From Mycobacterium sp. ITM-2016-00317 (GTDB lineage: Bacteria; Actinomycetota; Actinomycetes; Mycobacteriales; Mycobacteriaceae), in the NCBI RefSeq assembly GCF_002968295.1, contig NZ_CP134399.1, positions 744,001-808,000 of the forward strand: a stretch of 64,000 bases of DNA, written 5' to 3'. The notes beneath the pieces were generated by a model, which ran no database searches, was not told the origin of the DNA, and saw only the letters and a program-made list of their open reading frames with translations. The translations under genes were made by a program, and so were the position numbers. Shown piece after piece: positions 1-64,000 of this stretch. The stretch's first letter is position 1. Every line of letters begins with the position of its first letter.

Positions 1-894
1 TTCGCCACCGTCGACCCGGCGGTGCAGGTCAGCGGCCGGTTCCAGCTGTCCGACGGCCAGACCGTCGGGGTGGCCGCACCGATCATCCTGCAGTTCGACG
101 CGTCGATCCCCGAGGAGGCCCGCGCCGAGGTGGAGAAGGCCGTCAAGGTCACCACCACTCCCGAGGTCGAGGGCAGCTGGGCCTGGTTGCCCGACGAGGC
201 CGCCGGGTCGCGCGCGCACTGGCGGACCAAGGAGTACTACCCGGCCGGCACCACCGTGCACGTGGACGCGAACCTCTACGGCGTGCCGTTCGGCGACGGC
301 GCCTACGGCGCCACGGACTCGACGCTGGACTTCACGGTGGGCCGCTATCAGCTGGTCAAGGCCGACGCCCCCAGCCACCGCATCCAGGTGCTCAACGACA
401 CGGGCGTGATCATGGACTTCCCGTGCAGCTACGGCGAGGGCGACCTGGACCGCAATGTCACCCGCAGCGGGATCCACGTGGTCACCGAGAAGTACGAGGA
501 CTTCTACATGACCAACCCCGCGGCCGGCTACGCCAACAGCCATCAGCGGTTCGCGGTGCGGATCTCCAACAACGGCGAGTTCATCCACGCCAACCCGGCC
601 AGCGCGGGCGCCCAGGGCAACAGCAACGTGACCAACGGGTGCATCAACCTGTCCCCGGCCGACGCCGAGCAGTACTTCAACACCGCGATCTACGGCGATC
701 CGGTCGAGGTGACGGGCACCCGCCTGCAGCTGTCCTACTCCGACGGCGACATCTGGGACTGGACCGTGCCGTGGGACGAGTGGTCGGCGATGTCGGCGTT
801 GTCGTCCGAGGCGAGCCCCGACGGCATCCCCAGCACCGCGCCCGCGACGCCGTCGGACGCGCCGCAGCAGGTCAACGGCCGCCCCGGCGGTTAG
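1..894 (+). CDS. lprQ: L,D-transpeptidase, LprQ/LdtMt5-like, 5' end outside window
   Basis: The frame is open from base 1, so the start, signal peptide and lipobox lie to the left. About 297 residues remain: an Ig-like domain, then a YkuD catalytic domain with [12 protein letters not shown] and the nucleophile in TNGCINLS (Cys codon 640-642). The protein ends in a Pro/Ser/Ala-rich tail, as known for LdtMt5. These enzymes make 3-3 peptidoglycan crosslinks outside the membrane and are carbapenem targets. The usual SHGC reads TNGC here, so the motif histidine is Asn. The next gene is convergent and its stop begins 2 nt beyond this one. The Rv0483 position supports the name. Confidence 0.88.
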
Positions 895-895
895 G

Positions 896-1654
896 TCAGC
901 TCTGCCGGTGGAAGCGCGAGCCGCTGGCGCCGGACACCTGGTCACGCGGGCGGACCACGATCAGGTCCAGGTCGACGTGCGACGGGCGGCTGGCGACGAA
1001 CCCGATCACCTCGGCGATGTCCTCGGCGACCAGCGGGGTGACGCCCTGGTACACCTTGTCGGCGCGCTCGGCGTCCCCCTCGAAGCGGTTCAGCGAGAAT
1101 TCGGTCTTGACCATGCCGGGGGCGACCTCGGTCAGCCGCACCGGTTGTCCGAGCAGCTCGCTGCGCAGGGTCCGGTGCAGCACACCCTGGGCGTGCTTGG
1201 CACTCGTGTAGCCGGCGCCGTTGTCGTAGATCTCCACGGCCGCGATCGAGGTGACCGTGACGATCAGACCGTCGCCGGAGTCGATCAGCTTGGGCAGCAA
1301 CGCGCGGGTCACGTGCAAGGTGCCCAGCACGTTGGCCTCCCACATCCACCGCCAGTGGTCGACGTCGGCGTCGGCGACCGACTCCAGTCCGCGCGCGCCG
1401 CCGGCGTTGTTGACCAGGACGTCGACCCGGTCCAGGCGTCCGGCCAGGGCCGCCACGGCCGTCGGGTCAGTGACATCCGCCACAATCGCGGTGCCGTCCA
1501 ACTCAGCCGCCAGCGCCTGGATGGGGGCTTCTCGGCGGGCCACGCAGATAACGTGAAAGCCTTGTGCGGCAAGGGTTCTCGCTGTTGCTTCGCCGATCCC
1601 GGCACTGGCTCCGGTGACCACCGCGACCCGGCGCGCATCTGTTGGTGTCGTCAT
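896..1654 (-). CDS. Short-chain dehydrogenase/reductase (Rv0484c-like)
   Basis: A 252-aa classical SDR. The Rossmann motif TGASAGIG lies near residues 15-22, NNAGG near 80-85, and the catalytic YTSAKHA (Y-x3-K) near 150. Substrate is unknown; the family are NAD(P)H-dependent alcohol/ketone oxidoreductases. The ATG at 1654 is chosen because the dinucleotide-binding strand begins right after it. It is divergent from the ROK regulator unit and convergent with the transpeptidase, as in M. tuberculosis. Confidence 0.9.
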   Translation of the reverse strand: MTTPTDARRVAVVTGASAGIGEATARTLAAQGFHVICVARREAPIQALAAELDGTAIVADVTDPTAVAALAGRLDRVDVLVNNAGGARGLESVADADVDHWRWMWEANVLGTLHVTRALLPKLIDSGDGLIVTVTSIAAVEIYDNGAGYTSAKHAQGVLHRTLRSELLGQPVRLTEVAPGMVKTEFSLNRFEGDAERADKVYQGVTPLVAEDIAEVIGFVASRPSHVDLDLIVVRPRDQVSGASGSRFHRQS

Positions 1655-1706
1655 GAGTCCAACCCTAGGCCCACCGAATTGACCTTCGCGCGCGCCCGCA
1701 AAGCCG

Positions 1707-1722
1707 TGCTAAGTTGACCGCG
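1707..1722 (+). promoter_or_regulatory. Extended -10 promoter for leaderless transcript
   Basis: The hexamer TAAGTT (1710-1715) fits the mycobacterial TANNNT -10 consensus and has TG one base before it (1707-1708), an extended -10. A start site about 7 nt downstream falls on the GTG at 1722, so the transcript would begin with the initiation codon of the cysteine-rich reading frame. No good -35 is visible, which is common for extended -10 promoters. Confidence 0.5.
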
Positions 1723-1796
1723 TGTACCGGAATAGTCAGGCAGTCCTCGCTGCCGCGCGGCGTGCGTGTTGTTGTTGCGCACATCGCCGCGCCTGA
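1722..1796 (+). CDS. Poly-cysteine leaderless uORF (putative cysteine attenuator)
   Basis: GTG start, TGA stop, 24 residues: MYRNSQAVLAAARRA, then CCCC, then AHRRA. Codons 16-19 are TGT TGT TGT TGC. There is no Shine-Dalgarno; an extended -10 sits so that the mRNA would start at the GTG. Leaderless poly-Cys uORFs that attenuate downstream genes in response to cysteine are established in mycobacteria. The next gene begins 83 nt later (ROK regulator, then mshA). Mycothiol contains cysteine, so feedback from cysteine supply is a natural role (inference). The Cys codons form the loop of a small hairpin. Confidence 0.7.
   Translation: MYRNSQAVLAAARRACCCCAHRRA
1762..1782 (+). promoter_or_regulatory. 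Hairpin with the Cys codons in its loop
   Basis: GTGCG (1762-1766) pairs with CGCAC (1778-1782). The 11-nt loop holds three Cys codons and part of the fourth. A ribosome stalled for cysteinyl-tRNA would keep this stem open, so it could act as the sensing half of an attenuator. The stem is only 5 bp, so this is suggestive only. Confidence 0.35.
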
Positions 1797-1826
1797 CTGC
1801 GCCCGGACTTCTGATCTAGTCCTGCT

Positions 1827-1863
1827 GAGTCGCCAGGTGTGGCCCGACCCCACCACCCGACTC
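1827..1863 (+). promoter_or_regulatory. Stem-loop between uORF and ROK regulator
   Basis: GAGTCG (1827-1832) pairs with CGACTC (1858-1863). An inner GGTGTGG (about 1836-1842) pairs with CCCCACC with one mismatch around the loop CCCGA. It lies after the uORF stop and just before the AAAGGA Shine-Dalgarno (1867-1872) of the GTG at 1880. There is no U-tract, so it is more likely a translational or Rho-linked element than an intrinsic terminator. Confidence 0.4.
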
Positions 1864-1879
1864 GCCAAAGGACCCTTCC

Positions 1880-3204
1880 GTGAGCACTCCCACCGTCGCC
1901 CTCGCTCAGCGCCCCCGCACCGCTTCGGCCAAGCGCGTCAAGCCGGCCGTCAAGCCCGCGACCACCACCCCGGGCAGCCGCTACCCGCAGGCACTGCTGC
2001 ACCACATCGTCGCGCCGTCGCTGCGCGTGCCTGAGGCCGCCGCCGCGTCGGTGTTCGCCGCCGCCCGCCAGCGTGGGCCGATCGCCCGCGACGTCATCGC
2101 GCAGGTCACCGGCCTCAGCATCGCGACGGTGAACCGCCAGGTCACCGCCCTGCTCGACGCCGGACTGCTGCGGGAACGCGCCGACCTGGCGGTGTCCGGG
2201 GCGATCGGCCGGCCCCGGGTGCCGGTCGAGATCAACCACGAACCGTTCCTGACGCTGGGCATCCACATCGGTGCCCGGGTCACCAGCATCGTCGCCGCCG
2301 ACCTGTTCGGCCGCACGCTCGACGTCGTCGAGACCCCCACCCCGCACGGCCCGCAGGCCGCCGCGCTGACCGCGATCGCCGGCAGCGCGCGCCGCTACCT
2401 GAGCCGCTGGCACCGCCGCCGCCCGCTGTGGGTCGGGGTGGCCACCGGCGGCGTCGTCGACAGTGCCACCGGCTATCTCGACCATCCCCGGCTCGGCTGG
2501 TCGGACGCACCGGTCGGCCCGGTGCTCGCCGAAGCCCTCGGGCTCCCGGTGTCGGTGGCCTCGCATGTGGACGCGATGGCCGGTGCAGAACTGCTGCTCG
2601 GGGTGCGCCGCCGGCCACCAAGGCGGCCACCAGCCTGTATGTGTATGCCCGCGAAACCGTCGGCTACGCGCTGTCGATCGGCGGCCAGGTGCACTCCCCG
2701 GCCAGTGGACCCGGCACCATCGCGGGTCTGCCCGCGTTCTCCGAACTCCTCGGTGGCACAGGCAAATTGGAATCCACGGTGAGCGACGAGGCGGTGCTCA
2801 GCGCGGCGCGCAAGGCGCACATCGTGCCCGCCGACGGCCCGGGATCGACGGTCACCGCGGTGCTGCGCGCGGCGCGGCAGGGCAACGAGCAGGCCGCAGC
2901 GCTGGTCGCCGAACGCGCGCGGGTGCTCGGCGAGGCCGTGGCGCTGTTGCGCGACATGCTCAACCCGGACGACCTCGTGGTCGGCGGGCAGGCATTCACC
3001 GAGTATCCGGAGGGCATGTCGATCGTCGAGTCGGCGTTCGCCGCCCGGTCGGCGCTGCCGCCCCGCGACATCCGGGTGACGGCGTTCGGCAACCGGATCC
3101 AGGAGGCCGGCGCGGGCATCGTGTCCCTGAGCGGGCTGTACGCCGATCCGATCGGCGCGATGCGGCGCGCGCTCGCGTCGCGCAGGCCCGAAGTCAGTGC
3201 CTGA
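1880..3204 (+). pseudogene. ROK-family transcriptional regulator (Rv0485-like), frameshifted
   Basis: The first half reads from GTG 1880 (AAAGGA 8 nt before it): a winged helix-turn-helix (residues about 40-110, GLSIATVNRQV) and the start of a ROK ATPase-like fold. Near 2605-2625 the frame is lost. Conserved sequence resumes one frame over from about 2618 (SLYVYARETVGYALSIGG) and runs to a TGA at 3202-3204. Adding one base, for example a third C in the CCGCC run, restores continuity. It is either an error or a recent null allele. mshA starts 36 nt later on the same strand, so the two are probably cotranscribed. Confidence 0.85.
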
Positions 3205-3240
3205 GAAAGGTCGCCGAGGGCGCGGTGTAGACATGACGGT

Positions 3241-4563
3241 GTGCGTCTAGCGTCCGAGCCGGCTGGCTCGCCTTCCGTACTGCCCCAGCCGCGCCGGGTG
3301 GCGGTGCTCTCGGTGCACACGTCGCCGCTGGCCCAGCCGGGCACCGGTGATGCCGGCGGGATGAACGTCTACGTGCTGCAGACCGCGCTGGAGCTGGCCG
3401 CCCGCGGTGTCGACGTGGAGATCTTCACCAGGGCCACCTCGTCGGCCGACCAGCCGGTGGTTCCGGTGGCGCCAGGGGTGCTGGTGCGCAACGTGGTGGC
3501 GGGCCCGTTCGAGGGACTGGACAAGAACGATCTGCCCACCCAGCTGTGCGCGTTCACCGCCGGGGTGCTGCGCGCGGAGGCCACCCACGAACCCGGCTAC
3601 TACGACGTCGTGCACTCCCATTACTGGTTGTCTGGCCAGGTGGGCTGGTTGGCCGCCGACCGGTGGGCGGTGCCGCTGGTGCACACCGCCCACACCCTGG
3701 CCGCGGTCAAGAACGCGTCACTGGCGGCCGGGGACACCCCGGAGCCGCCGATGCGCTCGATCGGCGAGCAGCAGGTGGTCGACGAAGCCGACCGGTTGAT
3801 CGTCAACACCGAACACGAAGCCCGCCAACTGGTCTCGCTGCACGGAGCGGACCCGGACCGGATCGACGTGGTGCACCCCGGCGTCGATCTCAAGACCTTC
3901 ACTCCAGGCGACCGCGCGGCCGCCCGCGCGGCCCTCGGCCTGGACGCCGACGCGCAGATCGTCGCGTTCGTCGGCCGGATCCAACCGCTCAAGGCCCCCG
4001 ACGTGTTGCTGCGCGCGGCGGCCCTGCTGCCCGGTGTGCAGGTCGTCATCGCGGGCGGGCCGTCCGGGTCCGGTCTGGCCACCCCGGACAACCTCGTGCA
4101 CCTGGCCGCGGAACTGGGTATCACCGACCGGGTGACCTTCCTGCCGCCGCAGGCGCGCGACGACCTGGTCCGGGTCTACCGGGCCGCCGACGTGATCGCG
4201 GTGCCCAGCTACTCCGAGTCCTTCGGCCTGGTGGCCGTCGAGGCCCAGGCGTGCGGGACGCCGGTGGTGGCGGCCGCCGTCGGCGGACTCCCGGTCGCGG
4301 TGCGCGACGGCGTCACCGGCGCGCTGGTCGACGGGCACGACCCGCAGGCATGGGCGTCGACGCTGGCCCGGGTGCTGGCCGCCGACGCGGAGGCGATGAG
4401 CCGCGCCGCGGTCGCCCACGCCGCCACGTTCTCCTGGGCACACACCGTCGACGCGCTGCTGACCGGCTACGGGCGCGCGATCGCCGACTACCGCGCCCAG
4501 CACCAGCTGTCGTCCCCACGCAGTGGCCGGCGGTTCTCGATACGCAGAGGAGTCCGGGTATGA
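3241..4563 (+). CDS. mshA: D-inositol-3-phosphate glycosyltransferase MshA
   Basis: A 440-aa GT-B retaining glycosyltransferase (GT4). It transfers GlcNAc from UDP-GlcNAc to 1-L-myo-inositol 1-phosphate, the first committed step of mycothiol synthesis in the cytoplasm. Visible marks are the N-terminal [10 protein letters not shown] substrate loop, HSHYWLSG, the [12 protein letters not shown] linker, and the E-x7-E signature in [23 protein letters not shown] start at 3241. Its stop overlaps the next start as ATGA (4560-4563), indicating translational coupling. The poly-Cys uORF lies about 1.5 kb upstream in the same unit. Confidence 0.96.
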
Positions 4564-5099
4564 GTGGCGATGAGCCGCTTGCGCGAAGAGCAGACAGCAC
4601 AGCAGCCGTCCGGGACCTCATAGAGCGGACGCTCAAGGAGCACGACCTCGAGTACAGCCACCACGACGGGGCGGCCGGCGGGCTGCCCGGGCTGGTGGTC
4701 GCGCTGCCCGGGGAACGCAAGCTCAAGACCAACACCATGCTGTCCGTCGGCGAGCACTCGGTGCGCGTCGAGGCGTTCGTGTGCCGCAGGCCCGACGAGA
4801 ACCACGAGGGCGTCTACCGGTTCCTGCTCAAACGCAACCGCAGGCTCTACGGCGTCGCCTACACCCTCGACAACGTCGGCGACATCTACCTCGTCGGCCG
4901 GATGGCCCTGGCCTCGGTCACCCCCGACGAGATCGACCGCGTGCTGGGGCAGGTGCTCGAGGCGGTGGACTCAGACTTCAACACGTTGCTGGAGTTGGGT
5001 TTTCGCACCTCCATCCAGAAGGAGTGGGAGTGGCGGGTCTCGCGCGGCGAGTCGCTGCAGAACCTGGCGGCGTTCGAGCATCTCATCGGCGACGACTGA
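4560..5099 (+). CDS. YbjN domain-containing protein (Rv0487-like)
   Basis: A 179-aa cytoplasmic protein with the YbjN fold, which resembles type III secretion chaperones. It has the conserved [15 protein letters not shown] strand-helix and the acidic C-terminal half typical of the mycobacterial family. The biochemical role is unknown. ATG at 4560 overlaps the mshA stop, and gpmA begins 24 nt after its stop, so it sits inside the mshA-gpmA unit. Confidence 0.85.
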
Positions 5100-5123
5100 A
5101 CCCTTCCGTGAGAGGATCAGGAA

Positions 5124-5876
5124 ATGGCAGATACCGCGACGCTGATCCTGCTCCGCCACGGTGAGAGCGAGTGGAACGCGCTGAACCTGTTCACCGGCTG
5201 GGTCGACGTCGACCTCACCGACAAGGGCAGGGCCGAAGCGGCGCGCGCCGGCGAACTCATCAAGGCCCAGGACCGCCTTCCTGACGTGCTGTACACCTCG
5301 CTGCTGCGCCGGGCCATCACCACCGCCAACATCGCTCTCGACAAAGCCGACCGGCACTGGATCCCGGTGCACCGCGACTGGCGCCTCAACGAGCGCCACT
5401 ACGGCGCGCTGCAGGGCCTCAACAAGGCTGAGACGAAAGAGAAGTACGGCGAGGAACAGTTCATGGCGTGGCGCCGCAGCTACGACACCCCGCCGCCACC
5501 CATCGAGGCGGGCAGCGAGTTCAGCCAGGACCGCGATCCCCGCTACGCCTTCATCCCCGGCGGCGCTCCGCTCACCGAATGCCTCAAGGACGTGGTCGAG
5601 CGGTTCGTCCCGTACTTCACCGAGGTGATCGTTCCTGACCTGAAGGCGGGCAAGACCGTGCTGATCGCCGCGCACGGCAATTCGCTGCGCGCGTTGGTCA
5701 AGCACCTCGACGGCATGTCCGACGAGGATGTGGTCGGCCTGAACATCCCGACCGGCATCCCGTTGCGCTACGACCTCGACGAGAACCTCGCGCCGACGGT
5801 CAAGGGTGGCAGCTACCTCGACCCGGAGGCCGCGGCCGCCGGGGCTGCGGCGGTGGCCGCGCAGGGCGCCAAGTAG
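5124..5876 (+). CDS. gpmA: 2,3-bisphosphoglycerate-dependent phosphoglycerate mutase
   Basis: A 250-aa glycolytic/gluconeogenic enzyme interconverting 3- and 2-phosphoglycerate. It has the phosphohistidine motif [10 protein letters not shown] at residues 7-16, [15 protein letters not shown], and the second catalytic histidine in AAHGNSLRA. Length matches the family. The Shine-Dalgarno GAGAGGAT lies 6 nt before ATG 5124. It is last in the mshA unit; senX3 follows after 139 nt that carry its own signals. Confidence 0.97.
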
Positions 5877-5892
5877 GGCGATCCCGGCAGCC

Positions 5893-5911
5893 GGGCGAAC
5901 GCCGGGTGAAC
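5893..5911 (+). promoter_or_regulatory. Putative RegX3 box upstream of senX3
   Basis: Two direct repeats, GGGCGAAC (5893-5900) and GGGTGAAC (5904-5911), place GAAC at exactly 11 bp spacing, the geometry used by PhoB/OmpR-type regulators. RegX3 is known to autoregulate senX3-regX3. The same arrangement recurs upstream of pit at 53236-53251. Confidence 0.55.
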
Positions 5912-6003
5912 AGCGCGGGGCGTGGGACCGAACATCGGTCTCCGACTTTGTGACATGTCCAGTTTTGGCCGTTTGCCGCTGGGATGACGTTCACTGATAT
6001 GCG

Positions 6004-6016
6004 TACGATCTGCCCG
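6004..6016 (+). promoter_or_regulatory. Putative -10 element of senX3
   Basis: TACGAT (6004-6009) fits TANNNT and lies 6 nt before the senX3 GTG at 6016, so the transcript may be leaderless or nearly so. No clear -35 is visible; an activator bound at the repeats near 5900 could compensate. Confidence 0.35.
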
Positions 6017-7209
6017 TGAGTGTCGTATCGGCGCTGCTGCTCGCAGCGGTCGTGGCACTGCTCGCGTTGGCGGTCGGTGTGGCGTTCGGAGTACGGGTGG
6101 TGCCCCGACTTCGCGATCGCCGCGAACGGCGGTCGACCGAACAGTCCGGCCTCACGGTGTCGCAGATGCTGAGGTTCATCGTCTCGCAGGCCCCGGCCGG
6201 CATCGCCGTCGTCGACACGTTCCGCGACGTCGTCTACACCAACGACCGAGCCCAGGAACTGGGCCTGGTGCGGGACCGGCTGCTCGACGACCAGGCCTGG
6301 GAGGCCGCGCAGCGCACGCTGGCCACCGGCGCGCCGACGAACTTCGACCTCGCACCCCGCCGGGTGCCCCGCCCGGGCCGGTCCGGGATGTCGGTCCGCG
6401 GGCATGTCCTGTCGCTCACCGAGCGGAATCAGCGGTTCGCCGTCATCTACGTCAGCGACCAGTCCGAGCAGGCCAGGATGGAAGCCACCCGGCGCGATTT
6501 CGTGGCCAACGTCAGTCACGAGCTCAAGACCCCGGTCGGTGCGATGAGCGTGCTCGCCGAGGCCGTGCTGGCCTCGGCCGACGACCCGGACACCGTCAAA
6601 CACTTCGCAGGCAAGATGGTGGCCGAGTCGGCGCGGCTGGCCGACATGATCGGCGAGCTCATCGAGCTGTCCCGGTTGCAGGGCGCCGAACGGCTGCCTG
6701 ACCTGGAGGCCGTCGACGTCGACACCGTGGTCTCCGAGGCACTGTCACGGCACAAGGTGGCCGCCGACAACGCCGACATCGCGATCACCACCGACGCGCC
6801 GACCGGTTTCCAGGTGCTCGGCGACCAGACGCTGCTGGTGACGGCGATCGCGAACCTGGTGTCCAACGCAATCGCGTACTCGCCCAACGGTTCTTCGGTC
6901 TCGATCAGCCGCAGGCGGCGCGGCGGGAACATCGAGATCGCGGTGACCGACCGGGGTATCGGTATCGCCCCGGAAGACCAGGAGCGGGTGTTCGAGCGGT
7001 TCTTCCGCGTCGACAAGGCGCGGTCCCGGGCCACCGGCGGCACCGGACTCGGGTTGGCGATCGTCAAGCACGTCGCCGCCAATCACAACGGTGACATCCG
7101 GCTGTGGAGCCAGCCGGGCACCGGCTCCACATTCACGTTGTCCATTCCTGCCTATCACCGCGGCGACGATGCCGGTGATGCCGACAATCCTGAAGAGCGA
7201 GAGGGCTGA
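6016..7209 (+). CDS. senX3: Sensor histidine kinase SenX3
   Basis: A 397-aa membrane kinase responding to phosphate limitation with the Pst system. Residues about 3-30 hold one or two membrane segments. A PAS-like sensor follows, then the dimerisation helix with the phosphorylated His168 in [12 protein letters not shown], then an HATPase with the N-box [21 protein letters not shown] and [19 protein letters not shown] 6016 matches the family N-terminus. regX3 follows after 7 nt, with none of the MIRU-type repeats found at this junction in M. tuberculosis. Confidence 0.95.
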
Positions 7210-7216
7210 TTCATCG

Positions 7217-7906
7217 ATGACCAGCGTGCTGATCGTGGAGGACGAGGAGTCCTTGGCCGATCCCCTGGCCTTTCTGTTGCGTAAAGAAGGCTTCGAGACC
7301 ACCGTGGTGACCGACGGGCCGGCCGCGCTGGCCGAGTTCGACCGCGCCGGTGCCGACATCGTGCTGCTCGACCTGATGCTGCCCGGGATGAGCGGCACCG
7401 ACGTCTGCAAGCAACTGCGGTCGCGGTCGAGCGTTCCGGTCATCATGGTGACCGCCCGGGACAGCGAGATCGACAAGGTGGTCGGACTCGAACTCGGTGC
7501 CGACGACTACGTCACCAAGCCGTACTCGGCACGCGAACTGATCGCCCGGATCCGCGCCGTGCTGCGCCGCGGCGTCGACAACGACGACATCGGGGGCATC
7601 GGCGACGCGGTGCTGGAGGCCGGGCCGGTGCGGATGGACGTCGACCGGCACGTGGTCAGCGTGAACGGTCAGCCGATCACGTTGCCGCTCAAGGAATTCG
7701 ATCTCCTCGAGTATCTGATGCGCAACAGCGGGCGGGTGCTCACCCGCGGGCAGCTCATCGACCGGGTGTGGGGCGCGGACTATGTCGGCGACACCAAAAC
7801 CCTCGATGTGCACGTCAAGCGATTGCGCAGCAAGATCGAGACGGACCCGGCCAACCCGGTGCACCTGGTGACCGTGCGCGGCCTGGGTTACAAGCTGGAA
7901 GGCTGA
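7217..7906 (+). CDS. regX3: Response regulator RegX3
   Basis: A 229-aa OmpR/PhoB-type regulator. The receiver carries the acidic pocket VEDEES, the phospho-acceptor Asp52 in [10 protein letters not shown], and TARD and [12 protein letters not shown]. The C-terminal winged helix reads [24 protein letters not shown] and [17 protein letters not shown] 7217 is chosen because the receiver begins there. Its last 19 nt overlap the convergent gene on the other strand. Confidence 0.96.
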
Positions 7907-8727
7907 CCTTCGGCAGCCCGGGAAGCCTCGGCGGCACGGGTCGCCGGGTGTACGGCGATCAGCCCTAAACCACTGCGGCGCTTGCACATCGCGGCGAGCT
8001 CGGCATAGGTCTTCTCGCCGAGCAGTTCGGTGAGCTCGGGGGCGTAGGCCTGCCACACCGGTTTGGTGCCGACGTGGGTGGCCGGGTCGCCGGTGCAGTA
8101 CCAGTGCAGATCGAGGCCGCCCTCGCCCCAGCCGCGGCGGTCGTATTCGGTGATGGTGGTCTTGAGGATCTCCGAGCCGTCGGGCCGGGTCACCCATTCC
8201 TGGGTGCGGCGGATCGGCAGCTGCCAGCACACCTCGGGCTTGAGTGTCAGCGGCTCCACACCGATCTCCAGTGCCTTCTGGTGCAGCGCACAGCCGATGC
8301 CCTTCGGCCAACCCGGGCGGTTCAGGAAGATGCAGGCGCCCTTGTACTTTCGCGTACGCCAGTTCGGCTTGTCGTCGTACTGGTCGAGCTCCAGATAACC
8401 CTTGCGGCCCAGGCCCTTGTCGCGGAACTGCCAGTCCTCGTCGGTCAAGAGTTTGACCGCGTCGTCGAGTTGGGCGCGGTCGTCGTCGTCGGACAGAAAC
8501 GCCCCGTGGGAACAACATCCGTCGTCGGGCCGGTCCTCCACGGTGCCCTTGCAGGCCGGGGTGCCGAACACACAGGTCCACCGGGACAGCAGCCAGGTCA
8601 GATCGGCGGCGATCAGATGCTCGGGATTCTCGGGATCGTAGAACTCCACCCACTCACGGGCGAAATCCAATTCGACCTCACCAGGGTGCGATGCCGATGC
8701 GCTCACGGTTTTCCACGGTAGACCCAT
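7888..8727 (-). CDS. Conserved cysteine-rich protein (Rv0495c-like)
   Basis: A 279-aa cytoplasmic protein of unknown function. Cysteines sit in conserved pockets: [50 protein letters not shown] and AAMCKRR. This pattern suggests a metal or Fe-S site of the YkgJ/DUF3109 kind (inference). ATG at 8727; a GTG seven codons inside (8706) is also possible. The 3' end overlaps regX3 tail to tail, and the start is divergent from ppx 12 nt away. Confidence 0.85.
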
Positions 8728-8739
8728 TAGGTTGGTTGG

Positions 8740-9772
8740 GTGCGACTAGGCGTGCTCGACGTGGGCAGCAACACCGTTCATCTTCTGGTGGTGGACGCTC
8801 GACGCGGTGGCCACCCCACTCCGATGAGTTCCACCAAGGCTTCTCTGCGGCTGGCGGAGGCGATCGACACCTCGGGAAAGCTGACCCGCAGGGGTGCCGA
8901 CAGGCTCGTCGGCACCGTCGACGAGTTCGCGCGGATCGCCACGAGTTCCGGGTGCTCCGAGCTGATGGCGTTCGCCACCTCCGCGGTGCGCGACGCCACC
9001 AACTCCGAGGACGTGCTGGCCCGGGTCAAGGGCGAGACCGGCGTGGAGTTGCGGGTGCTCAGCGGTGTCGACGAATCGCGGCTGACCTTCCTGGCGGTGC
9101 GTCGGTGGTACGGCTGGAGCGCCGGGCGCATCATCAACATCGACATCGGCGGCGGCTCGCTTGAGCTGTCCAGCGGGGTGGACGAGGAGCCGGAGGTCGC
9201 GCTGTCGTTGCCGCTGGGTGCGGCTGACGCGCGAATGGCTGCCCGAGGACCCGCCGGGCCGGCGCCGGGTGGCGATGCTGCGCGACTGGCTGTCCAACGA
9301 GCTGTCCGGGGCTGCGTCGGAGATCGCCGACGCGGGCGCTCCCGACCTGGCGGTGGCCACGTCGAAGACCTTCCGTTCGCTGGCCAGGCTCACCGGGGCC
9401 GCACCGTCGGGGGCCGGTCCGCGGGTCAAACGCACGCTCACCGCACCGGGTCTTCGGCAACTCATAAATTTCATCTCTAGGATGACCGCGGCTGACCGAG
9501 CAGAACTGGAAGGGGTGAGTGCCGATCGGGCACCTCAGATCGTCGCGGGCGCGCTGGTCGCCGAGGCGAGCATGAAAGCACTCGGCATCGAGAGCGTCGA
9601 TATCTGTCCCTGGGCGTTGCGCGAGGGTCTCATCCTGCGGAAACTCGACAGCGAGGCCGATGGCAGTGCTTTCGTGGGCGGCAGCGGCGACGCGGACGGT
9701 TCCGGCAAAGCCGGCAAGGCGAGCGGAGAATCGGCCTCGCGGCCGGTGTCCGTGCGTAATGCTGGACGATGA
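8740..9772 (+). pseudogene. ppx: Exopolyphosphatase/guanosine pentaphosphatase PPX1, frameshifted
   Basis: GTG 8740 opens an actin/Hsp70-fold phosphatase with the phosphate-binding [11 protein letters not shown] and the second loop [10 protein letters not shown]. After LSLPLG (about 9221) the frame breaks. The conserved [24 protein letters not shown] resumes one frame over and runs to the TGA at 9770-9772. The expected LPLGAGRLTREW implies loss of 5 nt (or 2) near 9219-9226, within GGTGCGGCTG. PPX1 hydrolyses polyphosphate, and Rv0496 has this position next to senX3-regX3. As written the product would lack the C-terminal half. Confidence 0.88.
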
Positions 9773-9799
9773 AGCACCGAGGCTCGAAGGCAGCAGGCG

Positions 9800-10966
9800 A
9801 TGACTGGATCTGACGACGACCACACCAACACCCGACCGATCTCGGTCGCGGAGTTGCTGGCCAGGAACGGCACGATCGGTGCACCGCCGGTCGGCGGCCA
9901 GCGCCGGCGTCGGCGCGGCAACGCCGATGCGGTCACCGTCGCCGAGCTCACCGGTGAGATCCCGATCATCCGCCCGGATGATCCGCCGCCCGCCGAAGCA
10001 CCCGCCGAAGCACCCGAAGTAGCGGTCGCCGAACCCGAGCCCGAACCGGAACGCGAACCCGAACCCGAGATTCAGCCCGAACCCGAAGACGAACTCGAAG
10101 CAGAAGACGAACTCGAAGCCGAAGACGAGGTCGAGGTCGAACTCGCCGTCGAGCCCGAAGCGGAAGCCGAAGTAGAGTCCGAGCCGGAAGAGCCCCAGCC
10201 GGTCGTCATCGAAGAGACCGTCGTCGAAGAGACGGTCGTCGAGAAGCCCAAGGCACCCGAGCCGACCCGGCGCTTCGGCCTGGGCCTGTTCGGCCGCAAG
10301 AGCCAGCCCGTCGACGCCGAGCAGTGGACCCCGGACCCGGTCGAGGTCGACGACACCCGTGAGATCGAGGACCTCGACGACGAGATCGCGGTCAGCGCCG
10401 CGCCCGACACCGACCGCGACGCCCCTGCCGACCTCGACAAGGACGCCGACGCGGAGCTGCCGTCGTACCTGCGCTCGACCGAGGAGCCGCTGTTCGGCGG
10501 CCCGACCGTCACCGACACCGACCGGGACAAGACCCGCGACCGCCGCGACACCGCCGCCGACGTGGCCCCGGAGGACGTGTCGGCCGAGGACATGGCCCCC
10601 GGTGAAAGCCTCGTCGAGCGCGCCGACATGGACGATCTCGACGACCTGGACGAGGACGACCGGGACGTCGACCGGCATGAAGACCGCGACGAGCCGCGCC
10701 GGATGTCGTCGTTCGTCCAGGGCCTGTGGATCGTCGGGCAGTGCATCGTCGCCGTGGTCTTCGGCGCGGGTCTGTTCGTCGCGTTCGACCAGCTGTGGAA
10801 GTGGAACAACATCATCGCGTTGGTGTTGTCGGTGCTGGTCATCCTGGGTCTGGTGGTCGGCGTGCGAGTGGTGCGCAAGACCGAGGACATCGGGAGCACG
10901 TTGATCGCCGTGGCCGTCGGTGCGTTGGTCACCCTCGGCCCGCTGGCCCTGCTGCAATCGGGCTGA
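9800..10966 (+). CDS. Acidic-repeat membrane protein (Rv0497-like)
   Basis: A 388-aa protein. An N-terminal cytoplasmic segment (SVAELLARNG, RRRRR) is followed by a long Glu/Pro/Val tract (residues about 70-150, EPEPEP and ELEAEDELEAED repeats), a second Asp-rich stretch (LDDLDEDDRD), and two or three C-terminal membrane helices (residues about 305-385). Function is unknown. The tract is disordered and highly negative; length would vary by repeat slippage. ATG 9800 follows ppx by 27 nt, so they may be cotranscribed. Confidence 0.85.
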   Translation: MTGSDDDHTNTRPISVAELLARNGTIGAPPVGGQRRRRRGNADAVTVAELTGEIPIIRPDDPPPAEAPAEAPEVAVAEPEPEPEREPEPEIQPEPEDELEAEDELEAEDEVEVELAVEPEAEAEVESEPEEPQPVVIEETVVEETVVEKPKAPEPTRRFGLGLFGRKSQPVDAEQWTPDPVEVDDTREIEDLDDEIAVSAAPDTDRDAPADLDKDADAELPSYLRSTEEPLFGGPTVTDTDRDKTRDRRDTAADVAPEDVSAEDMAPGESLVERADMDDLDDLDEDDRDVDRHEDRDEPRRMSSFVQGLWIVGQCIVAVVFGAGLFVAFDQLWKWNNIIALVLSVLVILGLVVGVRVVRKTEDIGSTLIAVAVGALVTLGPLALLQSG

Positions 10967-10981
10967 GACCGCCTGAGCACT

Positions 10982-11827
10982 GTGCGTCCCGCTATCAAGG
11001 TCGGTCTGTCCACGGCCTCGGTCTATCCACTCAAGACCGAGGCGGCTTTCAAGTACGCCGCCAAGCTCGGGTACGACGGCATCGAGCTGATGGTGTGGGC
11101 CGAGTCGGTCAGCCAGGATGTCGCGGCCGTCGAGGCGATGTCGAAGCACTACGGGGTGCCCGTGCTGTCCGTGCACGCGCCGTGTCTGCTGATCTCACAG
11201 CGCGTCTGGGGCGCCAATCCGATCCCGAAGTTGGAGCGCAGCGTGCGCGCAGCCGAGCAACTCGGCGCCCAGACCGTGGTGGTGCACCCACCGTTCCGGT
11301 GGCAGCGGCGCTACGCGGAGGGCTTCAGCGACCAGGTGGCCGAGCTGGAGGCCTCCAGCGACGTGATGGTCGCGGTGGAGAACATGTTCCCGTTCCGCGC
11401 GGACCGCTTCTTCGGCGCCGGCCAGACGTCCATCGAGCGGATGCGCAAGCGCGGGGGTAACCCCGGCCCCGGCATCTCGGCGTTCGCGCCGTCCTACGAC
11501 CCGCTCGACGGCGGGCACGCGCACTACACCCTGGACCTGTCGCACACCGCCACCGCGGGCACCGATGCGCTGGAGATGGCCGACCGGATGGGCGAGGGTC
11601 TGGTGCACCTGCATCTGGCCGACGGCAGCGGCGCGTCCACCGACGAGCATCTGGTCCCGGGCCGCGGCACCCAGCCGACCGCCGAGGTCTGCCAGATGCT
11701 GGCCGCCGGCGACTTCGCCGGGCACGTGATCCTCGAGATCACCACCTCCGGGGCGCGCACCGCCGCAGAACGCGAAGCGCTGCTGACGGAGTCGCTCCAG
11801 TTCGCGCGGCGGCATCTGCTGCGCTGA
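10982..11827 (+). CDS. Sugar phosphate isomerase/epimerase family protein (Rv0498-like)
   Basis: A 281-aa AP-endonuclease-2/xylose-isomerase-like TIM barrel. Candidate metal ligands lie in VHPPFRWQ, VAVENMFPF, LDLSHTA and HLHLADGSG, with ILEITTSG near the end. The substrate is unknown. GTG start at 10982; length equals the M. tuberculosis counterpart. It lies 15 nt after the acidic membrane protein and 20 nt before the thioesterase-like gene. Confidence 0.85.
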   Translation: MRPAIKVGLSTASVYPLKTEAAFKYAAKLGYDGIELMVWAESVSQDVAAVEAMSKHYGVPVLSVHAPCLLISQRVWGANPIPKLERSVRAAEQLGAQTVVVHPPFRWQRRYAEGFSDQVAELEASSDVMVAVENMFPFRADRFFGAGQTSIERMRKRGGNPGPGISAFAPSYDPLDGGHAHYTLDLSHTATAGTDALEMADRMGEGLVHLHLADGSGASTDEHLVPGRGTQPTAEVCQMLAAGDFAGHVILEITTSGARTAAEREALLTESLQFARRHLLR

Positions 11828-11847
11828 GCGCGTGCGATGATGCCGCG

Positions 11848-12660
11848 GTGACGAGTTCGACGCTGTTCACCGATGCGATGGCCCTGACTCCCTCCGGAAA
11901 CGGGGTCTACCGCGGAGAACTCAACGAGCACTGGACGATCGGGCCCAAGGTGCACGGCGGCGCGATGCTGGCGTTGTGCGCGAACGCGGCCCGCACCGAG
12001 TTCGGCGAGCCTGAGGTGGAACCGATCGCGGTGTCGGGCAACTTCCTGTGGGCGCCGGACCCGGGGCCCATGGACGTCGTCACCACGGTGCGCAAACGCG
12101 GCAGGCGGGTCAGCCTGATCGACGTCGAACTCAACCAGGGGGACCGGACCGCGCTGCGCGCGTCAATCACCCTGGGCACCCCGGAACACCATGTGCCGCC
12201 GCTGTTGTCGGTGAACCCGGTGATTCCGTTGATGACGCCGGAGCCGCCGCCCGGGCTGGAGCCGATCGGCCCGGGCCACTCGATGGCCGACGTCGTGCAC
12301 CTGGCGCACGGCTGCGACATCAGGCCGTCGTTGACGACGTTCTCGCGCCGCGCTGATGGCGGGATGCCGGTGATCGAGTACTGGGTGCGGCCCAGGGGAG
12401 TGGCGCCGGATGTGCTGTTCGCGCTGCTGTGCGGCGACGTGTCGGCTCCGGTGACCTTCGGGGTCAACAGGTTCGGCTGGGCGCCCACCGTTCAGCTCAC
12501 GGCGTATCTGAGGGCGCGGCCGGCCGACGGCTGGCTGCGGGTGATGTGCACCGCGACCCAGATCGGTGAGGACTGGTTCGACGAGGACCACATCGTGGTC
12601 GACTGCGAGGGCCGCATCATCGTGCAGACGCGTCAGCTCGCCATGGTGCCCACCCGCTGA
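11848..12660 (+). CDS. Acyl-CoA thioesterase-like double-hotdog protein (Rv0499-like)
   Basis: A 270-aa protein with two hotdog repeats. The first has HGGAMLALCANAA and the second FGVNRFGWAPTVQLTAYLRA, as in the TesB-like family. The expected role is hydrolysis of acyl-CoA in the cytoplasm; chain-length preference cannot be read. GTG start at 11848. proC begins within 35-46 nt on the same strand. Confidence 0.82.
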   Translation: MTSSTLFTDAMALTPSGNGVYRGELNEHWTIGPKVHGGAMLALCANAARTEFGEPEVEPIAVSGNFLWAPDPGPMDVVTTVRKRGRRVSLIDVELNQGDRTALRASITLGTPEHHVPPLLSVNPVIPLMTPEPPPGLEPIGPGHSMADVVHLAHGCDIRPSLTTFSRRADGGMPVIEYWVRPRGVAPDVLFALLCGDVSAPVTFGVNRFGWAPTVQLTAYLRARPADGWLRVMCTATQIGEDWFDEDHIVVDCEGRIIVQTRQLAMVPTR

Positions 12661-12693
12661 CACCGGGAGACCGACGGCGCCCGCCAGCGTGCG

Positions 12694-13578
12694 ATGCTGT
12701 CCGGCATGGCCAGAATCGCGATCATCGGCGGCGGCAGCATCGGTGAGGCGCTGCTCGCGGGACTGCTGCGAGCAGGCAGGCAGGTCAAGGACCTCGTCGT
12801 CGCCGAGAAGTACCCGGAGCGGGCGAAGTATCTGTCGGACCGGTACTCGGTGCGGGTGACGACGGTCGCCGACGCGGTGGACGCCGCGACGTACGTGATC
12901 GTCGCGGTCAAGCCAGGTGACGTCCAGCACGTCATCGGCGACATCGCCGATACCGCGGCCCGCGCGGAAAGCGATGCGGCCGAACAGGTTTTCGTGTCGG
13001 TGGCCGCCGGGGTGAGCACCGCGTTCTACGAGAACAAGTTGCCCGTCGGTTCGCCGGTGGTGCGGGTCATGCCCAACGCGCCGATGCTCGTCGGCGGCGG
13101 TGTCAGCGCGCTCGCGCGCGGCCGGTTCGCCACCGCCGAGCACCTCAAGGAGGTCTCGAAGCTGTTCGACGCGGTCGGCGGGGTGCTCACCGTCACCGAG
13201 GCGCAGATGGATGCGGTCACCGCGGTGTCCGGGTCGGGTCCGGCCTATTTCTTCCTGATGGTCGAGGCGCTCGTCGACGCCGCGGTGGACGCGGGCCTCG
13301 CGCGCGCGGTGGCTACCGATCTGGTGGTGCAGACGATGGCCGGTTCGGCGGCGATGCTCCTCGAGCACCTCGACGAGTCGGCGGCCGCCGCGGGGGCTTC
13401 GCCCGCCACGACGATCAACACCTCGGCGGCCCAGCTGCGCGCGACGGTGACCTCTCCTGGCGGCACCACTGCCGCTGGGCTGCGCGAATTGGAGCGCGGC
13501 GGTCTCCGGGCCGCGGTGGCCAATGCCGTGGAAGCCGCGAAAATGCGCTCTGAGCAGCTGGGAATTACACCCGAGTAG
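12694..13578 (+). CDS. proC: Pyrroline-5-carboxylate reductase
   Basis: A 294-aa enzyme for the last step of proline synthesis (NAD(P)H reduction of pyrroline-5-carboxylate). It has the Rossmann motif IIGGGSIGEALLAGLLRAG, VMPNAPMLVGGG, the signature VSGSGPAYFFLMVEAL and TSPGGTTAAGLRELE. ATG 12694 keeps the MLxGMARI start used in M. tuberculosis; ATG 12706 is equally possible and has no better Shine-Dalgarno. Confidence 0.95.
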   Translation: MLSGMARIAIIGGGSIGEALLAGLLRAGRQVKDLVVAEKYPERAKYLSDRYSVRVTTVADAVDAATYVIVAVKPGDVQHVIGDIADTAARAESDAAEQVFVSVAAGVSTAFYENKLPVGSPVVRVMPNAPMLVGGGVSALARGRFATAEHLKEVSKLFDAVGGVLTVTEAQMDAVTAVSGSGPAYFFLMVEALVDAAVDAGLARAVATDLVVQTMAGSAAMLLEHLDESAAAAGASPATTINTSAAQLRATVTSPGGTTAAGLRELERGGLRAAVANAVEAAKMRSEQLGITPE

Positions 13579-13635
13579 TTCGGGAATTTGAAACTGATTA
13601 GCCCACACCCGTCGCAGTAACCACACCTGCCACGC

Positions 13636-13641
13636 TATTCT
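13636..13641 (+). promoter_or_regulatory. Putative -10 element upstream of the BldC-like gene
   Basis: TATTCT at 13636-13641 fits TANNNT. The predicted 5' leader (about 70 nt) contains a perfect 7-bp dyad, CCAGCGG (13667-13673) and CCGCTGG (13682-13688), which could form a hairpin before the ATG at 13719. No convincing -35 is present. Confidence 0.3.
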
Positions 13642-13718
13642 CCTGAGGGTAAGCACGGGTTCGGAGCCAGCGGTGGGGAAGCCGCTGGAACTGCCCGCGC
13701 CTGATTGATTGGGTTGCG

Positions 13719-13991
13719 ATGACGTCTATGAACGGGCCATCTTCGCGGGATTCGGCCGGCGGCAAGCCGGCCCGCGACGCCGGACAGTCCAGCGCCGGTG
13801 ACGGGCAGCAGCAGCGTGCCCAGTTCCTCACCGTCGCCGAGGTGGCGAGTTTGATGCGGGTGAGCAAGATGACCGTGTACCGGCTGGTGCACAACGGCGA
13901 ACTGCCCGCGGTGCGGGTCGGCCGGTCGTTCCGGGTGCACGCCAAAGCAGTCCACGACATGCTGGAGAGCTCGTACTTCAACGCCGGCTAG
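13719..13991 (+). CDS. BldC-like MerR-type DNA-binding protein (Rv0500A-like)
   Basis: A 90-aa protein with a disordered 33-residue N-terminus and an excisionase/MerR-type winged helix: FLTVAEVASLMRVSKMTVYRLV, then HNGELPAVRVGRSFRV. This matches actinobacterial BldC-type one-domain regulators that bind direct repeats cooperatively. Targets here are unknown. ATG 13719; ATG 13728 is three codons inside. It stands alone with its own leader and is followed by the bS22 gene. Confidence 0.88.
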   Translation: MTSMNGPSSRDSAGGKPARDAGQSSAGDGQQQRAQFLTVAEVASLMRVSKMTVYRLVHNGELPAVRVGRSFRVHAKAVHDMLESSYFNAG

Positions 13992-14057
13992 GTCGCGGCG
14001 CGGACGCTCTCCCGGTCGCCCGCCGAAGGGGATTTCGGTGCCGGCATGGTCGCCAGG

Positions 14058-14096
14058 TAAAGTGACCGGTCGAGACTGACGAGATCCGAAGGATCT
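14058..14096 (+). promoter_or_regulatory. Putative promoter and leader hairpin of bS22
   Basis: TAAAGT (14058-14063) fits TANNNT. The leader then carries a perfect 6-bp hairpin, AGATCC (14082-14087) and GGATCT (14091-14096) around GAA. The bS22 ATG is 27 nt further on. The hairpin could mediate feedback by the ribosomal protein, as happens with other r-protein leaders (inference). Confidence 0.3.
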
Positions 14097-14122
14097 ACAC
14101 ACACATCTAGGTAGCGGAGTTC

Positions 14123-14224
14123 ATGGGTTCTGTCATCAAGAAGCGGCGCAAGCGCATGTCGAAGAAGAAGCACCGCAAGCTGCTTCGTCGCACCCGGGTG
14201 CAGCGCAGAAAACTCGGCAAGTAG
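14123..14224 (+). CDS. Small ribosomal subunit protein bS22 (Rv0500B-like)
   Basis: A 33-aa, extremely basic protein beginning [18 protein letters not shown] and ending in RRKLGK, of the AURKAIP1/COX24 C-terminal type. Mycobacterial ribosome structures revealed this 33-residue protein as bS22, bound to the small subunit. It has a GGAG Shine-Dalgarno at 14116-14119, 3 nt before ATG 14123. Well over half its residues are Lys or Arg. It lies between the BldC-like gene and galE2, as in other mycobacteria. Confidence 0.92.
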
Positions 14225-14255
14225 GGCTGCGCGGCCCCGCCGCTAGGCTGTCTGG

Positions 14256-15363
14256 ATGGATTCCGAGGCACGCACCGGAGGTCGCTCCGGTGGCGACGGC
14301 TCGGATGCCCGGGACGCTCTGAACTATCCCAAGGTCGTGCTGGTCACGGGGGCCTGCCGTTTTCTCGGCGGGTACCTGACCGCGCGCCTCGCCCAGAACC
14401 CCTTGATCAACCACGTGATCGCGGTCGACGCGATCGCGCCGAGCAAGGACATGCTGCGCCGGATGGGTCGCGCGGAGTTCGTCCGCGCGGACATCCGGAA
14501 CCCCTTCATCGCCAAAGTCATCCGCAACGGTGACGTGGACACCGTGGTACACGCCGCGGCGGCCTCGTATGCGCCGAGGGCGGGCGGTCGCGCGACGTTG
14601 AAGGAACTCAACGTGATGGGCGCCATCCAGCTGTTCGCGGCGTGCCAGAAGGCGCCCTCGGTGCGGCGGGTCATCCTCAAATCGACCTCCGAGGTCTACG
14701 GGTCGAGCTCGCGGGACCCGGTGCTGTTCGACGAGAGCAGCAGCAGGCGACGGCCGCCCGGGGAGGGCTTCGCCCGGGACAGCATCGACATCGAGGGTTA
14801 CGCCAGGGGGCTGGGCCTGGCGCAGGCCCGACATCGCGGTGACGATTCTGCGGCTGGCCAACATGATCGGTCCGGCGATGGACACCGCGCTGTCGCGCTA
14901 CCTGGCGAGTCCGGTGGTGCCGACGGTGGTCGGGCACGACGCGCGGCTACAACTGCTGCACGAGCAGGACGCGCTCGGCGCGCTGGAGCGCGCGACGATG
15001 GCGGGCAGGTCCGGGGCGTTCAACGTGGGGGCCGCCGGGATCATCATGATGAGCCAGGCCATCCGCCGCGCCGGTCGGCTGCCGCTGCCCATGCCCCGGT
15101 CGGCGCTGGTGGCGGTGGATTCGCTGTGGCGGGCCACCCGCAACACGGAACTGGACCGCGAGCAGCTCGACTACCTCAGCTACGGCCGCGTCATGGACAC
15201 CACCCGGATGCGCACCGAGCTCGGGTACACACCGAAGTGGACCACCGCCGAGGCTTTCGACGACTACGTCCGGGGCCGCGGTCTGACCCCGATCGTGGAT
15301 CCCCGCTGGATACGGGCTGTGGAGAATCGCGCGGTAGCAGCGGCGCAGCGCTGGGGCCGGTAA
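14256..15363 (+). pseudogene. galE2: NAD-dependent epimerase (GalE2/Rv0501-like), frameshifted
   Basis: From ATG 14256 an extended SDR reads VVLVTGACRFLGGYL, then LKSTSEVYGSSS. Around 14815-14825 the frame changes by +1: GGGCCTGGCGCAGG replaces an expected GGGCCGGCGCAGG. The conserved AVTILRLANMIGPAMDT follows in the other frame through to the TAA at 15361-15363. Removing one T at about 14818 restores the protein. The family is sugar-nucleotide epimerase-like; its true substrate is unsettled. As written the enzyme would be cut after about 190 residues. Confidence 0.87.
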
Positions 15364-15414
15364 ACTCACACATCAGTTGTGAAGCCGGGGGGATACGGGG
15401 GAGAGGGATACAAG

Positions 15415-16485
15415 TTGCCGGGCGAGCCCAGAGCTAAAGTGATTCCACTGCACGCGAATTCGAGTCGCGGTGCAGCTTCGCGGCGTGCTGCTGCCCAGCG
15501 CGCCGACGCCGCCCGTCGACATCCGTCGCTGCTGGCCGACCCCGATACGCGTGCGTCGGCCGAACAGCTCGCCGCGGTGGTGCGCGAGATCGATCAGCAC
15601 CGTGGGGCCGCCGCCGGCGGCGCGGCCCAGGACGCCGGACCGAACGAACTCGCCCAGCGCATCAGCGCGGTCGCCGACTTCCTCCGCAAACGGATGACCG
15701 GTGACTACACCGTCGACGAGTTCGGCTTCGACCCGCAGATCAACAACGCAATCTTTCTTCCTTTGCTGAGAGTGTTCTTCAACTCCTGGTTCCGGGTCGA
15801 GGTCAGCGGTGTCGAGAACCTCCCCGACACCGGCGCGGCACTCGTGGTGGCCAACCACGCGGGCGTGCTTCCGTTCGACGGCCTGATGACCCAGGTGGCG
15901 GTCCGGGACCGCCATCCCGCCCACCGCGACCTGCGGATGCTCGCGGCCGACATCGTGTTCGACATGCCCGTCATCGGCGAGGCCGCCCGCAAGGCCGGCC
16001 ACACCATGGCCTGCGCGGACGACGCCCACCGGCTGCTGGCCGCGGGTGAGCTGACGGCGGTCTTCCCCGAGGGCTACAAGGGTCTCGGCAAGCACTTCAA
16101 GGACCGCTACAAGCTGCAGCGCTTCGGCCGGGGCGGTTTCGTCTCCGCCGCGCTGCGCACCAAGGCGCCGATCGTGCCGTGCTCGATCGTCGGGTCCGAG
16201 GAGATCTACCCGATGGTGGCGGACGTGAAGCTGCTGGCCCGGCTGCTGGGCCTGCCGTACTTCCCGGTCACGCCGCTGTTCCCGCTCGCCGGGCCGCTGG
16301 GCGTGGTGCCGCTGCCGTCCAAGTGGTACATCCAGTTCGGCGAGCCCATCGACACCGCCGACTACGACGAGTCCGCCGCCGAGGATCCGATGATCACCTT
16401 CGACCTCACCGACCAGGTGCGCGAGACCATTCAGCAGACCCTTTACCAGCTGCTGGCCAACCGCAGGAACACCTTCTTCGGCTGA
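15415..16485 (+). CDS. 1-acyl-glycerol-3-phosphate acyltransferase family protein (Rv0502-like)
   Basis: A PlsC-type acyltransferase of 356 aa from TTG 15415. I prefer this start to the upstream GTG 15379 because GGGGGAGAGGG lies just before it and the length then agrees with the M. tuberculosis protein. A disordered N-terminus is followed by the H-x4-D motif NHAGVLPFD, then FPEGYKG and PIVPCSIVGSEEIYP. It probably acylates a lipid acceptor at the cytoplasmic membrane face. It follows galE2 closely on the same strand. Confidence 0.86.
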   Translation: MPGEPRAKVIPLHANSSRGAASRRAAAQRADAARRHPSLLADPDTRASAEQLAAVVREIDQHRGAAAGGAAQDAGPNELAQRISAVADFLRKRMTGDYTVDEFGFDPQINNAIFLPLLRVFFNSWFRVEVSGVENLPDTGAALVVANHAGVLPFDGLMTQVAVRDRHPAHRDLRMLAADIVFDMPVIGEAARKAGHTMACADDAHRLLAAGELTAVFPEGYKGLGKHFKDRYKLQRFGRGGFVSAALRTKAPIVPCSIVGSEEIYPMVADVKLLARLLGLPYFPVTPLFPLAGPLGVVPLPSKWYIQFGEPIDTADYDESAAEDPMITFDLTDQVRETIQQTLYQLLANRRNTFFG

Positions 16486-16497
16486 GCGCCCCGGTCT

Positions 16498-17022
16498 TTA
16501 CCCGGCAACGAACTTCGACAGCGCCGCCGCGTCCCGCTTCGCCGCGATCTTGGAGGTCAGCTCGTCGGCCTCGGTGTCCGATTCGGCCTCGCCCATGACG
16601 GTCACGATGCTCGTGATGACCGGCTCGCCGGCGTCGTCGGTGACCTCACCGCGGATCTCGGTCAACACCGCGCCGTGCGACTCGGTCACCGAGTCGAGGT
16701 AGGAGTCGAACCACAGTTTGTCGCCCGCCACGATCGGCCGGTGGAAGATCAGCTTCTGGTCGCGGTGCAGCACCCGCTCCATGTTGATGGGGAGGTCGAA
16801 CTGGTTGAAGATCTCCTCCTGCACGCGCCGTCCCGCGACCGCCATGAAGGTCAGCGACGCGACCAGCGCGTCGTAGCCGACCTCCTTGGCCCCCGCCTCG
16901 GTGTGGTGCGCCGGGTGGTCGTCCTTGACGGCGCGGGCGAACTCGCGGATCTTCTCGCGGTCGACCTGGAAGTAGTCGGGGTACCGGTAGTGGGTTCCGA
17001 TGATGTCTTCAGCGATGCTCAT
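16498..17022 (-). CDS. MaoC-like N-terminal dehydratase domain protein (Rv0504c, UPF0336)
   Basis: A 174-aa single-hotdog protein of the FAS1-type dehydratase N-terminal family, related to HadA/HadC of the mycolic-acid FAS-II system. It has [27 protein letters not shown] and a long C-terminal helix. It lacks an obvious R-hydratase catalytic D-x4-H, so it may need a partner subunit (inference). It is convergent with the acyltransferase, 12 nt apart. The cmaA2 gene found between them in M. tuberculosis is absent. Confidence 0.85.
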
Positions 17023-17075
17023 TGCCGGTCTTTCCGTTCTGCCGATAGCGGCGCGAGCCTATCAGCGGTTTCATG

Positions 17076-17126
17076 AGCGGCTCCGCCGCAGCGGTCTGAC
17101 CAGCGGCTCCGCCGCAGCGGTCTGAC
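17076..17126. repeat. Tandem duplication of a 26-bp unit
   Basis: AGCGGCTCCGCCGCAGCGGT plus CTGAC occurs at 17076-17100 and again at 17102-17126, separated by one base, identical over 25 nt. Each copy contains GCGGC-TCC-GCCGC, a 5-bp hairpin. It lies between serB1 (stop at 17130) and the dehydratase start (17022), both on the minus strand, so it would be transcribed right after serB1 as two consecutive stems. Confidence 0.8.
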
Positions 17127-17129
17127 AAG

Positions 17130-18035
17130 TCACTTGGCCTCGCGGCGCGACACCGCGGCCGCCAGCGCGCCGCCGATGGCGCCCAGCGCCAGCGCCGACG
17201 GCACACCGATACGGGCGGCCTTGCGCGCGGTGCGGAAGTCGCGGATCTCCCAGCCCCGTTCCCGGGCCAGGTCGCGCAGGTCGGCATCCGGGTTGATGGC
17301 CACCGGGGTGCCGACCAGCGACAGCATCGGGACGTCGTTGAAACTGTCGGAGTAGGCGGTGCACCGGCGCAGGTTCAGGCCCTCGCGGATCGCCAGCGAG
17401 CGCACGGCGTGCGCCTTGCCGGTGCCGTGCAGGATGTCCCCGACCAGCCGGCCGGTGAACACCCCGTCGACCGACTCGGCGACGGTGCCCAATGCGCCGG
17501 TCAGCCCGAGCCGCCGCGCGATGGTGTCGGCGAGCTCGTACGGCGTGGCGGTGACCAGCCACACCTGCTGTCCGGCGTCGAGGTGCATCTGGGCCAGCGC
17601 CCTGGTGCCCGGCCAAATCTTGTCGGCGATGATCTCGTCGTAGATGTCCTCGCCGAGCGCGATCAGCTCGGCCGTCGACCGGCCCTCGATGAACGCCAGC
17701 GCCTTGCGGCGGCCCTCGGCGACGTCGTCGCTGTTCTCCCGGCCGGTGAGCTGGAACTTCGCCTGAGCCAGCGCGAAGCGGGCCAGGTCCTGATAGGTGA
17801 AGTACTCGCGGGCGGCCAGGCCGCGCGCGAAATGCACCAGCGACGATCCGTGCACCAGGGTGTTGTCGACGTCGAAGAACGCGGCCGCGGTCAGATCGGG
17901 CGGGGGCGGCGGCGGGCCGGCGACGGGGTCCAGCGGCTGCGCGAGTCCCTCCGCGGCGACCTCTGCGCTGACCTCACCGGCAAGTTTCTGCGCCCGGCTG
18001 CCTGACCCGGCCTCGGATCCTCCGGTAACGGACAC
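17130..18035 (-). CDS. serB1: HAD-IB family hydrolase, SerB1-like (Rv0505c)
   Basis: A 301-aa HAD phosphatase. Motif I is [13 protein letters not shown] (residues about 52-64), motif II LVTATP, motif III K with GTGKAHAVR, motif [13 protein letters not shown]. The N-terminal 45 residues are Pro/Ala-rich and disordered, and the C-terminus has a short hydrophobic segment ([15 protein letters not shown]). It is annotated as phosphoserine phosphatase in M. tuberculosis, but HAD-IB members also act on phospholipid head-group phosphates, so the substrate is uncertain. It is divergent from the glutaredoxin-like gene. Confidence 0.85.
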
Positions 18036-18074
18036 GGGTACCAGATTAGGTCACCAGCCCGGGATACTGGCGGG

Positions 18075-18329
18075 GTGGATCGACAGGTGGAGCTGCTGAC
18101 GCGGGAGGGCTGCCCGATGTGTGCGGCCGCGGCGGAGCGGCTGGCCGGCCTCGCCGGCGAACTCGGCTTCGTGTTGACCGTCACCGATGTGGACGCCGCG
18201 GCGGCCGCCGGTGACAGCCGGCTGCGCGCCGAGTACGGCGACCGGCTCCCGGTGGTGCTGCTCGACGGGGCCGAGCACAGCTACTGGGAGATCGACGAAC
18301 CCCGGTTGCGCGAGGACCTCACCCACTGA
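18075..18329 (+). CDS. Glutaredoxin-like protein (Rv0508-like)
   Basis: An 84-aa thioredoxin-fold protein. The active site CPMC is in LTREGCPMCAAA, the cis-proline in RLPVVLLDG. This is the glutaredoxin/DUF836 type expected to reduce disulfides in the cytoplasm. GTG start at 18075. It precedes hemA by 78 nt; a separate promoter for hemA lies in the gap. Confidence 0.85.
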   Translation: MDRQVELLTREGCPMCAAAAERLAGLAGELGFVLTVTDVDAAAAAGDSRLRAEYGDRLPVVLLDGAEHSYWEIDEPRLREDLTH

Positions 18330-18347
18330 GAACGCCGGAGAGCAAAT

Positions 18348-18377
18348 TTGGTAGGCCAGCTGGTTAACGACTACCTT
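18348..18377 (+). promoter_or_regulatory. Putative hemA promoter
   Basis: TTGGTA (18348-18353) and TACCTT (18372-18377) are separated by 18 nt and resemble a SigA-type -35/-10 pair. The start site would fall near 18384, giving a leader of about 24 nt with a GAGGGAG Shine-Dalgarno before ATG 18408. Confidence 0.4.
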
Positions 18378-18407
18378 TGATTGCGTGTTGATCGTGGTGA
18401 GGGAGCC

Positions 18408-19778
18408 ATGAGCGTCCTGCTCTTCGGGGTCTCACACCGCAGTGCGCCGGTGTCGGTCCTCGAGCAGTTGAGCACCGACGAACCCGATCAGGCCAAAATC
18501 ATCGAAGAGGTCTTGCGATCCTCGCTGGTGACCGAGGCGATGGTGCTCTCGACCTGCAACCGGGTGGAGATCTACGCCGTCGTCGAGGCGTTCCACGGTG
18601 GCCTGTCCGTGATCGGGCAGGTGCTCTCCGACCACAGCGGAATGTCCCTGCAGGATCTCACCAAATACGCCTACGTGCGCTACGCCGAGGCCGCCGTCGA
18701 ACATCTCTTCTCCGTGGCCGGTGGCCTGGATTCCGCCGTCATCGGCGAGCAGCAGGTGCTGGGCCAGGTACGGCGCGCCTACGCGTCGGCCGAGGCCAAC
18801 CAGTCGGTGGGCCGTACGCTCCATGAGCTGTCGCAGCGGGCCCTGGCCGTGGGCAAGCGGGTGCACTCCGAGACGGGCATCGACGCCGCGGGCGCCTCGG
18901 TGGTCTCCGTCGCCCTGGACACCGCCGAGAAGAAGGTCGGCTCGCTGGCCGGGCGCAGCGCGGTGGTCGTCGGCGCCGGCTCCATGGGCGCGCTGGCCGC
19001 CAAACACCTGGCCCGCGTCGGCGTCGAACGCATCCACGTGGTCAACCGGACCCTGCCGCGCGCCAAGCGCCTGGCCGAGAACATCCGCGCGTACGGCGTC
19101 ACCGCCGAGGCGTTCCCGTTCGACCACCTACCCCCGCTGCTCACCGACGCCGACATCGTCGTCAGCTGCACCGGGGCGGTGCGGCCGGTGGTCTCGCTGG
19201 CCGACGTGCACCGTGGGCTGGCCCACGTCAGAGAACCCAAAGAACTCGTCATCTGCGACCTCGGGATGCCCAGGGACGTCGACCCCGCGGTCGCCGGCCT
19301 GCCCGGTGTGTTCGTGGTCGACATGGAACGCATCCTGCGCGAGCCGACGGCCAAGGCCGCGGCCACCGACGCGGATGCGGCCCGCACGATCGTGGCGGCG
19401 GAAGTCGCCAACTACCTGGCCGGGCAGCGTATGGCCGAGGTCACCCCGACTGTCACCGCGCTTCGTCAGCGCGCTGCCGATGTCGTCGAGGCCGAACTGC
19501 TCAGGCTGGACAACCGGTTGCCCGGACTGGATGCCGGACACCGCGACGAAGTCGCCAACACGGTGCGCCGGGTTGTCGACAAACTGCTGCACGCGCCGAC
19601 GGTGCGGGTCAAGCAGCTGGCCAGCGCGCCAGGCGGCGACAGCTACGCCGAAGCGCTGCGCGAGCTGTTCGAACTCGACCAGCATGCGGTCGACGCCGTT
19701 GCCGGCAGCGAACTGGGACCCATCGCCGGAGGAAATGAAATGGGTTCTCTTGCAATTGATCTCGATAAGACCGAGTGA
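18408..19778 (+). CDS. hemA: Glutamyl-tRNA reductase
   Basis: A 456-aa enzyme that reduces glutamyl-tRNA to glutamate-1-semialdehyde, the entry step of the C5 haem pathway. It has the catalytic Cys50 in [23 protein letters not shown] in the substrate domain, and an NADPH domain with [15 protein letters not shown] and [11 protein letters not shown]. The C-terminal dimerisation helices contain RVKQLA. ATG 18408 is preferred over the upstream in-frame start because GAGGGAG directly precedes it. It heads hemA-hemC-hemD-hemB. Confidence 0.97.
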
Positions 19779-19803
19779 CGCTCGGCCCGCCGAAAGACAT
19801 CAA

Positions 19804-20742
19804 GTGATTCGAATCGGCACCCGGGGAAGCCTGCTGGCCACCACCCAAGCCGGAACTGTGCGCGACGCCCTGATCGCCGCCGGACATGACGCCGAACTCG
19901 TCATCGTCTCCACCGAAGGCGACCGTCGCGCCGACGACCCCATCGCCGACATCGGGGTCGGGGTCTTCACCGCCGCACTGCGCGAGGCGATCGCCGACGG
20001 CGTCGTCGACGCCGCCGTGCACTCGTACAAGGATTTGCCGACAGCGACCGACCCGCGCTTCGTGATCGCCGCGACGCCGGTGCGCGAAGACGCCCGGGAC
20101 GCGTTGGTGGCCCGCGACGGACTGGTGCTCGGCGAGTTGCCGGCGGGCTCGGTGATCGGCACGTCGTCCCCGCGAAGGGCCGCACAGCTTAGAGCACTGG
20201 GTCTCGGTTTGGAAATCCGCCCCCTAAGAGGCAACCTAGATACCAGGTTGAACAGGGTAAGCAGCGGTGAACTCGACGCCATCGTGGTGGCCAGAGCGGG
20301 CTTGGCCCGCATCGGACGCCTCGACATGGTGACCGAATCGTTGGAGCCGGTACAGATGCTGTCGGCGCCCGCGCAGGGAGCTTTGGCAGTCGAGTGCCGC
20401 GCCGGTGACACGGCGCTCGCAGAAGTGTTGTCGCAACTCGATGATGCTGACACGCGGGCGGCGATCACCGCAGAGCGAACCCTGCTGGCCGAACTGGAGG
20501 CGGGTTGCTCCGCACCGGTGGGCGCGATCGCTGAGGTGGTCGAGTCTATCGATGAGGACGGCCGCGTCTTCGAAGAGCTGTCGCTGCGCGGCTGCGTGGC
20601 GACGCTGGACGGATCCGACGTGATCCGCGCGTCCGGTATCGGGACACCCGATCGGGCCCGGGAGCTGGGGCTCTCGGTGGCCGAGGAGCTGTTCGAACTG
20701 GGAGCGCGCGATTTGTTGGACGAAGGCGGGAGAGACAGATGA
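19804..20742 (+). CDS. hemC: Porphobilinogen deaminase (hydroxymethylbilane synthase)
   Basis: A 312-aa enzyme joining four porphobilinogens into hydroxymethylbilane. It has [14 protein letters not shown] at the N-terminus, [29 protein letters not shown], and Cys235 in [10 protein letters not shown], the covalent attachment site of the dipyrromethane cofactor. GTG 19804 lies 25 nt after hemA. Its stop overlaps the hemD start as ATGA (20739-20742). Confidence 0.97.
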
Positions 20743-22451
20743 GCTTGCGAGGACGCAAGGGCAAGCCCGGCCGGATCACGTTTGTCGGCTCCGGGCCCGG
20801 TGACCCGGGTCTGCTGACGACGAGGGCCCGTGCGGTGTTGAACAACGCCGCGCTGGTGTTCACCGACCCCGACGTGCCGGAAGCGGTGCTGGCCCTGGTG
20901 GGCTCGGAGCTGCCGCCGCCGTCCGGGCCGTTGCCACCGGTCACCGAGGCGCCGCCGAAATCCGCGGCCGCGGCCAAGCCCGCCGACACCGACGCGGCCG
21001 CCACCCCGGCCGAGGGCGCCAAGCCCGTCGAGGAGGCGGTCATCCCCGGCGGACCGGACGTGCGCCCCGCGCTCGGCGACCCGGCCGAGGTCGCCAAGAC
21101 CCTGGCCACCGAGGCCCGCACCGGAGTCGACGTGGTTCGCCTCGTCGCCGGTGACCCGCTGTCGATCGACGCGGTGATCACCGAGATCAGCGCGCTGGCC
21201 AAGACGCAGCTCACCTTCGAGATCGTGCCCGGCCTGCCCGGCACGTCGGCGGTGCCCACCTACGCGGGTCTGCCGCTGGGTTCCTCGCACACCGTCGCCG
21301 ACGTGCGCGACCCCAACGTCGACTGGGCCGCGCTGGCCGCCGCGCCGGGACCGCTGATCCTGCACGCGACCGCGTCGCACCTGCCGGAGGCGGCACGCAC
21401 ACTGATCGAGTACGGGCTGGCCGACTCCACGCCCGCCGTCGTCACCGCCAATGGCACGACGTGCCAACAGCGTTCGGTGGAGACCACGCTCGGCGGCCTG
21501 CTCGACAAGGCCGTGCTGGACAAGCCCGCCGTCACCGAGCCGGCAGGCCCGCTGACCGGGACGCTGGTGGTCACCCTGGGCCGCACCGTGGCCCACCGCG
21601 CGAAGCTGAACTGGTGGGAGAGCCGCGCCCTGTACGGCTGGACCGTGCTGGTGCCGCGCACCAAGGACCAGGCCGGTGAGATGAGCGACCGGCTCGTCGG
21701 GCACGGCGCACTGCCGATCGAGGTGCCGACCATCGCGGTCGAGCCGCCGCGCAGCCCCGCCCAGATGGAAAGGGCCGTCAAGGGTCTGGTCGACGGCCGG
21801 TTCCAGTGGGTGGTCTTCACCTCCACCAACGCGGTGCGCGCGGTGTGGGAGAAGTTCAACGAGTTCGGCCTCGACGCCCGCGCGTTCTCCGGGGTGAAGA
21901 TCGCCTGTGTCGGACAGGCCACCGCCGAGCGGGTGCGCGAGTTCGGTATCAATCCCGAACTGGTGCCCACCGGCGAGCAGAGCTCGCTGGGTCTGCTCGA
22001 CGAATTCCCGCCCTACGACGAGATTTTCGATCCGGTGAACCGGGTGCTGTTGCCCCGCGCGGACATCGCGACCGAGACGCTGGCCGAGGGGCTGCGCGAA
22101 CTCGGTTGGGAGATCGAGGATGTCACCGCCTACCGCACCGTGCGCGCGGCCCCGCCGCCGGCGCAGACCCGCGAGATGATCAAGACCGGCGGCTTCGACG
22201 CGGTGTGCTTCACCTCGAGCTCGACGGTGCGCAACCTGGTCGGCATCGCGGGTAAACCGCACGCCCGCACCATCGTTGCCTGCATCGGGCCCAAGACCGC
22301 CGAGACCGCAGCGGAGTTCGGGCTGCGGGTGGACGTGCAGCCCGAGGTCGCCGCGGTCGGTCCGCTGGTCGAGGCGCTGGCCGAGCACGCCGCCCGGCTG
22401 CGCGCCGAGGGTGCGTTGCCCCCGCCGCGGAAGAAGAGCCGCCGCCGCTAA
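20739..22451 (+). CDS. hemD: Uroporphyrinogen-III C-methyltransferase/synthase fusion
   Basis: A 570-aa two-domain protein. The N-terminal CobA/SUMT-like domain has the SAM loop [12 protein letters not shown] and [19 protein letters not shown] Pro/Ala-rich insert of about 50 residues (roughly 60-110) replaces part of the catalytic domain, so methyltransferase activity is doubtful. The C-terminal HemD domain (from about 290, [42 protein letters not shown]) closes hydroxymethylbilane into uroporphyrinogen III. The end is basic. It is translationally coupled to hemC. Confidence 0.94.
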
Positions 22452-22460
22452 GGAACTCGC

Positions 22461-22517
22461 CGAAATCGCATTCCGGCAGGCTCGCACGTGATGCCGTCGT
22501 GCTGGAGTGCGATTTCG
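22461..22517. repeat. Palindromic intergenic element, copy A
   Basis: CGAAATCGCATTCC (22461-22474) pairs with GGAGTGCGATTTCG (22504-22517), 13 of 14 positions exact and the other a wobble, around a 29-nt loop. It fills the hemD-hemB gap. It has the same architecture and related arm sequence as the elements at 49208-49265 and 58080-58140. It could act as a terminator, an mRNA stabiliser or a mobile relic. Confidence 0.7.
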
Positions 22518-23511
22518 TGGAAGGTGTAGACATGGCCTTTCCCCGACATCGCCCCAGACGTCTGCGCACCAGCCCGGCGATGCGCGGCTGGTCGCCGAGA
22601 CCACGCTGGAGCCGCGGCATCTGGTGCTGCCGATGTTCGTCGCCGACGGCCTGCGGGAACCGCGGGACATCGCGTCCATGCCCGGGGTCGTGCAGCACAC
22701 CCGGGATTCGCTGCGCCGGGCTGCCGCCGACGCGGTCGGAGCCGGTGTGGGCGGTTTGATGTTGTTCGGTGTGCCCACGGAAGAGGACAAGGACGCCACC
22801 GGCAGCGCCGGGGTCGACCCGGAGGGCATCCTCAACCGTGCGCTGCGGGATCTGGCCCGCGACCTCGGTCAGGACACCGTGCTGATGGCCGACACCTGCC
22901 TCGACGAGTTCACCGACCACGGGCACTGCGGCGTGATCGATGCCATGGGCCGGGTGGACAACGACCTGACCAATCGCCGCTACATCGAAATGGCGCTCGT
23001 GCAAGCGAGTTCGGGCGCCCACGTGGTCAGCCCCAGCGGCATGATGGACGGTCAGGTCGCGGCGATCCGGGACGGCTTGGACGCCGCAGGCCACACCGAC
23101 ACCGCGATCCTGGCCTACGCGGCGAAGTTCGCGTCGGCCTTCTACGGCCCGTTCCGCGAAGCCGTCGGCTCCAGCCTTCAGGGCGACCGGCGCACGTACC
23201 AGCAGGATCCGGGTAACGCCAGGGAAGCGCTGCACGAGGTCGAACTCGACCTCGACGAGGGCGCCGACATCGTGATGGTCAAGCCGGCGATGTCCTACCT
23301 GGACGTGCTGCGCCGGACCGCGGACCTGTCGCCGGTCCCGGTCGCGGCCTATCAGGTGTCGGGTGAGTACTCGATGATCACCGCCGCGGCCCAGAATGGC
23401 TGGATCGATCTGCGTCCCGCGGTGCTGGAGTCGGTCTCCGGAATCCGCCGGGCCGGCGCCGACATCGTGCTGACCTACTGGGCCGCCGATGTGGCCCGCT
23501 GGCTGTCGTGA
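22507..23511 (+). CDS. hemB: Delta-aminolevulinic acid dehydratase, N-terminal frame disturbed
   Basis: It condenses two ALA into porphobilinogen. Core motifs are all present: ADTCLDEFTDHGHCG, SGMMDGQVAAIRDGLD, AYAAKFASAFYGPFREA and the Schiff-base lysine in IVMVKPAMSYLD. The expected start is ATG 22532, whose first codons match mycobacterial HemB (PRHRPRRLRTSPAMR). Around 22585 one base is missing (GCGCGGCTG for an expected GCGCCGGCTG), and the conserved frame from there is open upstream only to GTG 22507. As written the enzyme either has an altered N-terminal arm or the sequence has an error. Confidence 0.9.
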   Translation: MRFRGRCRHGLSPTSPQTSAHQPGDARLVAETTLEPRHLVLPMFVADGLREPRDIASMPGVVQHTRDSLRRAAADAVGAGVGGLMLFGVPTEEDKDATGSAGVDPEGILNRALRDLARDLGQDTVLMADTCLDEFTDHGHCGVIDAMGRVDNDLTNRRYIEMALVQASSGAHVVSPSGMMDGQVAAIRDGLDAAGHTDTAILAYAAKFASAFYGPFREAVGSSLQGDRRTYQQDPGNAREALHEVELDLDEGADIVMVKPAMSYLDVLRRTADLSPVPVAAYQVSGEYSMITAAAQNGWIDLRPAVLESVSGIRRAGADIVLTYWAADVARWLS

Positions 23512-23933
23512 CGGATCCGACCGAGCAGCCGGCCCGACCCGAGGACGTCGACACCGCGATCTTGCTGTGGCTGGTCGCGCTGCCGCTGATGACCGGCGCC
23601 TACGTGCTCGACCTGTTGGTGACTCGGGATCACCCGAACAGCCTGATCCTGGCGCTGTCGCTGGTGTTCGCCGGGATCCTGGTCGCGGTGGTGCTGACCT
23701 TCATGTACCTGCTGCGGCTGGGCTACCGCTGGGCGCGCACGCTGTTGACCGGCGGTGGGATCGCGTCGGTGGTGTACTCGCTGTCCAACCTGTCCGACGG
23801 CCAGCGGCCCGAGACCGCGGCGATGGCGTACGCCGCCGCGGTCATCGTCGGATCTGTGCTGATCGTCGGCGGGGCGTACCTGCTGCACCGCAAGGACTCC
23901 CACGAGTTCTTCACCAGCGGTTCGCTAGGCTGA
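23508..23933 (+). CDS. Small membrane protein downstream of hemB (Rv0513-like)
   Basis: A 141-aa protein with four predicted membrane helices (residues about 18-38, 47-71, 80-98 and 104-127) and a short charged tail. No catalytic motif. GTG 23508 overlaps the hemB stop as GTGA, so it is translationally coupled. Function unknown; possibly a small actinobacterial integral protein of DUF type. Confidence 0.75.
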   Translation: MTDPTEQPARPEDVDTAILLWLVALPLMTGAYVLDLLVTRDHPNSLILALSLVFAGILVAVVLTFMYLLRLGYRWARTLLTGGGIASVVYSLSNLSDGQRPETAAMAYAAAVIVGSVLIVGGAYLLHRKDSHEFFTSGSLG

Positions 23934-23940
23934 CCCGACC

Positions 23941-24387
23941 ATGACCCCGCCGTCGCCGCCCGCCAGGCCCCGCATCGTCGATCTCGCGTTCTGGTGCTTC
24001 GTCGGCGGCGCGGTGATCATGATCGTCGGCGGGCTGATGGCCGCGACCGCGACCTACGACGCCGCGCGGGCAGCGATCCCGTCGGCCGTGTCCGACGATC
24101 AGGTCCGTAACTACCTCACCGTCTACCGGTACAGCGGCGTCGGATCGGTGCTGGTGGCGGCGGCGTTGGCGTTTTTGGCGGGCCGGGCCCGACAAGGTGA
24201 TTCCCGGTTTCGGCTCGCGACGCTGGCCCTGGCCTTCGCCGCGGTGCTGGTGATCGGCCTGCTCGCGCTCGGCGTCGGCGTGGCACAACCGTTGACACTG
24301 CTCGGGTTGCTGCCGGTGCTGATCGGGGCGCTGCTGATGGTTCAGCCCGCGGCACGTCTGTGGTTCCAACAGGAAGACAGCCGATGA
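23941..24387 (+). CDS. Four-helix membrane protein of unknown function
   Basis: A 148-aa protein: a Pro-rich N-terminus, a first helix around residues 14-37, a soluble loop (AAIPSAVSDDQVRNYLTVYRYS), then helices at about 62-78, 85-105 and 110-130. No recognised motif. ATG 23941 lies 7 nt after the previous stop, and its stop overlaps the next ATG (24384). It is part of a chain of four coupled membrane genes after hemB. Confidence 0.72.
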   Translation: MTPPSPPARPRIVDLAFWCFVGGAVIMIVGGLMAATATYDAARAAIPSAVSDDQVRNYLTVYRYSGVGSVLVAAALAFLAGRARQGDSRFRLATLALAFAAVLVIGLLALGVGVAQPLTLLGLLPVLIGALLMVQPAARLWFQQEDSR

Positions 24388-24896
24388 CCGAATCGTCCGA
24401 ACCCGCCGAGCTCACGGGGGCCCGCCCGGAGGTGCTGTTCTCAGAGCAGGGCGCCAGTTGGCTGTGGGTGCTGGCGGGTCCCGCCGCGGGCGTCGCGATG
24501 GCGATGATCCAGCTGACCGCCGGCTACGGCATCCAGTGGGTGGTGCCCGGGCTGTTCTTCGTGCTCGTCACGCTGTTCCTGTCGATCCAGGTCAAGGCCG
24601 CACGCATCCACACCTCGGTGGAGCTGACCACCGAGACGTTGCGCCAGGGCACCGAGGTGCTGCGGACCGACGAGATCGTGCGCATCTACCCCGAGGCCAG
24701 CGGCTCCGAGACCCCCAAGTGGCAGTACGCGCGGGCGCTCGGCGAGCTGACCGGGGTGCCCCGCGGCCGCACCGGCATCGGTCTGCGCCTGACCAACGAC
24801 CGCACCGCCCAGGCCTGGGCGCGCAAGCACCAGCAGTTGCGTGCCGAGCTGACCAACCTGGTCGAGGAGCGGATTCCGCCGGAGCCCGCGTCGTGA
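24384..24896 (+). CDS. Membrane protein with cytosolic C-terminal domain (DUF3093-like)
   Basis: A 170-aa protein with two close membrane helices (residues about 27-50 and 52-70). A soluble domain follows with ELTTETLRQGTEVLRTDEIVRIY and TGIGLRLTNDRTAQAWARKHQQL. The arrangement resembles DUF3093 or PH-like membrane proteins, but I am not certain of the family. ATG 24384 is chosen because it overlaps the preceding stop and removes an unlikely extension. Confidence 0.72.
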   Translation: MTESSEPAELTGARPEVLFSEQGASWLWVLAGPAAGVAMAMIQLTAGYGIQWVVPGLFFVLVTLFLSIQVKAARIHTSVELTTETLRQGTEVLRTDEIVRIYPEASGSETPKWQYARALGELTGVPRGRTGIGLRLTNDRTAQAWARKHQQLRAELTNLVEERIPPEPAS

Positions 24897-25150
24897 GCCG
24901 CAGTGGCGTCGTGCAGCTGCTGCTCGCCGCCGCGGCCGCGGTGGGCTGCGTGCTGAGCTGGCTCGCCGCGAGCCGAGAGGTCGTCGTCGGTCCGGTGCTC
25001 GCCGGGGAGCCGTCGACGACGTCGCTGGTCTACTACCCGCCGCTGCTGACGCTCTCGCTGCTGTTGGCGACGGCTGCGGGCGTCCTCGCCGTGCTCGGCG
25101 TCGCCCGGCTGCGCAGCCACCCCGCTTCCGCCACCTCTCCTGCGGAATAG
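24893..25150 (+). CDS. Two-helix small membrane protein (Rv0514-like)
   Basis: An 85-aa protein with hydrophobic segments at residues about 6-24 and 50-72 and a conserved-looking VVVGPVLAGEPSTTSLVYYPP loop between them. GTG 24893 overlaps the previous stop as GTGA. It ends the hemB-linked chain of membrane genes. Function unknown. Its stop codon is embedded in a GGAATAGCGTTCC motif related to the palindromic elements of this window. Confidence 0.7.
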   Translation: MSRSGVVQLLLAAAAAVGCVLSWLAASREVVVGPVLAGEPSTTSLVYYPPLLTLSLLLATAAGVLAVLGVARLRSHPASATSPAE

Positions 25151-25211
25151 CGTTCCTGGCTGCAGTTGCGGCGCAGTTGACAGCCGTGGGTTCTCACTCG
25201 CGAACTATCCG
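25143..25211. repeat. Degenerate palindromic element, copy D
   Basis: CGGAATAGCGTTCC (25143-25156) is, in reverse complement, almost the same as the right arm of the 49208-49265 element. A weaker partner, GCGAACTATCCG (25200-25211), pairs with it imperfectly across a 43-nt loop. It follows the end of the hemB chain. It may be a decayed family member. Confidence 0.35.
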
Positions 25212-25277
25212 GCACGTGCTGTGGGCCTCGCCACACCGGTATTGGTACAAAGTGCAAATTCTGTAACACTGTCCCTC

Positions 25278-26162
25278 ATGGCCGAGCTGGCGCAGCAGAC
25301 CGAACATCTCGACGACGCATTGCCGCTGGGGCCGCAGTCGCTCGTATGGCGTTACTTCGGCGACAACCGCATGTATCTGATCGGCCCGCGGCCGGCGGTG
25401 CTGCAGAACATGCTCGCCGAGCTGGGCCAGGGCGTCTACGACCACTCGACCTTCTTCGCCGACACCGCCGAGCGGCTCAAGCGCACCATCCCGCCGATCT
25501 TCAACACCGTGTACGGCTCCGAGGACCAGAACGCCGGCCTGCAGGTCCGCGACTTCCACCATCACGTCAAGGGTGAGATGCCGGAGGGCGAGGGTTCCGG
25601 CGGCGGGCGCTACCACGCGCTCGACCCCGAGACGTACTTCTGGGCGCACGCCACGTTCGTCGAGCAGGTCTACTACTTCGCGGACACGTTCGTGAAGCGC
25701 CTGACCCCCGAGGAGCGCGAGCAGATCTGGCTGGAGTCCAAGACGTGGTACCGGCGCTACGGCGTCAGCGACCGCGCGATGCCCGCGACCTACGCCGAGT
25801 TCGAGCAGTACTGGGACCGGATGATGAACGACGTGGTGGTCGCGCACCCGACCGCCAAGTACGGCGTCGGCTACGTCACCAAGGGCTTCCCACGGCCCAA
25901 GGCGATGCACCCGCTGGTGTGGCGCCTGGCCGCCCCGGTGTTCAACCCGCTGGCCGCGTTCCTGACCACCGGCGGCCTGCCGCCGCGGGCGCGGGACCTG
26001 CTCGGGCTGCCCTGGAGCGACAAGCAGGAGCGGCGCTACCAGCGGTTCGCCGCGTTCTGGCGGTCGCGGCCGGTGAACTGGGTCTGGGACCGGCTGCCGA
26101 TGAGCGTGCGCTACAGCGGCTACGCGGTGAAGGGGTATGCCCGTTCCGATGTCCGGCCCTGA
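25278..26162 (+). CDS. Oxygenase MpaB/rubber-oxygenase family protein (DUF2236)
   Basis: A 294-aa helical protein of the latex-clearing/MpaB haem-b oxygenase family. Family residues visible are [20 protein letters not shown] at the start, [12 protein letters not shown] (probable haem-ligand histidines) and the central [21 protein letters not shown]. Substrate unknown; the TetR gene just downstream and overlapping suggests it is inducible. ATG 25278 is chosen over an upstream frame extension. A possible promoter, TTGGTA-16 nt-TAACAC (25242-25269), lies directly before the start. Confidence 0.85.
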
Positions 26163-26742
26163 TTCGGCGACCCAGCACATCCTCGACGCCGCCGTCGTCG
26201 AGTTCGAGCGGCACGGCTTCCGCCGCGTCGCGCTCGACGACGTCGCGCGCCGCGCCGGGGTCAGCCGCACCACCATCTACCGACGTTTCGCGAACAAGGA
26301 CGAGCTGGTGGGTGCGGTCATCGAGCGGGAGAACGTCAGGCTGTTCGCCGACATCGCCGCCGAGCTCACCCAGGCCGGCCCGCAATCGAACTACTACGTC
26401 GAAGCGTTCACGCTGTCGATCCTGAAGTTCCGCAGCCACCGGGTGCTGCACCAGATGATCACCGACGAGCCCGGGCTGGTGCTCGAACTGGCCGGTCGCT
26501 ATCACCGGGCCGCGATCGACCGGATGGCGGAGGCGTTGCGGATCATCTTCCCGCCCGGGTTCGCCGAACGCATCGGGCCCGCTGCCGTCGACGAGCTGGC
26601 CGACTGCATCCTGCGCTACGCGGCGATGGTCTTGCTGCTGCCCAGCGCGCACCCGCTGGACACCGCCGAGGACATCCGCGCGTTCGCCAGACAGCACTTC
26701 CTGCCCAGCTTGCCCGCCGCATTGCGCACCGTCACAGCGTGA
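26137..26742 (+). CDS. TetR-family transcriptional regulator
   Basis: A 201-aa repressor. The N-terminal helix-turn-helix (residues about 15-60) has [28 protein letters not shown]. The C-terminal ligand domain is all-helical with [14 protein letters not shown] near the end. It overlaps the MpaB-like gene by 26 nt if ATG 26137 is used; ATG 26149 is a second choice. It probably controls the MpaB-like gene and perhaps the following flavoprotein-P450 genes. Confidence 0.9.
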
Positions 26743-26785
26743 CCCCACGTGTTTCGTGGCTCACACATCCGGGCAGCCCGCAGCC

Positions 26786-27121
26786 ATGACCCCCGACGAC
26801 CAGAATCAGCAACGTCAGCCCGGCGACAAGCCGGACGTCCAGCTCGACCACGTCACCGAGACGCCCGAGCCCGACAATCAGGACCGCACCGAGAAGCCCG
26901 AAGTCACCGACGCGCACCGCGAGACGGCCAAGGAGATGGCCAAGGCCTACGCCGACGACCTCCAGACCACGACCCTGCCCGGAAGTAGCGGCACCGTCTC
27001 CGGGACCTCGGTCACCGACTGGGTCGACGACGAGGACAAAGGCAAGATCGAGACGTCGGCAGAGGAAGGAAAAGTCGAGTATCGCAACACCGACGAGTTC
27101 AAGCAGAAGCTCGAGGGGTGA
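26786..27121 (+). CDS. Hydrophilic acidic protein of unknown function
   Basis: A 111-aa, charged, low-complexity protein (DQNQQRQPGDKPDVQLDHV, EPDNQDRTEKPEV) with a C-terminal VTDWVDDEDKGKIETSAEEG. No membrane segment and no recognised domain; likely largely disordered. ATG 26786 is chosen; an in-frame GTG 26756 would add ten residues. Its stop overlaps the next GTG (27118) as GTGA, so it belongs to the following unit. Confidence 0.65.
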   Translation: MTPDDQNQQRQPGDKPDVQLDHVTETPEPDNQDRTEKPEVTDAHRETAKEMAKAYADDLQTTTLPGSSGTVSGTSVTDWVDDEDKGKIETSAEEGKVEYRNTDEFKQKLEG

Positions 27122-27666
27122 CGTCCGGGCAGCCGGCGGCCACCGGTTTGCCTAATGTGATGCCTGTGACACCCCTCGATCAGCTAGCGCCCGCATTCGT
27201 CGAGATGGCCCACTCGATCGTCTGGGCCTCGGTGGCGACCGTCGACGCCGACGGCAAACCCCGGACCCGGATCCTGCACCCGTTGTGGGAGTGGGACGGC
27301 ACCGACCTGTTCGGCTGGATCGCGACCGTGCCGACCCCGATCAAGCGCGCGCACCTGGCCGCCCATCCCGATGTGTCGGTGAGCTACTGGACCACCAACC
27401 AGGACACCTGCTCGGCGGAGTGCCTCACCGAGTGGTACACCGACGACGACACCTGCACCGCGGTCTGGGAGAAGTTTGCGACGGCCCCGGCGCCGGTCGG
27501 GTACGACCCGCACATCATCCCCATGTGGAAAGACGGCCCTACCTCCGAGGAGTTCGCTGTGCTGAGATTGGCCCCGTACCGGTTGCGGGTGATGCCCGGC
27601 GTCGTGATGACGCAGGGTGCGGGTTCGCCGCTGACGTGGAGTGACCGCAGTGGTCGCCGGAACTGA
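27118..27666 (+). CDS. Pyridoxamine 5'-phosphate oxidase-family flavoprotein
   Basis: A 182-aa split beta-barrel protein that should bind FMN or F420. The family core reads WASVATVDADGKPRTRILHPLWEW and IKRAHLAAHPDVSVSYW. Substrate unknown. GTG 27118 overlaps the upstream stop; an internal ATG at 27160 is possible. The last 26 nt overlap the start of the P450 gene, which suggests coupled expression and perhaps a shared pathway. Confidence 0.82.
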   Translation: MTSGQPAATGLPNVMPVTPLDQLAPAFVEMAHSIVWASVATVDADGKPRTRILHPLWEWDGTDLFGWIATVPTPIKRAHLAAHPDVSVSYWTTNQDTCSAECLTEWYTDDDTCTAVWEKFATAPAPVGYDPHIIPMWKDGPTSEEFAVLRLAPYRLRVMPGVVMTQGAGSPLTWSDRSGRRN

Positions 27667-29014
27667 CACCGGCGTGGCCGGGTTGCCCCTGGTGCCACGC
27701 AGCCCGTTGCCGCTGCGACAGTTGCTCACGCTGGTCCGCCGGCTGGACACCGGCCAGGAGGTCATCCGCGACGCCGGCGGCCCGATCACCCGGATCCAGC
27801 TGGGCCCCAAGAACCTGGTGCCGCCGATCGTCGCGGTGATGTCACCCGCGGGCATGCGGGACGTGCTGGGACGCAGCGACGCCGCGTCCGACCGGTGCAT
27901 CATCCACGAGGAGGTGCAGCACGCCGCCGGTGACAGCCTGTTCGTGCTGCCCAACGAGAAGTGGCGGCCGCGCAAGCGGGCGCTGCAGCCGGTGTTCACC
28001 AAGCACAACGTCCGCAACTTCGGCGGCCACATGTCCAAGGCCGCACAGGCTTTCGTCGACCGCCACCCGGACGCCGCCGACGTCGACCTGGATGTGGAAT
28101 GCCGGCGGGTCGCGATGCAGTCGCTGGGACGTTCGGTGCTCGGCGTCGATCTCAACGAACGCGCCGACACGATCGCGCGCTGCATGCACGTCGCGTCCTC
28201 GTACACCGCCGACCGCGCGTTGCGGCCGATCCGGGCGCCGCGGTGGCTGCCGACGCCGGCCCGGCGCCGCACCCGCGCGGCGGTGGACGCCATGCGGCAG
28301 ATCACCGACGAGATGGTGCGCGCCTGCCGGGCCGACCCTGATCGCGACGCTCCACTGGTGCAGGCCCTGATCGCCGCCGCCGACCCGGAAACCGGTGCGC
28401 CACTGACTGATTCGGAGATCAGTAACGACCTGCTGATCTTCATGCTGGCCGGGCACGACACCACGGCCACGGCGCTGACGTATTCGCTGTGGGTGCTCGG
28501 TCACCACCCCGAGGCGCAGCAGCGGATCGCCGCCGAGGCCGCCGCCATCGGCTCCCGCGAGTTGACCCCCGACGACGTGCCCCGGCTCGAGTACACGGTC
28601 CAGGTGCTGCACGAGGCGCTGCGACTCTGTCCGCCTGCCGCCGGCGTCGCCCGGTTGGCCACCCGCGACATCGCGGTCGACGGCTTCCGTGTGGAGGCGG
28701 GCAGCCTGGTGGCGCTCGGGCTGTACGGGCTGCACCACGACCCGGAGCTGTGGCCCGACCCGAAGGTGTTCGACCCGGACCGGTTCAGCCCGGAGAACGT
28801 GAAGTCCCGCGACCGGTGGCAGTTCCTGCCGTTCCTCGGCGGCGGACGGCCCTGCATCGGCGAGCACTTCGCCCGGCTGGAGACCACGCTGGCGCTGGCC
28901 ACCATCGTGAAGAGCCTCGAGATCCGGTCGACCGATACCGATTTCGAGGTCGACGTGCCGTTCACCACGGTCGCGCGGGGTCCGATCCGGGCGCGGGTGG
29001 CGCCGCGCCGGTAA
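27641..29014 (+). CDS. Cytochrome P450
   Basis: A 457-aa soluble bacterial P450. The I-helix oxygen-binding motif is AGHDTTATAL, the K-helix ExxR is EALRL, and the haem loop FLGGGRPCIGEHF carries the thiolate ligand Cys405. No redox partner gene is adjacent. The subfamily cannot be assigned by eye. GTG 27641 lies inside the flavoprotein gene. An intrinsic terminator follows 26 nt after the stop. Confidence 0.93.
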   Translation: MTAVVAGTDTGVAGLPLVPRSPLPLRQLLTLVRRLDTGQEVIRDAGGPITRIQLGPKNLVPPIVAVMSPAGMRDVLGRSDAASDRCIIHEEVQHAAGDSLFVLPNEKWRPRKRALQPVFTKHNVRNFGGHMSKAAQAFVDRHPDAADVDLDVECRRVAMQSLGRSVLGVDLNERADTIARCMHVASSYTADRALRPIRAPRWLPTPARRRTRAAVDAMRQITDEMVRACRADPDRDAPLVQALIAAADPETGAPLTDSEISNDLLIFMLAGHDTTATALTYSLWVLGHHPEAQQRIAAEAAAIGSRELTPDDVPRLEYTVQVLHEALRLCPPAAGVARLATRDIAVDGFRVEAGSLVALGLYGLHHDPELWPDPKVFDPDRFSPENVKSRDRWQFLPFLGGGRPCIGEHFARLETTLALATIVKSLEIRSTDTDFEVDVPFTTVARGPIRARVAPRR

Positions 29015-29039
29015 GCGAGCAGCCAGGCCCGGCGGGCAG

Positions 29040-29061
29040 GCGCCGGATCGGCGCTCTTTTT
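29040..29061 (+). terminator. Intrinsic terminator after the P450 gene
   Basis: GCGCCG (29040-29045), loop GAT, CGGCGC (29049-29054), then TC and five T (29057-29061). It is the only textbook hairpin plus U-tract I saw in the window. It separates the P450 unit from the small Cys-rich gene. Confidence 0.75.
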
Positions 29062-29095
29062 CGGGTCTTCCGTGCCGACGCCGTCCGTGGTGAGC

Positions 29096-29101
29096 TTGAC
29101 A
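29096..29101 (+). promoter_or_regulatory. Perfect -35 hexamer upstream of the Cys-rich small gene
   Basis: TTGACA at 29096-29101 lies between the terminator and the small gene at 29165. At 17-nt spacing the -10 would be CTGATC (29119-29124), which is weak. It supports a separate transcript for the small gene but is not proof. Confidence 0.3.
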
Positions 29102-29164
29102 CGACCGTCCAGGCACCGCTGATCCCGGCGTGGTGTCGACCGCGGCGATGCAGGAGGTGTCCAG

Positions 29165-29302
29165 ATGTCTCGAAGCGCCGGTCAGCGATTCGAATGCAAG
29201 GAGTGCGGTGCGGTTCTGGTCTACGAAAAGCCGTGTCCTTGTACGAACGAGACGGAGCACCGAGAGGTTTGCTGCGAGAAACCGATGACGTCGGTGCACT
29301 AG
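29165..29302 (+). CDS. 45-aa desulforedoxin-like Cys-rich protein
   Basis: ATG 29165 with a strong AGGAGGTG Shine-Dalgarno at 29152-29159, stop TAG 29300-29302. The product has Cys at 11, 14, 24, 26, 36 and 37: FECKECGAVLVYEKPCPC, then EHREVCCEKPM. CxxCG and CC-x-KPM are the knuckles of desulforedoxin/rubredoxin-type Fe or Zn sites; the extra CPC pair is unusual and also recalls small mycobacterial metallothioneins. It has its own terminator-bounded unit next to P450 and F420-reductase genes. Metal and role unknown. Confidence 0.72.
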   Translation: MSRSAGQRFECKECGAVLVYEKPCPCTNETEHREVCCEKPMTSVH

Positions 29303-29423
29303 GCGACCTTCCGGCCGCGATGAGGTCCGTCGATCCGCTCGCCGACACCTACGTGGAGCCGAACCGCCGCGGGATGCGTTGTGCCGGTTCGCCCCAAGGG
29401 TTGTCGGCCCCGATGCCGTCGGG

Positions 29424-29804
29424 CTAGCGACGGTCCAGAAGCACCGCCTGTTCGAACGGCAGCACCGCGAACAGCGGTCGCATCCAACCGGTGACGGCCG
29501 GCGCGGCCTCGGCCTTGGGGACCACCCGCGGATCAACGACATCGAACGACTTTCCGTACCGCCGCATGGTGGCGCCGCCTGCGGCGGTGATGTTCTTCAG
29601 CCAGTCCCGGTCGGGGCCGTAGGTGAGCAGGATCGCGACCCCGTCGGCGGTCGGGAACACCGTCAGCGGCGTCCGGTAACGCCTGCCGGAGCGGCGGCCG
29701 ACGTGTTCGAGGATGCCCATCGTCGGGGCCCATCCGCCCCAGACGCGTTGGATCGGGTTGGTGACATAGCGGTTGAAGCGCGCCAGCCACTGGGGCAACT
29801 GCAT
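29424..29804 (-). CDS. Deazaflavin (F420)-dependent nitroreductase-family protein
   Basis: A 126-aa Ddn/DUF385-type split-barrel protein with the family core ILEHVGRRSGRRYRTPLTVFPTADGVAILLTYG and WLKNITAAGG. These enzymes use F420H2 to reduce quinones, enones or nitro compounds near the membrane. ATG 29804. The gap 29303-29423 to the Cys-rich gene shows nothing recognisable. A second family member is at 61101-61550. Confidence 0.87.
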   Translation of the reverse strand: MQLPQWLARFNRYVTNPIQRVWGGWAPTMGILEHVGRRSGRRYRTPLTVFPTADGVAILLTYGPDRDWLKNITAAGGATMRRYGKSFDVVDPRVVPKAEAAPAVTGWMRPLFAVLPFEQAVLLDRR

Positions 29805-29891
29805 GCCCCATCATGCGCCGGATCGACGCCGGCAGGGCAGGGGCGTGCTTTCTCCGGGCAGGCATCGATTCGACATGCGGACCACGGCGAC

Positions 29892-29972
29892 ATGAACGAG
29901 ACTCTCAGCAACGTGGTGAAGGTTCCTTCGGGGACGACCCGCCAGCGCAACGTCGCGCGAACCCCGTTCTGA
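29892..29972 (+). CDS. Possible 26-aa leader peptide before the permease
   Basis: ATG 29892 to TGA 29972 encodes MNETLSNVVKVPSGTTRQRN, then VARTPF. Third codon positions are about 84% G/C, as expected for coding DNA here, but that is weak evidence at this length and there is no Shine-Dalgarno. It ends 26 nt before the permease start. It may be a regulatory uORF or chance. Confidence 0.25.
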   Translation: MNETLSNVVKVPSGTTRQRNVARTPF

Positions 29973-29998
29973 CCGTTCCAGTGAATCAGGAAATCGCC

Positions 29999-31438
29999 TT
30001 GACCTCTGTCGATACCCAGTCGGCACCGCCGGGCCCGCACGGCCCGCACGATCTCGAAGCCGAACTGGCCGTCATCCCCGAATCCGCGAAGACCACCGAT
30101 CTGCGCGGGCAGTTCTGGATCTGGGCGGGCGCCAACATCGCCCCCATCAACTGGATCCTCGGCGCGCTCGGCGTGACGATGGGGCTCGGACTCGTCGAGA
30201 CGATCCTGGTGCTGGCGCTCGGCAACGCGATCGGCATGTCGCTGTTCGGGGTGTTCGTGGTGATCGGGCAGCGCACCGGCGTCACCGGAATGGTGTTGGC
30301 CCGCGCGGTGTTCGGGCGCCGCGGCGCCTACGTGCCCGCCGCCGTGCAGGCGGTGGTCTGCATCGGCTGGTGCGCGGTGAACACCTGGATCGTGCTCGAC
30401 CTGGTGATGGCGCTGCTCGGCCGCATCGGGCTGGTCGACGCCGAGGTGAGCAACAACGCGGCACGGATCATCGTGGCCGGCATCATCATGAGCATCCAGG
30501 TGGTCATCGCGTGGTTCGGCTACCGCGTGATCGCGGCGTTCGAGCGCTGGACGGTGCCGCCGACGGTCGCCGTGCTGGTCGCCATGACCGGGGTGGCCTG
30601 GTTCGGCCTCGACGTCGACTGGGGCTACGCCGGCGACGCCGCGCTGACCCCGGCCGAACACTTCGCCGCGATCACCGCGGTGATGACCGCCATCGGAATC
30701 GGTTGGGGCATCACGTGGTTGGGCTATGCCGCCGACTACTCACGGTTCGTCTCCACCTCGGTGCCCGCGCGCAAATTGTTCGCCGCGAGCGCACTGGGGC
30801 AGTTCATCCCGGTGGTGTGGCTCGGCGCGCTGGGCGCCACGCTGGCCACCTTGAGCACGTCGTCGGATCCGGGGGAGATCATCGTCGACGCCTACGGGGT
30901 GCTGGCGATCCCGGTGCTGCTGCTGGTCGTGCACGGCCCGCTGGCCACCAACATCCTCAACATCTACACCTGCGCGGTGTCCACCCAGGCGCTCGACATC
31001 AAGGTCAACCGCAGGGTGCTCAACGTCATCATCGGCGTGTTCGCGATGGCGTGCGTGGTGTTCTTCGTGCTCAACGGCGACTTCGCGCACACCATCGACG
31101 CGTGGCTGGTCGGCATCGTGGGCTGGCTGGCGCCGTGGGCCGCGGTCATGCTGGTGCACTGGTTCGGGGTAGCGCGCGGGCAGGTGGACGCCGAGACGCT
31201 GCTCGCCTCGCCGAGCGAGTCCACCTTGCCGATGGTGCGGCCCAGCGCACTGATCGCGTTGGCCGTCGGCATCTTCTTCACCTGGCTGTTCATGTACGGG
31301 ATGGTGCCGGTGATGCAGGGGCCGATCGCCACCGCGCTGGGCGGCATCGACCTGTCGTGGCTGGCCGGTGGGCTGACCGCCGGGACGATCTACGCCGCGC
31401 TGGAGATCCCCAAGGCCCGCCGCCGGGTGCGGGGATGA
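29999..31438 (+). CDS. Purine-cytosine permease family transporter (NCS1)
   Basis: A 479-aa transporter with about 12 membrane helices. The N-terminal cytosolic segment PESAKTTDLRGQFWIWAGANIAPINW and the helix-1/2 region are typical of NCS1 nucleobase/cation symporters. TTG 29999 is preferred because CAGGAAA lies just upstream; GTG 29981 is the alternative. Its stop overlaps the amidohydrolase start as ATGA, so transporter and enzyme probably handle the same nitrogen compound. Confidence 0.88.
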   Translation: MTSVDTQSAPPGPHGPHDLEAELAVIPESAKTTDLRGQFWIWAGANIAPINWILGALGVTMGLGLVETILVLALGNAIGMSLFGVFVVIGQRTGVTGMVLARAVFGRRGAYVPAAVQAVVCIGWCAVNTWIVLDLVMALLGRIGLVDAEVSNNAARIIVAGIIMSIQVVIAWFGYRVIAAFERWTVPPTVAVLVAMTGVAWFGLDVDWGYAGDAALTPAEHFAAITAVMTAIGIGWGITWLGYAADYSRFVSTSVPARKLFAASALGQFIPVVWLGALGATLATLSTSSDPGEIIVDAYGVLAIPVLLLVVHGPLATNILNIYTCAVSTQALDIKVNRRVLNVIIGVFAMACVVFFVLNGDFAHTIDAWLVGIVGWLAPWAAVMLVHWFGVARGQVDAETLLASPSESTLPMVRPSALIALAVGIFFTWLFMYGMVPVMQGPIATALGGIDLSWLAGGLTAGTIYAALEIPKARRRVRG

Positions 31439-32964
31439 CCGCGGACGGCCACCTGATCGACGGTGCGACCGTCCTGACGATGGATCCGGTGACCGGGGCG
31501 ACCCCGGTCACCCGCAGCATCCGGATCCACGGCGGTGAGATCACCGCCGTGGAACCGGAACTGACGGCCGAACCGGGCGAGAACGTCATCGACGGACGCG
31601 ACCGGCTGGTGGTCCCCGGCTACGTCAACGCGCACACCCATTCGTGGGAGGCGCTGTTCCGGGCGCGGCTGGACAACCTGCCGCTGGAGCACTGGATGCT
31701 GCTGTCCTATCCGGTGCTCGGCCTGGAGCCGCTGTCGCCGGACCTGATCCGGCTGCGCTCGGCGCTGGTGGCGATCGAATCGCTGCGCAACGGGGTCACC
31801 ACGCTGGTCGACGACGTGCTGGAGGTCCCGGGGCAGACCGAGGAGCAGCTCGCTGCGGTCTTCGAGACCTACCGCGACATCGGGATCCGGGCCAACGTGT
31901 CGGGGCATGTGATGGACCGGCCGTTCGTCGAGCACTTCCCGTTCCTGGCCGATGCGCTGGAGCCCACGCAGCGCCGCGCCCTCGACGCGCTGACGGTGGC
32001 CGACCCGGCCGACTTCCTGGCCTACGCGCAGTCCGCCGCGGCCCGCTACGGTCACTACGCCGACGGCCGGCTGCGGTTCATGGTCGGCCCGTCGGCGCCG
32101 CAGCGCTGCTCCCCGGAGCTGCTGACCGGCCTGGACGAGGTGGCGCGGCGGCACGACCTGGAGTTCCACATCCACGTGCTGGAGACCCGGACCCAGGCCG
32201 TGACCGGCGAGGAGTTCTACGGCAAGACGATGGTCGAGCATCTGCACGCGCTCGGTGTGCTCAGCGAGCACGTGACCATCGCCCACGGGATCTGGCTCAC
32301 CGACTCCGACATCGACGTGCTGGCCGACAGCGGCGCCTCGGTGTCGCACAACCCGATCTCCAACCTCAAGCTGGGGTCGGGCATCGCGCCGTGGCGCAAG
32401 CTGCGCGACGCCGGGGTGAACCTGGGGCTGGGCACCGACGGCATGTCCAGCAGCGACACTGCGCGGATGTCGGAGGTGGTCAAGACCGCCGCGCTGCTGC
32501 ACAAGGTGACCGGGCCCGATTACCGGCAGTGGCCCACCGCGGCCGAGGTCCTCACCGCGGGCACCCTGGGCGGTGCCCGGTCGGCCCGGCTCGGCGACAC
32601 CGTCGGCAGCATCGAGGTCGGCAAGCGCGCCGACCTTGTGATTTACGACATGACGTCGCTGGCGTTCACGCCGCGCAACGCCCCGGAGTTGCACTTGGTC
32701 TACTCCGAGAACGGGTCGTCGATCGACACCGTGCTGGTCGACGGCCGGGTGGTGATGACCGACAACCGGCTCACCATGATCGACGAGCGCGCCGTGCTCG
32801 ACGAACTGCAGGCCAGAGGCCTGGAGCTGCGCCGCTGGCAGGATCACCTGGAGAGCCTCAACCGCGCCCTGCTGCCGGCGTTCGACCGGCAGTACCGCGA
32901 GGTGATGAGCCGGTCGGTGCCGGTGAACCGCTTCAGCGGGCGCGGCGAGTACTGGCTGAACTGA
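31435..32964 (+). CDS. Amidohydrolase of the TRZ/ATZ (cytosine/guanine deaminase-like) family
   Basis: A 509-aa metal-dependent hydrolase. Metal ligands are in NAHTHSWE (H-x-H), FHIHVLET, the histidine of IAHGIWLTD, and GTDGMSSSD; the C-terminal composite domain has GKRADLVIYD. The family deaminates or dechlorinates purines, pyrimidines and triazines. Coupling to an NCS1 permease points to a nucleobase-like or heterocyclic substrate, which one cannot be read. The dyad at 32965 follows the stop directly. Confidence 0.88.
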   Translation: MTADGHLIDGATVLTMDPVTGATPVTRSIRIHGGEITAVEPELTAEPGENVIDGRDRLVVPGYVNAHTHSWEALFRARLDNLPLEHWMLLSYPVLGLEPLSPDLIRLRSALVAIESLRNGVTTLVDDVLEVPGQTEEQLAAVFETYRDIGIRANVSGHVMDRPFVEHFPFLADALEPTQRRALDALTVADPADFLAYAQSAAARYGHYADGRLRFMVGPSAPQRCSPELLTGLDEVARRHDLEFHIHVLETRTQAVTGEEFYGKTMVEHLHALGVLSEHVTIAHGIWLTDSDIDVLADSGASVSHNPISNLKLGSGIAPWRKLRDAGVNLGLGTDGMSSSDTARMSEVVKTAALLHKVTGPDYRQWPTAAEVLTAGTLGGARSARLGDTVGSIEVGKRADLVIYDMTSLAFTPRNAPELHLVYSENGSSIDTVLVDGRVVMTDNRLTMIDERAVLDELQARGLELRRWQDHLESLNRALLPAFDRQYREVMSRSVPVNRFSGRGEYWLN

Positions 32965-32988
32965 CTCCACTACACCCTGTAGTTGGAG
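32965..32988. promoter_or_regulatory. Dyad between amidohydrolase and hemL
   Basis: CTCCACTACA (32965-32974) and TGTAGTTGGAG (32978-32988) pair around CCC with one bulged base, followed by GTTTTCC. It starts one base after the amidohydrolase stop, so it may be a weak terminator. It may equally be an operator for hemL, whose ATG is 31 nt downstream. Confidence 0.45.
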
Positions 32989-33018
32989 GTTTTCCACCCG
33001 GCTGGGACACTGGTCGCC

Positions 33019-34317
33019 ATGAGCAGTACCGAGCTGTCCGCGAAGTTGTTCGCTGACGCAGCCTCCGTGATCCCCGGCGGCGTCAACTCCCCGGTGCGCG
33101 CCTTCAACTCCGTCGGCGGCACGCCCCGGTTCATCACCTCGGCCGAGGGCTGCCGGCTCACCGACGCCGACGGCAACCGCTACGTCGACCTGGTGTGCTC
33201 GTGGGGCCCGATGATTCTCGGCCACGCCCATCCCGCGGTCGTCGAGGCGGTGCAGCGGGTCGCCGCCGCCGGGCTGTCATTCGGCGCGCCGACCCCGTCG
33301 GAGTCCGAACTGGCCCGCGAGATCGTCGACCGGGTGGCCCCGGTGGAACTGATCAGGCTGGTCAACTCCGGCACCGAGGCCACCATGAGCGCGATCCGGC
33401 TGGCCCGCGGCTTCACCGGCCGCGCCAAGATCGTGAAGTTCTCCGGCTGCTACCACGGCCACAGCGACGCGCTGCTGGCCGATGCCGGCTCCGGCGTCGC
33501 CACGCTCGGCCTGCCGTCGTCGCCGGGAGTCACCGGCGCCGCCGCCGCGGACACGATCGTGCTGCCCTACAACAACGTGGCCGCGGTCGAGGAGATCTTC
33601 GCGCAGTTCGGCGCCGAGATCGCGTGCGTGATCACCGAGGCCAGCCCCGGCAACATGGGCGTCGTCCCGCCGCTGCCCGGCTTCAACGCCGAGCTGCGCC
33701 GCATCACCGCCGCGCACGGCGCGCTGCTCATCGTCGACGAGGTGATGACCGGCTTCCGGGTCAGCCGCGCCGGGTGGTACGGCCTGGATCCGGTGGACGC
33801 CGACCTGTTCACCTTCGGCAAGGTGATGAGTGGCGGGCTGCCCGCGGCGGCATTCGGCGGCAAGACCGAGGTGATGAGCCGGCTGGCCCCGCTGGGACCG
33901 GTGTACCAGGCGGGCACGCTCTCGGGTAACCCGGTCGCGATGGCCGCCGGTCTGGCGACGCTGCGCGCGGCCGACGACGCCGCCTACGCCACACTGGACG
34001 CCAACGCCGACCGGGTGACCGGGCTGATCGGCGATGCGCTCACCGAAGCCGGTGTGGCGCATCAGATTCCGCGGGCGGGCAACATGTTCAGCGTGTTCTT
34101 CGGCGCCGAACCGGTCACCGACTTCGCCGCCGCGCGGGCCACCGAGACGTGGCGGTTCCCGGCGTTCTTCCACGCACTGCTCGACGCGGGCATCTACCCG
34201 CCGCCGAGCGCATACGAATCCTGGTTCGTCTCAACCGCTCTCGACGACGACGCGTTCGACCAGCTCGCCGCCGCGCTGCCCGGCGCCGCGCGTGCCGCCG
34301 CGCAGGCCACCGCATGA
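33019..34317 (+). CDS. hemL: Glutamate-1-semialdehyde 2,1-aminomutase
   Basis: A 432-aa PLP enzyme making 5-aminolevulinate, the step after HemA. It has [10 protein letters not shown] at the start, [23 protein letters not shown], and the PLP lysine Lys268 in [20 protein letters not shown] 33019 is preferred to the in-frame GTG 32983, which lies within the upstream dyad. It is 10 kb from the hemACDB block and heads the cytochrome c maturation run. Its stop overlaps the next ATG. Confidence 0.97.
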
Positions 34318-34925
34318 CGGCTGAACGCACGGTCGTGCACGTGATGCGCCACGGCGAGGTGCACAACCCGGACAAGATCCTGTACGGCCGGCTGCCCGAC
34401 TACCACCTGTCGGAGCGCGGCCGGGCGCAGGCGCAGGCCGTCGCGGACTGGCTCGCCGCCCGCGACATCACCTACGTGGTGGCGTCGCCGCTGGAGCGTG
34501 CGCAGGAGACCGCCGCGCCGATCGGCGCGCGGCACGGCCTGTCGGTCCACACCGACGACGAGCTGATCGAGTCGACGAACGTCTTTCAGGGACAACGGGT
34601 CTCGCCGGGCGACGGGGCGCTGCGCGATCCTCGCAACTGGTGGCACCTGCGCAATCCGCGGCAGCCGTCCTGGGGCGAGCCCTACACCGAGATCGCGGCC
34701 CGGATGAAGCGCGCGCTGATGCGCGCCCGGGCGGCCGGGGCCGGCCACGAGGCGGTGTGCGTGAGCCACCAGTTGCCGGTCGAGACGCTGCGCCGTGCGA
34801 TGACCGACCGTCCGCTGCACCACTTCCCGACGCGGCGGATGTGCAATCTCGCGTCGGTCACGTCGTTCTACTTTCACGACGAGTCCTGTGTCGGCTGGGG
34901 GTACGCGGAGTTGGCCGGGCAGTGA
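34314..34925 (+). CDS. Histidine phosphatase family protein (Rv0525-like)
   Basis: A 203-aa phosphoglycerate mutase-fold phosphatase with the catalytic [24 protein letters not shown] and the second histidine in [15 protein letters not shown]. Substrate unknown. ATG 34314 overlaps the hemL stop (ATGA), and its own stop overlaps the next GTG (34922). Conserved placement between hemL and the thioredoxin suggests coregulation rather than a shown role in haem chemistry. Confidence 0.88.
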
Positions 34926-35524
34926 ACCGAGTGGTGGCGCTGATGCGCACGCTGTTCGCAGCGTGCGCGGCCACCGCCGTGCTCGCAGGCTGCGCCACCG
35001 GCAGTGACGCCGTCGCCCAGGGCGGCACGTTCGAGTTCGTCGCGCCGGGCGGCCAGACCGACATCGTCTACGACCCGCCCGCCGACCGCGGCACCCCCGG
35101 ACCGCTGTCCGGGCCGGATCTGATGGACACCGACAAGACCATCTCGCTGGACGACTTCGCGGACAAGGTGGTCGTGATCAACGTGTGGGGCCAGTGGTGC
35201 GGCCCGTGCCGCACCGAGATCAGCCAGCTGCAGCGGGTGTACGACGCGACCCGGGACCAGGGCGTCGCGTTCCTCGGTATCGACGTGCGCGACAACAACA
35301 TCGACGCACCCCGGGATTTCATCATCGACCGCGGCATCACGTTCCCGTCGATCTACGACCCGCCGATGCGCACGATGATCGCGTTCGGTGGGCGCTATCC
35401 GACGACGGTCATCCCGTCGACGGTGGTGCTCGACCGCGAGCACCGGGTCGCCGCGGTGTTCCTGCGCGAACTGCTCGCCGAGGATCTGCAACCCGTCGTC
35501 GAGCGGCTGGCGGCGGAACGATGA
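34922..35524 (+). CDS. Thioredoxin-like lipoprotein for cytochrome c maturation (Rv0526-like)
   Basis: A 200-aa TlpA/ResA-type protein. A signal peptide with lipobox VLAGC (Cys about residue 23) anchors it to the outer face of the membrane. The redox site WCGPC is in INVWGQWCGPCRTE, and the cis-proline is in the IPST loop. It should keep apocytochrome c haem-binding cysteines reduced, taking electrons from CcdA encoded next. GTG 34922; its stop overlaps the ccdA ATG. Confidence 0.92.
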   Translation: MNRVVALMRTLFAACAATAVLAGCATGSDAVAQGGTFEFVAPGGQTDIVYDPPADRGTPGPLSGPDLMDTDKTISLDDFADKVVVINVWGQWCGPCRTEISQLQRVYDATRDQGVAFLGIDVRDNNIDAPRDFIIDRGITFPSIYDPPMRTMIAFGGRYPTTVIPSTVVLDREHRVAAVFLRELLAEDLQPVVERLAAER

Positions 35525-36312
35525 ACCTGGACCAGATCGACCAGTTGACCGCCAGTGGCCCGCTGCTGCTGGCGCTGGGCCTGGCCGCGCTGGCCGGGCT
35601 GGTGTCGTTCGCGTCGCCGTGCGTGATCCCGTTGGTGCCCGGATACCTGTCGTACCTGGCCGCGGTGGTCGGGGTCGACGGCGGGCCCGACGGACCCCGC
35701 CCGGGCGCCGTCGCGGTCCGGGCGGCGCGGCTGCGGGTCGCCGGTGCGGCGGCGCTGTTCGTCGCCGGGTTCACCGTGGTGTTCCTGCTCGGCACCGTCG
35801 CGGTGCTCGGCATGACCACCACGTTGATCACCAATCAACTTCTGCTGCAGCGGCTTGGCGGCGTCGTCACGATCCTGATGGGGCTGGTGTTCATCGGCCT
35901 GGTGCCGGTGCTGCAGCGCGACACCCGGTTCACGCCGCGCCAGATCTCGACCGTCGGCGGGGCCCCGCTGCTCGGCGCGGTGTTCGCGCTGGGCTGGACG
36001 CCGTGCCTGGGCCCCACCCTGACCGGGGTGATCGCAGTGGCCTCGGCGACCGAGGGCAGCAACGTCGCGCGCGGCGTGGTGCTCGTGATCGCCTACTGCC
36101 TGGGGCTCGGCATCCCGTTCGTGCTGCTGGCGTTCGGTTCGGCGCGCGCCGTCGCCGGGCTGGGCTGGCTGCGCAGGCACACCCGCACCCTCCAGATCGC
36201 CGGCGGCGTGCTGATGATCCTGGTGGGCGCCGCGCTGGTCACCGGGCTGTGGAACGAGTTCGTGTCGTGGGTGCGCGACGCCTTCGTCAGCGACGTCAGG
36301 CTACCGATCTGA
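35521..36312 (+). CDS. ccdA: Cytochrome c biogenesis protein CcdA
   Basis: A 263-aa protein with six membrane helices that carries electrons from cytoplasmic thioredoxin to the extracytoplasmic thiol reductase. The redox cysteines lie in SFASPCVIPLVPGYLSYL and GWTPCLGPTL, each at the start of a helix. ATG 35521 overlaps the thioredoxin stop. Its stop shares one base with the resB start (TGATG at 36310-36314). Confidence 0.95.
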   Translation: MNLDQIDQLTASGPLLLALGLAALAGLVSFASPCVIPLVPGYLSYLAAVVGVDGGPDGPRPGAVAVRAARLRVAGAAALFVAGFTVVFLLGTVAVLGMTTTLITNQLLLQRLGGVVTILMGLVFIGLVPVLQRDTRFTPRQISTVGGAPLLGAVFALGWTPCLGPTLTGVIAVASATEGSNVARGVVLVIAYCLGLGIPFVLLAFGSARAVAGLGWLRRHTRTLQIAGGVLMILVGAALVTGLWNEFVSWVRDAFVSDVRLPI

Positions 36313-37931
36313 TGCGAATCGTGGCCCTGATCCGCAACACCTGGCGGACGTTGACGTCGATGGGCACCGCGCTGGTGCTGCTGTTCCTGCTCGCACTCGC
36401 GGCGATCCCCGGTGCCCTGTTGCCGCAACGCAGCCTCAACGAGTCCAAGGTCGACGAGTACATCGCCGACCGCCCGACGCTGGGCCCGTTGCTGGACCGA
36501 GTGCAGGCGTTCGACGTGTTCTCCAGCTACTGGTTCACCGCGATCTACGTGCTCCTGTTCATCTCGCTGGTGGGTTGCCTCACCCCGCGGATGGTCGAGC
36601 ACGTCCGCAGCCTGCGCGCGGTCCCGGTGCCCGCGCCGCGCAACCTCGCGCGGCTGCCCAAGCATCACAGCGCCGAGGTCCCGGGCACCGACGTCGGCGC
36701 CGCCACCGCGGCCATCGACTCCCGGCTGCGCGGATGGCGACGCACCGTCCGCCGCGACGGCGACACCGCCGAGATCTCGGCCGAGAAGGGGTACCTGCGC
36801 GAGTTCGGCAACATCGTCTTCCACTTCTCGCTGCTGGGCCTGCTCGTCGCGATCGCCGCGGGCAAGTTGTTCAGCTACGAGGGCAACGTCATCGTCGTCG
36901 CCAACGGCGGCCCCGGATTCTGCTCGGCGTCCCCGGCGGCGTTCGACTCGTTCCGTGCGGGCAACACCGTCGACGGCACCTCGCTGTACCCGATGTGTGT
37001 GCGGGTCAACGACTTCAAGGCCACCTATCTGGAGAACGGCCAGGCAGTCGGCTTCCAGGCCGACATCGAGTACCAGGCCGGCGACGACCTGGACACCGGC
37101 ACCTGGCGGCCGTACCTGCTGAAGGTCAACGAGCCGCTGCGGGTCGGCGGTGACCGGGTGTACCTGCAGGGCCACGGTTACGCGCCGACGTTCACCGTGA
37201 CCTTCCCGGACGGGCAGACCCGCACCCAGACGCTGCAGTGGCGGCCCGACGACCAGATCACGTTCCTGTCGTCGGGGGCCATGCGTTTCGACCCACCAGG
37301 CGGCACCTACACCGACGACCTGGAACGCCGCCGCAACCAGCTCGCGATCCAGGGACTGTTCGCCCCGACCGCACAACTCGACGGCACGCTGCTGTCGTCG
37401 CGGTTCCCCGAGATGAACGACCCCGCCGTCGCGATCGACATCTACCGCGGCGACACCGGCCTGGACACCGGCCGGCCGCAGTCGCTGTTCACCCTCGACC
37501 CGCGGATGATCGACCAGGGCCGGCTCAGCAAGGCCGCCAGGGTCAACCTGCGGGCCGGCGAGGACACCCGACTCGACGACGGCACCGTCGTCCGCTTCGA
37601 CGGCGCGGTCCCGTTCGTCAACCTCCAGGTCTCACACGACCCCGCGCAGATCTGGGTGCTGGTGTTCTCGATGACGATGATGGGCGGACTGCTGGTGTCG
37701 TTGATCATCCGCCGCCGACGCGTCTGGGTACGGCTCACCCCAGGGCCGGCGGGTACGGTGAACGTCGAGCTGGGTGGCCTGGCCCGCACCGACAACTCGG
37801 GGTGGGGCGAGGAGTTCGAACGGCTGACGGCGCGGCTCCTGGACGCCGCACGAGACGGCAGGGAAAGCGGCGAGGCAAGCGCTGAGACCGCGGCGCCGGT
37901 GCTGGAAGAGAAGAAAGCGAAGTCCCCATGA
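36312..37931 (+). CDS. resB: Cytochrome c biogenesis protein ResB
   Basis: A 539-aa protein with three N-terminal membrane helices (residues about 15-40, 70-92 and 165-190), a large extracytoplasmic domain, and a fourth helix near 450-475. It has the ResB family marks LRGWRRTVRRDG and KGYLREFGNIVFHFSLLGLL. With CcsA it forms the system II haem exporter/synthetase. The C-terminal tail is acidic and Ala-rich. ATG 36312; its stop overlaps the ccsA ATG. Confidence 0.95.
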   Translation: MRIVALIRNTWRTLTSMGTALVLLFLLALAAIPGALLPQRSLNESKVDEYIADRPTLGPLLDRVQAFDVFSSYWFTAIYVLLFISLVGCLTPRMVEHVRSLRAVPVPAPRNLARLPKHHSAEVPGTDVGAATAAIDSRLRGWRRTVRRDGDTAEISAEKGYLREFGNIVFHFSLLGLLVAIAAGKLFSYEGNVIVVANGGPGFCSASPAAFDSFRAGNTVDGTSLYPMCVRVNDFKATYLENGQAVGFQADIEYQAGDDLDTGTWRPYLLKVNEPLRVGGDRVYLQGHGYAPTFTVTFPDGQTRTQTLQWRPDDQITFLSSGAMRFDPPGGTYTDDLERRRNQLAIQGLFAPTAQLDGTLLSSRFPEMNDPAVAIDIYRGDTGLDTGRPQSLFTLDPRMIDQGRLSKAARVNLRAGEDTRLDDGTVVRFDGAVPFVNLQVSHDPAQIWVLVFSMTMMGGLLVSLIIRRRRVWVRLTPGPAGTVNVELGGLARTDNSGWGEEFERLTARLLDAARDGRESGEASAETAAPVLEEKKAKSP

Positions 37932-38926
37932 GCACGACCATCGACACCGACCTGGCTCGGTACTCCGACTGGGCGTTCACCTCGTCGGTGCTGGTTCTGG
38001 TGGCGGCGCTGCTGCTGCTGGCCGTCGAACTGGCCTACAGCCGCAGCCGCAGGGTCGAGGACCGTGAACTGGTCGGCGCCGCTTCGGCGGGGTCGGGGCG
38101 GGGCGCGGGTGTGTCCCGCGACAGCGCCGCCCCCGGCGTCGTCGTCGAGACCCCCGGCCGCTCCTTCGACGAGCGGCTCGGCACCTCCGGCGTGGCCCTG
38201 GTCTACGTCGGCATCGTGGCGCTGCTGGCCTGCATCGTGCTGCGCGGCCTGTCCACCTCACGGGTGCCGTGGGGCAACATGTACGAGTTCATCAACCTGA
38301 CCTGTCTCTGCGGTCTGGTGGCCGGGGCCTGGGTGCTGCGCAGGCCGCAGTACCGCTCGCTGTGGGTGTTCGTGCTCGTGCCGGTGCTGATCCTGCTGAC
38401 CGTGTCGGGCAAGTGGCTGTATTCGCACGCCGCGCCGGTGATGCCCGCGCTGCAGTCCTACTGGCTGCCCATCCACGTGTCGGTGGTCAGCCTGGGCTCC
38501 GGGGTGTTCCTGGTGGCCGGGGTGGCCAGCATCCTGTTCCTGCTGAAGATGTCGCGGCTGGGCGAGCCGGGCCGCACCGATGCCGTCGGGCGCATCGTGG
38601 CCAAGCTGCCCGACGCCCAGACCCTGGACCGGATCGCCTACCGAACAACGATCTTCGCGTTCCCGATCTTCGGGTTCGGGGTGATCTTCGGCGCCATCTG
38701 GGCTGAGGAGGCCTGGGGCCGGTACTGGGGCTGGGACCCCAAGGAGACGGTGTCGTTCATCGCCTGGGTCATCTACGCGGCCTACCTGCACGCCCGCTCG
38801 ACCGCCGGCTGGCGGGACAAGAAGGCGGCCTGGATCAACATCGCCGGGTTCGTCGCGATGGTGTTCAATCTGTTCTTCATCAATCTGGTGACCGTCGGCC
38901 TGCACTCGTACGCCGGCGTCGGTTAA
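37928..38926 (+). CDS. ccsA: Cytochrome c haem lyase subunit CcsA
   Basis: A 332-aa protein with eight predicted membrane helices. The haem-handling WWD-type motif is EEAWGRYWGWDPKETVSFIAW near residue 265, with flanking histidines in SHAAPVMPALQ, LPIHVSVVS and GLHSYAG. It delivers haem to apocytochromes outside the membrane together with ResB. A variable Ser/Gly/Ala-rich loop follows the first helix. It ends the hemL-ccsA run; the ParA-like gene starts 21 nt later. Confidence 0.96.
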   Translation: MSTTIDTDLARYSDWAFTSSVLVLVAALLLLAVELAYSRSRRVEDRELVGAASAGSGRGAGVSRDSAAPGVVVETPGRSFDERLGTSGVALVYVGIVALLACIVLRGLSTSRVPWGNMYEFINLTCLCGLVAGAWVLRRPQYRSLWVFVLVPVLILLTVSGKWLYSHAAPVMPALQSYWLPIHVSVVSLGSGVFLVAGVASILFLLKMSRLGEPGRTDAVGRIVAKLPDAQTLDRIAYRTTIFAFPIFGFGVIFGAIWAEEAWGRYWGWDPKETVSFIAWVIYAAYLHARSTAGWRDKKAAWINIAGFVAMVFNLFFINLVTVGLHSYAGVG

Positions 38927-38947
38927 ACGCGGAGAGGGTACTGACTG

Positions 38948-40027
38948 TTGGTGGACGCGCCGGGGAGTTTTCGGGCACAGCAACGGTTCTCTGACCCCAT
39001 GGCGCCTGTCCCCGCGGAGTGGACGGCGCCGACGCCCCCCGAGGGCGTCCCCCCGGTCACGACCGCCGACCCGGCGCCGTACCTGGATCTGTCGACGGTC
39101 GCGCTGCTCGGCCACGCCCACCGCGGCCCGTCGGCGGGCTGGCGCAAGTGGCTCTACCGGGCCTCCGGCCGGCTGATCGACGTCGGGGAGAGCCCGAAGG
39201 TGATCCGGCGCGACAGCCTGGTCGCCCAGGTGCAGCAGCCGCTGCGGGGCTGCTATCGCATCGCGATGCTGTCGCAGAAGGGCGGGGTCGGCAAGACCAC
39301 GATCACTGCGACGCTGGGGGCGACGTTCGCGACGACCCGCGGTGACCGGGTGATCGCGGTGGACGCCAATCCCGACCGCGGCACCCTGAGCCAGAAGGTC
39401 CCGGTCGAGACGTCGGCCACCGTGCGTCACCTGCTGCGCGACGCCGAGGGCATCGCGTCCTACAGCGACGTGCGCAACTACACCTCGCAGGGGCCGAGCC
39501 GGCTGGAGGTGCTGGCCTCCGAAACCGACCCGGCCGTGTCGGAGGCGTTCAGCGCCGACGACTACTGCCGCGCGATCGACGTACTCGAGCGTTTCTACAG
39601 CGTGGTGCTGACCGACTGCGGCACCGGCATGCTGCACTCGGCGATGACGGGGGTGATCGAGAAGGCCGACGTGCTGGTGGTGATCAGCTCGGGGTCGGTC
39701 GACGGGGCCCGCAGCGCGTCAGCGACGTTGGACTGGCTGGAGGCGCACGGCCACGAGGACATGGTCCGCAACTCGATCGCGGTGATCAACGGGGTGCGGC
39801 GCCGCCGGAAGAGGGGCGGCACGAAGGTCGATCTGAACAAGGTGGTCGACCACTTCGCCCGGCGCTGCCGGGCGGTCTGTCAGGTGCCGTTCGACCCGCA
39901 TCTGGAAGAGGGCGCCGAGATCAGCCTGGAGCGGTTGCGCGGCGACACCCGGGAATCGTTGCTCGAGCTGGCCGCGGTGGTCGCCGCCGGTTTCCCGGGG
40001 GCACAGCGCCACGACCCGCTCGGTTAG
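38948..40027 (+). CDS. MinD/ParA-like P-loop ATPase (Rv0530-like)
   Basis: A 359-aa protein: a Pro-rich N-terminus, then a deviant Walker A MLSQKGGVGKTTITATLGATF near residue 108, VIAVDANPDRGTLSQ (switch I), and VVLTDCGTGMLHS (Walker B). It resembles the ATPases associated with ESX secretion (EspI-like). Role unknown. TTG 38948 or the adjacent GTG 38951 is the start; GAGAGGG lies 9 nt before the TTG. Confidence 0.85.
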   Translation: MVDAPGSFRAQQRFSDPMAPVPAEWTAPTPPEGVPPVTTADPAPYLDLSTVALLGHAHRGPSAGWRKWLYRASGRLIDVGESPKVIRRDSLVAQVQQPLRGCYRIAMLSQKGGVGKTTITATLGATFATTRGDRVIAVDANPDRGTLSQKVPVETSATVRHLLRDAEGIASYSDVRNYTSQGPSRLEVLASETDPAVSEAFSADDYCRAIDVLERFYSVVLTDCGTGMLHSAMTGVIEKADVLVVISSGSVDGARSASATLDWLEAHGHEDMVRNSIAVINGVRRRRKRGGTKVDLNKVVDHFARRCRAVCQVPFDPHLEEGAEISLERLRGDTRESLLELAAVVAAGFPGAQRHDPLG

Positions 40028-40051
40028 CGGACGGGGAGCGCGCGACTCTTG

Positions 40052-40231
40052 CTAGGGCCGGGGCTGGTCGGGCCGCGGCTGGTCGTCGCGCGGATTGATC
40101 CGTCGCAGAAAATCCGGATCGTCGTCCGGTCCGATCACCCGGGTGCGCGGTCGGTTCGCGTTCATCCGGCTCACTCGCCAGCCCACGTAGACCAACGCGG
40201 CCACGACGAGAATCAGGAGCAAATACGCCAC
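40052..40231 (-). CDS. 59-aa single-pass membrane protein (Rv0530A-like)
   Basis: GTG at 40231 with the Shine-Dalgarno AAGGAGG 6 nt upstream, stop TAG at 40052. An N-terminal membrane helix (MAYLLLILVVAALVYVGW) is followed by a charged tail (RTRVIGPDDDPDFLRRI, then DQPRPDQPRP). The frame lies wholly between the ParA-like gene and the DUF4229 gene, on the opposite strand. A protein of this kind is annotated as Rv0530A in M. tuberculosis. Function unknown. Confidence 0.8.
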   Translation of the reverse strand: MAYLLLILVVAALVYVGWRVSRMNANRPRTRVIGPDDDPDFLRRINPRDDQPRPDQPRP

Positions 40232-40280
40232 TCAAAACCTCCTTCCTGTCAATATACGCGCCGTCGGTAGGCTGCCTTTC

Positions 40281-40619
40281 GTGTCAGAGGACCCCCGGCC
40301 GACAACGCGGCTCATTCTCGATGTGCTGGCCTATACCGCCGCACGACTGGTGCTCGTCGTCGTTCTGACGGCGGCGATTCTCGGGATCGGCCACCTGGCC
40401 GGGATCCGGGAGTTCCCGGTGGTGATCGCGCTGCTGTTCGCGTTCGTCGTCGGCCTGCCGCTGGGCATCTGGGTGTTCACGCCGCTGCGGCGCCGGGCCA
40501 ACGCGAGCATCGCGGTGTGGGACGAACGCAGGCGCCAGGACAGGGAGCAGCTGCAGTCGCGACTGCGCGGCGGCGCCGACGGATCCGGCAAGCGCCGGGA
40601 CGACACCTCCGGTACCTGA
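40281..40619 (+). CDS. DUF4229-type small membrane protein (Rv0531-like)
   Basis: A 112-aa protein with two membrane helices (residues about 16-40 and 47-66), then a basic amphipathic tail (LRRRANASIAVWDERRRQDREQLQ). GTG 40281, divergent from the 59-aa gene with 49 nt between starts; that gap includes an AT-rich ATATAC. Function unknown. Confidence 0.8.
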   Translation: MSEDPRPTTRLILDVLAYTAARLVLVVVLTAAILGIGHLAGIREFPVVIALLFAFVVGLPLGIWVFTPLRRRANASIAVWDERRRQDREQLQSRLRGGADGSGKRRDDTSGT

Positions 40620-40643
40620 CAGATATCGGCGCGGACGTAACGC

Positions 40644-40670
40644 TCCAGCTAATCCGTGAGCTTAGCTGGA
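40644..40670. promoter_or_regulatory. Perfect 9-bp inverted repeat
   Basis: TCCAGCTAA (40644-40652) and TTAGCTGGA (40662-40670) are exact inverted repeats around 9 nt. They lie between the DUF4229 gene and the NTF2-like gene (ATG 40696). No T-run follows. It may be a hairpin terminator without U-tract or an operator for the downstream gene. Confidence 0.5.
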
Positions 40671-40695
40671 CGGCATCGCGGGTAACCGCGATGGC

Positions 40696-41109
40696 ATGAA
40701 CAATTCGCAGGTCATCGCCCGTTCGCGGGCCATGCCGAATTACAGGGGTGGCAGTAACCCGAAGGTGATGCTCGGGCAGCGGCTGTACCAGCGTTGGCTG
40801 TACGAGCTGTGGGCAGGGAAGCGGGTCGCCGGCGAACTGGTGGCGCCGGGGTTCGTCGGTCACTGGCCGACCCGCGACGTGCACGGACCCGACGAACTGC
40901 AGGCCATGGTCGACCGGACCAGGGCCACGCTGACCGAACTGCTGTTCGCGGTCGAGGTCGGCCCGTTCACCGACGGCGACCTGATCGCAGCGCGGTGGAT
41001 CGCCACCGGCTCGGGCCCGCGTGGTCCTGCCCGCTTCACGGGCAACGACCTGTTGCGGGTGGCCGACGGCCGGATCGCCGAGTACTGGACGGGCACCGCG
41101 CGCGCCTGA
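40696..41109 (+). CDS. SnoaL/NTF2-like protein
   Basis: A 137-aa cone-shaped NTF2-fold protein, of the polyketide cyclase/ester cyclase-like kind. It has YELWAGKRVAGELVAPGFVGHWP, FTDGDLIAARWIATGSG and the terminal ADGRIAEYWTGT typical of SnoaL-like domains. No catalytic assignment is possible. It stands alone, convergent with the TPR gene of the MoxR operon (5 nt apart). Confidence 0.78.
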   Translation: MNNSQVIARSRAMPNYRGGSNPKVMLGQRLYQRWLYELWAGKRVAGELVAPGFVGHWPTRDVHGPDELQAMVDRTRATLTELLFAVEVGPFTDGDLIAARWIATGSGPRGPARFTGNDLLRVADGRIAEYWTGTARA

Positions 41110-41114
41110 CCGGG

Positions 41115-41831
41115 TCAGCCGGCGGCAGCATCGCGCAGCAGCTGCCGCAGCGCCTCAAGCGGGTCACCGCCGCGGTCGAGACGACGCTCACCGGTCGGGT
41201 CCGACACGTCCGGGGCCGTGATCGGTGGGGCCGACGGAGCCGCGGGTGCGGCGGCGGGCGGCGGCACCGGCGGCAGGAGGGGCGCCACCGAACCGAGCGC
41301 CCGGATCTTGGCCGCGATCCGCTCCTCGGCGTCCGCGCGGACCGCCCGGCGTGCTTCGTCCGGATCGTCGTTGCCGGCGAAGCAGCCCGGCGCAGCGCCC
41401 GCGATCACCTCCAGCGCGCTGTCGTACCGCTGCCGCGCGGCGTCCAGCCGCGCCTCCCAGGCGTCGATGTCGCCCCGCCGTTCGCGCACCAGCGCGAGGT
41501 TCACCCGCACCGCGCACGACCGGTCCGGTCCCGTGCCGGCCAGCGCTTCGGAGAACCTGGCGTCGGCGTCGTCGAGCCGCTCCTCGCGCACCGCGAGCGT
41601 GCCCGCCGCGAAGGCCGTGGTGGCGGGTTCGACGAAGTCGAGCAGCGACAGCATCGCCACGTCGTCGCGCAACGCGCCGACGTCACCGGCGGCGTAGTGC
41701 TCCTGTGCCGAACCACCCACCAGCACCACCGAGATCAGCTTGACGGCGAGCACCACGGCGACCAGTGTCACCGGCGCCGACACCAGCAGCAGGCGCCTCC
41801 TCAGCCGTATCCGGGCCGGGACGCGTGTCAT
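41115..41831 (-). CDS. TPR-like membrane-anchored protein (BatC-like position)
   Basis: A 238-aa protein with one N-terminal membrane helix (residues about 12-35). A helical repeat region follows (ARFSEALAGTGPDRSCAVRVNLALVRERRGDIDAWEARL), consistent with tetratricopeptide repeats. The tail is Pro/Ala-rich (LPPVPPPAAAPAAPSAPP). ATG 41831 overlaps the stop of the preceding VWA gene. It ends the six-gene MoxR operon, where Bat-type operons also place a TPR protein. Confidence 0.72.
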   Translation of the reverse strand: MTRVPARIRLRRRLLLVSAPVTLVAVVLAVKLISVVLVGGSAQEHYAAGDVGALRDDVAMLSLLDFVEPATTAFAAGTLAVREERLDDADARFSEALAGTGPDRSCAVRVNLALVRERRGDIDAWEARLDAARQRYDSALEVIAGAAPGCFAGNDDPDEARRAVRADAEERIAAKIRALGSVAPLLPPVPPPAAAPAAPSAPPITAPDVSDPTGERRLDRGGDPLEALRQLLRDAAAG

Positions 41832-42748
41832 GACAGCACCTCCCGACGGGTGGCCCGCGCCCGCAACAGGTCCCGCGCGGTCAGGTAGATCTCGACGAGC
41901 AGCAGCAGCCCCGCCAGCATCGTGCACAGCCAATAGAACTCGACGCGGGTGGGCGCGTCCGCGGGTTCCCGGGCCGCGTCGGCGGCGTCGGCGGCGGCGG
42001 TGTCCACCGGCAGCGGTCCGCCGGTGGCGCGCGACACGAACGGCACGCCCAACTGGTCGGCGATGGCGCGCAAGGTGGCTTCGCCGCGGCCGGACCCGTA
42101 TCCGAGCACCGCCCCGCCGTCGACCGGGGGAGCCTCGAACTCGCCCTGCGGCACGGTCGACTCCGGTGCGCCGGAACCGAGGTAGTAGACGAGGTTCGGC
42201 GCGGACGGATACTGCTGGCCGGCCGCGATCAGCTGGTAGCGCAGCACGTTCGCCGCCGCGGCGGCGTTGACCGTGGTGCTGTCGGCGGTGGGACCGGCGT
42301 ACGGGGTGAGGGTCTCGACGAGGGGCTGCAGGCTCCAGGCGTCGTCGGACAACGGCCAGTCGATGGCAGGCCGGGACGCGAAGCTGATCAGCGCGAACCG
42401 CGCCCCCGGATGTGCGGCGACGAGTTCGCCGATGTCGTCGCGCATCTGCGCCATCCGCTGTCTGCCGTCGGGATCGGTCAGCGCCGAGTCCGCCGACCGG
42501 TCGACGACGAAGTAGACGTTGGCGCCGGTCTGCGCGGGGCGACCGGGCTCGGTGTCCTCGGCCGCGCCGCTGACCGGGCGCGCGGCGGCCAGCAGGATCA
42601 GGAGCATGGCCGCGGTCGTGGTGGACCAGCGCAGCACAGAGCGCCGACCCGCACCGGCGGCCGCGCGCAACGCCACCAGCCGCAGTGCGATCAGCGCGCC
42701 CGCGGCGACAGCCAGCAGCAGCGGGGGCAGCACCGGTTCGAAGGTCAT
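41828..42748 (-). CDS. VWA-domain membrane protein (BatA/BatB-like)
   Basis: A 306-aa protein with helices at about 5-25 and 38-55, a von Willebrand A domain, and a C-terminal helix (WLCTMLAGLLLLVEIYL). The MIDAS reads VVDRSADS, keeping Asp-x-Ser but with Asp at the third position. ATG 42748 is chosen from the overlap with the preceding stop; the longer upstream extension is a shadow. It probably assembles with the neighbouring VWA and TPR proteins at the membrane. Confidence 0.8.
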   Translation of the reverse strand: MTFEPVLPPLLLAVAAGALIALRLVALRAAAGAGRRSVLRWSTTTAAMLLILLAAARPVSGAAEDTEPGRPAQTGANVYFVVDRSADSALTDPDGRQRMAQMRDDIGELVAAHPGARFALISFASRPAIDWPLSDDAWSLQPLVETLTPYAGPTADSTTVNAAAAANVLRYQLIAAGQQYPSAPNLVYYLGSGAPESTVPQGEFEAPPVDGGAVLGYGSGRGEATLRAIADQLGVPFVSRATGGPLPVDTAAADAADAAREPADAPTRVEFYWLCTMLAGLLLLVEIYLTARDLLRARATRREVLS

Positions 42749-43704
42749 CGCCGCACCGCCAACAGGGCCACGCCCAGCAGCGCCGACAACGCCAGCGCCG
42801 CCACCAGGGTGACGGCGGGGGAGTCCTCCCGCGCGTCGGACCCGGCGGTCGGACCGGCCGGCGCCGCCGCGCGGATCGCATCGAGTTGGGCGTCGAGGTC
42901 TGCGGCGTCCAAACGCAGGAACTGTCCGCCGGTCGCGGTGGCCGCCGCACTCAGCGCGGCCGTGTCCCGGCCCGGCGTGGCGATCGCGTTGATCTGCACC
43001 CCCGCCCGGCGGGCCATGTCGGCGACCTGCGCGTCGGTGAACAGCGACGGCCGGTCGTCGCCGGGGGCCCGCAGGTTGCCCGGGCCGAGATAGATCAGCG
43101 AGCGCCGGGTCTGGCCGGGCTGCTCGAAGTCGGGGAACCCGGTCAGGCACAGCGCGAGCAGGTCGGCGACCGTCGGGGCGTAGTCGTCGTACTCCACCGG
43201 TGTGCTCAGCGTCGGTGCGGCCGGGCCGGGCCGGGAGAGTTCGGCGAGCCGGCCCGCGGCGAACTGGTAGTCACGGGTCAGCGGCACGAGGCGGCGGTTC
43301 ACCGACGTCAGGCCGATGCGTTCGGATCCGTACGTGGTGGCCTGGCGGGCGAAGTAGCTCAGAAAAGGCCGGGTGGCCGGGTCGGTGCCGGGTGCGCCGA
43401 CGCAGAGCATGACGTCGTCGCGGGGCTCGGCAGCACCGGCGTCCCAGAAGGTTCCGGTCGGTCGGGCGGTGGCCAGCGCGGTCGCACCGAACAGCAGCAC
43501 CAGCAGGGTCAAGGTGATCGTGGCGGCACGGGTCTGGCGCCGCACTACGGCGCGGTACTCGGGCAGCCGGGTCAGCCGCGCGGTGTTGGCCAACGGCAGC
43601 TGCTGCTCCCGGCCCCGCCGTACCGGCAGCAGCACCGCGAGGGCGAGGACCAGGATCAGCGCGCCGAGCCCGGACGCGGCCACCGGCCACCACGTCAGCT
43701 CCAC
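42745..43704 (-). CDS. VWA-like membrane protein with degenerate MIDAS
   Basis: A 319-aa protein with helices at about 8-27, 60-80 and 298-316 around a VWA-like domain. Where DxSxS is expected it reads DVMLCVGAPGTDP, so the metal-ion-dependent adhesion site is lost. The rest (SLIYLGPGNL, GVQINAIATPGRDTAALSAAATATGGQFLRL) keeps the fold pattern. It overlaps both neighbours by a few bases in the MoxR operon. Confidence 0.75.
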   Translation of the reverse strand: MELTWWPVAASGLGALILVLALAVLLPVRRGREQQLPLANTARLTRLPEYRAVVRRQTRAATITLTLLVLLFGATALATARPTGTFWDAGAAEPRDDVMLCVGAPGTDPATRPFLSYFARQATTYGSERIGLTSVNRRLVPLTRDYQFAAGRLAELSRPGPAAPTLSTPVEYDDYAPTVADLLALCLTGFPDFEQPGQTRRSLIYLGPGNLRAPGDDRPSLFTDAQVADMARRAGVQINAIATPGRDTAALSAAATATGGQFLRLDAADLDAQLDAIRAAAPAGPTAGSDAREDSPAVTLVAALALSALLGVALLAVRR

Positions 43705-44168
43705 GAGCGGATCAGCTCTTCGGTCTGCTCGCCGAGGCGGCCGACGTCGGCGGTGGAGGCCCGGTCGAACTGGACGTCGCCGAGCGCTTCCAGCACGGGT
43801 GCCGCGGCGGCGACATCGCTCGCGGCCACGGCCCGCAGCTGCATGAACTGTGCGGGGGTCCCGGTGGCCTGGTGCAGGAAACTGCGCAGCGTCCGGCTGA
43901 GTTCGGCACCGGCCTGCGCTGCCGACAACTCACCCGCGCGGTGGCGCAGCGTGACCGTGCGCGCGGTGTTGGCGAACCGGCGGCGCAGCACCTTGGCATG
44001 CCACGCCCGCAGCCCCGGCAGTCCCCGCAGGCTGCGCGACGGCAGGGTCGCCACGACGACGGCGGTGTACCAGAGCGCGACGATCACGATCAGGGCGAGT
44101 CCGAGCCACAGCCACGTCGTCGAGTACGCCAGGGGTCCGCTGACGAACTCCAACAGGTCATCCGGCAC
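43695..44168 (-). CDS. Membrane protein of MoxR operon
   Basis: A 157-aa protein with an N-terminal membrane helix (residues about 18-42) and a cytosolic helical part (LRRRFANTARTVTLRHRAGELSAAQAGAELSRTLRSF). It has no named domain that I can assign. It sits between the DUF58 and VWA genes, where Bat-type operons often have a DUF4381-like protein. It overlaps the DUF58 gene by 11 nt and the VWA gene by 10 nt. Confidence 0.7.
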   Translation of the reverse strand: MPDDLLEFVSGPLAYSTTWLWLGLALIVIVALWYTAVVVATLPSRSLRGLPGLRAWHAKVLRRRFANTARTVTLRHRAGELSAAQAGAELSRTLRSFLHQATGTPAQFMQLRAVAASDVAAAAPVLEALGDVQFDRASTADVGRLGEQTEELIRSWS

Positions 44169-45018
44169 GCGACCACACCCTGGTCATCGCGGTGAGGGTG
44201 CGCCGGATCTGAGTCGACCGGCCGATCGTCGCATGCGAAACCCCCTGTGCTGCCAGGAATTCCGTGAGGTGCTGGACGCGCCGGTCCTCGGCGCGGCGGT
44301 AGGCGGCGACCACGCGCGGGTCCACGGCGGCCGCACCGAGCACCGGCCGCCCGGTGGTGACGTCGTAGCCGCCGTGCTCAGCCTCCACCGCGGGCATGTC
44401 GGCGACCATCGCCCACATGACGTCGTGGCGCGCGGTCAGCCTGGCCAGCGCCTCGCCGAGGCGGTCGTCGGGTTCGGGTTCGTCGGACACCGCGACGACC
44501 AGCATCGGATGCCGGTAATGCGTTGCCACATAGTCCAACTGGCACACGATGTCACTCGGCCCCGATCGGGTGCTCTGGTCCTGGTAGTGCTGCAGCATGC
44601 TCTCGATGTGGTTTTCGCCGCGGCGCTGGCGTACCCGGATGCTGCCCCGAGCGTCGCCGTAGACCATGCCGATCTCGTCGGCGCGGCCGAGGGTGATCAG
44701 GCCGAGCGCCCCCATCACGTGAAGTGCCACATCGCGTTTGCGTTCCCGGCTGGGGGCCAGCGCGTGCATGTTCCGGCCTGCGTCGGCGACGAGCAGGATC
44801 TTGTGGTGCTTCTCGGACACGAAGCGTTTGATCAGGACGGCGCCGGAGCGGGCCGAGGCCTTCCAGTCGATGTCGCGGACGTCGTCGCCGGGCACGTAGG
44901 GCCGCAACTCGTCGAATTCCAGTGTCCGGGTGTGCAGCAGCGCGTGCCGACCGCCTTCGAGCAGGCCGCGCGTGTCGGTGCCGAAGTGCGACCTGGCCCG
45001 GTTGAGGTGTTTACCCAC
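44158..45018 (-). CDS. DUF58 domain-containing protein
   Basis: A 286-aa protein with the signature ELRPYVPGDDVRDIDWKASAR near residue 40 and a VWA-like core (ILLVADAGRNMHA). DUF58 proteins accompany MoxR ATPases almost universally. Their role is probably to link the ATPase to VWA partners. It starts 11 nt after the moxR stop. Confidence 0.9.
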   Translation of the reverse strand: MGKHLNRARSHFGTDTRGLLEGGRHALLHTRTLEFDELRPYVPGDDVRDIDWKASARSGAVLIKRFVSEKHHKILLVADAGRNMHALAPSRERKRDVALHVMGALGLITLGRADEIGMVYGDARGSIRVRQRRGENHIESMLQHYQDQSTRSGPSDIVCQLDYVATHYRHPMLVVAVSDEPEPDDRLGEALARLTARHDVMWAMVADMPAVEAEHGGYDVTTGRPVLGAAAVDPRVVAAYRRAEDRRVQHLTEFLAAQGVSHATIGRSTQIRRTLTAMTRVWSRAG

Positions 45019-45029
45019 TCGGCCGCCGC

Positions 45030-46034
45030 TCAGGGCACCCGGACCGCGCGCAGCACGGCGTCGATCACCACGTCGGGCGTGACCCCCGCGCTGGCGGCCT
45101 CGAAACCGAGGATCAGCCGATGCTGCAGCACCCGGTGGGCGAGGTCGGCGATGTCACCGGGCACGACGTGGTCGCGGCCCGACAGCAGCGCCAGCGCACG
45201 GGCCGAGGTGCACAGCGCGATGGTGGCCCGCGGGCTGGCGCCGTACTCGATGAGCCGCGCCACCGTGGCGGGCAGGTAGTTGCCGGGTTCGCGGGTCACC
45301 CCGACCAGGCGGCTGGCGTAGAGCATCAGGTCGCGGCTCATGTACACCTCGCGGGTGACCCGCTGAAGCCGGCGGATGTCGTCGAGCGTCGCGACGGGGC
45401 GGACAGGGTGCTCCCGGTCGAACAGCCCTGCGTCGAGCCGCATGAGCACCTCGACCTCCTGCTCCGGCGAAGGGTAGCGCACGATCTCCTTGAGCAGGAA
45501 CCGGTCGGTCTGCGCCTCCGACAGCGCGTAGGTGCCCTCCTGGTCGACGGGGTTCTGCGTCGCGACCACCAGGAACGGCTCCGGGATGGGATACACCACG
45601 CCGGCGATCGTGGTCTGGCGTTCCTCCATCGCTTCGAGCATCGCGCTCTGGGTCTTCGCGCTGGAGCGGTTGATCTCGTCGAGCAGCACCACGTTGGCGT
45701 GCACCGGGCCCAACTGGGTGACGAACGAGGTGGTGGCCGCGTCGTAGACCTGGGTGCCGATGATGTCGCTGGGCAGCAGGTCGGGCGTGCACTGGATCCG
45801 GCGGAACCGGCCGTCGATCGACTCGGCGACGACGCGGGCCGCGGTGGTCTTGGCCAGTCCGGGCACGCTCTCCAGCAGGATGTGCCCGCCGGTCAGCAGC
45901 CCGATCAGCAGTGTCTCGCGCAGGTGCTCCTGCCCGACCACCTTGGCCGAGAACGCGTCGGCCAGCGCCGCCAGCACCCGTCTCGCCTCGCGGACGTCGT
46001 CACCGGACTGGCGGGGCATCGGGGCGGCATTCAT
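45030..46034 (-). CDS. MoxR-family AAA+ ATPase
   Basis: A 334-aa ATPase. The Walker A is the MoxR variant ESVPGLAKTTAARV, Walker B VVLLDEINRS, sensor 1 VVATQNPVDQEG, and the arginine finger region LSEAQTDRFLLK. A lid domain follows. MoxR proteins act as chaperones for metal insertion or complex assembly with VWA partners. It is the first gene of the minus-strand operon that runs to 41115. The ATG is 69 nt from the menA stop. Confidence 0.93.
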   Translation of the reverse strand: MNAAPMPRQSGDDVREARRVLAALADAFSAKVVGQEHLRETLLIGLLTGGHILLESVPGLAKTTAARVVAESIDGRFRRIQCTPDLLPSDIIGTQVYDAATTSFVTQLGPVHANVVLLDEINRSSAKTQSAMLEAMEERQTTIAGVVYPIPEPFLVVATQNPVDQEGTYALSEAQTDRFLLKEIVRYPSPEQEVEVLMRLDAGLFDREHPVRPVATLDDIRRLQRVTREVYMSRDLMLYASRLVGVTREPGNYLPATVARLIEYGASPRATIALCTSARALALLSGRDHVVPGDIADLAHRVLQHRLILGFEAASAGVTPDVVIDAVLRAVRVP

Positions 46035-46103
46035 CCCGCTGCATGTACCACGCGAATCCGGCGCGCAAACCGACGCTCAGGGGTGCCCAGCGCGCCCGAT
46101 TCG

Positions 46104-46973
46104 CTATCCGAAGGCCAGCGCGGTGCTGACCGCCACCGCCCACACCAGCATCGTCAGCCCGGTGTCCTTGAGTACCGGGATCAGGTCCTTGCCCCCGGAT
46201 CCGGCGCGCACCGGTTTGGCGGCGCGCACCGCCAGCGGCAGGGCCACCAGCCCGGCCGCGCACCACGGGGTGGCCGCGATCAGTACCAGCGTCAGCGCGA
46301 ACGCGACCGCCAGCAGCACCTGGAACAGCACCCGGGTCTTCGCGTCCCCGAGCCGCACCGCCAGGGTGATCTTTCCGGACTCCGCGTCGGTCGGGATGTC
46401 GCGCAGGTTGTTGGCCACCAGCACCGCCGAGGACAGGCATCCGGTCGCCACGGCGAGCGTGACACCGACCCAGTCGATGCGCAGCGCCTGGGTGTACTGG
46501 GTGCCCAGCACCGCGACGAGGCCGAAGAACACGAACACCGCGACCTCGCCGAGGCCGGAGTACCCGTAGGGCTTGGAGCCGCCGGTGTAGAGCCACGCCC
46601 CGGCGATGCACACCGCCCCGACCGCGATCAGCCACGGCGCGGAGAACCACGCCAGCACCAGTCCGGCCAGCGCGCCGACGGTCAGGCTGAGCACCGCGGC
46701 CGTCAGCACCGACCGCGGCGCCGCGAGCTTGGAGCCCACCAGTCGCAGCGGTCCGGAGCGGACGTCGTCGGTGCCGCGGATACCGTCGGAATAGTCGTTG
46801 GCGAAGTTGACCCCGACGATCATGCCGACCGCGACGACCAACGCGAGCAACGCTTTCCACCACGACGCGGCATCCAGCCACGCGGCGGCACCGGTGCCCG
46901 CGATCACGGGTGCGACGGCGTTGGGCAGCGTGCGGGGACGCGCCCCCTCTACCCACTGCGCGAAACTGGCCAC
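46104..46973 (-). CDS. menA: 1,4-dihydroxy-2-naphthoate octaprenyltransferase
   Basis: A 289-aa UbiA-family integral membrane prenyltransferase that attaches the polyprenyl tail in menaquinone synthesis. It has the first aspartate motif [15 protein letters not shown], the second [14 protein letters not shown], and about eight membrane helices. GTG 46973 ([18 protein letters not shown]) matches the mycobacterial N-terminus; the longer open frame upstream is antisense to the next two genes and is not real. It is divergent from the 71-aa gene with 42 nt between starts. Confidence 0.96.
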
Positions 46974-47015
46974 GACGGTCAGTCTTGCAGGTGCCGACCG
47001 TGGCAGACTGAGCGC

Positions 47016-47231
47016 ATGGACGAGCATCTGAGCAACACCGAGATCGGCAAGGACGCGGTCCAGGAGATCGTCGCCGCCGGCGCCTCGGCTGTCGGAGAGG
47101 TCGCGTCGATCATCACCACCGCGGTCAAGGACGTCGCGAACACCGTGGGCGGATTCGCCACCGAGGTGTTCGAGATCCGTGACGGGGCGCGCCGGGCCGG
47201 CGCGCAGCAGGACGCCGGGGACGACGCGTAG
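47016..47231 (+). CDS. 71-aa conserved hypothetical protein
   Basis: A small acidic/helical protein with an Ala/Val-rich middle ([28 protein letters not shown]) that could form an amphipathic helix, and a polar tail. No known domain. ATG 47016, stop 3 nt before the mtnP GTG, so it is translated with mtnP. Function unknown. Confidence 0.7.
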
Positions 47232-47234
47232 CCG

Positions 47235-48011
47235 GTGCTGGGGGTCATCGGGGGCAGCGGCTTCTACTCGTTCTTCGGGGCCGATGCCCGGACGGTGGAG
47301 ATGGACACCCCGTACGGGTCGCCCAGCGCGCCGATCACGATCGGCGCCGTCGGCGCCCACGAGGTCGCCTTCCTGCCCAGACATGGTGTGCACCACGAAT
47401 TCTCGCCCCACACCGTGCCCTACCGGGCCAACATGTGGGCGCTGCGCGCGCTCGGTGTGCGGCGGGTCTTCGGACCCTGCGCGGTCGGCAGCCTCGACCC
47501 GAATCTCGGGCCCGGCGCGGTCGTGGTGCCCGACCAGCTCGTCGACCGCACGTCGGGCCGGCCCGACACGTATTTCGACTCTGGCGGCATCCACGTGGGC
47601 TTCGCCGACCCGTACTGCCCGACGCTGCGGTCGGCGGTGACCGACCTGCCCGGCGTGCTCGACGGCGGCGCGATGGTGGTGATCCAGGGTCCGCGGTTCT
47701 CCACCCGCGCGGAGAGCAGGTGGTTCGCAGATCAGGGCTTCCGGCTGGTGAACATGACCGGCTACCCCGAGTCTGTGCTGGCTCGTGAACTGGAGATGTG
47801 TTACGCCGCAATCGCTCTGGTGACCGATGTGGATGCGGGCGTGGAAGCGGGCCAGGGCGTGCGGGCGGTCGACGTGTTCGCCGAGTTCCAGCGCAACATG
47901 GGGCCGTTCAAACAGCTCGTCCACCAGGCGATCGACCGGGTGGACCTCGAGCGCTCGTGTACGCACTGCCTGGCCCACGAGGGTGTGCAGTTGCCGTTCG
48001 ACCTGCCCTGA
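47235..48011 (+). CDS. mtnP: S-methyl-5'-thioadenosine phosphorylase
   Basis: A 258-aa PNP/MTAP-family enzyme (Rv0535-like) that phosphorolyses methylthioadenosine to adenine and methylthioribose-1-phosphate. It has VIGGSGFY at the N-terminus (phosphate site), [20 protein letters not shown], and [13 protein letters not shown] with NMTGYPE in the nucleoside site. GTG 47235. The galE3 gene that follows in M. tuberculosis is replaced by a nitronate monooxygenase. Confidence 0.93.
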
Positions 48012-48038
48012 TCGAAAATCGACCCGGGACTAGCGTGT

Positions 48039-48052
48039 TGACACCCGTCAAG
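48039..48052. promoter_or_regulatory. Perfect dyad TTGAC-N4-GTCAA
   Basis: TTGAC (48039-48043) and GTCAA (48048-48052) are exact inverted repeats around ACCC, ending 13 nt before the nitronate monooxygenase ATG (48066). An AATACT (48055-48060) right after it could be the -10 of a leaderless transcript, so a protein bound to the dyad would block it. Operator identity unknown. Confidence 0.4.
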
Positions 48053-48065
48053 TAATACTGAGCAC

Positions 48066-49199
48066 ATGACGACGTCCACAGCGCTGTGTGAGCAGTTCGG
48101 TATCGACTTCCCGCTCTTCGCGTTCAGCCACTGCCGCGACGTGGTCGCCGCGGTGACCAATGCCGGCGGCTTCGGCGTGCTCGGCGCGACCGCCTACAGC
48201 CCCGAACAGCTCGACCAGGAGCTGGCGTGGATCGACGACGCCGTCGGCGGCAAGCCCTACGGCGTGGATCTGATCGTGCCCGCCAAGTTCGAGGGCAAGG
48301 GCGAGAAGCTGTCCAGCACCGACCTGGCCGGACGAATCCCGCAGGCCTACAAGGACCTCGTCGACGAACTGCTGCGCGCCCACGACATCGAACCCGAACC
48401 CGAGCGCCGGCTGGGCAAGCCGATGCTGTCGGGCAACACCGGCCACGAGTTGCTCGACGTCGCGCTGACCCATCCGGTCAAGCTGATCGCCAACGCCCTC
48501 GGCGTGCCGCCGGACTACATGATCGAAGCGGGCAAGGAACGGGGCATCCCGGTCGCGGCGCTGGTCGGGGCCAAGGAGCACGCGGTCAAGCAGGCCGCCG
48601 CGGGCGTGGATCTGATCGTCGCGCAGGGCACCGAGGCCGGTGGCCACTGCGGCGAGGTGAGCACGCTGGTCGTGGTGCCCGAGGTGCTCGAAGCGCTTGC
48701 CGACATCGGCAACTCGACGCCGGTGCTGGCCGCCGGTGGCATCGTGACCGGCCGCCAGATGGCCGGCATGGTCGCGATGGGCGCCGCCGGCGCGTGGACG
48801 GGTTCGGTGTGGCTGACCACCGAGGAGGCCGAGACCGCGCCCCATACCGTCAACAAGATGCTGGCCGCCAGCTCACGCGACACCGTGCGTTCCGCGGGCC
48901 GCACCGGAAAGCCGTCGCGACAGCTGGTGTCGGACTGGACGAACGCGTGGGCGCCGAACAAGGACGGTCAGCAGCCGCTCCCGCTGCCGCTGCAGTCGAT
49001 GCTGTGCGAGCCGGTGATCCGCCGGATCGACGTGCTGGCCTCCCAGGGCCACGAGGGCGCGCAGGCGCTCGCGACCTACTTCGTCGGCCAGGGCGTCGGC
49101 CTGATGAACAAGGTGAAGCCGGCCCGCGAGGTCGTCCGCGAGTTCATCGAGGACTACGTGGCCGCCGCGGAGCGCCTCAGCAACTCACTTCCCGGCTGA
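48066..49199 (+). CDS. Nitronate monooxygenase family protein (NPD-like)
   Basis: A 377-aa FMN TIM-barrel enzyme. It has GGFGVLGATAYSP at the N-terminus, IVAQGTEAGGHCGEVSTLVVVPEV with the family His, and PVLAAGGIVTGRQMAGMVAMGAAGAWTGSVWL for the FMN phosphate. The family oxidises nitronates or acts as an enoyl/trans-2 reductase-like protein. The natural substrate is not predictable. ATG 48066 follows the TTGAC dyad closely. Confidence 0.88.
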   Translation: MTTSTALCEQFGIDFPLFAFSHCRDVVAAVTNAGGFGVLGATAYSPEQLDQELAWIDDAVGGKPYGVDLIVPAKFEGKGEKLSSTDLAGRIPQAYKDLVDELLRAHDIEPEPERRLGKPMLSGNTGHELLDVALTHPVKLIANALGVPPDYMIEAGKERGIPVAALVGAKEHAVKQAAAGVDLIVAQGTEAGGHCGEVSTLVVVPEVLEALADIGNSTPVLAAGGIVTGRQMAGMVAMGAAGAWTGSVWLTTEEAETAPHTVNKMLAASSRDTVRSAGRTGKPSRQLVSDWTNAWAPNKDGQQPLPLPLQSMLCEPVIRRIDVLASQGHEGAQALATYFVGQGVGLMNKVKPAREVVREFIEDYVAAAERLSNSLPG

Positions 49200-49207
49200 G
49201 CTGGCCG

Positions 49208-49265
49208 CGGAACAGCATTCCCGGCCGTGGTCAGAGCGTGATTCGCAGCCCGGAACGCTATTCCG
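49208..49265. repeat. Palindromic intergenic element, copy C
   Basis: CGGAACAGCATTCC (49208-49221) pairs with CGGAACGCTATTCCG (49251-49265), 12 of 14 positions, around a 29-nt loop. The right arm is itself a hairpin: CCCGGAA-CGCTA-TTCCGGG. It lies between the convergent nitronate monooxygenase and histidine kinase genes, so it may serve as a bidirectional terminator. Confidence 0.65.
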
Positions 49266-49268
49266 GGC

Positions 49269-50291
49269 CTAGTACGCCGGCGGCAGCCGCACCTCGAAGC
49301 GCGCGCCGGTCGGCAGGTTGTGCGCGGTCAGCGTGCCGTGGTGGGCCTGCACCAGACCGGCCGCGATCGCCAGGCCCAGCCCCGAACCGCTCGGCAGCGA
49401 CGGATCCGTGCGCGGCACACGGCTGTTCGACCCGCGATAGGCCACGTCGAACACCCGCGGCAGGTCCGCCTCGTCGATGCCGACCCCGGTGTCGTCGACG
49501 CGCGCCCACACACTGTGCGCGTCACTGCCCAGCGCCAGCTCGACCGTCCCGCCCGACGGGGTGTGCGCGATCGCGTTGGCCACCAGATTCGACAACACAC
49601 GCACCAGCGCCCGGTCGCTGCCGACCACCTGCACCGCCTGTTCGGGGATGCTCGCCACCAGTCGCACCCCGGCGCGTTCGGCCGTGATCCGGTGCGCGGC
49701 CACCACATCGTCGACGACCTCGTCGAGGGCCACCCGGTCGAACGACGGCGTCAGCGCGCCTGCGTTGATCTTCGACATCTCGAACAGGTCGTCGACCATC
49801 TCCGAGAGCCGAACCGATTCGTGCTCAATGTGTTTGGCGTACACCCGGACCTCGTCGCCGGGGACCACGCCGTCGGCGATCGCCTCGGAGAGCGCGCGGA
49901 TGCCGGCCAGCGGGGTACGCAGGTCGTGGCTGACGAACGCGATCAACCGCCGCCGCGACTGTTCGGCGGCGTTCTCCGAGTCACGGATCTCGGCCTCCCA
50001 CACCGTGCGCCGGGCCTGATATCGGCCCAGCATCACCGCGGCCGGGATCGCCACCACCGATACCACGACCAGCACGGCCGCCGTCCGCTCGAAGGTCTCG
50101 GTGACCATGAATCCGCTGGCCCCCAGCACGCCCGCCAGGGTGGCCAGCACCGGGATCAGCACCAGGGCGACCATGCTGACCGCGAGCGACCAGGACCGGG
50201 CCAGCCGGATCACCGCCGCGCCGATCAGCACCACGGGCACCGAGCAGGCCAGTGCCCAACCAACCATCTCCCAGATTTCAGCCGTCGGCAC
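49269..50291 (-). CDS. Sensor histidine kinase
   Basis: A 340-aa kinase: two or three N-terminal membrane helices (to about residue 75), a coiled HisKA with the phospho-His in [16 protein letters not shown], and an HATPase with [23 protein letters not shown] and [20 protein letters not shown] 50291 overlaps the response regulator by 14 nt; ATG 50267 is the alternative. It forms a two-component pair with the upstream regulator; signal unknown. Confidence 0.88.
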
Positions 50292-50964
50292 CGGAGGCCC
50301 ACATGTAGCCGCGACCCCACACGGTCTGCACGCGATGCCGGTCGCCCAGCTTCGAGCGCAGCCGTTTGACGTGCACCGTGACCGTGGACAGGTCACCGAA
50401 GTTCCAGTGCCAGACCTGCTTGAGCAGGTCCTCGCGGGTGAAGACGGTGTCGGTATGGGCCAGGAAGAACAGCAGCAGATCGAACTCGCGGTTGGTCAGG
50501 CTGACCGGGTTGCCCGCCACGCTCACGGTGCGCGATGCGGTCGTCACCGTCAGGTCCCCGGAGGTGATGTCGACGGGGGACACCCCGCCGACGGCCGGGG
50601 CGCGCCGCAGCACCGACTTGACCCGCAGCGCGAGCTCACGGGGGCTGAACGGCTTGGTCAGGTAGTCGTCGGCGCCGGCTTCCAGCCCGGCGATCCGGTC
50701 CGACTCCTCGCCGAGGGCGGTCAGCAGGATCACCGGCACCGAGTAGTCCCCGCGCTGACGCAGGCTGCGGCACAGGGTCATCCCGTCCGGGCCCGGCATC
50801 ATCACGTCCAGCACCGCGACGTCGATGTGCCGCGAACCGAGCAGGCGCAGCGCTTCGGTGCCGTCGTGGGCGGTGTAGACGTCCAAGCCGTCTCGCTCCA
50901 GATAACGACGCACGACATCGCGGACGACGTCGTCGTCATCGGCGATCAGGACCCTGGTCACCAC
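50278..50964 (-). CDS. OmpR-family response regulator
   Basis: A 228-aa regulator: receiver with IADDDD acidic residues, phospho-Asp in [20 protein letters not shown], and [18 protein letters not shown]. The winged helix has [30 protein letters not shown] and [15 protein letters not shown]. It is first in the minus-strand pair with the kinase. The 77-nt gap upstream (50965-51041) presumably holds its promoter; no clear motif stands out. Confidence 0.9.
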
Positions 50965-51041
50965 ACCGAGAGTAGCGCGGAGACGCCGCGACCTGCGTCG
51001 ACGTCATGATTTCGTCAGGCTTTGAACGGGCCCGGACCTCG

Positions 51042-51668
51042 TCAGTACAGGGCTTTGCGCATGTTGTCCTCGTCGAGTCCCCTGCGGATCTCGTCGGCGT
51101 CGATGTCGGGGTACCTGTTGGTGTAGATCGCCCTGGCCAGTTCGGCCGCGCTCGGCACCGCGGTCGGGTTCCAGGTCTCCGGCTTCCATGCCTGTGCCCG
51201 CAGGAACGCCTTCGCGCAGTGGAAGAAGACCTCTTCGACGCTGATCTCCAGCGCCAGGATGGGCCGCTTGCCCTGCACCGCCATCGCGTCGAAGTAGTCG
51301 GCGTCGGCCATGATCCGGGCGCTGCCGTTGATCCGCAGGGTGTCGCCGCGGCCCGGAATCACGAACAGCGTGCCCACCCGCGGGCGCTCCAGCACGTTCA
51401 GGAAGCCGTCGACGCGCTTGTTGCCCGGGCGTTCGGGAATCGCGATGGTGCGGTCGTCGAGAATCTGCACGAACCCGGCCGGGTCCCCCTTCGGTGACAC
51501 GTCGAGGCGACCGTCACCGTCCAGCGTCGCGACGAAACCCAGCGGCGACTGCGACAGCCACTGCTGTTCGGCCGCGGACAACCGGGACCGCACCTTGGCG
51601 GCCACCGCCGCGTTGGGGTGTCCGACGATCTCGCGCAGTTCGTCGGCGGAGGTCACTTGACGGCTCAT
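51042..51668 (-). CDS. Pyridoxamine 5'-phosphate oxidase-family FMN protein
   Basis: A 208-aa flavoprotein with the split-barrel core PLGFVATLDGDGRLDVSPKGDPAGFVQ, PERPGNKRVDGFLNVLERPRVGTLFVIPGRG and a C-terminal VFFHCAKAFLRAQAWKPETW. This is the MSMEG_1023-type PPOX family of unknown substrate. ATG 51668 is chosen because the family start follows it; the frame upstream is antisense to menE. It lies 16 nt after menE on the same strand. Confidence 0.85.
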   Translation of the reverse strand: MSRQVTSADELREIVGHPNAAVAAKVRSRLSAAEQQWLSQSPLGFVATLDGDGRLDVSPKGDPAGFVQILDDRTIAIPERPGNKRVDGFLNVLERPRVGTLFVIPGRGDTLRINGSARIMADADYFDAMAVQGKRPILALEISVEEVFFHCAKAFLRAQAWKPETWNPTAVPSAAELARAIYTNRYPDIDADEIRRGLDEDNMRKALY

Positions 51669-51684
51669 GCCTCCATCATGGGGG

Positions 51685-52794
51685 TCAGCCGAACCGGCTG
51701 GCGAGCGCGCGCCGGTCCACCTTGCCGATGCCACGCAGCGGCAGCTCCCCGACGATGTGCAGCTGACGTGGCGCCGCGGACGACGGCAGCGTCGCGGCGA
51801 CGTGAGACCGTAACTCTTCCAACGTGATCGACGATCCGGGCGTCGGGACCACCGCGACCGCCACCCGCTGCCCGAGGCGCTCGTCGGCGACGCCGAACAC
51901 TGCGCAGTCGGCGACCGCGGGGTGGGTTGCCACGGCGGCCTCCACGATGCCGGGCAGCACCTTGAGCCCTCCGGTGCTGATCGCGTCGTCCACCCGGCCC
52001 AGCACCTGCAGCCGCCCCGAATCCTGCACCGCACCGAGGTCGTCGGTGCGGAACCAGCCGGGCTCGGCGAACGGGTCGGGGGAGACCGGGTTTCGGTAGC
52101 CGGTGGCGACGGTCGGGCCGCCCAGCCAGATCCGGCCGCCGCCGTCGATGCGCACCGCGACCCCGTCGAGGGGGATGCCGTCGTAGACGCAGCCGCCGGC
52201 GGTCTCGCTCATCCCGTAGGTGCGGACCACGGAAATACCTGCCGCAGAGGCTCTTTCGGCCACGCCCGCGGGCATCGGACCGCCGCCGATCAGCACCGCG
52301 TCCAGGCCGGCCAGTGCCAGGGCCGCGTGCGGGTCGCGCAGTGCCTTGTCCAGTTGCGCGGCGACCAGCGACGTGTAGCGGCGGCCCGGTCCCATCGCGT
52401 CGATCCCCGAGACCAGCTGTGGTGCGGTGAACGACGGCGGCACGGTCACCGGCGGGGCGCCGGCGAGCGCGCTGCGAACCAGCACCTGGAATCCGGCGAC
52501 GTGGTAGGCGGGCAGCGCCAGCAGCCAGCGGCCCGGCCCGCCGAGCCGCGCATGCGTCGCGTCGGCACTCGCGGTCAGCGCACGCACCGTCAGCATCGCG
52601 CCCTTGGGGGTACCGGTGGTGCCCGACGTGGACAGCACCACCGCGATGTCGTCGCCGATCGGCTGGCCGGCGCGCAACGCGGTGGTCAGCAGCTCCGCCT
52701 GGCCGGGGTCACCGGCGGGCACCGGAAGGATGGCGGCGCGGCCGGCGAGGACGTCGCGGACCACCGCCAGCGCGTCCCCGGCGCCGAACTCCAC
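51685..52794 (-). CDS. menE: o-Succinylbenzoate-CoA ligase
   Basis: A 369-aa compact ANL-family ligase that activates o-succinylbenzoate for menaquinone synthesis. The ATP loop is LSTSGTTGTPKGAML, then YGMSETAGGCVYDG and the hinge GRVDDAISTGGLKVLP, with the catalytic lysine in GIGKVDRRAL. The short N-terminal domain is typical of mycobacterial MenE. GTG 52794 is used because no ATG/GTG lies nearer to the GGAGGAGG upstream. It lies 14 nt after the DUF3349 gene. Confidence 0.92.
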   Translation of the reverse strand: MEFGAGDALAVVRDVLAGRAAILPVPAGDPGQAELLTTALRAGQPIGDDIAVVLSTSGTTGTPKGAMLTVRALTASADATHARLGGPGRWLLALPAYHVAGFQVLVRSALAGAPPVTVPPSFTAPQLVSGIDAMGPGRRYTSLVAAQLDKALRDPHAALALAGLDAVLIGGGPMPAGVAERASAAGISVVRTYGMSETAGGCVYDGIPLDGVAVRIDGGGRIWLGGPTVATGYRNPVSPDPFAEPGWFRTDDLGAVQDSGRLQVLGRVDDAISTGGLKVLPGIVEAAVATHPAVADCAVFGVADERLGQRVAVAVVPTPGSSITLEELRSHVAATLPSSAAPRQLHIVGELPLRGIGKVDRRALASRFG

Positions 52795-52808
52795 CGCGCG
52801 CAGGACGG

Positions 52809-53135
52809 CTATCGGTCCTCCTCCGGGTCGTCGCGCGGATCGTCGAGCGGCCAGCCGCAGGTGGCCAGCCTCGCCCGGACCCGCTCGATGTCGTCGGGGG
52901 ACGGCAATTCGTCGGTGATGTGGGTGATCAGCACCCCGATGTCGACGGGGTCGATGTCCGGCCCTTCGCCGGCGACGAGCTCGGCGACGACGGCTCTGAC
53001 CTCGTCGTCGGTGAGCCGTCGGCGCAGCAGGGCCAGTAGCGGAACGCGGTCGGGCCCCGGCACGCCCTCCGGATAGCCGGCCGCGATCCACGCCACGATC
53101 CTGGCGAGAAATCTGGTCACGAGCTCACTCCCCAT
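52809..53135 (-). CDS. DUF3349 protein, copy 1 (Rv0543c-like)
   Basis: A 108-aa helical protein with the family core WIAAGYPEGVPGPDRVPLLALLRRRLTDDEV and a C-terminal RVRARLATCGWPLDD. The fold is known structurally but not its function. ATG 53135. It is probably cotranscribed with menE. A paralog with the same core is at 54907-55206 in the opposite orientation. Confidence 0.87.
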   Translation of the reverse strand: MGSELVTRFLARIVAWIAAGYPEGVPGPDRVPLLALLRRRLTDDEVRAVVAELVAGEGPDIDPVDIGVLITHITDELPSPDDIERVRARLATCGWPLDDPRDDPEEDR

Positions 53136-53232
53136 TCGGGCGCGAATCCACCCCTTCGGCACCCCGATGTTAGCCGCGGCGGCGCGTCGGGGTTCGCTGT
53201 GCACGAGGCCGGGAGAACGGTTGACGCCTAGA

Positions 53233-53251
53233 AGATGAACATCAGGTGAAC
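53233..53251 (+). promoter_or_regulatory. Putative RegX3 box upstream of pit
   Basis: TGAAC at 53236-53240 and GGTGAAC at 53245-53251 place GAAC repeats exactly 11 bp apart, matching the pair upstream of senX3 (5893-5911). It is about 95 nt before the pit ATG and on its strand. A phosphate transporter under RegX3 control is biologically coherent (inference). Confidence 0.5.
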
Positions 53252-53345
53252 ACGGCCGCCCGGGAGCGGGAAACGCCACGTCGCGGCCCCCACGCGAGGC
53301 GACCGAAATTAGTCAGATCCGCTGGCCGGGCAGCAGAATCAACCC

Positions 53346-54611
53346 ATGAGCGCAGAGCTTGTCATCTTGGTGCTGTTGATAGCCACCGCGCTGGCTTTCG
53401 ACTTCACCAACGGCTTTCACGACACCGGCAACGCGATGGCGACCTCCATCGCGACCGGCGCGCTCAAGCCCAAGACGGCGGTGATCCTGGCCGGCATCCT
53501 GAATCTGGTCGGCGCCTTCCTGTCCGTCGAGGTCGCCGTCACGGTCACCACCTCGGTGCTCAAGATCCAGGACAGCGACACCGGTCAGCTGATCCCGTCG
53601 ATCGACGCGTCGACCGGATTGACGATCATCTTCGCCGGCCTGATCGGCGGCATCCTGTGGAACCTGCTGACCTGGTTGTTCGGTATCCCGTCGAGTTCCT
53701 CGCACGCGCTGTTCGGCGGTCTGATCGGCGCCGGCCTGGCCGCGGTCGGGCTGGCCGGGGTCAACTGGTCCGGGGTCACGGCGAAGGTGCTGATCCCGGC
53801 CGTCGCCGCGCCGGTGATCGCGTGCCTGGTCGCCTGCTGCGGCACCTGGCTGGTCTACCGCGTCACCCGCAACGTGGCCAAGAAGCGGCGCGAACAGGGC
53901 TTCCGCTGGGGCCAGATCGCGACCGCGTCCCTGGTCGCGCTGTCGCACGGCACCAACGACGCGCAGAAGACGATGGGCGTGATCGCGCTGGCGCTGATCA
54001 CCACCGGCCACCTGAGCGGGGACGTCAAGGAGCAGGGCCTGCCGTTCTGGATCATCGCGTCGTGCGCGTTGGCGATCGGGCTGGGCACCTACCTGGGCGG
54101 GTGGCGGGTCATCCGCACCCTCGGCAAGGGTCTGGTCGAGATCGAGTCGCCGCAGGGCCTGGCGGCCGAGGCGTCGTCGGCGGCCATCATCCTGAGCTCC
54201 AGCGCTGCTGGCATGGCGCTGTCGACCACGCACGTGGCCACCGGCTCGATCCTGGGCAGCGGTGTCGGCAAGCCCGGGGCCGAGGTGCGCTGGGCGGTGG
54301 CCGGCCGGATGGCGGTGGCGTGGCTGATCACCCTGCCCGCCGCCGGCCTGGTCGGTGCGCTGTCGTTCTGGCTGTCCTACGGCGTCGAGTCGCTCACCGG
54401 GTCGTCGCTGGCCGGCGACGGCCTGATCTTCGTGCTGCTGTGCGCGCTGTCGTTCTACCTGTGGTGGCGCGCCCAGCACCAGAAGGTGGACCGGCACAAC
54501 GTCAACGCTGATTGGGACGACTCGACCAACTCGGTGATTCCGGCCGAACTGCGCGAGCAGCGCGCCGACACCAAGCCCGCCGCGCCGGGGAAGGAACGGA
54601 CCCTGACATGA
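53346..54611 (+). CDS. pit: Inorganic phosphate transporter, PiT family
   Basis: A 421-aa transporter with about ten membrane helices and the duplicated PiT signature: first copy FTNGFHDTGNAMATSIATGAL, with GIPSSSSHALFGG, second copy SHGTNDAQKTMG with LSTTHVATGSILG. It imports phosphate with a cation. The C-terminus is soluble and charged. It is transcribed away from menE, whereas pitA and menE share a strand in M. tuberculosis. Its stop overlaps the next ATG. Confidence 0.94.
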   Translation: MSAELVILVLLIATALAFDFTNGFHDTGNAMATSIATGALKPKTAVILAGILNLVGAFLSVEVAVTVTTSVLKIQDSDTGQLIPSIDASTGLTIIFAGLIGGILWNLLTWLFGIPSSSSHALFGGLIGAGLAAVGLAGVNWSGVTAKVLIPAVAAPVIACLVACCGTWLVYRVTRNVAKKRREQGFRWGQIATASLVALSHGTNDAQKTMGVIALALITTGHLSGDVKEQGLPFWIIASCALAIGLGTYLGGWRVIRTLGKGLVEIESPQGLAAEASSAAIILSSSAAGMALSTTHVATGSILGSGVGKPGAEVRWAVAGRMAVAWLITLPAAGLVGALSFWLSYGVESLTGSSLAGDGLIFVLLCALSFYLWWRAQHQKVDRHNVNADWDDSTNSVIPAELREQRADTKPAAPGKERTLT

Positions 54612-54895
54612 CCTACCTGGAGAGCATCCTCAAAGTGCTCGGCATCGGGCTGCTGCTCGGCGCCGGACTGCCCGCGGTCTTCGCCGTCGGCCTGGTGGCG
54701 TTCTCGCGCGGGGACGGCTCCGACGGGTCCGACGGCACCGCCGCGGCGGCGCCCAATCACGCGCTGAAGTTCCTCGGGGTGACGCTGTTCGTGTTCGTCG
54801 GCGCGGTGATCCTGACCGCGGTGCTGTGGATCACCCGGGGCACGATCATCCACCACACCGGCGTGGACCTGTTCCCGTTCCTGTCCGGAAAGTGA
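54608..54895 (+). CDS. Small membrane protein linked to pit (Rv0544c-like)
   Basis: A 95-aa protein with two membrane helices (residues about 8-32 and 54-76) and a short Ser/Gly/Asp-rich loop. ATG 54608 overlaps the pit stop (ATGA), and the DUF3349 gene follows after 11 nt. The pit/Rv0544/DUF3349 trio is kept in M. tuberculosis, but in the other orientation. Function unknown. Confidence 0.82.
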   Translation: MTYLESILKVLGIGLLLGAGLPAVFAVGLVAFSRGDGSDGSDGTAAAAPNHALKFLGVTLFVFVGAVILTAVLWITRGTIIHHTGVDLFPFLSGK

Positions 54896-54906
54896 GCTGA
54901 GAGGTT

Positions 54907-55206
54907 ATGGCCGAGAGCGCGTTCAACAACATCCTGGGCTGGCTGCACCGGGGCTACCCGCAGGGCGTCCCGCAGCAGGACTACTTCGCGCTGCTGGCGC
55001 TGCTGGCCCGCACGCTCACCGAGGACGAGGTGGTCAGTGTCGCGCAGCTGGTGCTCAAGGGCACCGACTCCGACACCGTGACGCCCGAGGAGATCCGCGC
55101 GGCGATCCATCTGGTCACCGCCAAGGAACCCAACCCCGAAGAGGTGAACCAGGTCGCGGCCCGGCTGGCGTCGGTCGGCTGGCCGCTGGCGGCGCCCGCG
55201 GGCTAG
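54907..55206 (+). CDS. DUF3349 protein, copy 2
   Basis: A 99-aa protein with WLHRGYPQGVPQQDYFALLALLARTLTEDEVV and the terminal VAARLASVGWPLA, clearly paralogous to the product at 52809-53135. A GAGAGG Shine-Dalgarno precedes ATG 54907. It ends the pit unit. Confidence 0.88.
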   Translation: MAESAFNNILGWLHRGYPQGVPQQDYFALLALLARTLTEDEVVSVAQLVLKGTDSDTVTPEEIRAAIHLVTAKEPNPEEVNQVAARLASVGWPLAAPAG

Positions 55207-55214
55207 GTGGGCTT

Positions 55215-55601
55215 TCAGTCGCGGGTGTCGCGCCGCAGCGGGTGGTCCTTGGGCACCTCGACGAAGATCAGGCCGACCCCGTCGGGGTCGGTGACGTGCA
55301 TCTCCAGCAGCCCCCACGGCTCGCGGCGCGCCTCGCGCGCGATCGGCACCCCGCGCTCCCGCAGCTGATCCTGGGCGGCGGCCAGGTCACGCACCTGCAG
55401 CCACAGCGCGCCCGGGAACGGCGGCGAGCCGTCGGCCGGGGCGCCGTGGCCGGCGAGTTCGATCAGCGACTGTCCGGCATAGAACACCGTGCCGCCGGCG
55501 TACTCCCTGGCGATCGCCAGGCCGATGCCGTCGCGGTAGAACGCCACCGACCGCGCATGGTCGCTGGGGCGGAACAGCATGCGGCTGGCCAGGATCTCCA
55601 T
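55215..55601 (-). CDS. Glyoxalase/bleomycin resistance family protein (Rv0546c-like)
   Basis: A 128-aa vicinal oxygen chelate protein: MLFRPSDHARSVAFYRDGIGL in the first module, ALWLQVRDLAAAQDQLRERGV and LEMHVTDPDGVGLIFVEVP in the second. Catalytic metal ligands are not certain by eye. ATG 55601. It is convergent with the DUF3349 gene, 8 nt apart, and 21 nt downstream of the acyl-CoA synthetase. Confidence 0.86.
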   Translation of the reverse strand: MEILASRMLFRPSDHARSVAFYRDGIGLAIAREYAGGTVFYAGQSLIELAGHGAPADGSPPFPGALWLQVRDLAAAQDQLRERGVPIAREARREPWGLLEMHVTDPDGVGLIFVEVPKDHPLRRDTRD

Positions 55602-55622
55602 GCAGCGTGTCTACCACGCCGG

Positions 55623-57176
55623 TCAGCCGATACGGCGGCCCGTACCTGCCCAGTATGGTTCGCGCAGTGCGCGTTTGAGGAGCTTCCCGCTCGGATTGCG
55701 GGGCAGCGCGTCGACGAAGTCCACACTCTTGGGGAGCTTGAACCCGGCGAGCCGGTCCCGTGCGAACGCGATCAACTCGGCCTCGGTGGGCGGGGTGCCC
55801 CGGGCGACGACGCGGGCGACGACGACGGCCTTGACCGCCTCGCCCCAGCGACGGTCCGGCACACCGATCACCGCGACGTCGGCCACCGCGGGGTGCGTCA
55901 TCAGCACGTTCTCCACTTCGGCGGGGTACACGTTCTCCCCGCCGGAGACGATCATGTCCTTGATCCGGTCGTGCAGATAGAGGTAGCCGTCGGCGTCGAC
56001 GAACCCCGCGTCGCCGGTCTTGAGCCAGCCGTCGGCGGTCAGCGTGGCCGCCGACGCGTCGGGGTTGTTCCAGTAGCCGAGCATGTTCTGCGGCGAGCGG
56101 GTCCACACCTCGCCGACCGTGCCGGGTGCGGCGTCGGCGCCGTCGTCGCCGACCACCCGCAGCTGCACCCACGGGTACGGCTTGCCGCACGAGCGCAGCA
56201 GCTCCGGCAGGTGGTCGGGCCCGTCGAGCTGGGTGATCGAGCCGGTGGTCTCGGTCATGCCGTACACCTGCGCGAAGATCCCGCCGAACCGGCCGATGCC
56301 GCGGGTCAGCACGTCGTCGCTGATCGGTGACGCGCCGTAGACGATCAGCCGGAGGTGGGACAGGTCCACGTCGTCGATGCCGTCGGTGTCGAGCAGGAAC
56401 TGGATCACCGCGGGCACCAGCAGCATGTTGGTGACGCGGTGGCGGGCCAGCGCGTCGAGGATGGCGCCGGTGTCGACGTCGCGCAGCACGACGGTGGTCG
56501 CGCCCTGCCACAGCCCGGCGAACGCCCATCCGGAGCCGGCCATGTGGAACAGCGGCATCACCGCCAGGCTGACGGCGTCGGCGTCGAACTGCCAGTGCCG
56601 GGCCACCCCGCCGGTCTTGCAGACGTAGTTGGTGTTGCTCAGCATCACGCCTTTGGGCAGGCCGGTGGTGCCGGAGGTGTACATCAGGAACACCAGGTCG
56701 TCGGGTCCGGTGACGACGCCGGGGTCGACGGGCGGATGCGCCGCGGTCCACGCGTCGAACGCGGGCCAGCGCGGATGGCGCCCGAGCACCACGATATCGG
56801 CGTCGAGGTCGGCCTCGACGGCTTCCAGATGCTCGACGAACTCCTGGCCGACGATCACCAGCCGGGCCCCGGAGTCGGCGATGACATGGCGCATCTCCGG
56901 TGCGGCCAGCCGCCAGTTGACCGGCACCCCGACCGCCCCGATCTTGGCCAGACCGAACGCGGCGTCGAAGAATTCGATGCCGTTCTTCTCGACGAAGGCG
57001 ACTCGGTCACCGAAGCCGACTCCGGCCGCGGCGAACGCCTGGGCGGCGCGGCTGGACCGGTCGTCGAGCTCGCCGTAGGTGACCGTGGTGCCGCCGGCCA
57101 CCAGGGCCGGCGCGTCGGGCCGGTCCCTGCCGTGGCTGCGGACGATGTCGGCGAGGTTGTGGAACAAGGCTTTCAA
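55623..57176 (-). CDS. Fatty-acyl-CoA synthetase family protein (FadD-type)
   Basis: A 517-aa ANL ligase. The ATP loop is LMYTSGTTGLPKGVML, the A5 region VYGMTETTGSI, the adenine/hinge TGDAGFVDADGYLYLHDRIKDMIVSGGENVYPAEVE, and the catalytic lysine is in NPSGKLLKRAL. It probably activates a fatty or aromatic acid. TTG 57176 overlaps the stop of the upstream SDR gene (TTGA), so the two are coupled. The exact FadD number cannot be assigned. Confidence 0.9.
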   Translation of the reverse strand: MKALFHNLADIVRSHGRDRPDAPALVAGGTTVTYGELDDRSSRAAQAFAAAGVGFGDRVAFVEKNGIEFFDAAFGLAKIGAVGVPVNWRLAAPEMRHVIADSGARLVIVGQEFVEHLEAVEADLDADIVVLGRHPRWPAFDAWTAAHPPVDPGVVTGPDDLVFLMYTSGTTGLPKGVMLSNTNYVCKTGGVARHWQFDADAVSLAVMPLFHMAGSGWAFAGLWQGATTVVLRDVDTGAILDALARHRVTNMLLVPAVIQFLLDTDGIDDVDLSHLRLIVYGASPISDDVLTRGIGRFGGIFAQVYGMTETTGSITQLDGPDHLPELLRSCGKPYPWVQLRVVGDDGADAAPGTVGEVWTRSPQNMLGYWNNPDASAATLTADGWLKTGDAGFVDADGYLYLHDRIKDMIVSGGENVYPAEVENVLMTHPAVADVAVIGVPDRRWGEAVKAVVVARVVARGTPPTEAELIAFARDRLAGFKLPKSVDFVDALPRNPSGKLLKRALREPYWAGTGRRIG

Positions 57177-58057
57177 TCCTTGGGTTGCATGCGCTGGCGC
57201 TTCATCACGGTGTCCACCGCGGCCGGGGCGATGCTGTTGATCGCGTGCGCGGTGACCGCGATGCGGGGCGCGATGCTGACCGGGCGGTGCCGCGCGGCGG
57301 TGACGATCCAGCCGGCTGCCTCCTCGGCGGACAGTCCGGGCAGCCCGTCGTAGGCGCGCGTCGGTGCGATCATCGGGGTCTTCACCAGCGGGTAGAACAG
57401 TGTGGTCGCATGCACGCCGCGGTCGGACCACTCGGTCTCGATGATGCGGCTGATCGAGCTCAGCGCGGCCTTGGACGCGGTGTACACCCCGAACAGCGGC
57501 GGGGATTCGGTCTTCACGCCCCAGGTCGACACGTTGATGACGTGCCCGTCGCCACGCTCGAGCATGCCGGGGGCGAGGCCGCGGATCAGCCGCAGCGGCC
57601 CGTAATAGTTGAGCGTCATGGTGCGCTCGACGTCGTGCCAGCGCTCCAGCGACTCCTCCAGCGGCCGCCGGATCGAGCGGCCCGCGTTGTTGACCAGTAT
57701 GTCGATGCCGCCGAGTTCTCTCTCGACGGTGGCCACGAGCTCGTCGACCGCGTCGAGGTCGGACAGGTCGCACACGTGCGCGCTGGCCCGCCCGCCCGCG
57801 TCGGTGATGCGTGCGACGAGATCGTCGAGCAGTTCCTGCCTGCGGGCCACGGCGACTACGACGGCGCCGCGGCGGGCCAACTTCTCGGCGGCGGCCTCGC
57901 CGATGCCCGAGGAGGCCCCGGTCAGCAGGATGCGCTTGCCACGCAGCTCGACGGTCTCGCGGGTGGGCCGGTTCAGCAGAGTGGGCAGGATCGGGGGCCG
58001 CATACCGGTCAGCACCACCTGCTCGGCCAGCCGCCGGAAGGGATTCCTGCTCGTCAC
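57173..58057 (-). CDS. Short-chain dehydrogenase (Rv0547c-like)
   Basis: A 294-aa SDR with LLTGASSGIGEAAAEKLARRG, VNNAGRSI and the catalytic YTASKAAL. GTG 58057 gives exactly the M. tuberculosis length; the open frame further upstream runs into the palindrome at 58080 and is not coding. The C-terminus is basic and hydrophobic (SIAPRIAVTAHAINSIAPA), possibly membrane-associated. It is coupled to the downstream acyl-CoA synthetase. Confidence 0.9.
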   Translation of the reverse strand: MTSRNPFRRLAEQVVLTGMRPPILPTLLNRPTRETVELRGKRILLTGASSGIGEAAAEKLARRGAVVVAVARRQELLDDLVARITDAGGRASAHVCDLSDLDAVDELVATVERELGGIDILVNNAGRSIRRPLEESLERWHDVERTMTLNYYGPLRLIRGLAPGMLERGDGHVINVSTWGVKTESPPLFGVYTASKAALSSISRIIETEWSDRGVHATTLFYPLVKTPMIAPTRAYDGLPGLSAEEAAGWIVTAARHRPVSIAPRIAVTAHAINSIAPAAVDTVMKRQRMQPKD

Positions 58058-58079
58058 AATTCGCGAGTCTATTTCCCAC

Positions 58080-58140
58080 GCCGAAATTGCATTCCACGCG
58101 GTATCCGAGCGGTTTCGGGCGCATGGAATGCAATTTCGGC
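58080..58140. repeat. Palindromic intergenic element, copy B
   Basis: GCCGAAATTGCATTCCA (58080-58096) and TGGAATGCAATTTCGGC (58124-58140) are perfect 17-bp inverted repeats around a 27-nt loop. It is the best copy of the family. It lies between two minus-strand SDR genes, 7 nt after the stop of the upstream one in transcription order, so it could fold at that mRNA's 3' end. Confidence 0.8.
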
Positions 58141-58146
58141 AGCGGG

Positions 58147-59142
58147 TCAGGCGAGCAGCTTCTCGCTGAGCTCCCACAGCCGCTCGGCCGATTCCGGATT
58201 CACGGCATATCCGGTGACGCCCCGGGTGAGCTGCGAGGTGCCGGCCTGCAGGTCCATGACGGTCGAGGCGGCGTCGGCCTCCAGCGGTGCGATGTCGACG
58301 TCGACGAGGTAGACACCGCCGATGTCGGCCAGCAGCGGGCTGGTCGCGGCGAACACCTGGGTGGCGGCGCCCTGCTGCGGGGTCTTCATGTCGCGGCTGG
58401 GGTCGATGATCGGCTGGTCGTTGTCGTCGACGAGGCCCATGATGCGCCAGTCATCGAGGGTGAACGACGGGCCGAGGTTGGTCGAGACGATCCCGCCGGG
58501 GTGCAGCGAGTAGCCGCGGATGCCGTCCTCGCTGAATCGGCGATCGAGCTCGACGGCGAACAGCACGTTGGCGGTCTTGGACTGGCCGTAGGCGGTCATC
58601 CCGTCGTACTCGGTCTCGAAATGTGGATCTTCCCAACGGATGTCGGAGAGGTGGTGGCCCCAGGACGACACCTCGACGACGCGCGCGCCGCCGGCGGCGC
58701 GCAGGGCGGGCAACAGCCCGGTGGTCAGCTGGAAGTGGCCGAGATGGTTGGTCGCGAACTGGGCTTCGTAGCCGCGCGCGTCCCGGACCAGATCTCCGCC
58801 CATGATGCCCGCGTTGTTGATCAGCGTGTGCAACGGGGTTTCGCCGTAGCCGGCGACGAACCGGTCGATCGAGGCCGGGTCCATCAGGTCGAGCGGCTCG
58901 ACCCGGACACGGTCGATGCCGGCCAGCGCCGCCGCGGCCGTCGCGGGATTACGGCTGCCCACCACGACGTTGGCACCGGCATTGGCCAGGGCGCGCGTGG
59001 TTTCCAGGCCGAGGCCGACGTGGCCGGCGGTGACGATCGCGGTGCGTCCGGTCAGGTCGATGCCGGCGAGGACGTCGTCGGCGGTGGAGGCGGCGGTGAA
59101 ACCGGAACCGAGGGGATGTTGTTTGTGCGTCATGAGATCCAC
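58147..59142 (-). CDS. SDR-family oxidoreductase (protochlorophyllide reductase-like)
   Basis: A 331-aa SDR of the retinol dehydrogenase-like group: nucleotide loop TAGHVGLGLETTRAL (Ala for the usual second Gly), INNAGIMGG, ATNHLGHFQLT and the catalytic YGQSKTANVLFA. Substrate unknown. ATG 59142, or ATG 59133. It is divergent from an AraC regulator, which probably controls it. Confidence 0.88.
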   Translation of the reverse strand: MDLMTHKQHPLGSGFTAASTADDVLAGIDLTGRTAIVTAGHVGLGLETTRALANAGANVVVGSRNPATAAAALAGIDRVRVEPLDLMDPASIDRFVAGYGETPLHTLINNAGIMGGDLVRDARGYEAQFATNHLGHFQLTTGLLPALRAAGGARVVEVSSWGHHLSDIRWEDPHFETEYDGMTAYGQSKTANVLFAVELDRRFSEDGIRGYSLHPGGIVSTNLGPSFTLDDWRIMGLVDDNDQPIIDPSRDMKTPQQGAATQVFAATSPLLADIGGVYLVDVDIAPLEADAASTVMDLQAGTSQLTRGVTGYAVNPESAERLWELSEKLLA

Positions 59143-59168
59143 TCTGCAGCCGGAGGGACGTACGTTGA

Positions 59169-60176
59169 ATGGTTGAAAGTTCAGATTTTCTGCGTGATAG
59201 TACGGAGATGATGCGAGATCAGCTGTCGGACGTCTTCGATCTCATCGAGGTCCGCGGGCTCGTCTCCGGCGGGTTGTCAGTGCGCGGCGACTGGTTCTGC
59301 TCCTTTGAGCTGACGGACCCGCTGAAGATGATCGCGGTGGTGTGCGGGCAGCTTCGGCTCACCGCCGACGGGTACGGCCCGATCACCCTGGGGCCCGGCG
59401 ACGTCGCGATCCTCAACCAGCGCAGGCAGATGGACGTCGTGGGTGGGCCCGGTCTCGCGCCGCCCACGAGGCTCGATGTCGACGCGTCGGAACGGGCCTT
59501 CGTGCGGGTGGACGACCCGAAATGTGGCGAGGCCGACGTGATCATCGGCGGCCACATCGCCGTGAATCCGATCGGCGAGGCTCTGCTCACGCAGGCACTG
59601 CCGCCGGTCAGCCACGTCCGTGCGTCCGCCGACGAGGCCACCCAGTTGCACGCGATCCTCAACCGGGTGCTCGACGAGGTGACCGGCGGCCGGGTGGGCT
59701 CGGCCTTCGCCGTTCAGGCGCAGGGCCAACTCCTGCTCCTCGAAGTGATGCGTGCCTATATCGCCCAGGCCGACGAACTGCCCTCGGGCTGGTTGCGTCT
59801 GCTGGCCGATGAACGGCTGCGTCCCGCGGTCGCCGCGATGCACGACGATCCCGGAAAGCCTTGGCGTCTGGAGGAACTCGCCCGTGCTGCGGCGATGTCG
59901 CGCACCTCGTTCGCCGAACGCTTCCGGTCCGTGTCGGGTATGCCGCCGCTGACCTACCTCAACACCTGGCGCATGCAGCTGGCCCGGAATGCGTTGCGCG
60001 ACAGCGACGTCCGGGTCGGGCCACTCGCGTTCGAGCTGGGCTACACCTCGGAGAGCGCGTTCAGCAATGCGTTCAAGCGTGAGGTCGGGCTGTCGCCGCT
60101 GCGCTACCGCGCCTCCCTGGTGAATCCGGCGCGCAATGCGACGCTGAGTGTCGCAAAGCGCGCCGGATCCGGCTAG
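59169..60176 (+). CDS. AraC-family transcriptional regulator with cupin domain
   Basis: A protein of up to 335 aa. The N-terminal cupin-type sensor has GDWFCSFEL and TLGPGDVAILNQ. The C-terminal double helix-turn-helix has RLEELARAAAMSRTSFAERFRSVSGMPPLTYL and ALRDSDVRVGPLAFELGYTSESAFSNAFKREVGLSP. ATG 59169 leaves only 26 nt to the divergent SDR; ATG 59208 or 59211 would leave room for promoters and may be the true start. It is convergent with menB, with stops overlapping. Confidence 0.9.
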   Translation: MVESSDFLRDSTEMMRDQLSDVFDLIEVRGLVSGGLSVRGDWFCSFELTDPLKMIAVVCGQLRLTADGYGPITLGPGDVAILNQRRQMDVVGGPGLAPPTRLDVDASERAFVRVDDPKCGEADVIIGGHIAVNPIGEALLTQALPPVSHVRASADEATQLHAILNRVLDEVTGGRVGSAFAVQAQGQLLLLEVMRAYIAQADELPSGWLRLLADERLRPAVAAMHDDPGKPWRLEELARAAAMSRTSFAERFRSVSGMPPLTYLNTWRMQLARNALRDSDVRVGPLAFELGYTSESAFSNAFKREVGLSPLRYRASLVNPARNATLSVAKRAGSG

Positions 60177-61096
60177 AAATAGCGGGGGAACGGCGACCAG
60201 TCGGGGTCGCGCTTCTCCAGGAACGCGTCACGTCCCTCGACGGCCTCGTCGGTCATGTAGGCCAGCCTGGTGGCCTCACCGGCGAACAGCTGCTGGCCGA
60301 CCAGGCCGTCCTCGGGGAGGTTGAACGCGTACTTGAGCATCCGGATCGCCTGCGGCGACTTGCCGTTGATCTCCGAGGCCCACTGCAGCGCAACATTTTC
60401 CAGTTCAGCGTGGTCGACGACCTCGTTGACCGCGCCCATCGCGTGCATCTGCTCGGCGGTGTAGGGGCGGCCCAGGAAGAAGATTTCGCGGGCGAACTTC
60501 TGCCCGGTCTGACTCGCCAGGTACGCCGATCCGTAGCCGGCGTCGAACGACCCCACGTCGGCGTCGGTCTGCTTGAACCGGGCGTGCTCGCGCGACGCCA
60601 ACGTGAGGTCGCACACCACGTGCAGCGAGTGCCCGCCGCCGGCGGCCCACCCGTTGACCAGACAGATCACCGGTTTGGGCATGAACCGGATCAGCCGCTG
60701 CACCTCCAGGATGTGCAGGCGCCCCGCGCGGGCAGGGTCCACCGTCTCGGCGGTCTCCCCGGAGGCGTACTGGTAGCCGCTGCGGCCACGGATGCGCTGG
60801 TCCCCGCCGGAGCAGAACGCCCAGCCGCCGTCCTTGGGCGACGGACCGTTGCCGGTCAGCAGCACCACGCCGACGTCCGAGGACATCCGGGCGTGGTCGA
60901 GGACGCGGTAGAGCTCGTCGACGGTGTGCGGACGGAACGCGTTGCGCACCTCCGGGCGGTCGAAGGCGATCCGCACCGTCGGCTTTCGTTCGCCGTCGAC
61001 GACGTGGCGGTGGTAGGTGATGTCGGTCAGGTCCTCGAAGCCGGCCACCGGCTCCCACAGGCTGGCGTCGAAGGGGTTGCTCGCAGCGTCGGTCAC
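60173..61096 (-). CDS. menB: 1,4-dihydroxy-2-naphthoyl-CoA synthase
   Basis: A 307-aa crotonase-fold enzyme cyclising o-succinylbenzoyl-CoA, directly after MenE in the pathway. It has AFCSGGDQRIRG (oxyanion hole), VNGWAAGGGHSLHVVCDLTLAS, VGSFDAGYGSAYLA and the C-terminal EKRDPDWSPFPRYF. ATG 61096. The plus-strand AraC stop overlaps its stop. It lies just downstream of the F420 reductase-like gene (4 nt gap) on the same strand. Confidence 0.96.
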   Translation of the reverse strand: MTDAASNPFDASLWEPVAGFEDLTDITYHRHVVDGERKPTVRIAFDRPEVRNAFRPHTVDELYRVLDHARMSSDVGVVLLTGNGPSPKDGGWAFCSGGDQRIRGRSGYQYASGETAETVDPARAGRLHILEVQRLIRFMPKPVICLVNGWAAGGGHSLHVVCDLTLASREHARFKQTDADVGSFDAGYGSAYLASQTGQKFAREIFFLGRPYTAEQMHAMGAVNEVVDHAELENVALQWASEINGKSPQAIRMLKYAFNLPEDGLVGQQLFAGEATRLAYMTDEAVEGRDAFLEKRDPDWSPFPRYF

Positions 61097-61100
61097 GAGG

Positions 61101-61550
61101 TCACACGCTATCGAAGCGGAATACCGCGCAGCGCCCGGCCAGCGCCTCGAACTCGTCGGGGTTCGGTCCGGTCACCAGGCCGGCGCTCTTCATGAAATCG
61201 ACGCCGGTGGGCACCAGGACCGGGAACTGCCGCAGCAGCGGGCGGGCCTGGTCGACGGGAACCTCCACCATCCGCACGCGCTCGCGCCGCTTGCCTTGCA
61301 GCAGCACCGCATCAGGATCGGCCTGCAGATTGCGCACCCAGTCCGCGCCGGGCAGGCCGCCGACCACGTAGCGGCGGCCGTCGACCTCGAACGGCGTGAC
61401 CGGCGTCTTGCGTGGCTTGCCCGACTTGCGGCCGGTCACCTCCAGCACCGCTGGACCGCCCGTGAACAGTCCCGTCCGGTTGACGGCGATCATCACCTTG
61501 TTGACGTACTTCAGCCACCACGGCGGCCGGACCCGCTCAGACTCGACCAT
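61101..61550 (-). CDS. Deazaflavin (F420)-dependent nitroreductase-family protein, second copy
   Basis: A 149-aa Ddn/DUF385-type protein with the membrane-binding N-terminal helix (WWLKYVNKVMIAVNRTGLFT), then LEVTGRKSGKPRKTPVTPFEVDGRRYVVGG and WVRNLQADP. Ddn-like enzymes reduce menaquinone in M. tuberculosis, so the position next to menB is suggestive (inference). ATG 61550. Confidence 0.88.
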   Translation of the reverse strand: MVESERVRPPWWLKYVNKVMIAVNRTGLFTGGPAVLEVTGRKSGKPRKTPVTPFEVDGRRYVVGGLPGADWVRNLQADPDAVLLQGKRRERVRMVEVPVDQARPLLRQFPVLVPTGVDFMKSAGLVTGPNPDEFEALAGRCAVFRFDSV

Positions 61551-61560
61551 GCCACCGAAA

Positions 61561-62247
61561 CTACAACTGGATGCCGTGGGCCCACAGTGCGGAGATCAGC
61601 CCGTCCCTGCGTTCGCGGGTAGGTAGCGGGTCGACGAGCGCGAAGGCGCATCCCAGCGCGCGGGCGCCGCCGTCGGCCTCGTCGCTGTCCCCGACCATCA
61701 ATGCCCGCTCGGCAGGCACGCCGACGCGCTCCAGCGCGGTCCGGAAGATCTCCGGATCCGGTTTGACGGCGCCGACCTCGAACGACAGTACGTACTCGTC
61801 GACCGTCCCGACGCCGTCGAACGCGGGCCGCACGTCGAACGCGATGTTGGACACCACGGCGGTCTTGATGCCGCGTCGGTGCAGTCCCGCGAGCACCGTC
61901 GCGGTGTCGGGGTAGGGCGTCCAGCACGCCGGATCGATCACCCGGCTGTACAGCGACTCGGCGTGGTGGCGGGCCAGCCCGGATTCGCGCAGCACGTGCA
62001 GATACGCCTCGCGGTGCAGGTGTGGGGCCAGATCCCGGTTCATCCACGCCTGCAGCGCCTCGGGGGTCATCGACACCGACCGGCCCGTCGGGGCGGTCAG
62101 CCGGCGCATCAGTTCGGCCTGCACGTGCCCGTCGACTTCCCGGTTGCCCTCGGTGTCGAGTTCCATCCCCGCGAACCAGCTCTCGTCCTCTTCGAGCCGG
62201 AACAGCGTGCCGGAGTAGTCGAACAGCACCGCTTGCAGATCAGCCAT
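61561..62247 (-). CDS. HAD-family hydrolase
   Basis: A 228-aa HAD phosphatase: motif I VLFDYSGTLFR, motif II VVSNIAF, motif III lysine in GAVKPDPEIFRTALERVGV and motif IV MVGDSDEADGGAR. A helical cap lies between I and II. Motif I reads DYSGT in place of the usual DxDGT, so the second catalytic Asp is Ser; this is found in some dehalogenase-like or reduced-activity members. ATG 62247. It lies 10 nt before the F420 reductase gene. Confidence 0.86.
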   Translation of the reverse strand: MADLQAVLFDYSGTLFRLEEDESWFAGMELDTEGNREVDGHVQAELMRRLTAPTGRSVSMTPEALQAWMNRDLAPHLHREAYLHVLRESGLARHHAESLYSRVIDPACWTPYPDTATVLAGLHRRGIKTAVVSNIAFDVRPAFDGVGTVDEYVLSFEVGAVKPDPEIFRTALERVGVPAERALMVGDSDEADGGARALGCAFALVDPLPTRERRDGLISALWAHGIQL

Positions 62248-62289
62248 CCCACCATCGTGCCAGGTGTGAAGTTTTCGCTCAGTGGCTGA

Positions 62290-62405
62290 ACAGCGGCGTC
62301 CAGCACCACCTGGGTGGGGTCCGCGACGCCGACGTGGTGATCGACGTGTTCGACACAGCCGGTGCGGCGTCGGTGGCCGCGCGCACCGCCGTCCCCGGCG
62401 CATAG
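62290..62405 (+). other. Possible coding remnant in an intergenic gap
   Basis: The gap 62248-62424 has no complete gene. On the plus strand one frame reads LNSGVQHHLGGVRDADVVID, then VFDTAGAASVAARTAVPGA, ending at a TAG (62403-62405), with about 89% G/C at third positions and no proper start. It looks like the 3' end of a lost gene, but the minus strand is also open here, so this is weak. Confidence 0.22.
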
Positions 62406-62424
62406 CGTTGCGCCGCAGTGACTG

Positions 62425-63675
62425 TCAACCCTCGAGCACCGCGCGCATGTCCGACTTCTGCCACAGGTTGAGGAAGTTCGTCATCATCAGCAGCCGGCTG
62501 CGCGTCTGCTCGTTGCCGGCGATCGCCGGGTCGAACCGGTCGGCAACCCGCTCGGGCAGCACCTTGAGCAGGTAGCCGGGCACGTCGAGCAGCCAGGTGG
62601 TCCCCATGATCGCGACGTAGCCGAGCAGGTGGTCGCCCAGCGCCGCGACGTCGAGTTCCGGGCCGCCCGCCGCGGTGTACTCGGCGGCGAGATGGGTCAG
62701 CAGACCCCACGAATGACGTTCCCACAGTGTGGTTTCGGCGCTGCACAGCGAGCCCCAGACGGCCATCGCGAGGTTCATCCGGCCGACGCATCCCCAGTCC
62801 AGCAGCCCGCACCGCAGCAGGTCTCTCTCGCGCCAGAACCACGCGTTGTCGACGTTGGCGTTCCAGTGGCACAGCGCGACGTGGTCCGGGTCGGCGGCCA
62901 GCCGGTCCCACACCGCGTCCACCCGCTGCGGGACCAGCGCGACGTCATCGGAGAGGCGGGCGAGGAAGTCCGGCGAGACGAGCTCGCCGGGCAGAAGTCC
63001 CGGATGCCGGTCGCCCAGGGCACCGAGCAGATCGACGCGGCGCCGCAGCTGCGCCGCGGTGTGCGGCGGCCGATCTCCGACCGAGAGCTGTCGCATGTCG
63101 ACGGCGAAACCCGCGTCGGCGCCGAGCCGTCCGGCCTTGTCGCTGCCTGCGAGCCGGCCCAGCGCGCTGAACAACGCCAGGTAGTGCTGCAGCGGATCCG
63201 GCATCGAATGGTCGGCGCACTTGTCGTACTGTCGCTCGACGCCGTTGTCGCCGAACCGGATTCGCTCCGTGATCAGGATCCCGGTGCCGGAGTCGGCGTG
63301 GTAGTCGGCGAACACGCAGCGCGGCACCGCGATCGGGAACCGTGCGGCGCGGGTCAGCAACGCGAAGCGCACCTCCAGCGCCATCTGGCCGCGGCCCAGA
63401 TCGCGGGCCGGATCATCGAAGTCGCGGGAGAACTTGACGAACAACTCGCGCGGCAGGCCGCCGGGCCTGCGGTAGGACACTGTCAGCAGGGCTTTGCGCC
63501 CGGTGCTGCCGCCGCGGAACTCGGTCAGCTCGTCGACGGCCACGACGGCGTCGTCGTCGGCCAGCGCGCCGGACCGATGCAACGCTGCGGTGAGGAAATC
63601 GGGCCCGGCCTCATGCAGCGTCGAGGCGTCGGCGGGGAACGGCAGACCGAGATGATCGCCGGGGCAGGTCCGCAT
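62425..63675 (-). CDS. Phosphotransferase-fold protein (APH/EcKinase-like) with altered catalytic loop
   Basis: A 416-aa protein of the aminoglycoside phosphotransferase/ecdysteroid kinase-like fold: KALLTVSYRRPGGLPRELFVKFSRD in the N-lobe, ALCHWNANVDNAWFW at the catalytic loop, CGLLDWGCVGRMNLAMAVW at the metal-binding position. The usual HGDxxxxN reads HWNANVDN, so the catalytic Asp is Asn and the protein may be a pseudokinase or use other chemistry. ATG 63675 starts the conserved part; the upstream extension is a shadow. Confidence 0.82.
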   Translation of the reverse strand: MRTCPGDHLGLPFPADASTLHEAGPDFLTAALHRSGALADDDAVVAVDELTEFRGGSTGRKALLTVSYRRPGGLPRELFVKFSRDFDDPARDLGRGQMALEVRFALLTRAARFPIAVPRCVFADYHADSGTGILITERIRFGDNGVERQYDKCADHSMPDPLQHYLALFSALGRLAGSDKAGRLGADAGFAVDMRQLSVGDRPPHTAAQLRRRVDLLGALGDRHPGLLPGELVSPDFLARLSDDVALVPQRVDAVWDRLAADPDHVALCHWNANVDNAWFWRERDLLRCGLLDWGCVGRMNLAMAVWGSLCSAETTLWERHSWGLLTHLAAEYTAAGGPELDVAALGDHLLGYVAIMGTTWLLDVPGYLLKVLPERVADRFDPAIAGNEQTRSRLLMMTNFLNLWQKSDMRAVLEG

Positions 63676-63695
63676 GCGGTGATTGTGCCCGGCGT

Positions 63696-64000
63696 TCACA
63701 CGTAGCGGTTGCGTCCCGCCAACGCGCCGGAGACCGTCTGCACCACGAAGACGGCCAGGAACATCGCCCACGGCACGGTCCACCCGTGCGTCACGTCGTG
63801 CAGCAGACCGAACAGGAACGGACCTGTTCCCGCGATGAGATAGCCGAATCCCTGCGCCATGCCCGAGAGTTGGGCGGTGTCCTCGGCGGTGCGGGCCCGC
63901 AGGCCCAGCAGCGCCAATGCCATGGAGAACGCGCTCATACCGATGCCCAGCAGCAGGCTCCACAGCAGCGGTTGCGCCGCCGGGGCGAGCATCAGGCCGA
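63696..64000 (-). CDS. MFS transporter (CynX/NimT-like), N-terminus outside window
   Basis: The last 100 or so residues of a major facilitator protein, running off the right edge. Three membrane helices are visible (LLWSLLLGIGMSAFSMALALLGLRA, GYLIAGTGPFLFGLLHDV, AMFLAVFVVQTVSGALA). The C-terminal pattern GMAQGFGYLIAGTGP fits the cyanate/nitroimidazole exporter family. Substrate unknown. Stop at 63696, 20 nt before the kinase-like gene on the same strand. Confidence 0.8.
   Translation of the reverse strand, partial: GLMLAPAAQPLLWSLLLGIGMSAFSMALALLGLRARTAEDTAQLSGMAQGFGYLIAGTGPFLFGLLHDVTHGWTVPWAMFLAVFVVQTVSGALAGRNRYV

What the first reader, a model, noticed from the sequence alone, without database searches (positions are those of the whole stretch)
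1722..1796. Leaderless poly-cysteine uORF ahead of the ROK regulator-mshA unit
A 24-codon frame starts on a GTG placed 7 nt after an extended -10 (TGCTAAGTT) and contains four Cys codons in a row, 83 nt before the regulator that precedes mshA. Leaderless poly-Cys uORFs are established cysteine attenuators in mycobacteria. A link to the first mycothiol glycosyltransferase would couple thiol-buffer synthesis to cysteine supply, which I do not know to have been described.
Basis: partly seen in the sequence, partly recalled or inferred. Interest (0 to 1): 0.85.

Follow-up and report, generated by a model that had tools for sequence, protein, structure and literature searches.

The report
Cysteine-sensing leader of a sulphur-type regulator
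A tiny cysteine-rich reading frame in front of a regulatory gene in a mycobacterium is real and kept by evolution, was already reported in two relatives, and most likely lets cysteine shortage switch on that regulator rather than directly control the neighbouring mycothiol gene.

Summary
The uORF is real: GTG 1722 to stop 1796, six bases after an extended -10. A -10, leaderless start and Cys-rich frame stand there in 137 of 140 loci (window's own included; the misses are contig ends); a stricter detector finds 135 of 137, against 0 of 1196 random segments. It is not new: Shell et al. 2015 (PMC4633059, Fig 7B) list a Cys-enriched leaderless small ORF before Rv0485/Msmeg_0932. The mshA link is weak. 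The frame follows ROK: among 18 mshA loci without an intact ROK, 17 lack it. mshA has its own leaderless-promoter-like block, with intact ROK (122 of 132) or without (17 of 18). Outside the genus, ROK homologues have a leaderless Cys-bearing uORF in 38 of 40 loci (23 of 25 genera sampled); taurine or sulfonate-type genes lie nearby in 9 of 19 stretches, so ROK may be a CysR/SsuR-like sulphur regulator. Conserved alternative pairings could expose the ROK ribosome site when ribosomes stall on Cys; equilibrium folding did not show that switch. Best reading: a cysteine-sensing attenuator of the regulator. Residual novelty: the non-mycobacterial leader with a conserved peptide (dN/dS 0.19; no NCBIfam or Pfam match).

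The parts
1707..1715 (+). extended -10 (TGC TAAGTT) of the presumed leaderless transcript
   Evidence: sequence; TGNTANNNT before the uORF in 135 of 137 loci, TANNNT alone in the other 2
1722..1796 (+). leaderless uORF, 24 codons, VYRNSQAVLAAARRACCCCAHRRA*
1767..1778 (+). four Cys codons TGT TGT TGT TGC, the presumed sensor
   Evidence: TGT makes up 358 of 472 Cys codons of 107 distinct uORFs against 9 of 42 in the ROK frames
1755..1762 (+). segment 1, GCGCGGCG, pairs with 1785-1792 in the free leader
   Evidence: MFE fold; inference for its role
1786..1793 (+). segment 2, GCCGCGCC, last bases before the stop; can pair with 1836-1843
   Evidence: RNAalifold and pair counts, 98.3% of cells paired against 30-55% when slid
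1805..1808 (+). GGAC, look-alike of the Shine-Dalgarno core, possible competitor for the anti-SD
   Evidence: sequence; inference
1819..1823 (+). anti-SD GTCCT, can pair with the ROK Shine-Dalgarno
   Evidence: pair counts, 91.2% of cells in this helix
1836..1843 (+). segment 3, GGTGTGGC, nearly invariant; alternative partner of segment 2 or of CCACC 1850-1854
1850..1873 (+). segment 4: CCACC (1850-1854), CGACT (1858-1862) and the Shine-Dalgarno AAAGGAC (1867-1873) of ROK
1880..2782 (+). ROK regulator (Rv0485 family), N-terminal frame; the frame breaks near 2600
   Evidence: PF00480 28.3 bits, cut-off 22.9; ORF list
2614..3204 (+). C-terminal piece of ROK in another frame
   Evidence: ORF 2428-3204; used as a separate query
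3226..3240 (+). TGTAGACAT + 6 nt, own leaderless-promoter-like block of mshA
   Evidence: block and RTG in 122 of 132 loci with ROK and 17 of 18 without intact ROK; 68 of 2800 random segments (pattern drawn up)
3241..4563 (+). mshA, glycosyltransferase of mycothiol synthesis
896..1654 (-). divergent SDR gene on the other side of the promoter region
   Evidence: adh_short

Best explanation
A leaderless mRNA starts at 1722 and the first thing translated is a short frame ending in Cys codons. When charged tRNA-Cys is scarce, the ribosome stalls on 1767-1778, covers segment 1 and leaves segment 2 (the last codons of the frame) free; segment 2 pairs with segment 3 and keeps segments 3/4 from closing over the ROK ribosome-binding site, so the ROK regulator is made. 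When cysteine is plentiful the ribosome runs to the stop, covers segment 2, segments 3/4 close and the Shine-Dalgarno is hidden. The target is the ROK protein, which I take to be a CysR/SsuR-like regulator of sulphur acquisition. mshA downstream is transcribed mainly from its own promoter and feels cysteine at most indirectly. Shown here: anatomy, conservation, absence of the uORF where ROK is lost, a promoter-like block of mshA's own, conserved pairing, sulphur-type gene context in other genera. Inferred: transcription start, stalling, the switch, the regulator's role.
For: uORF with -10 and Cys in 137 of 140 loci, 135 of 137 by the strict detector, 0 of 1196 and 0 of 685 in controls. TGT, the less used Cys codon in the ROK frames, preferred. 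Helix 2:3: 98.3% of 696 cells paired, 2 to 4 of 500 shuffles as high, slides 30-55%. Helices 3:4: 88.7% of 1213 cells, slides 27-48%. ROK Shine-Dalgarno less accessible than with shuffled spacers (mean unpaired 0.26 against 0.38, 118 leaders). Transcript cut just after segment 3: P(2:3) 0.31 free, 0.64 stalled; above 0.5 in 25 and 58 of 87 leaders. uORF absent where ROK is lost. Sulphur-type genes near ROK outside the genus in 9 of 19 stretches. CysR and SsuR are ROK-type sulphur regulators (PMC2580772, abstract and passages). High 5'UTR-to-CDS signal at the orthologous gene in M. marinum and M. bovis (PMC4128351, section 9).
Against: Equilibrium folding with ribosome footprints shows no change at the Shine-Dalgarno: mean unpaired 0.26 stalled and 0.26 at stop; 6 of 118 leaders rise by more than 0.2 and 5 fall; the window's own leader gives 0.20 or 0.42 stalled (first Cys codon in the A or P site) and 0.30 at stop. 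In full-length leaders 2:3 is weak even when stalled (0.11), so the switch would have to be co-transcriptional. The stop-state value of 2:3 is zero by construction. Covariation is thin: 2:3 has 2 cells changed on both sides; for 3:4, 372 of 500 shuffles reach the number of pair types, 46 of 500 the covariation score, and some slid versions have more two-sided changes. Own-versus-permuted segment partners: 504 of 5000 permutations as high for all 118 leaders, 134 of 5000 for the 29 from L113-L142, 4280 of 5000 for the 89 from L003-L112; a narrower window gave 18, 4 and 1652 of 2000. Orthology of this ROK to C. glutamicum CysR was not tested by sequence, and its binding motif (TGAAtnnAAt) was not searched for. 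No expression data for the window's organism; in the window ROK itself has a broken frame.
Confidence: 0.66

Rival explanations
1. The uORF couples cysteine supply to mycothiol by controlling mshA on a ROK-mshA transcript.
For: ROK stop to mshA start is 36 nt in the window and mostly under 100 nt in 132 loci, with extrapolated starts, so readthrough is plausible. mshA lies in the fetched stretch around ROK in 9 of 19 loci of other genera.
Against: mshA keeps its own TGTAGACAT/TGTAAAGAT-type block before an RTG with or without intact ROK. The uORF is missing in 17 of 18 mshA loci without intact ROK, on several branches. mshC of the same genome has no Cys-run leaderless frame in the roughly 780 nt fetched upstream. 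Only 1 of 19 non-mycobacterial stretches (L308) has mshA directly after ROK.
Confidence: 0.15
2. The leader works by premature transcription termination (Rho-dependent or intrinsic) governed by uORF translation, not by hiding the ribosome site.
For: Orthologues in M. marinum and M. [quoted passage not shown] ribosome masking did not toggle the Shine-Dalgarno at equilibrium.
Against: No intrinsic-terminator-like site between the uORF stop and ROK in the scan of 1600-3400; its 3 hits overlap one another inside the uORF, where the T-rich tail is the Cys codons. The Shine-Dalgarno pairing is conserved. Rho sites were not tested.
Confidence: 0.27
3. The peptide itself acts, as a small protein or an arrest peptide.
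For: Outside the genus the block RVTYVTxALGxRLPxxRxLC is under amino-acid-level constraint (33 of 38 uORFs, median dN/dS 0.19, third-position entropy 1.14 against 0.40 and 0.37).
Against: In the mycobacterial frames of 24 codons dN/dS is 0.80 with like entropy at the three positions (32 distinct). Part of the outside conservation (VTYVT) coincides with GTCAC-N4-GTGAC, present in 25 of the 33 block rows.
Confidence: 0.12
4. Chance open frame.
For: None beyond shortness.
Against: Controls 0 of 1196 and 0 of 685; 137 of 140 loci.
Confidence: 0.01

Closest known systems
Conserved Cys-enriched leaderless uORF of Rv0485/Msmeg_0932 (Shell et al. 2015, PMC4633059; passages and the legend of Fig 7 seen)
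   Same: Same locus, leaderless, Cys-enriched, conserved between M. tuberculosis and M. smegmatis
   Different: In the passages seen the function is left as speculation and mshA is not mentioned; the peptide letters are in a figure that I could not see
Poly-Cys leaderless attenuators of M. smegmatis (Canestrari et al. 2020; paper not held, title and use seen only in papers that cite it)
   Same: Leaderless start, Cys run, presumed cysteine-dependent stalling that frees a downstream gene
   Different: Whether this locus is among those it tested could not be checked; no cysteine response is shown here
Ms5788A family Cys-rich leader (NCBIfam NF042933)
   Same: Cys-rich leader; a member with leaderless geometry lies elsewhere in this genome (L239)
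   Different: The uORF of this finding does not match the model
CysR and SsuR of Corynebacterium glutamicum (PMC2580772; abstract, one section and passages seen)
   Same: ROK-type regulators, of sulphur acquisition
   Different: cysR and ssuR of C. glutamicum are leaderless themselves (start of transcription = start of translation), so have no uORF; orthology not tested

Membership tests
poly-Cys leaderless attenuator | start codon directly downstream of a -10 (leaderless geometry) | tested here: met
   TAAGTT + 6 nt + GTG; kept in 137 of 140 loci; geometry only, no TSS data
poly-Cys leaderless attenuator | run of Cys codons near the end of a short frame, conserved | tested here: met
   longest run 3 or more in 123 of 137
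poly-Cys leaderless attenuator | alternative RNA pairing that hides the downstream ribosome site unless a ribosome stalls | tested here: inconclusive
   pairings conserved, partial-transcript support, no toggle at equilibrium
poly-Cys leaderless attenuator | cysteine-responsive expression of the downstream gene | not testable with these tools
   needs expression data
poly-Cys leaderless attenuator | downstream gene belongs to sulphur or cysteine metabolism | tested here: inconclusive
   indirect: taurine, sulfonate or dimethylsulfone-type genes near ROK homologues in 9 of 19 stretches
NCBIfam Ms5788A leader / cis_reg_atten | match to NF042933 or NF042934 | tested here: not met
   no hit at E 10
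CysR/SsuR-type sulphur regulator | ROK domain with HTH | tested here: met
   PF00480 and HTH_24 above their cut-offs
CysR/SsuR-type sulphur regulator | sequence orthology to C. glutamicum CysR/SsuR | not tested
   no reference sequence fetched
intrinsic-terminator attenuator | terminator hairpin with U-run between uORF and gene | tested here: not met
   none after the uORF stop in the scan of 1600-3400

The most novel reading that the evidence does not exclude
A family-wide cysteine sensor: in Mycobacterium and in 23 of the 25 other genera sampled, a leaderless Cys-bearing uORF gates one ROK regulator of sulphur acquisition. Outside Mycobacterium (19 genera) it encodes a conserved, possibly ribosome-arresting peptide (RVTYVTxALGxRLPxxRxLC); in Mycobacterium the peptide was given up for a bare Cys run plus RNA pairing. 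Rv0485 would then be the mycobacterial CysR-like sulphur regulator, and mshA its neighbour, not the target of the leader.
Probability: 0.45. Interest if true: 0.68.

Novelty: new member of a known kind. Interest (0 to 1): 0.45.

Why it matters
It moves the question from mycothiol to the regulator. A cysteine-gated ROK protein offers a testable candidate for a sulphur regulator in mycobacteria, and would explain why the leader is found with ROK and not without it. The non-mycobacterial leader, with a conserved peptide and no match in NCBIfam or Pfam (4 such peptides tried, 3 of them), allows a comparison of two ways to read cysteine supply at one gene.

Tried and rejected
Rejected: mshA as main target. 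Rejected: chance frame. Not supported: equilibrium ribosome-masking switch; covariation by permuting partners (weaker than the first run with a narrower window). No Rfam family in 1-6000 at gathering scores. No promoter by the sigma-70 scan of 1600-3400, which asks for a -35 too. The first uORF scan missed loci on the minus strand because such loci are not turned; redone oriented. RNAalifold finds only helix 2:3; 3:4 was named by me from the window's fold and counted, which favours it. Other genera: (450 nt upstream, -10 and Cys, no motif) gives 34 of 40 loci; (650 nt, longer frames allowed, frames with LG.RLP or CRMCC preferred) gives 38 of 40; no shuffle control was run for these looser rules. 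The queries for sulphur genes came from L298, L307 and L311 themselves, so those three stretches match themselves. Genera g3 to g5, with weaker ROK hits (1e-19 to 1e-40), were not sampled for the uORF. Literature: ten searches used; no title, abstract start or passage that I saw links this uORF to mshA or describes the RVTYVT peptide, but the library is open-access only, most listed papers were not opened and supplements could not be read.

Full report
The observation. The frame 1722-1796 reads VYRNSQAVLAAARRACCCCAHRRA*. Upstream lie TGC at 1707-1709 and TAAGTT at 1710-1715, then six bases, then GTG. The ROK gene starts at 1880 with AAAGGAC at 1867-1873, 83 nt after the uORF stop. A divergent SDR gene begins at 1654 and mshA at 3241. 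The window is one stretch of a single-contig genome of 6.06 Mb.

Conservation. The N-terminal part of ROK (window 1880-2602) found 274 of 297 genomes of the genus and 80 named loci (best 80 of 302). I examined 140 loci, the window's own among them: 30 best, 80, 30 of a hand-picked low-identity set. In 137 a short Cys-rich frame follows a TANNNT at leaderless distance; the three misses (L086, L092, L140) have under 65 nt before the match. A few of the 137 are poor (L070 has no two adjacent Cys; L138 and L139 are weak). With a stricter detector the count is 135 of 137, 123 with CCC, against 0 of 1196 random segments and 0 of 685 shuffles. Some loci are the same strains; 107 distinct uORFs remain. 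Cys codons are TGT in 358 of 472 cases, against 9 of 42 in the ROK frames.

Prior art. Shell et al. 2015 (PMC4633059; passages and Fig 7 legend) describe conserved leaderless small ORFs upstream of cysA2, Rv0485/Msmeg_0932 and nirA, enriched in cysteine. Canestrari et al. 2020 on poly-Cys attenuators is not held. PMC9094748 (passages) cites it for the prediction that six M. tuberculosis ORFs respond to cysteine; PMC13236596 (passages) cites it for translation attenuation of cysteine genes. PMC4128351 (section 9 read) reports high 5'UTR-to-CDS ratios for the Rv0485 orthologues of M. marinum and M. bovis. So the mycobacterial feature is known; its function at this locus was left open in what I could read.

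Does it serve mshA? Of the 23 genomes without a ROK match, the 20 listed were searched for mshA: 18 have it at E 1e-60. In 17 of these 18 loci no -10-positioned Cys-rich frame stands in the upstream sequence held. Two of the 17 (L157, L158) hold decayed ROK pieces, so are decay rather than clean loss; L153 keeps a remnant of the Cys tract and of the ROK end. L159, where the N-terminal part of ROK is missing, keeps the uORF. On a quick mshA tree of 148 rows the 17 rows without intact ROK need 11 changes; well-supported branches force at least 3, and 76 of 144 inner branches are open. Just before mshA a block TGTAGACAT, TGTAAAGAT or a near variant sits 3-9 nt from an RTG in 122 of 132 loci with ROK and 17 of 18 without intact ROK, against 68 of 2800 random segments. 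I drew the pattern up after seeing the sequences. In some species it overlaps the ROK stop codon. This reads as a leaderless promoter of mshA, with the same six-base spacing in the window as the uORF's. The block departs from TANNNT, so the promoter call is an inference. mshC of the same genome has no Cys-run leaderless frame in the roughly 780 nt fetched upstream.

Outside the genus. ROK homologues were found in 176 of 201 family genomes, 29 of 31 genera, at E 1e-15; weak hits may be paralogues. I took 40 non-Mycobacterium loci of 25 genera, chosen for spread among the places listed. A Cys-bearing leaderless uORF is seen in 34 of 40 without any motif and in 38 of 40, 23 genera, when a longer stretch, longer frames and the LG.RLP motif are allowed (none in L261 and L282). 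33 of the 38, in 19 genera, share a 20-residue block RVTYVTAALG[SC]RLPLARELC. Median dN/dS of that block is 0.19 over 517 usable of 528 pairs; third positions vary most. The mycobacterial frames of 24 codons give 0.80. Within the block VTYVT is written GTCAC-N4-GTGAC in 25 of 33 rows, which could be an operator or a hairpin. No NCBIfam or Pfam model matched the peptides tried (8, 6), except that NCBIfam places the leader at L239 in the Ms5788A family.

What the regulator may do. In 19 stretches of about 16-17 kb around ROK in 18 other genera, TauD-like genes occur in 6 and SsuD/SfnG/SfnB-like genes in 3 others, 9 of 19 together; mshA occurs in 9 of 19, directly after ROK only in L308; 5 of 19 have neither. 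One of these five (L303) has a 31% SfnB-like hit that I did not count. Three of the nine supplied the queries. By NCBIfam, SfnG passes its cut-off in 2 of 2 proteins and SfnB in 1 of 2; the SsuD-like and TauD-like proteins score below the curated cut-offs, so these names are family-level. CysR and SsuR of C. glutamicum are ROK-type regulators of sulphate and sulphonate use (PMC2580772; abstract and passages). That Rv0485 is of this kind is an inference from context.

Mechanism. In an alignment of 87 of 118 distinct leaders, RNAalifold gives one helix: GCCGCGCC (window 1786-1793) with GGUGUGGC (1836-1843). 98.3% of 696 cells pair, slid versions 30-55%; only 2 cells, at 2 pairs, show changes on both sides. 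The competing hairpin with the Shine-Dalgarno pairs in 88.7% of 1213 cells, slid 27-48%; its covariation does not stand out from shuffles or slides. Cys codons lie between segments 1 and 2, so a ribosome with its A site at the first Cys codon, taken to cover 13 nt before to 14 nt after the first base of the P codon, would cover 1755-1762 and spare 1786-1793. On transcripts ending just after segment 3 the 2:3 helix has mean probability 0.31 free and 0.64 stalled; on full leaders 0.07 and 0.11. Shine-Dalgarno access does not differ between stalled and stop states at equilibrium. A co-transcriptional switch fits these figures; they do not prove it.

Verdict. A real, conserved, already reported leaderless Cys uORF; best read as a cysteine-sensing attenuator of a sulphur-type ROK regulator. 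The mshA coupling is the weak part of the finding. New, as far as these searches go, are the absence of the uORF where ROK is lost, the independent promoter-like block of mshA, and the conserved-peptide version of the leader in other genera.

Noticed in passing
window 1880-3204: The ROK frame is broken near 2600: ORF 1880-2782 and its continuation in another frame, 2428-3204. Relatives mostly have one open frame of about 420-540 codons. Real frameshift or sequencing error; not mended.
   Followed up: partly
window 3226-3243: Own leaderless-promoter-like block of mshA, same six-base spacing to GTG as the uORF.
   Followed up: yes
L143, between the SDR start and mshA: The mshA block TGTAGACATGAC occurs three times in tandem in this ROK-less genome.
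   Followed up: no
L239:335 (genome contig C1 near 4971042): Another leaderless Cys-rich leader in the same genome, NCBIfam Ms5788A family (VSARLELLLTKRRAVDLCRVAGCCCCCCSC).
   Followed up: partly
L250-L288, uORFs: GTCAC-N4-GTGAC inverted repeat within the VTYVT codons of non-mycobacterial leaders (26 of 38 uORFs); operator or hairpin.
   Followed up: partly
L295, L300, L304, L311: A TauD-like gene stands divergent from, and near, the ROK gene in several genera.
   Followed up: partly
G107:C34:36208 and 293826: Two ROK matches of equal score in opposite orientation on one contig; duplication or assembly artefact.
   Followed up: no
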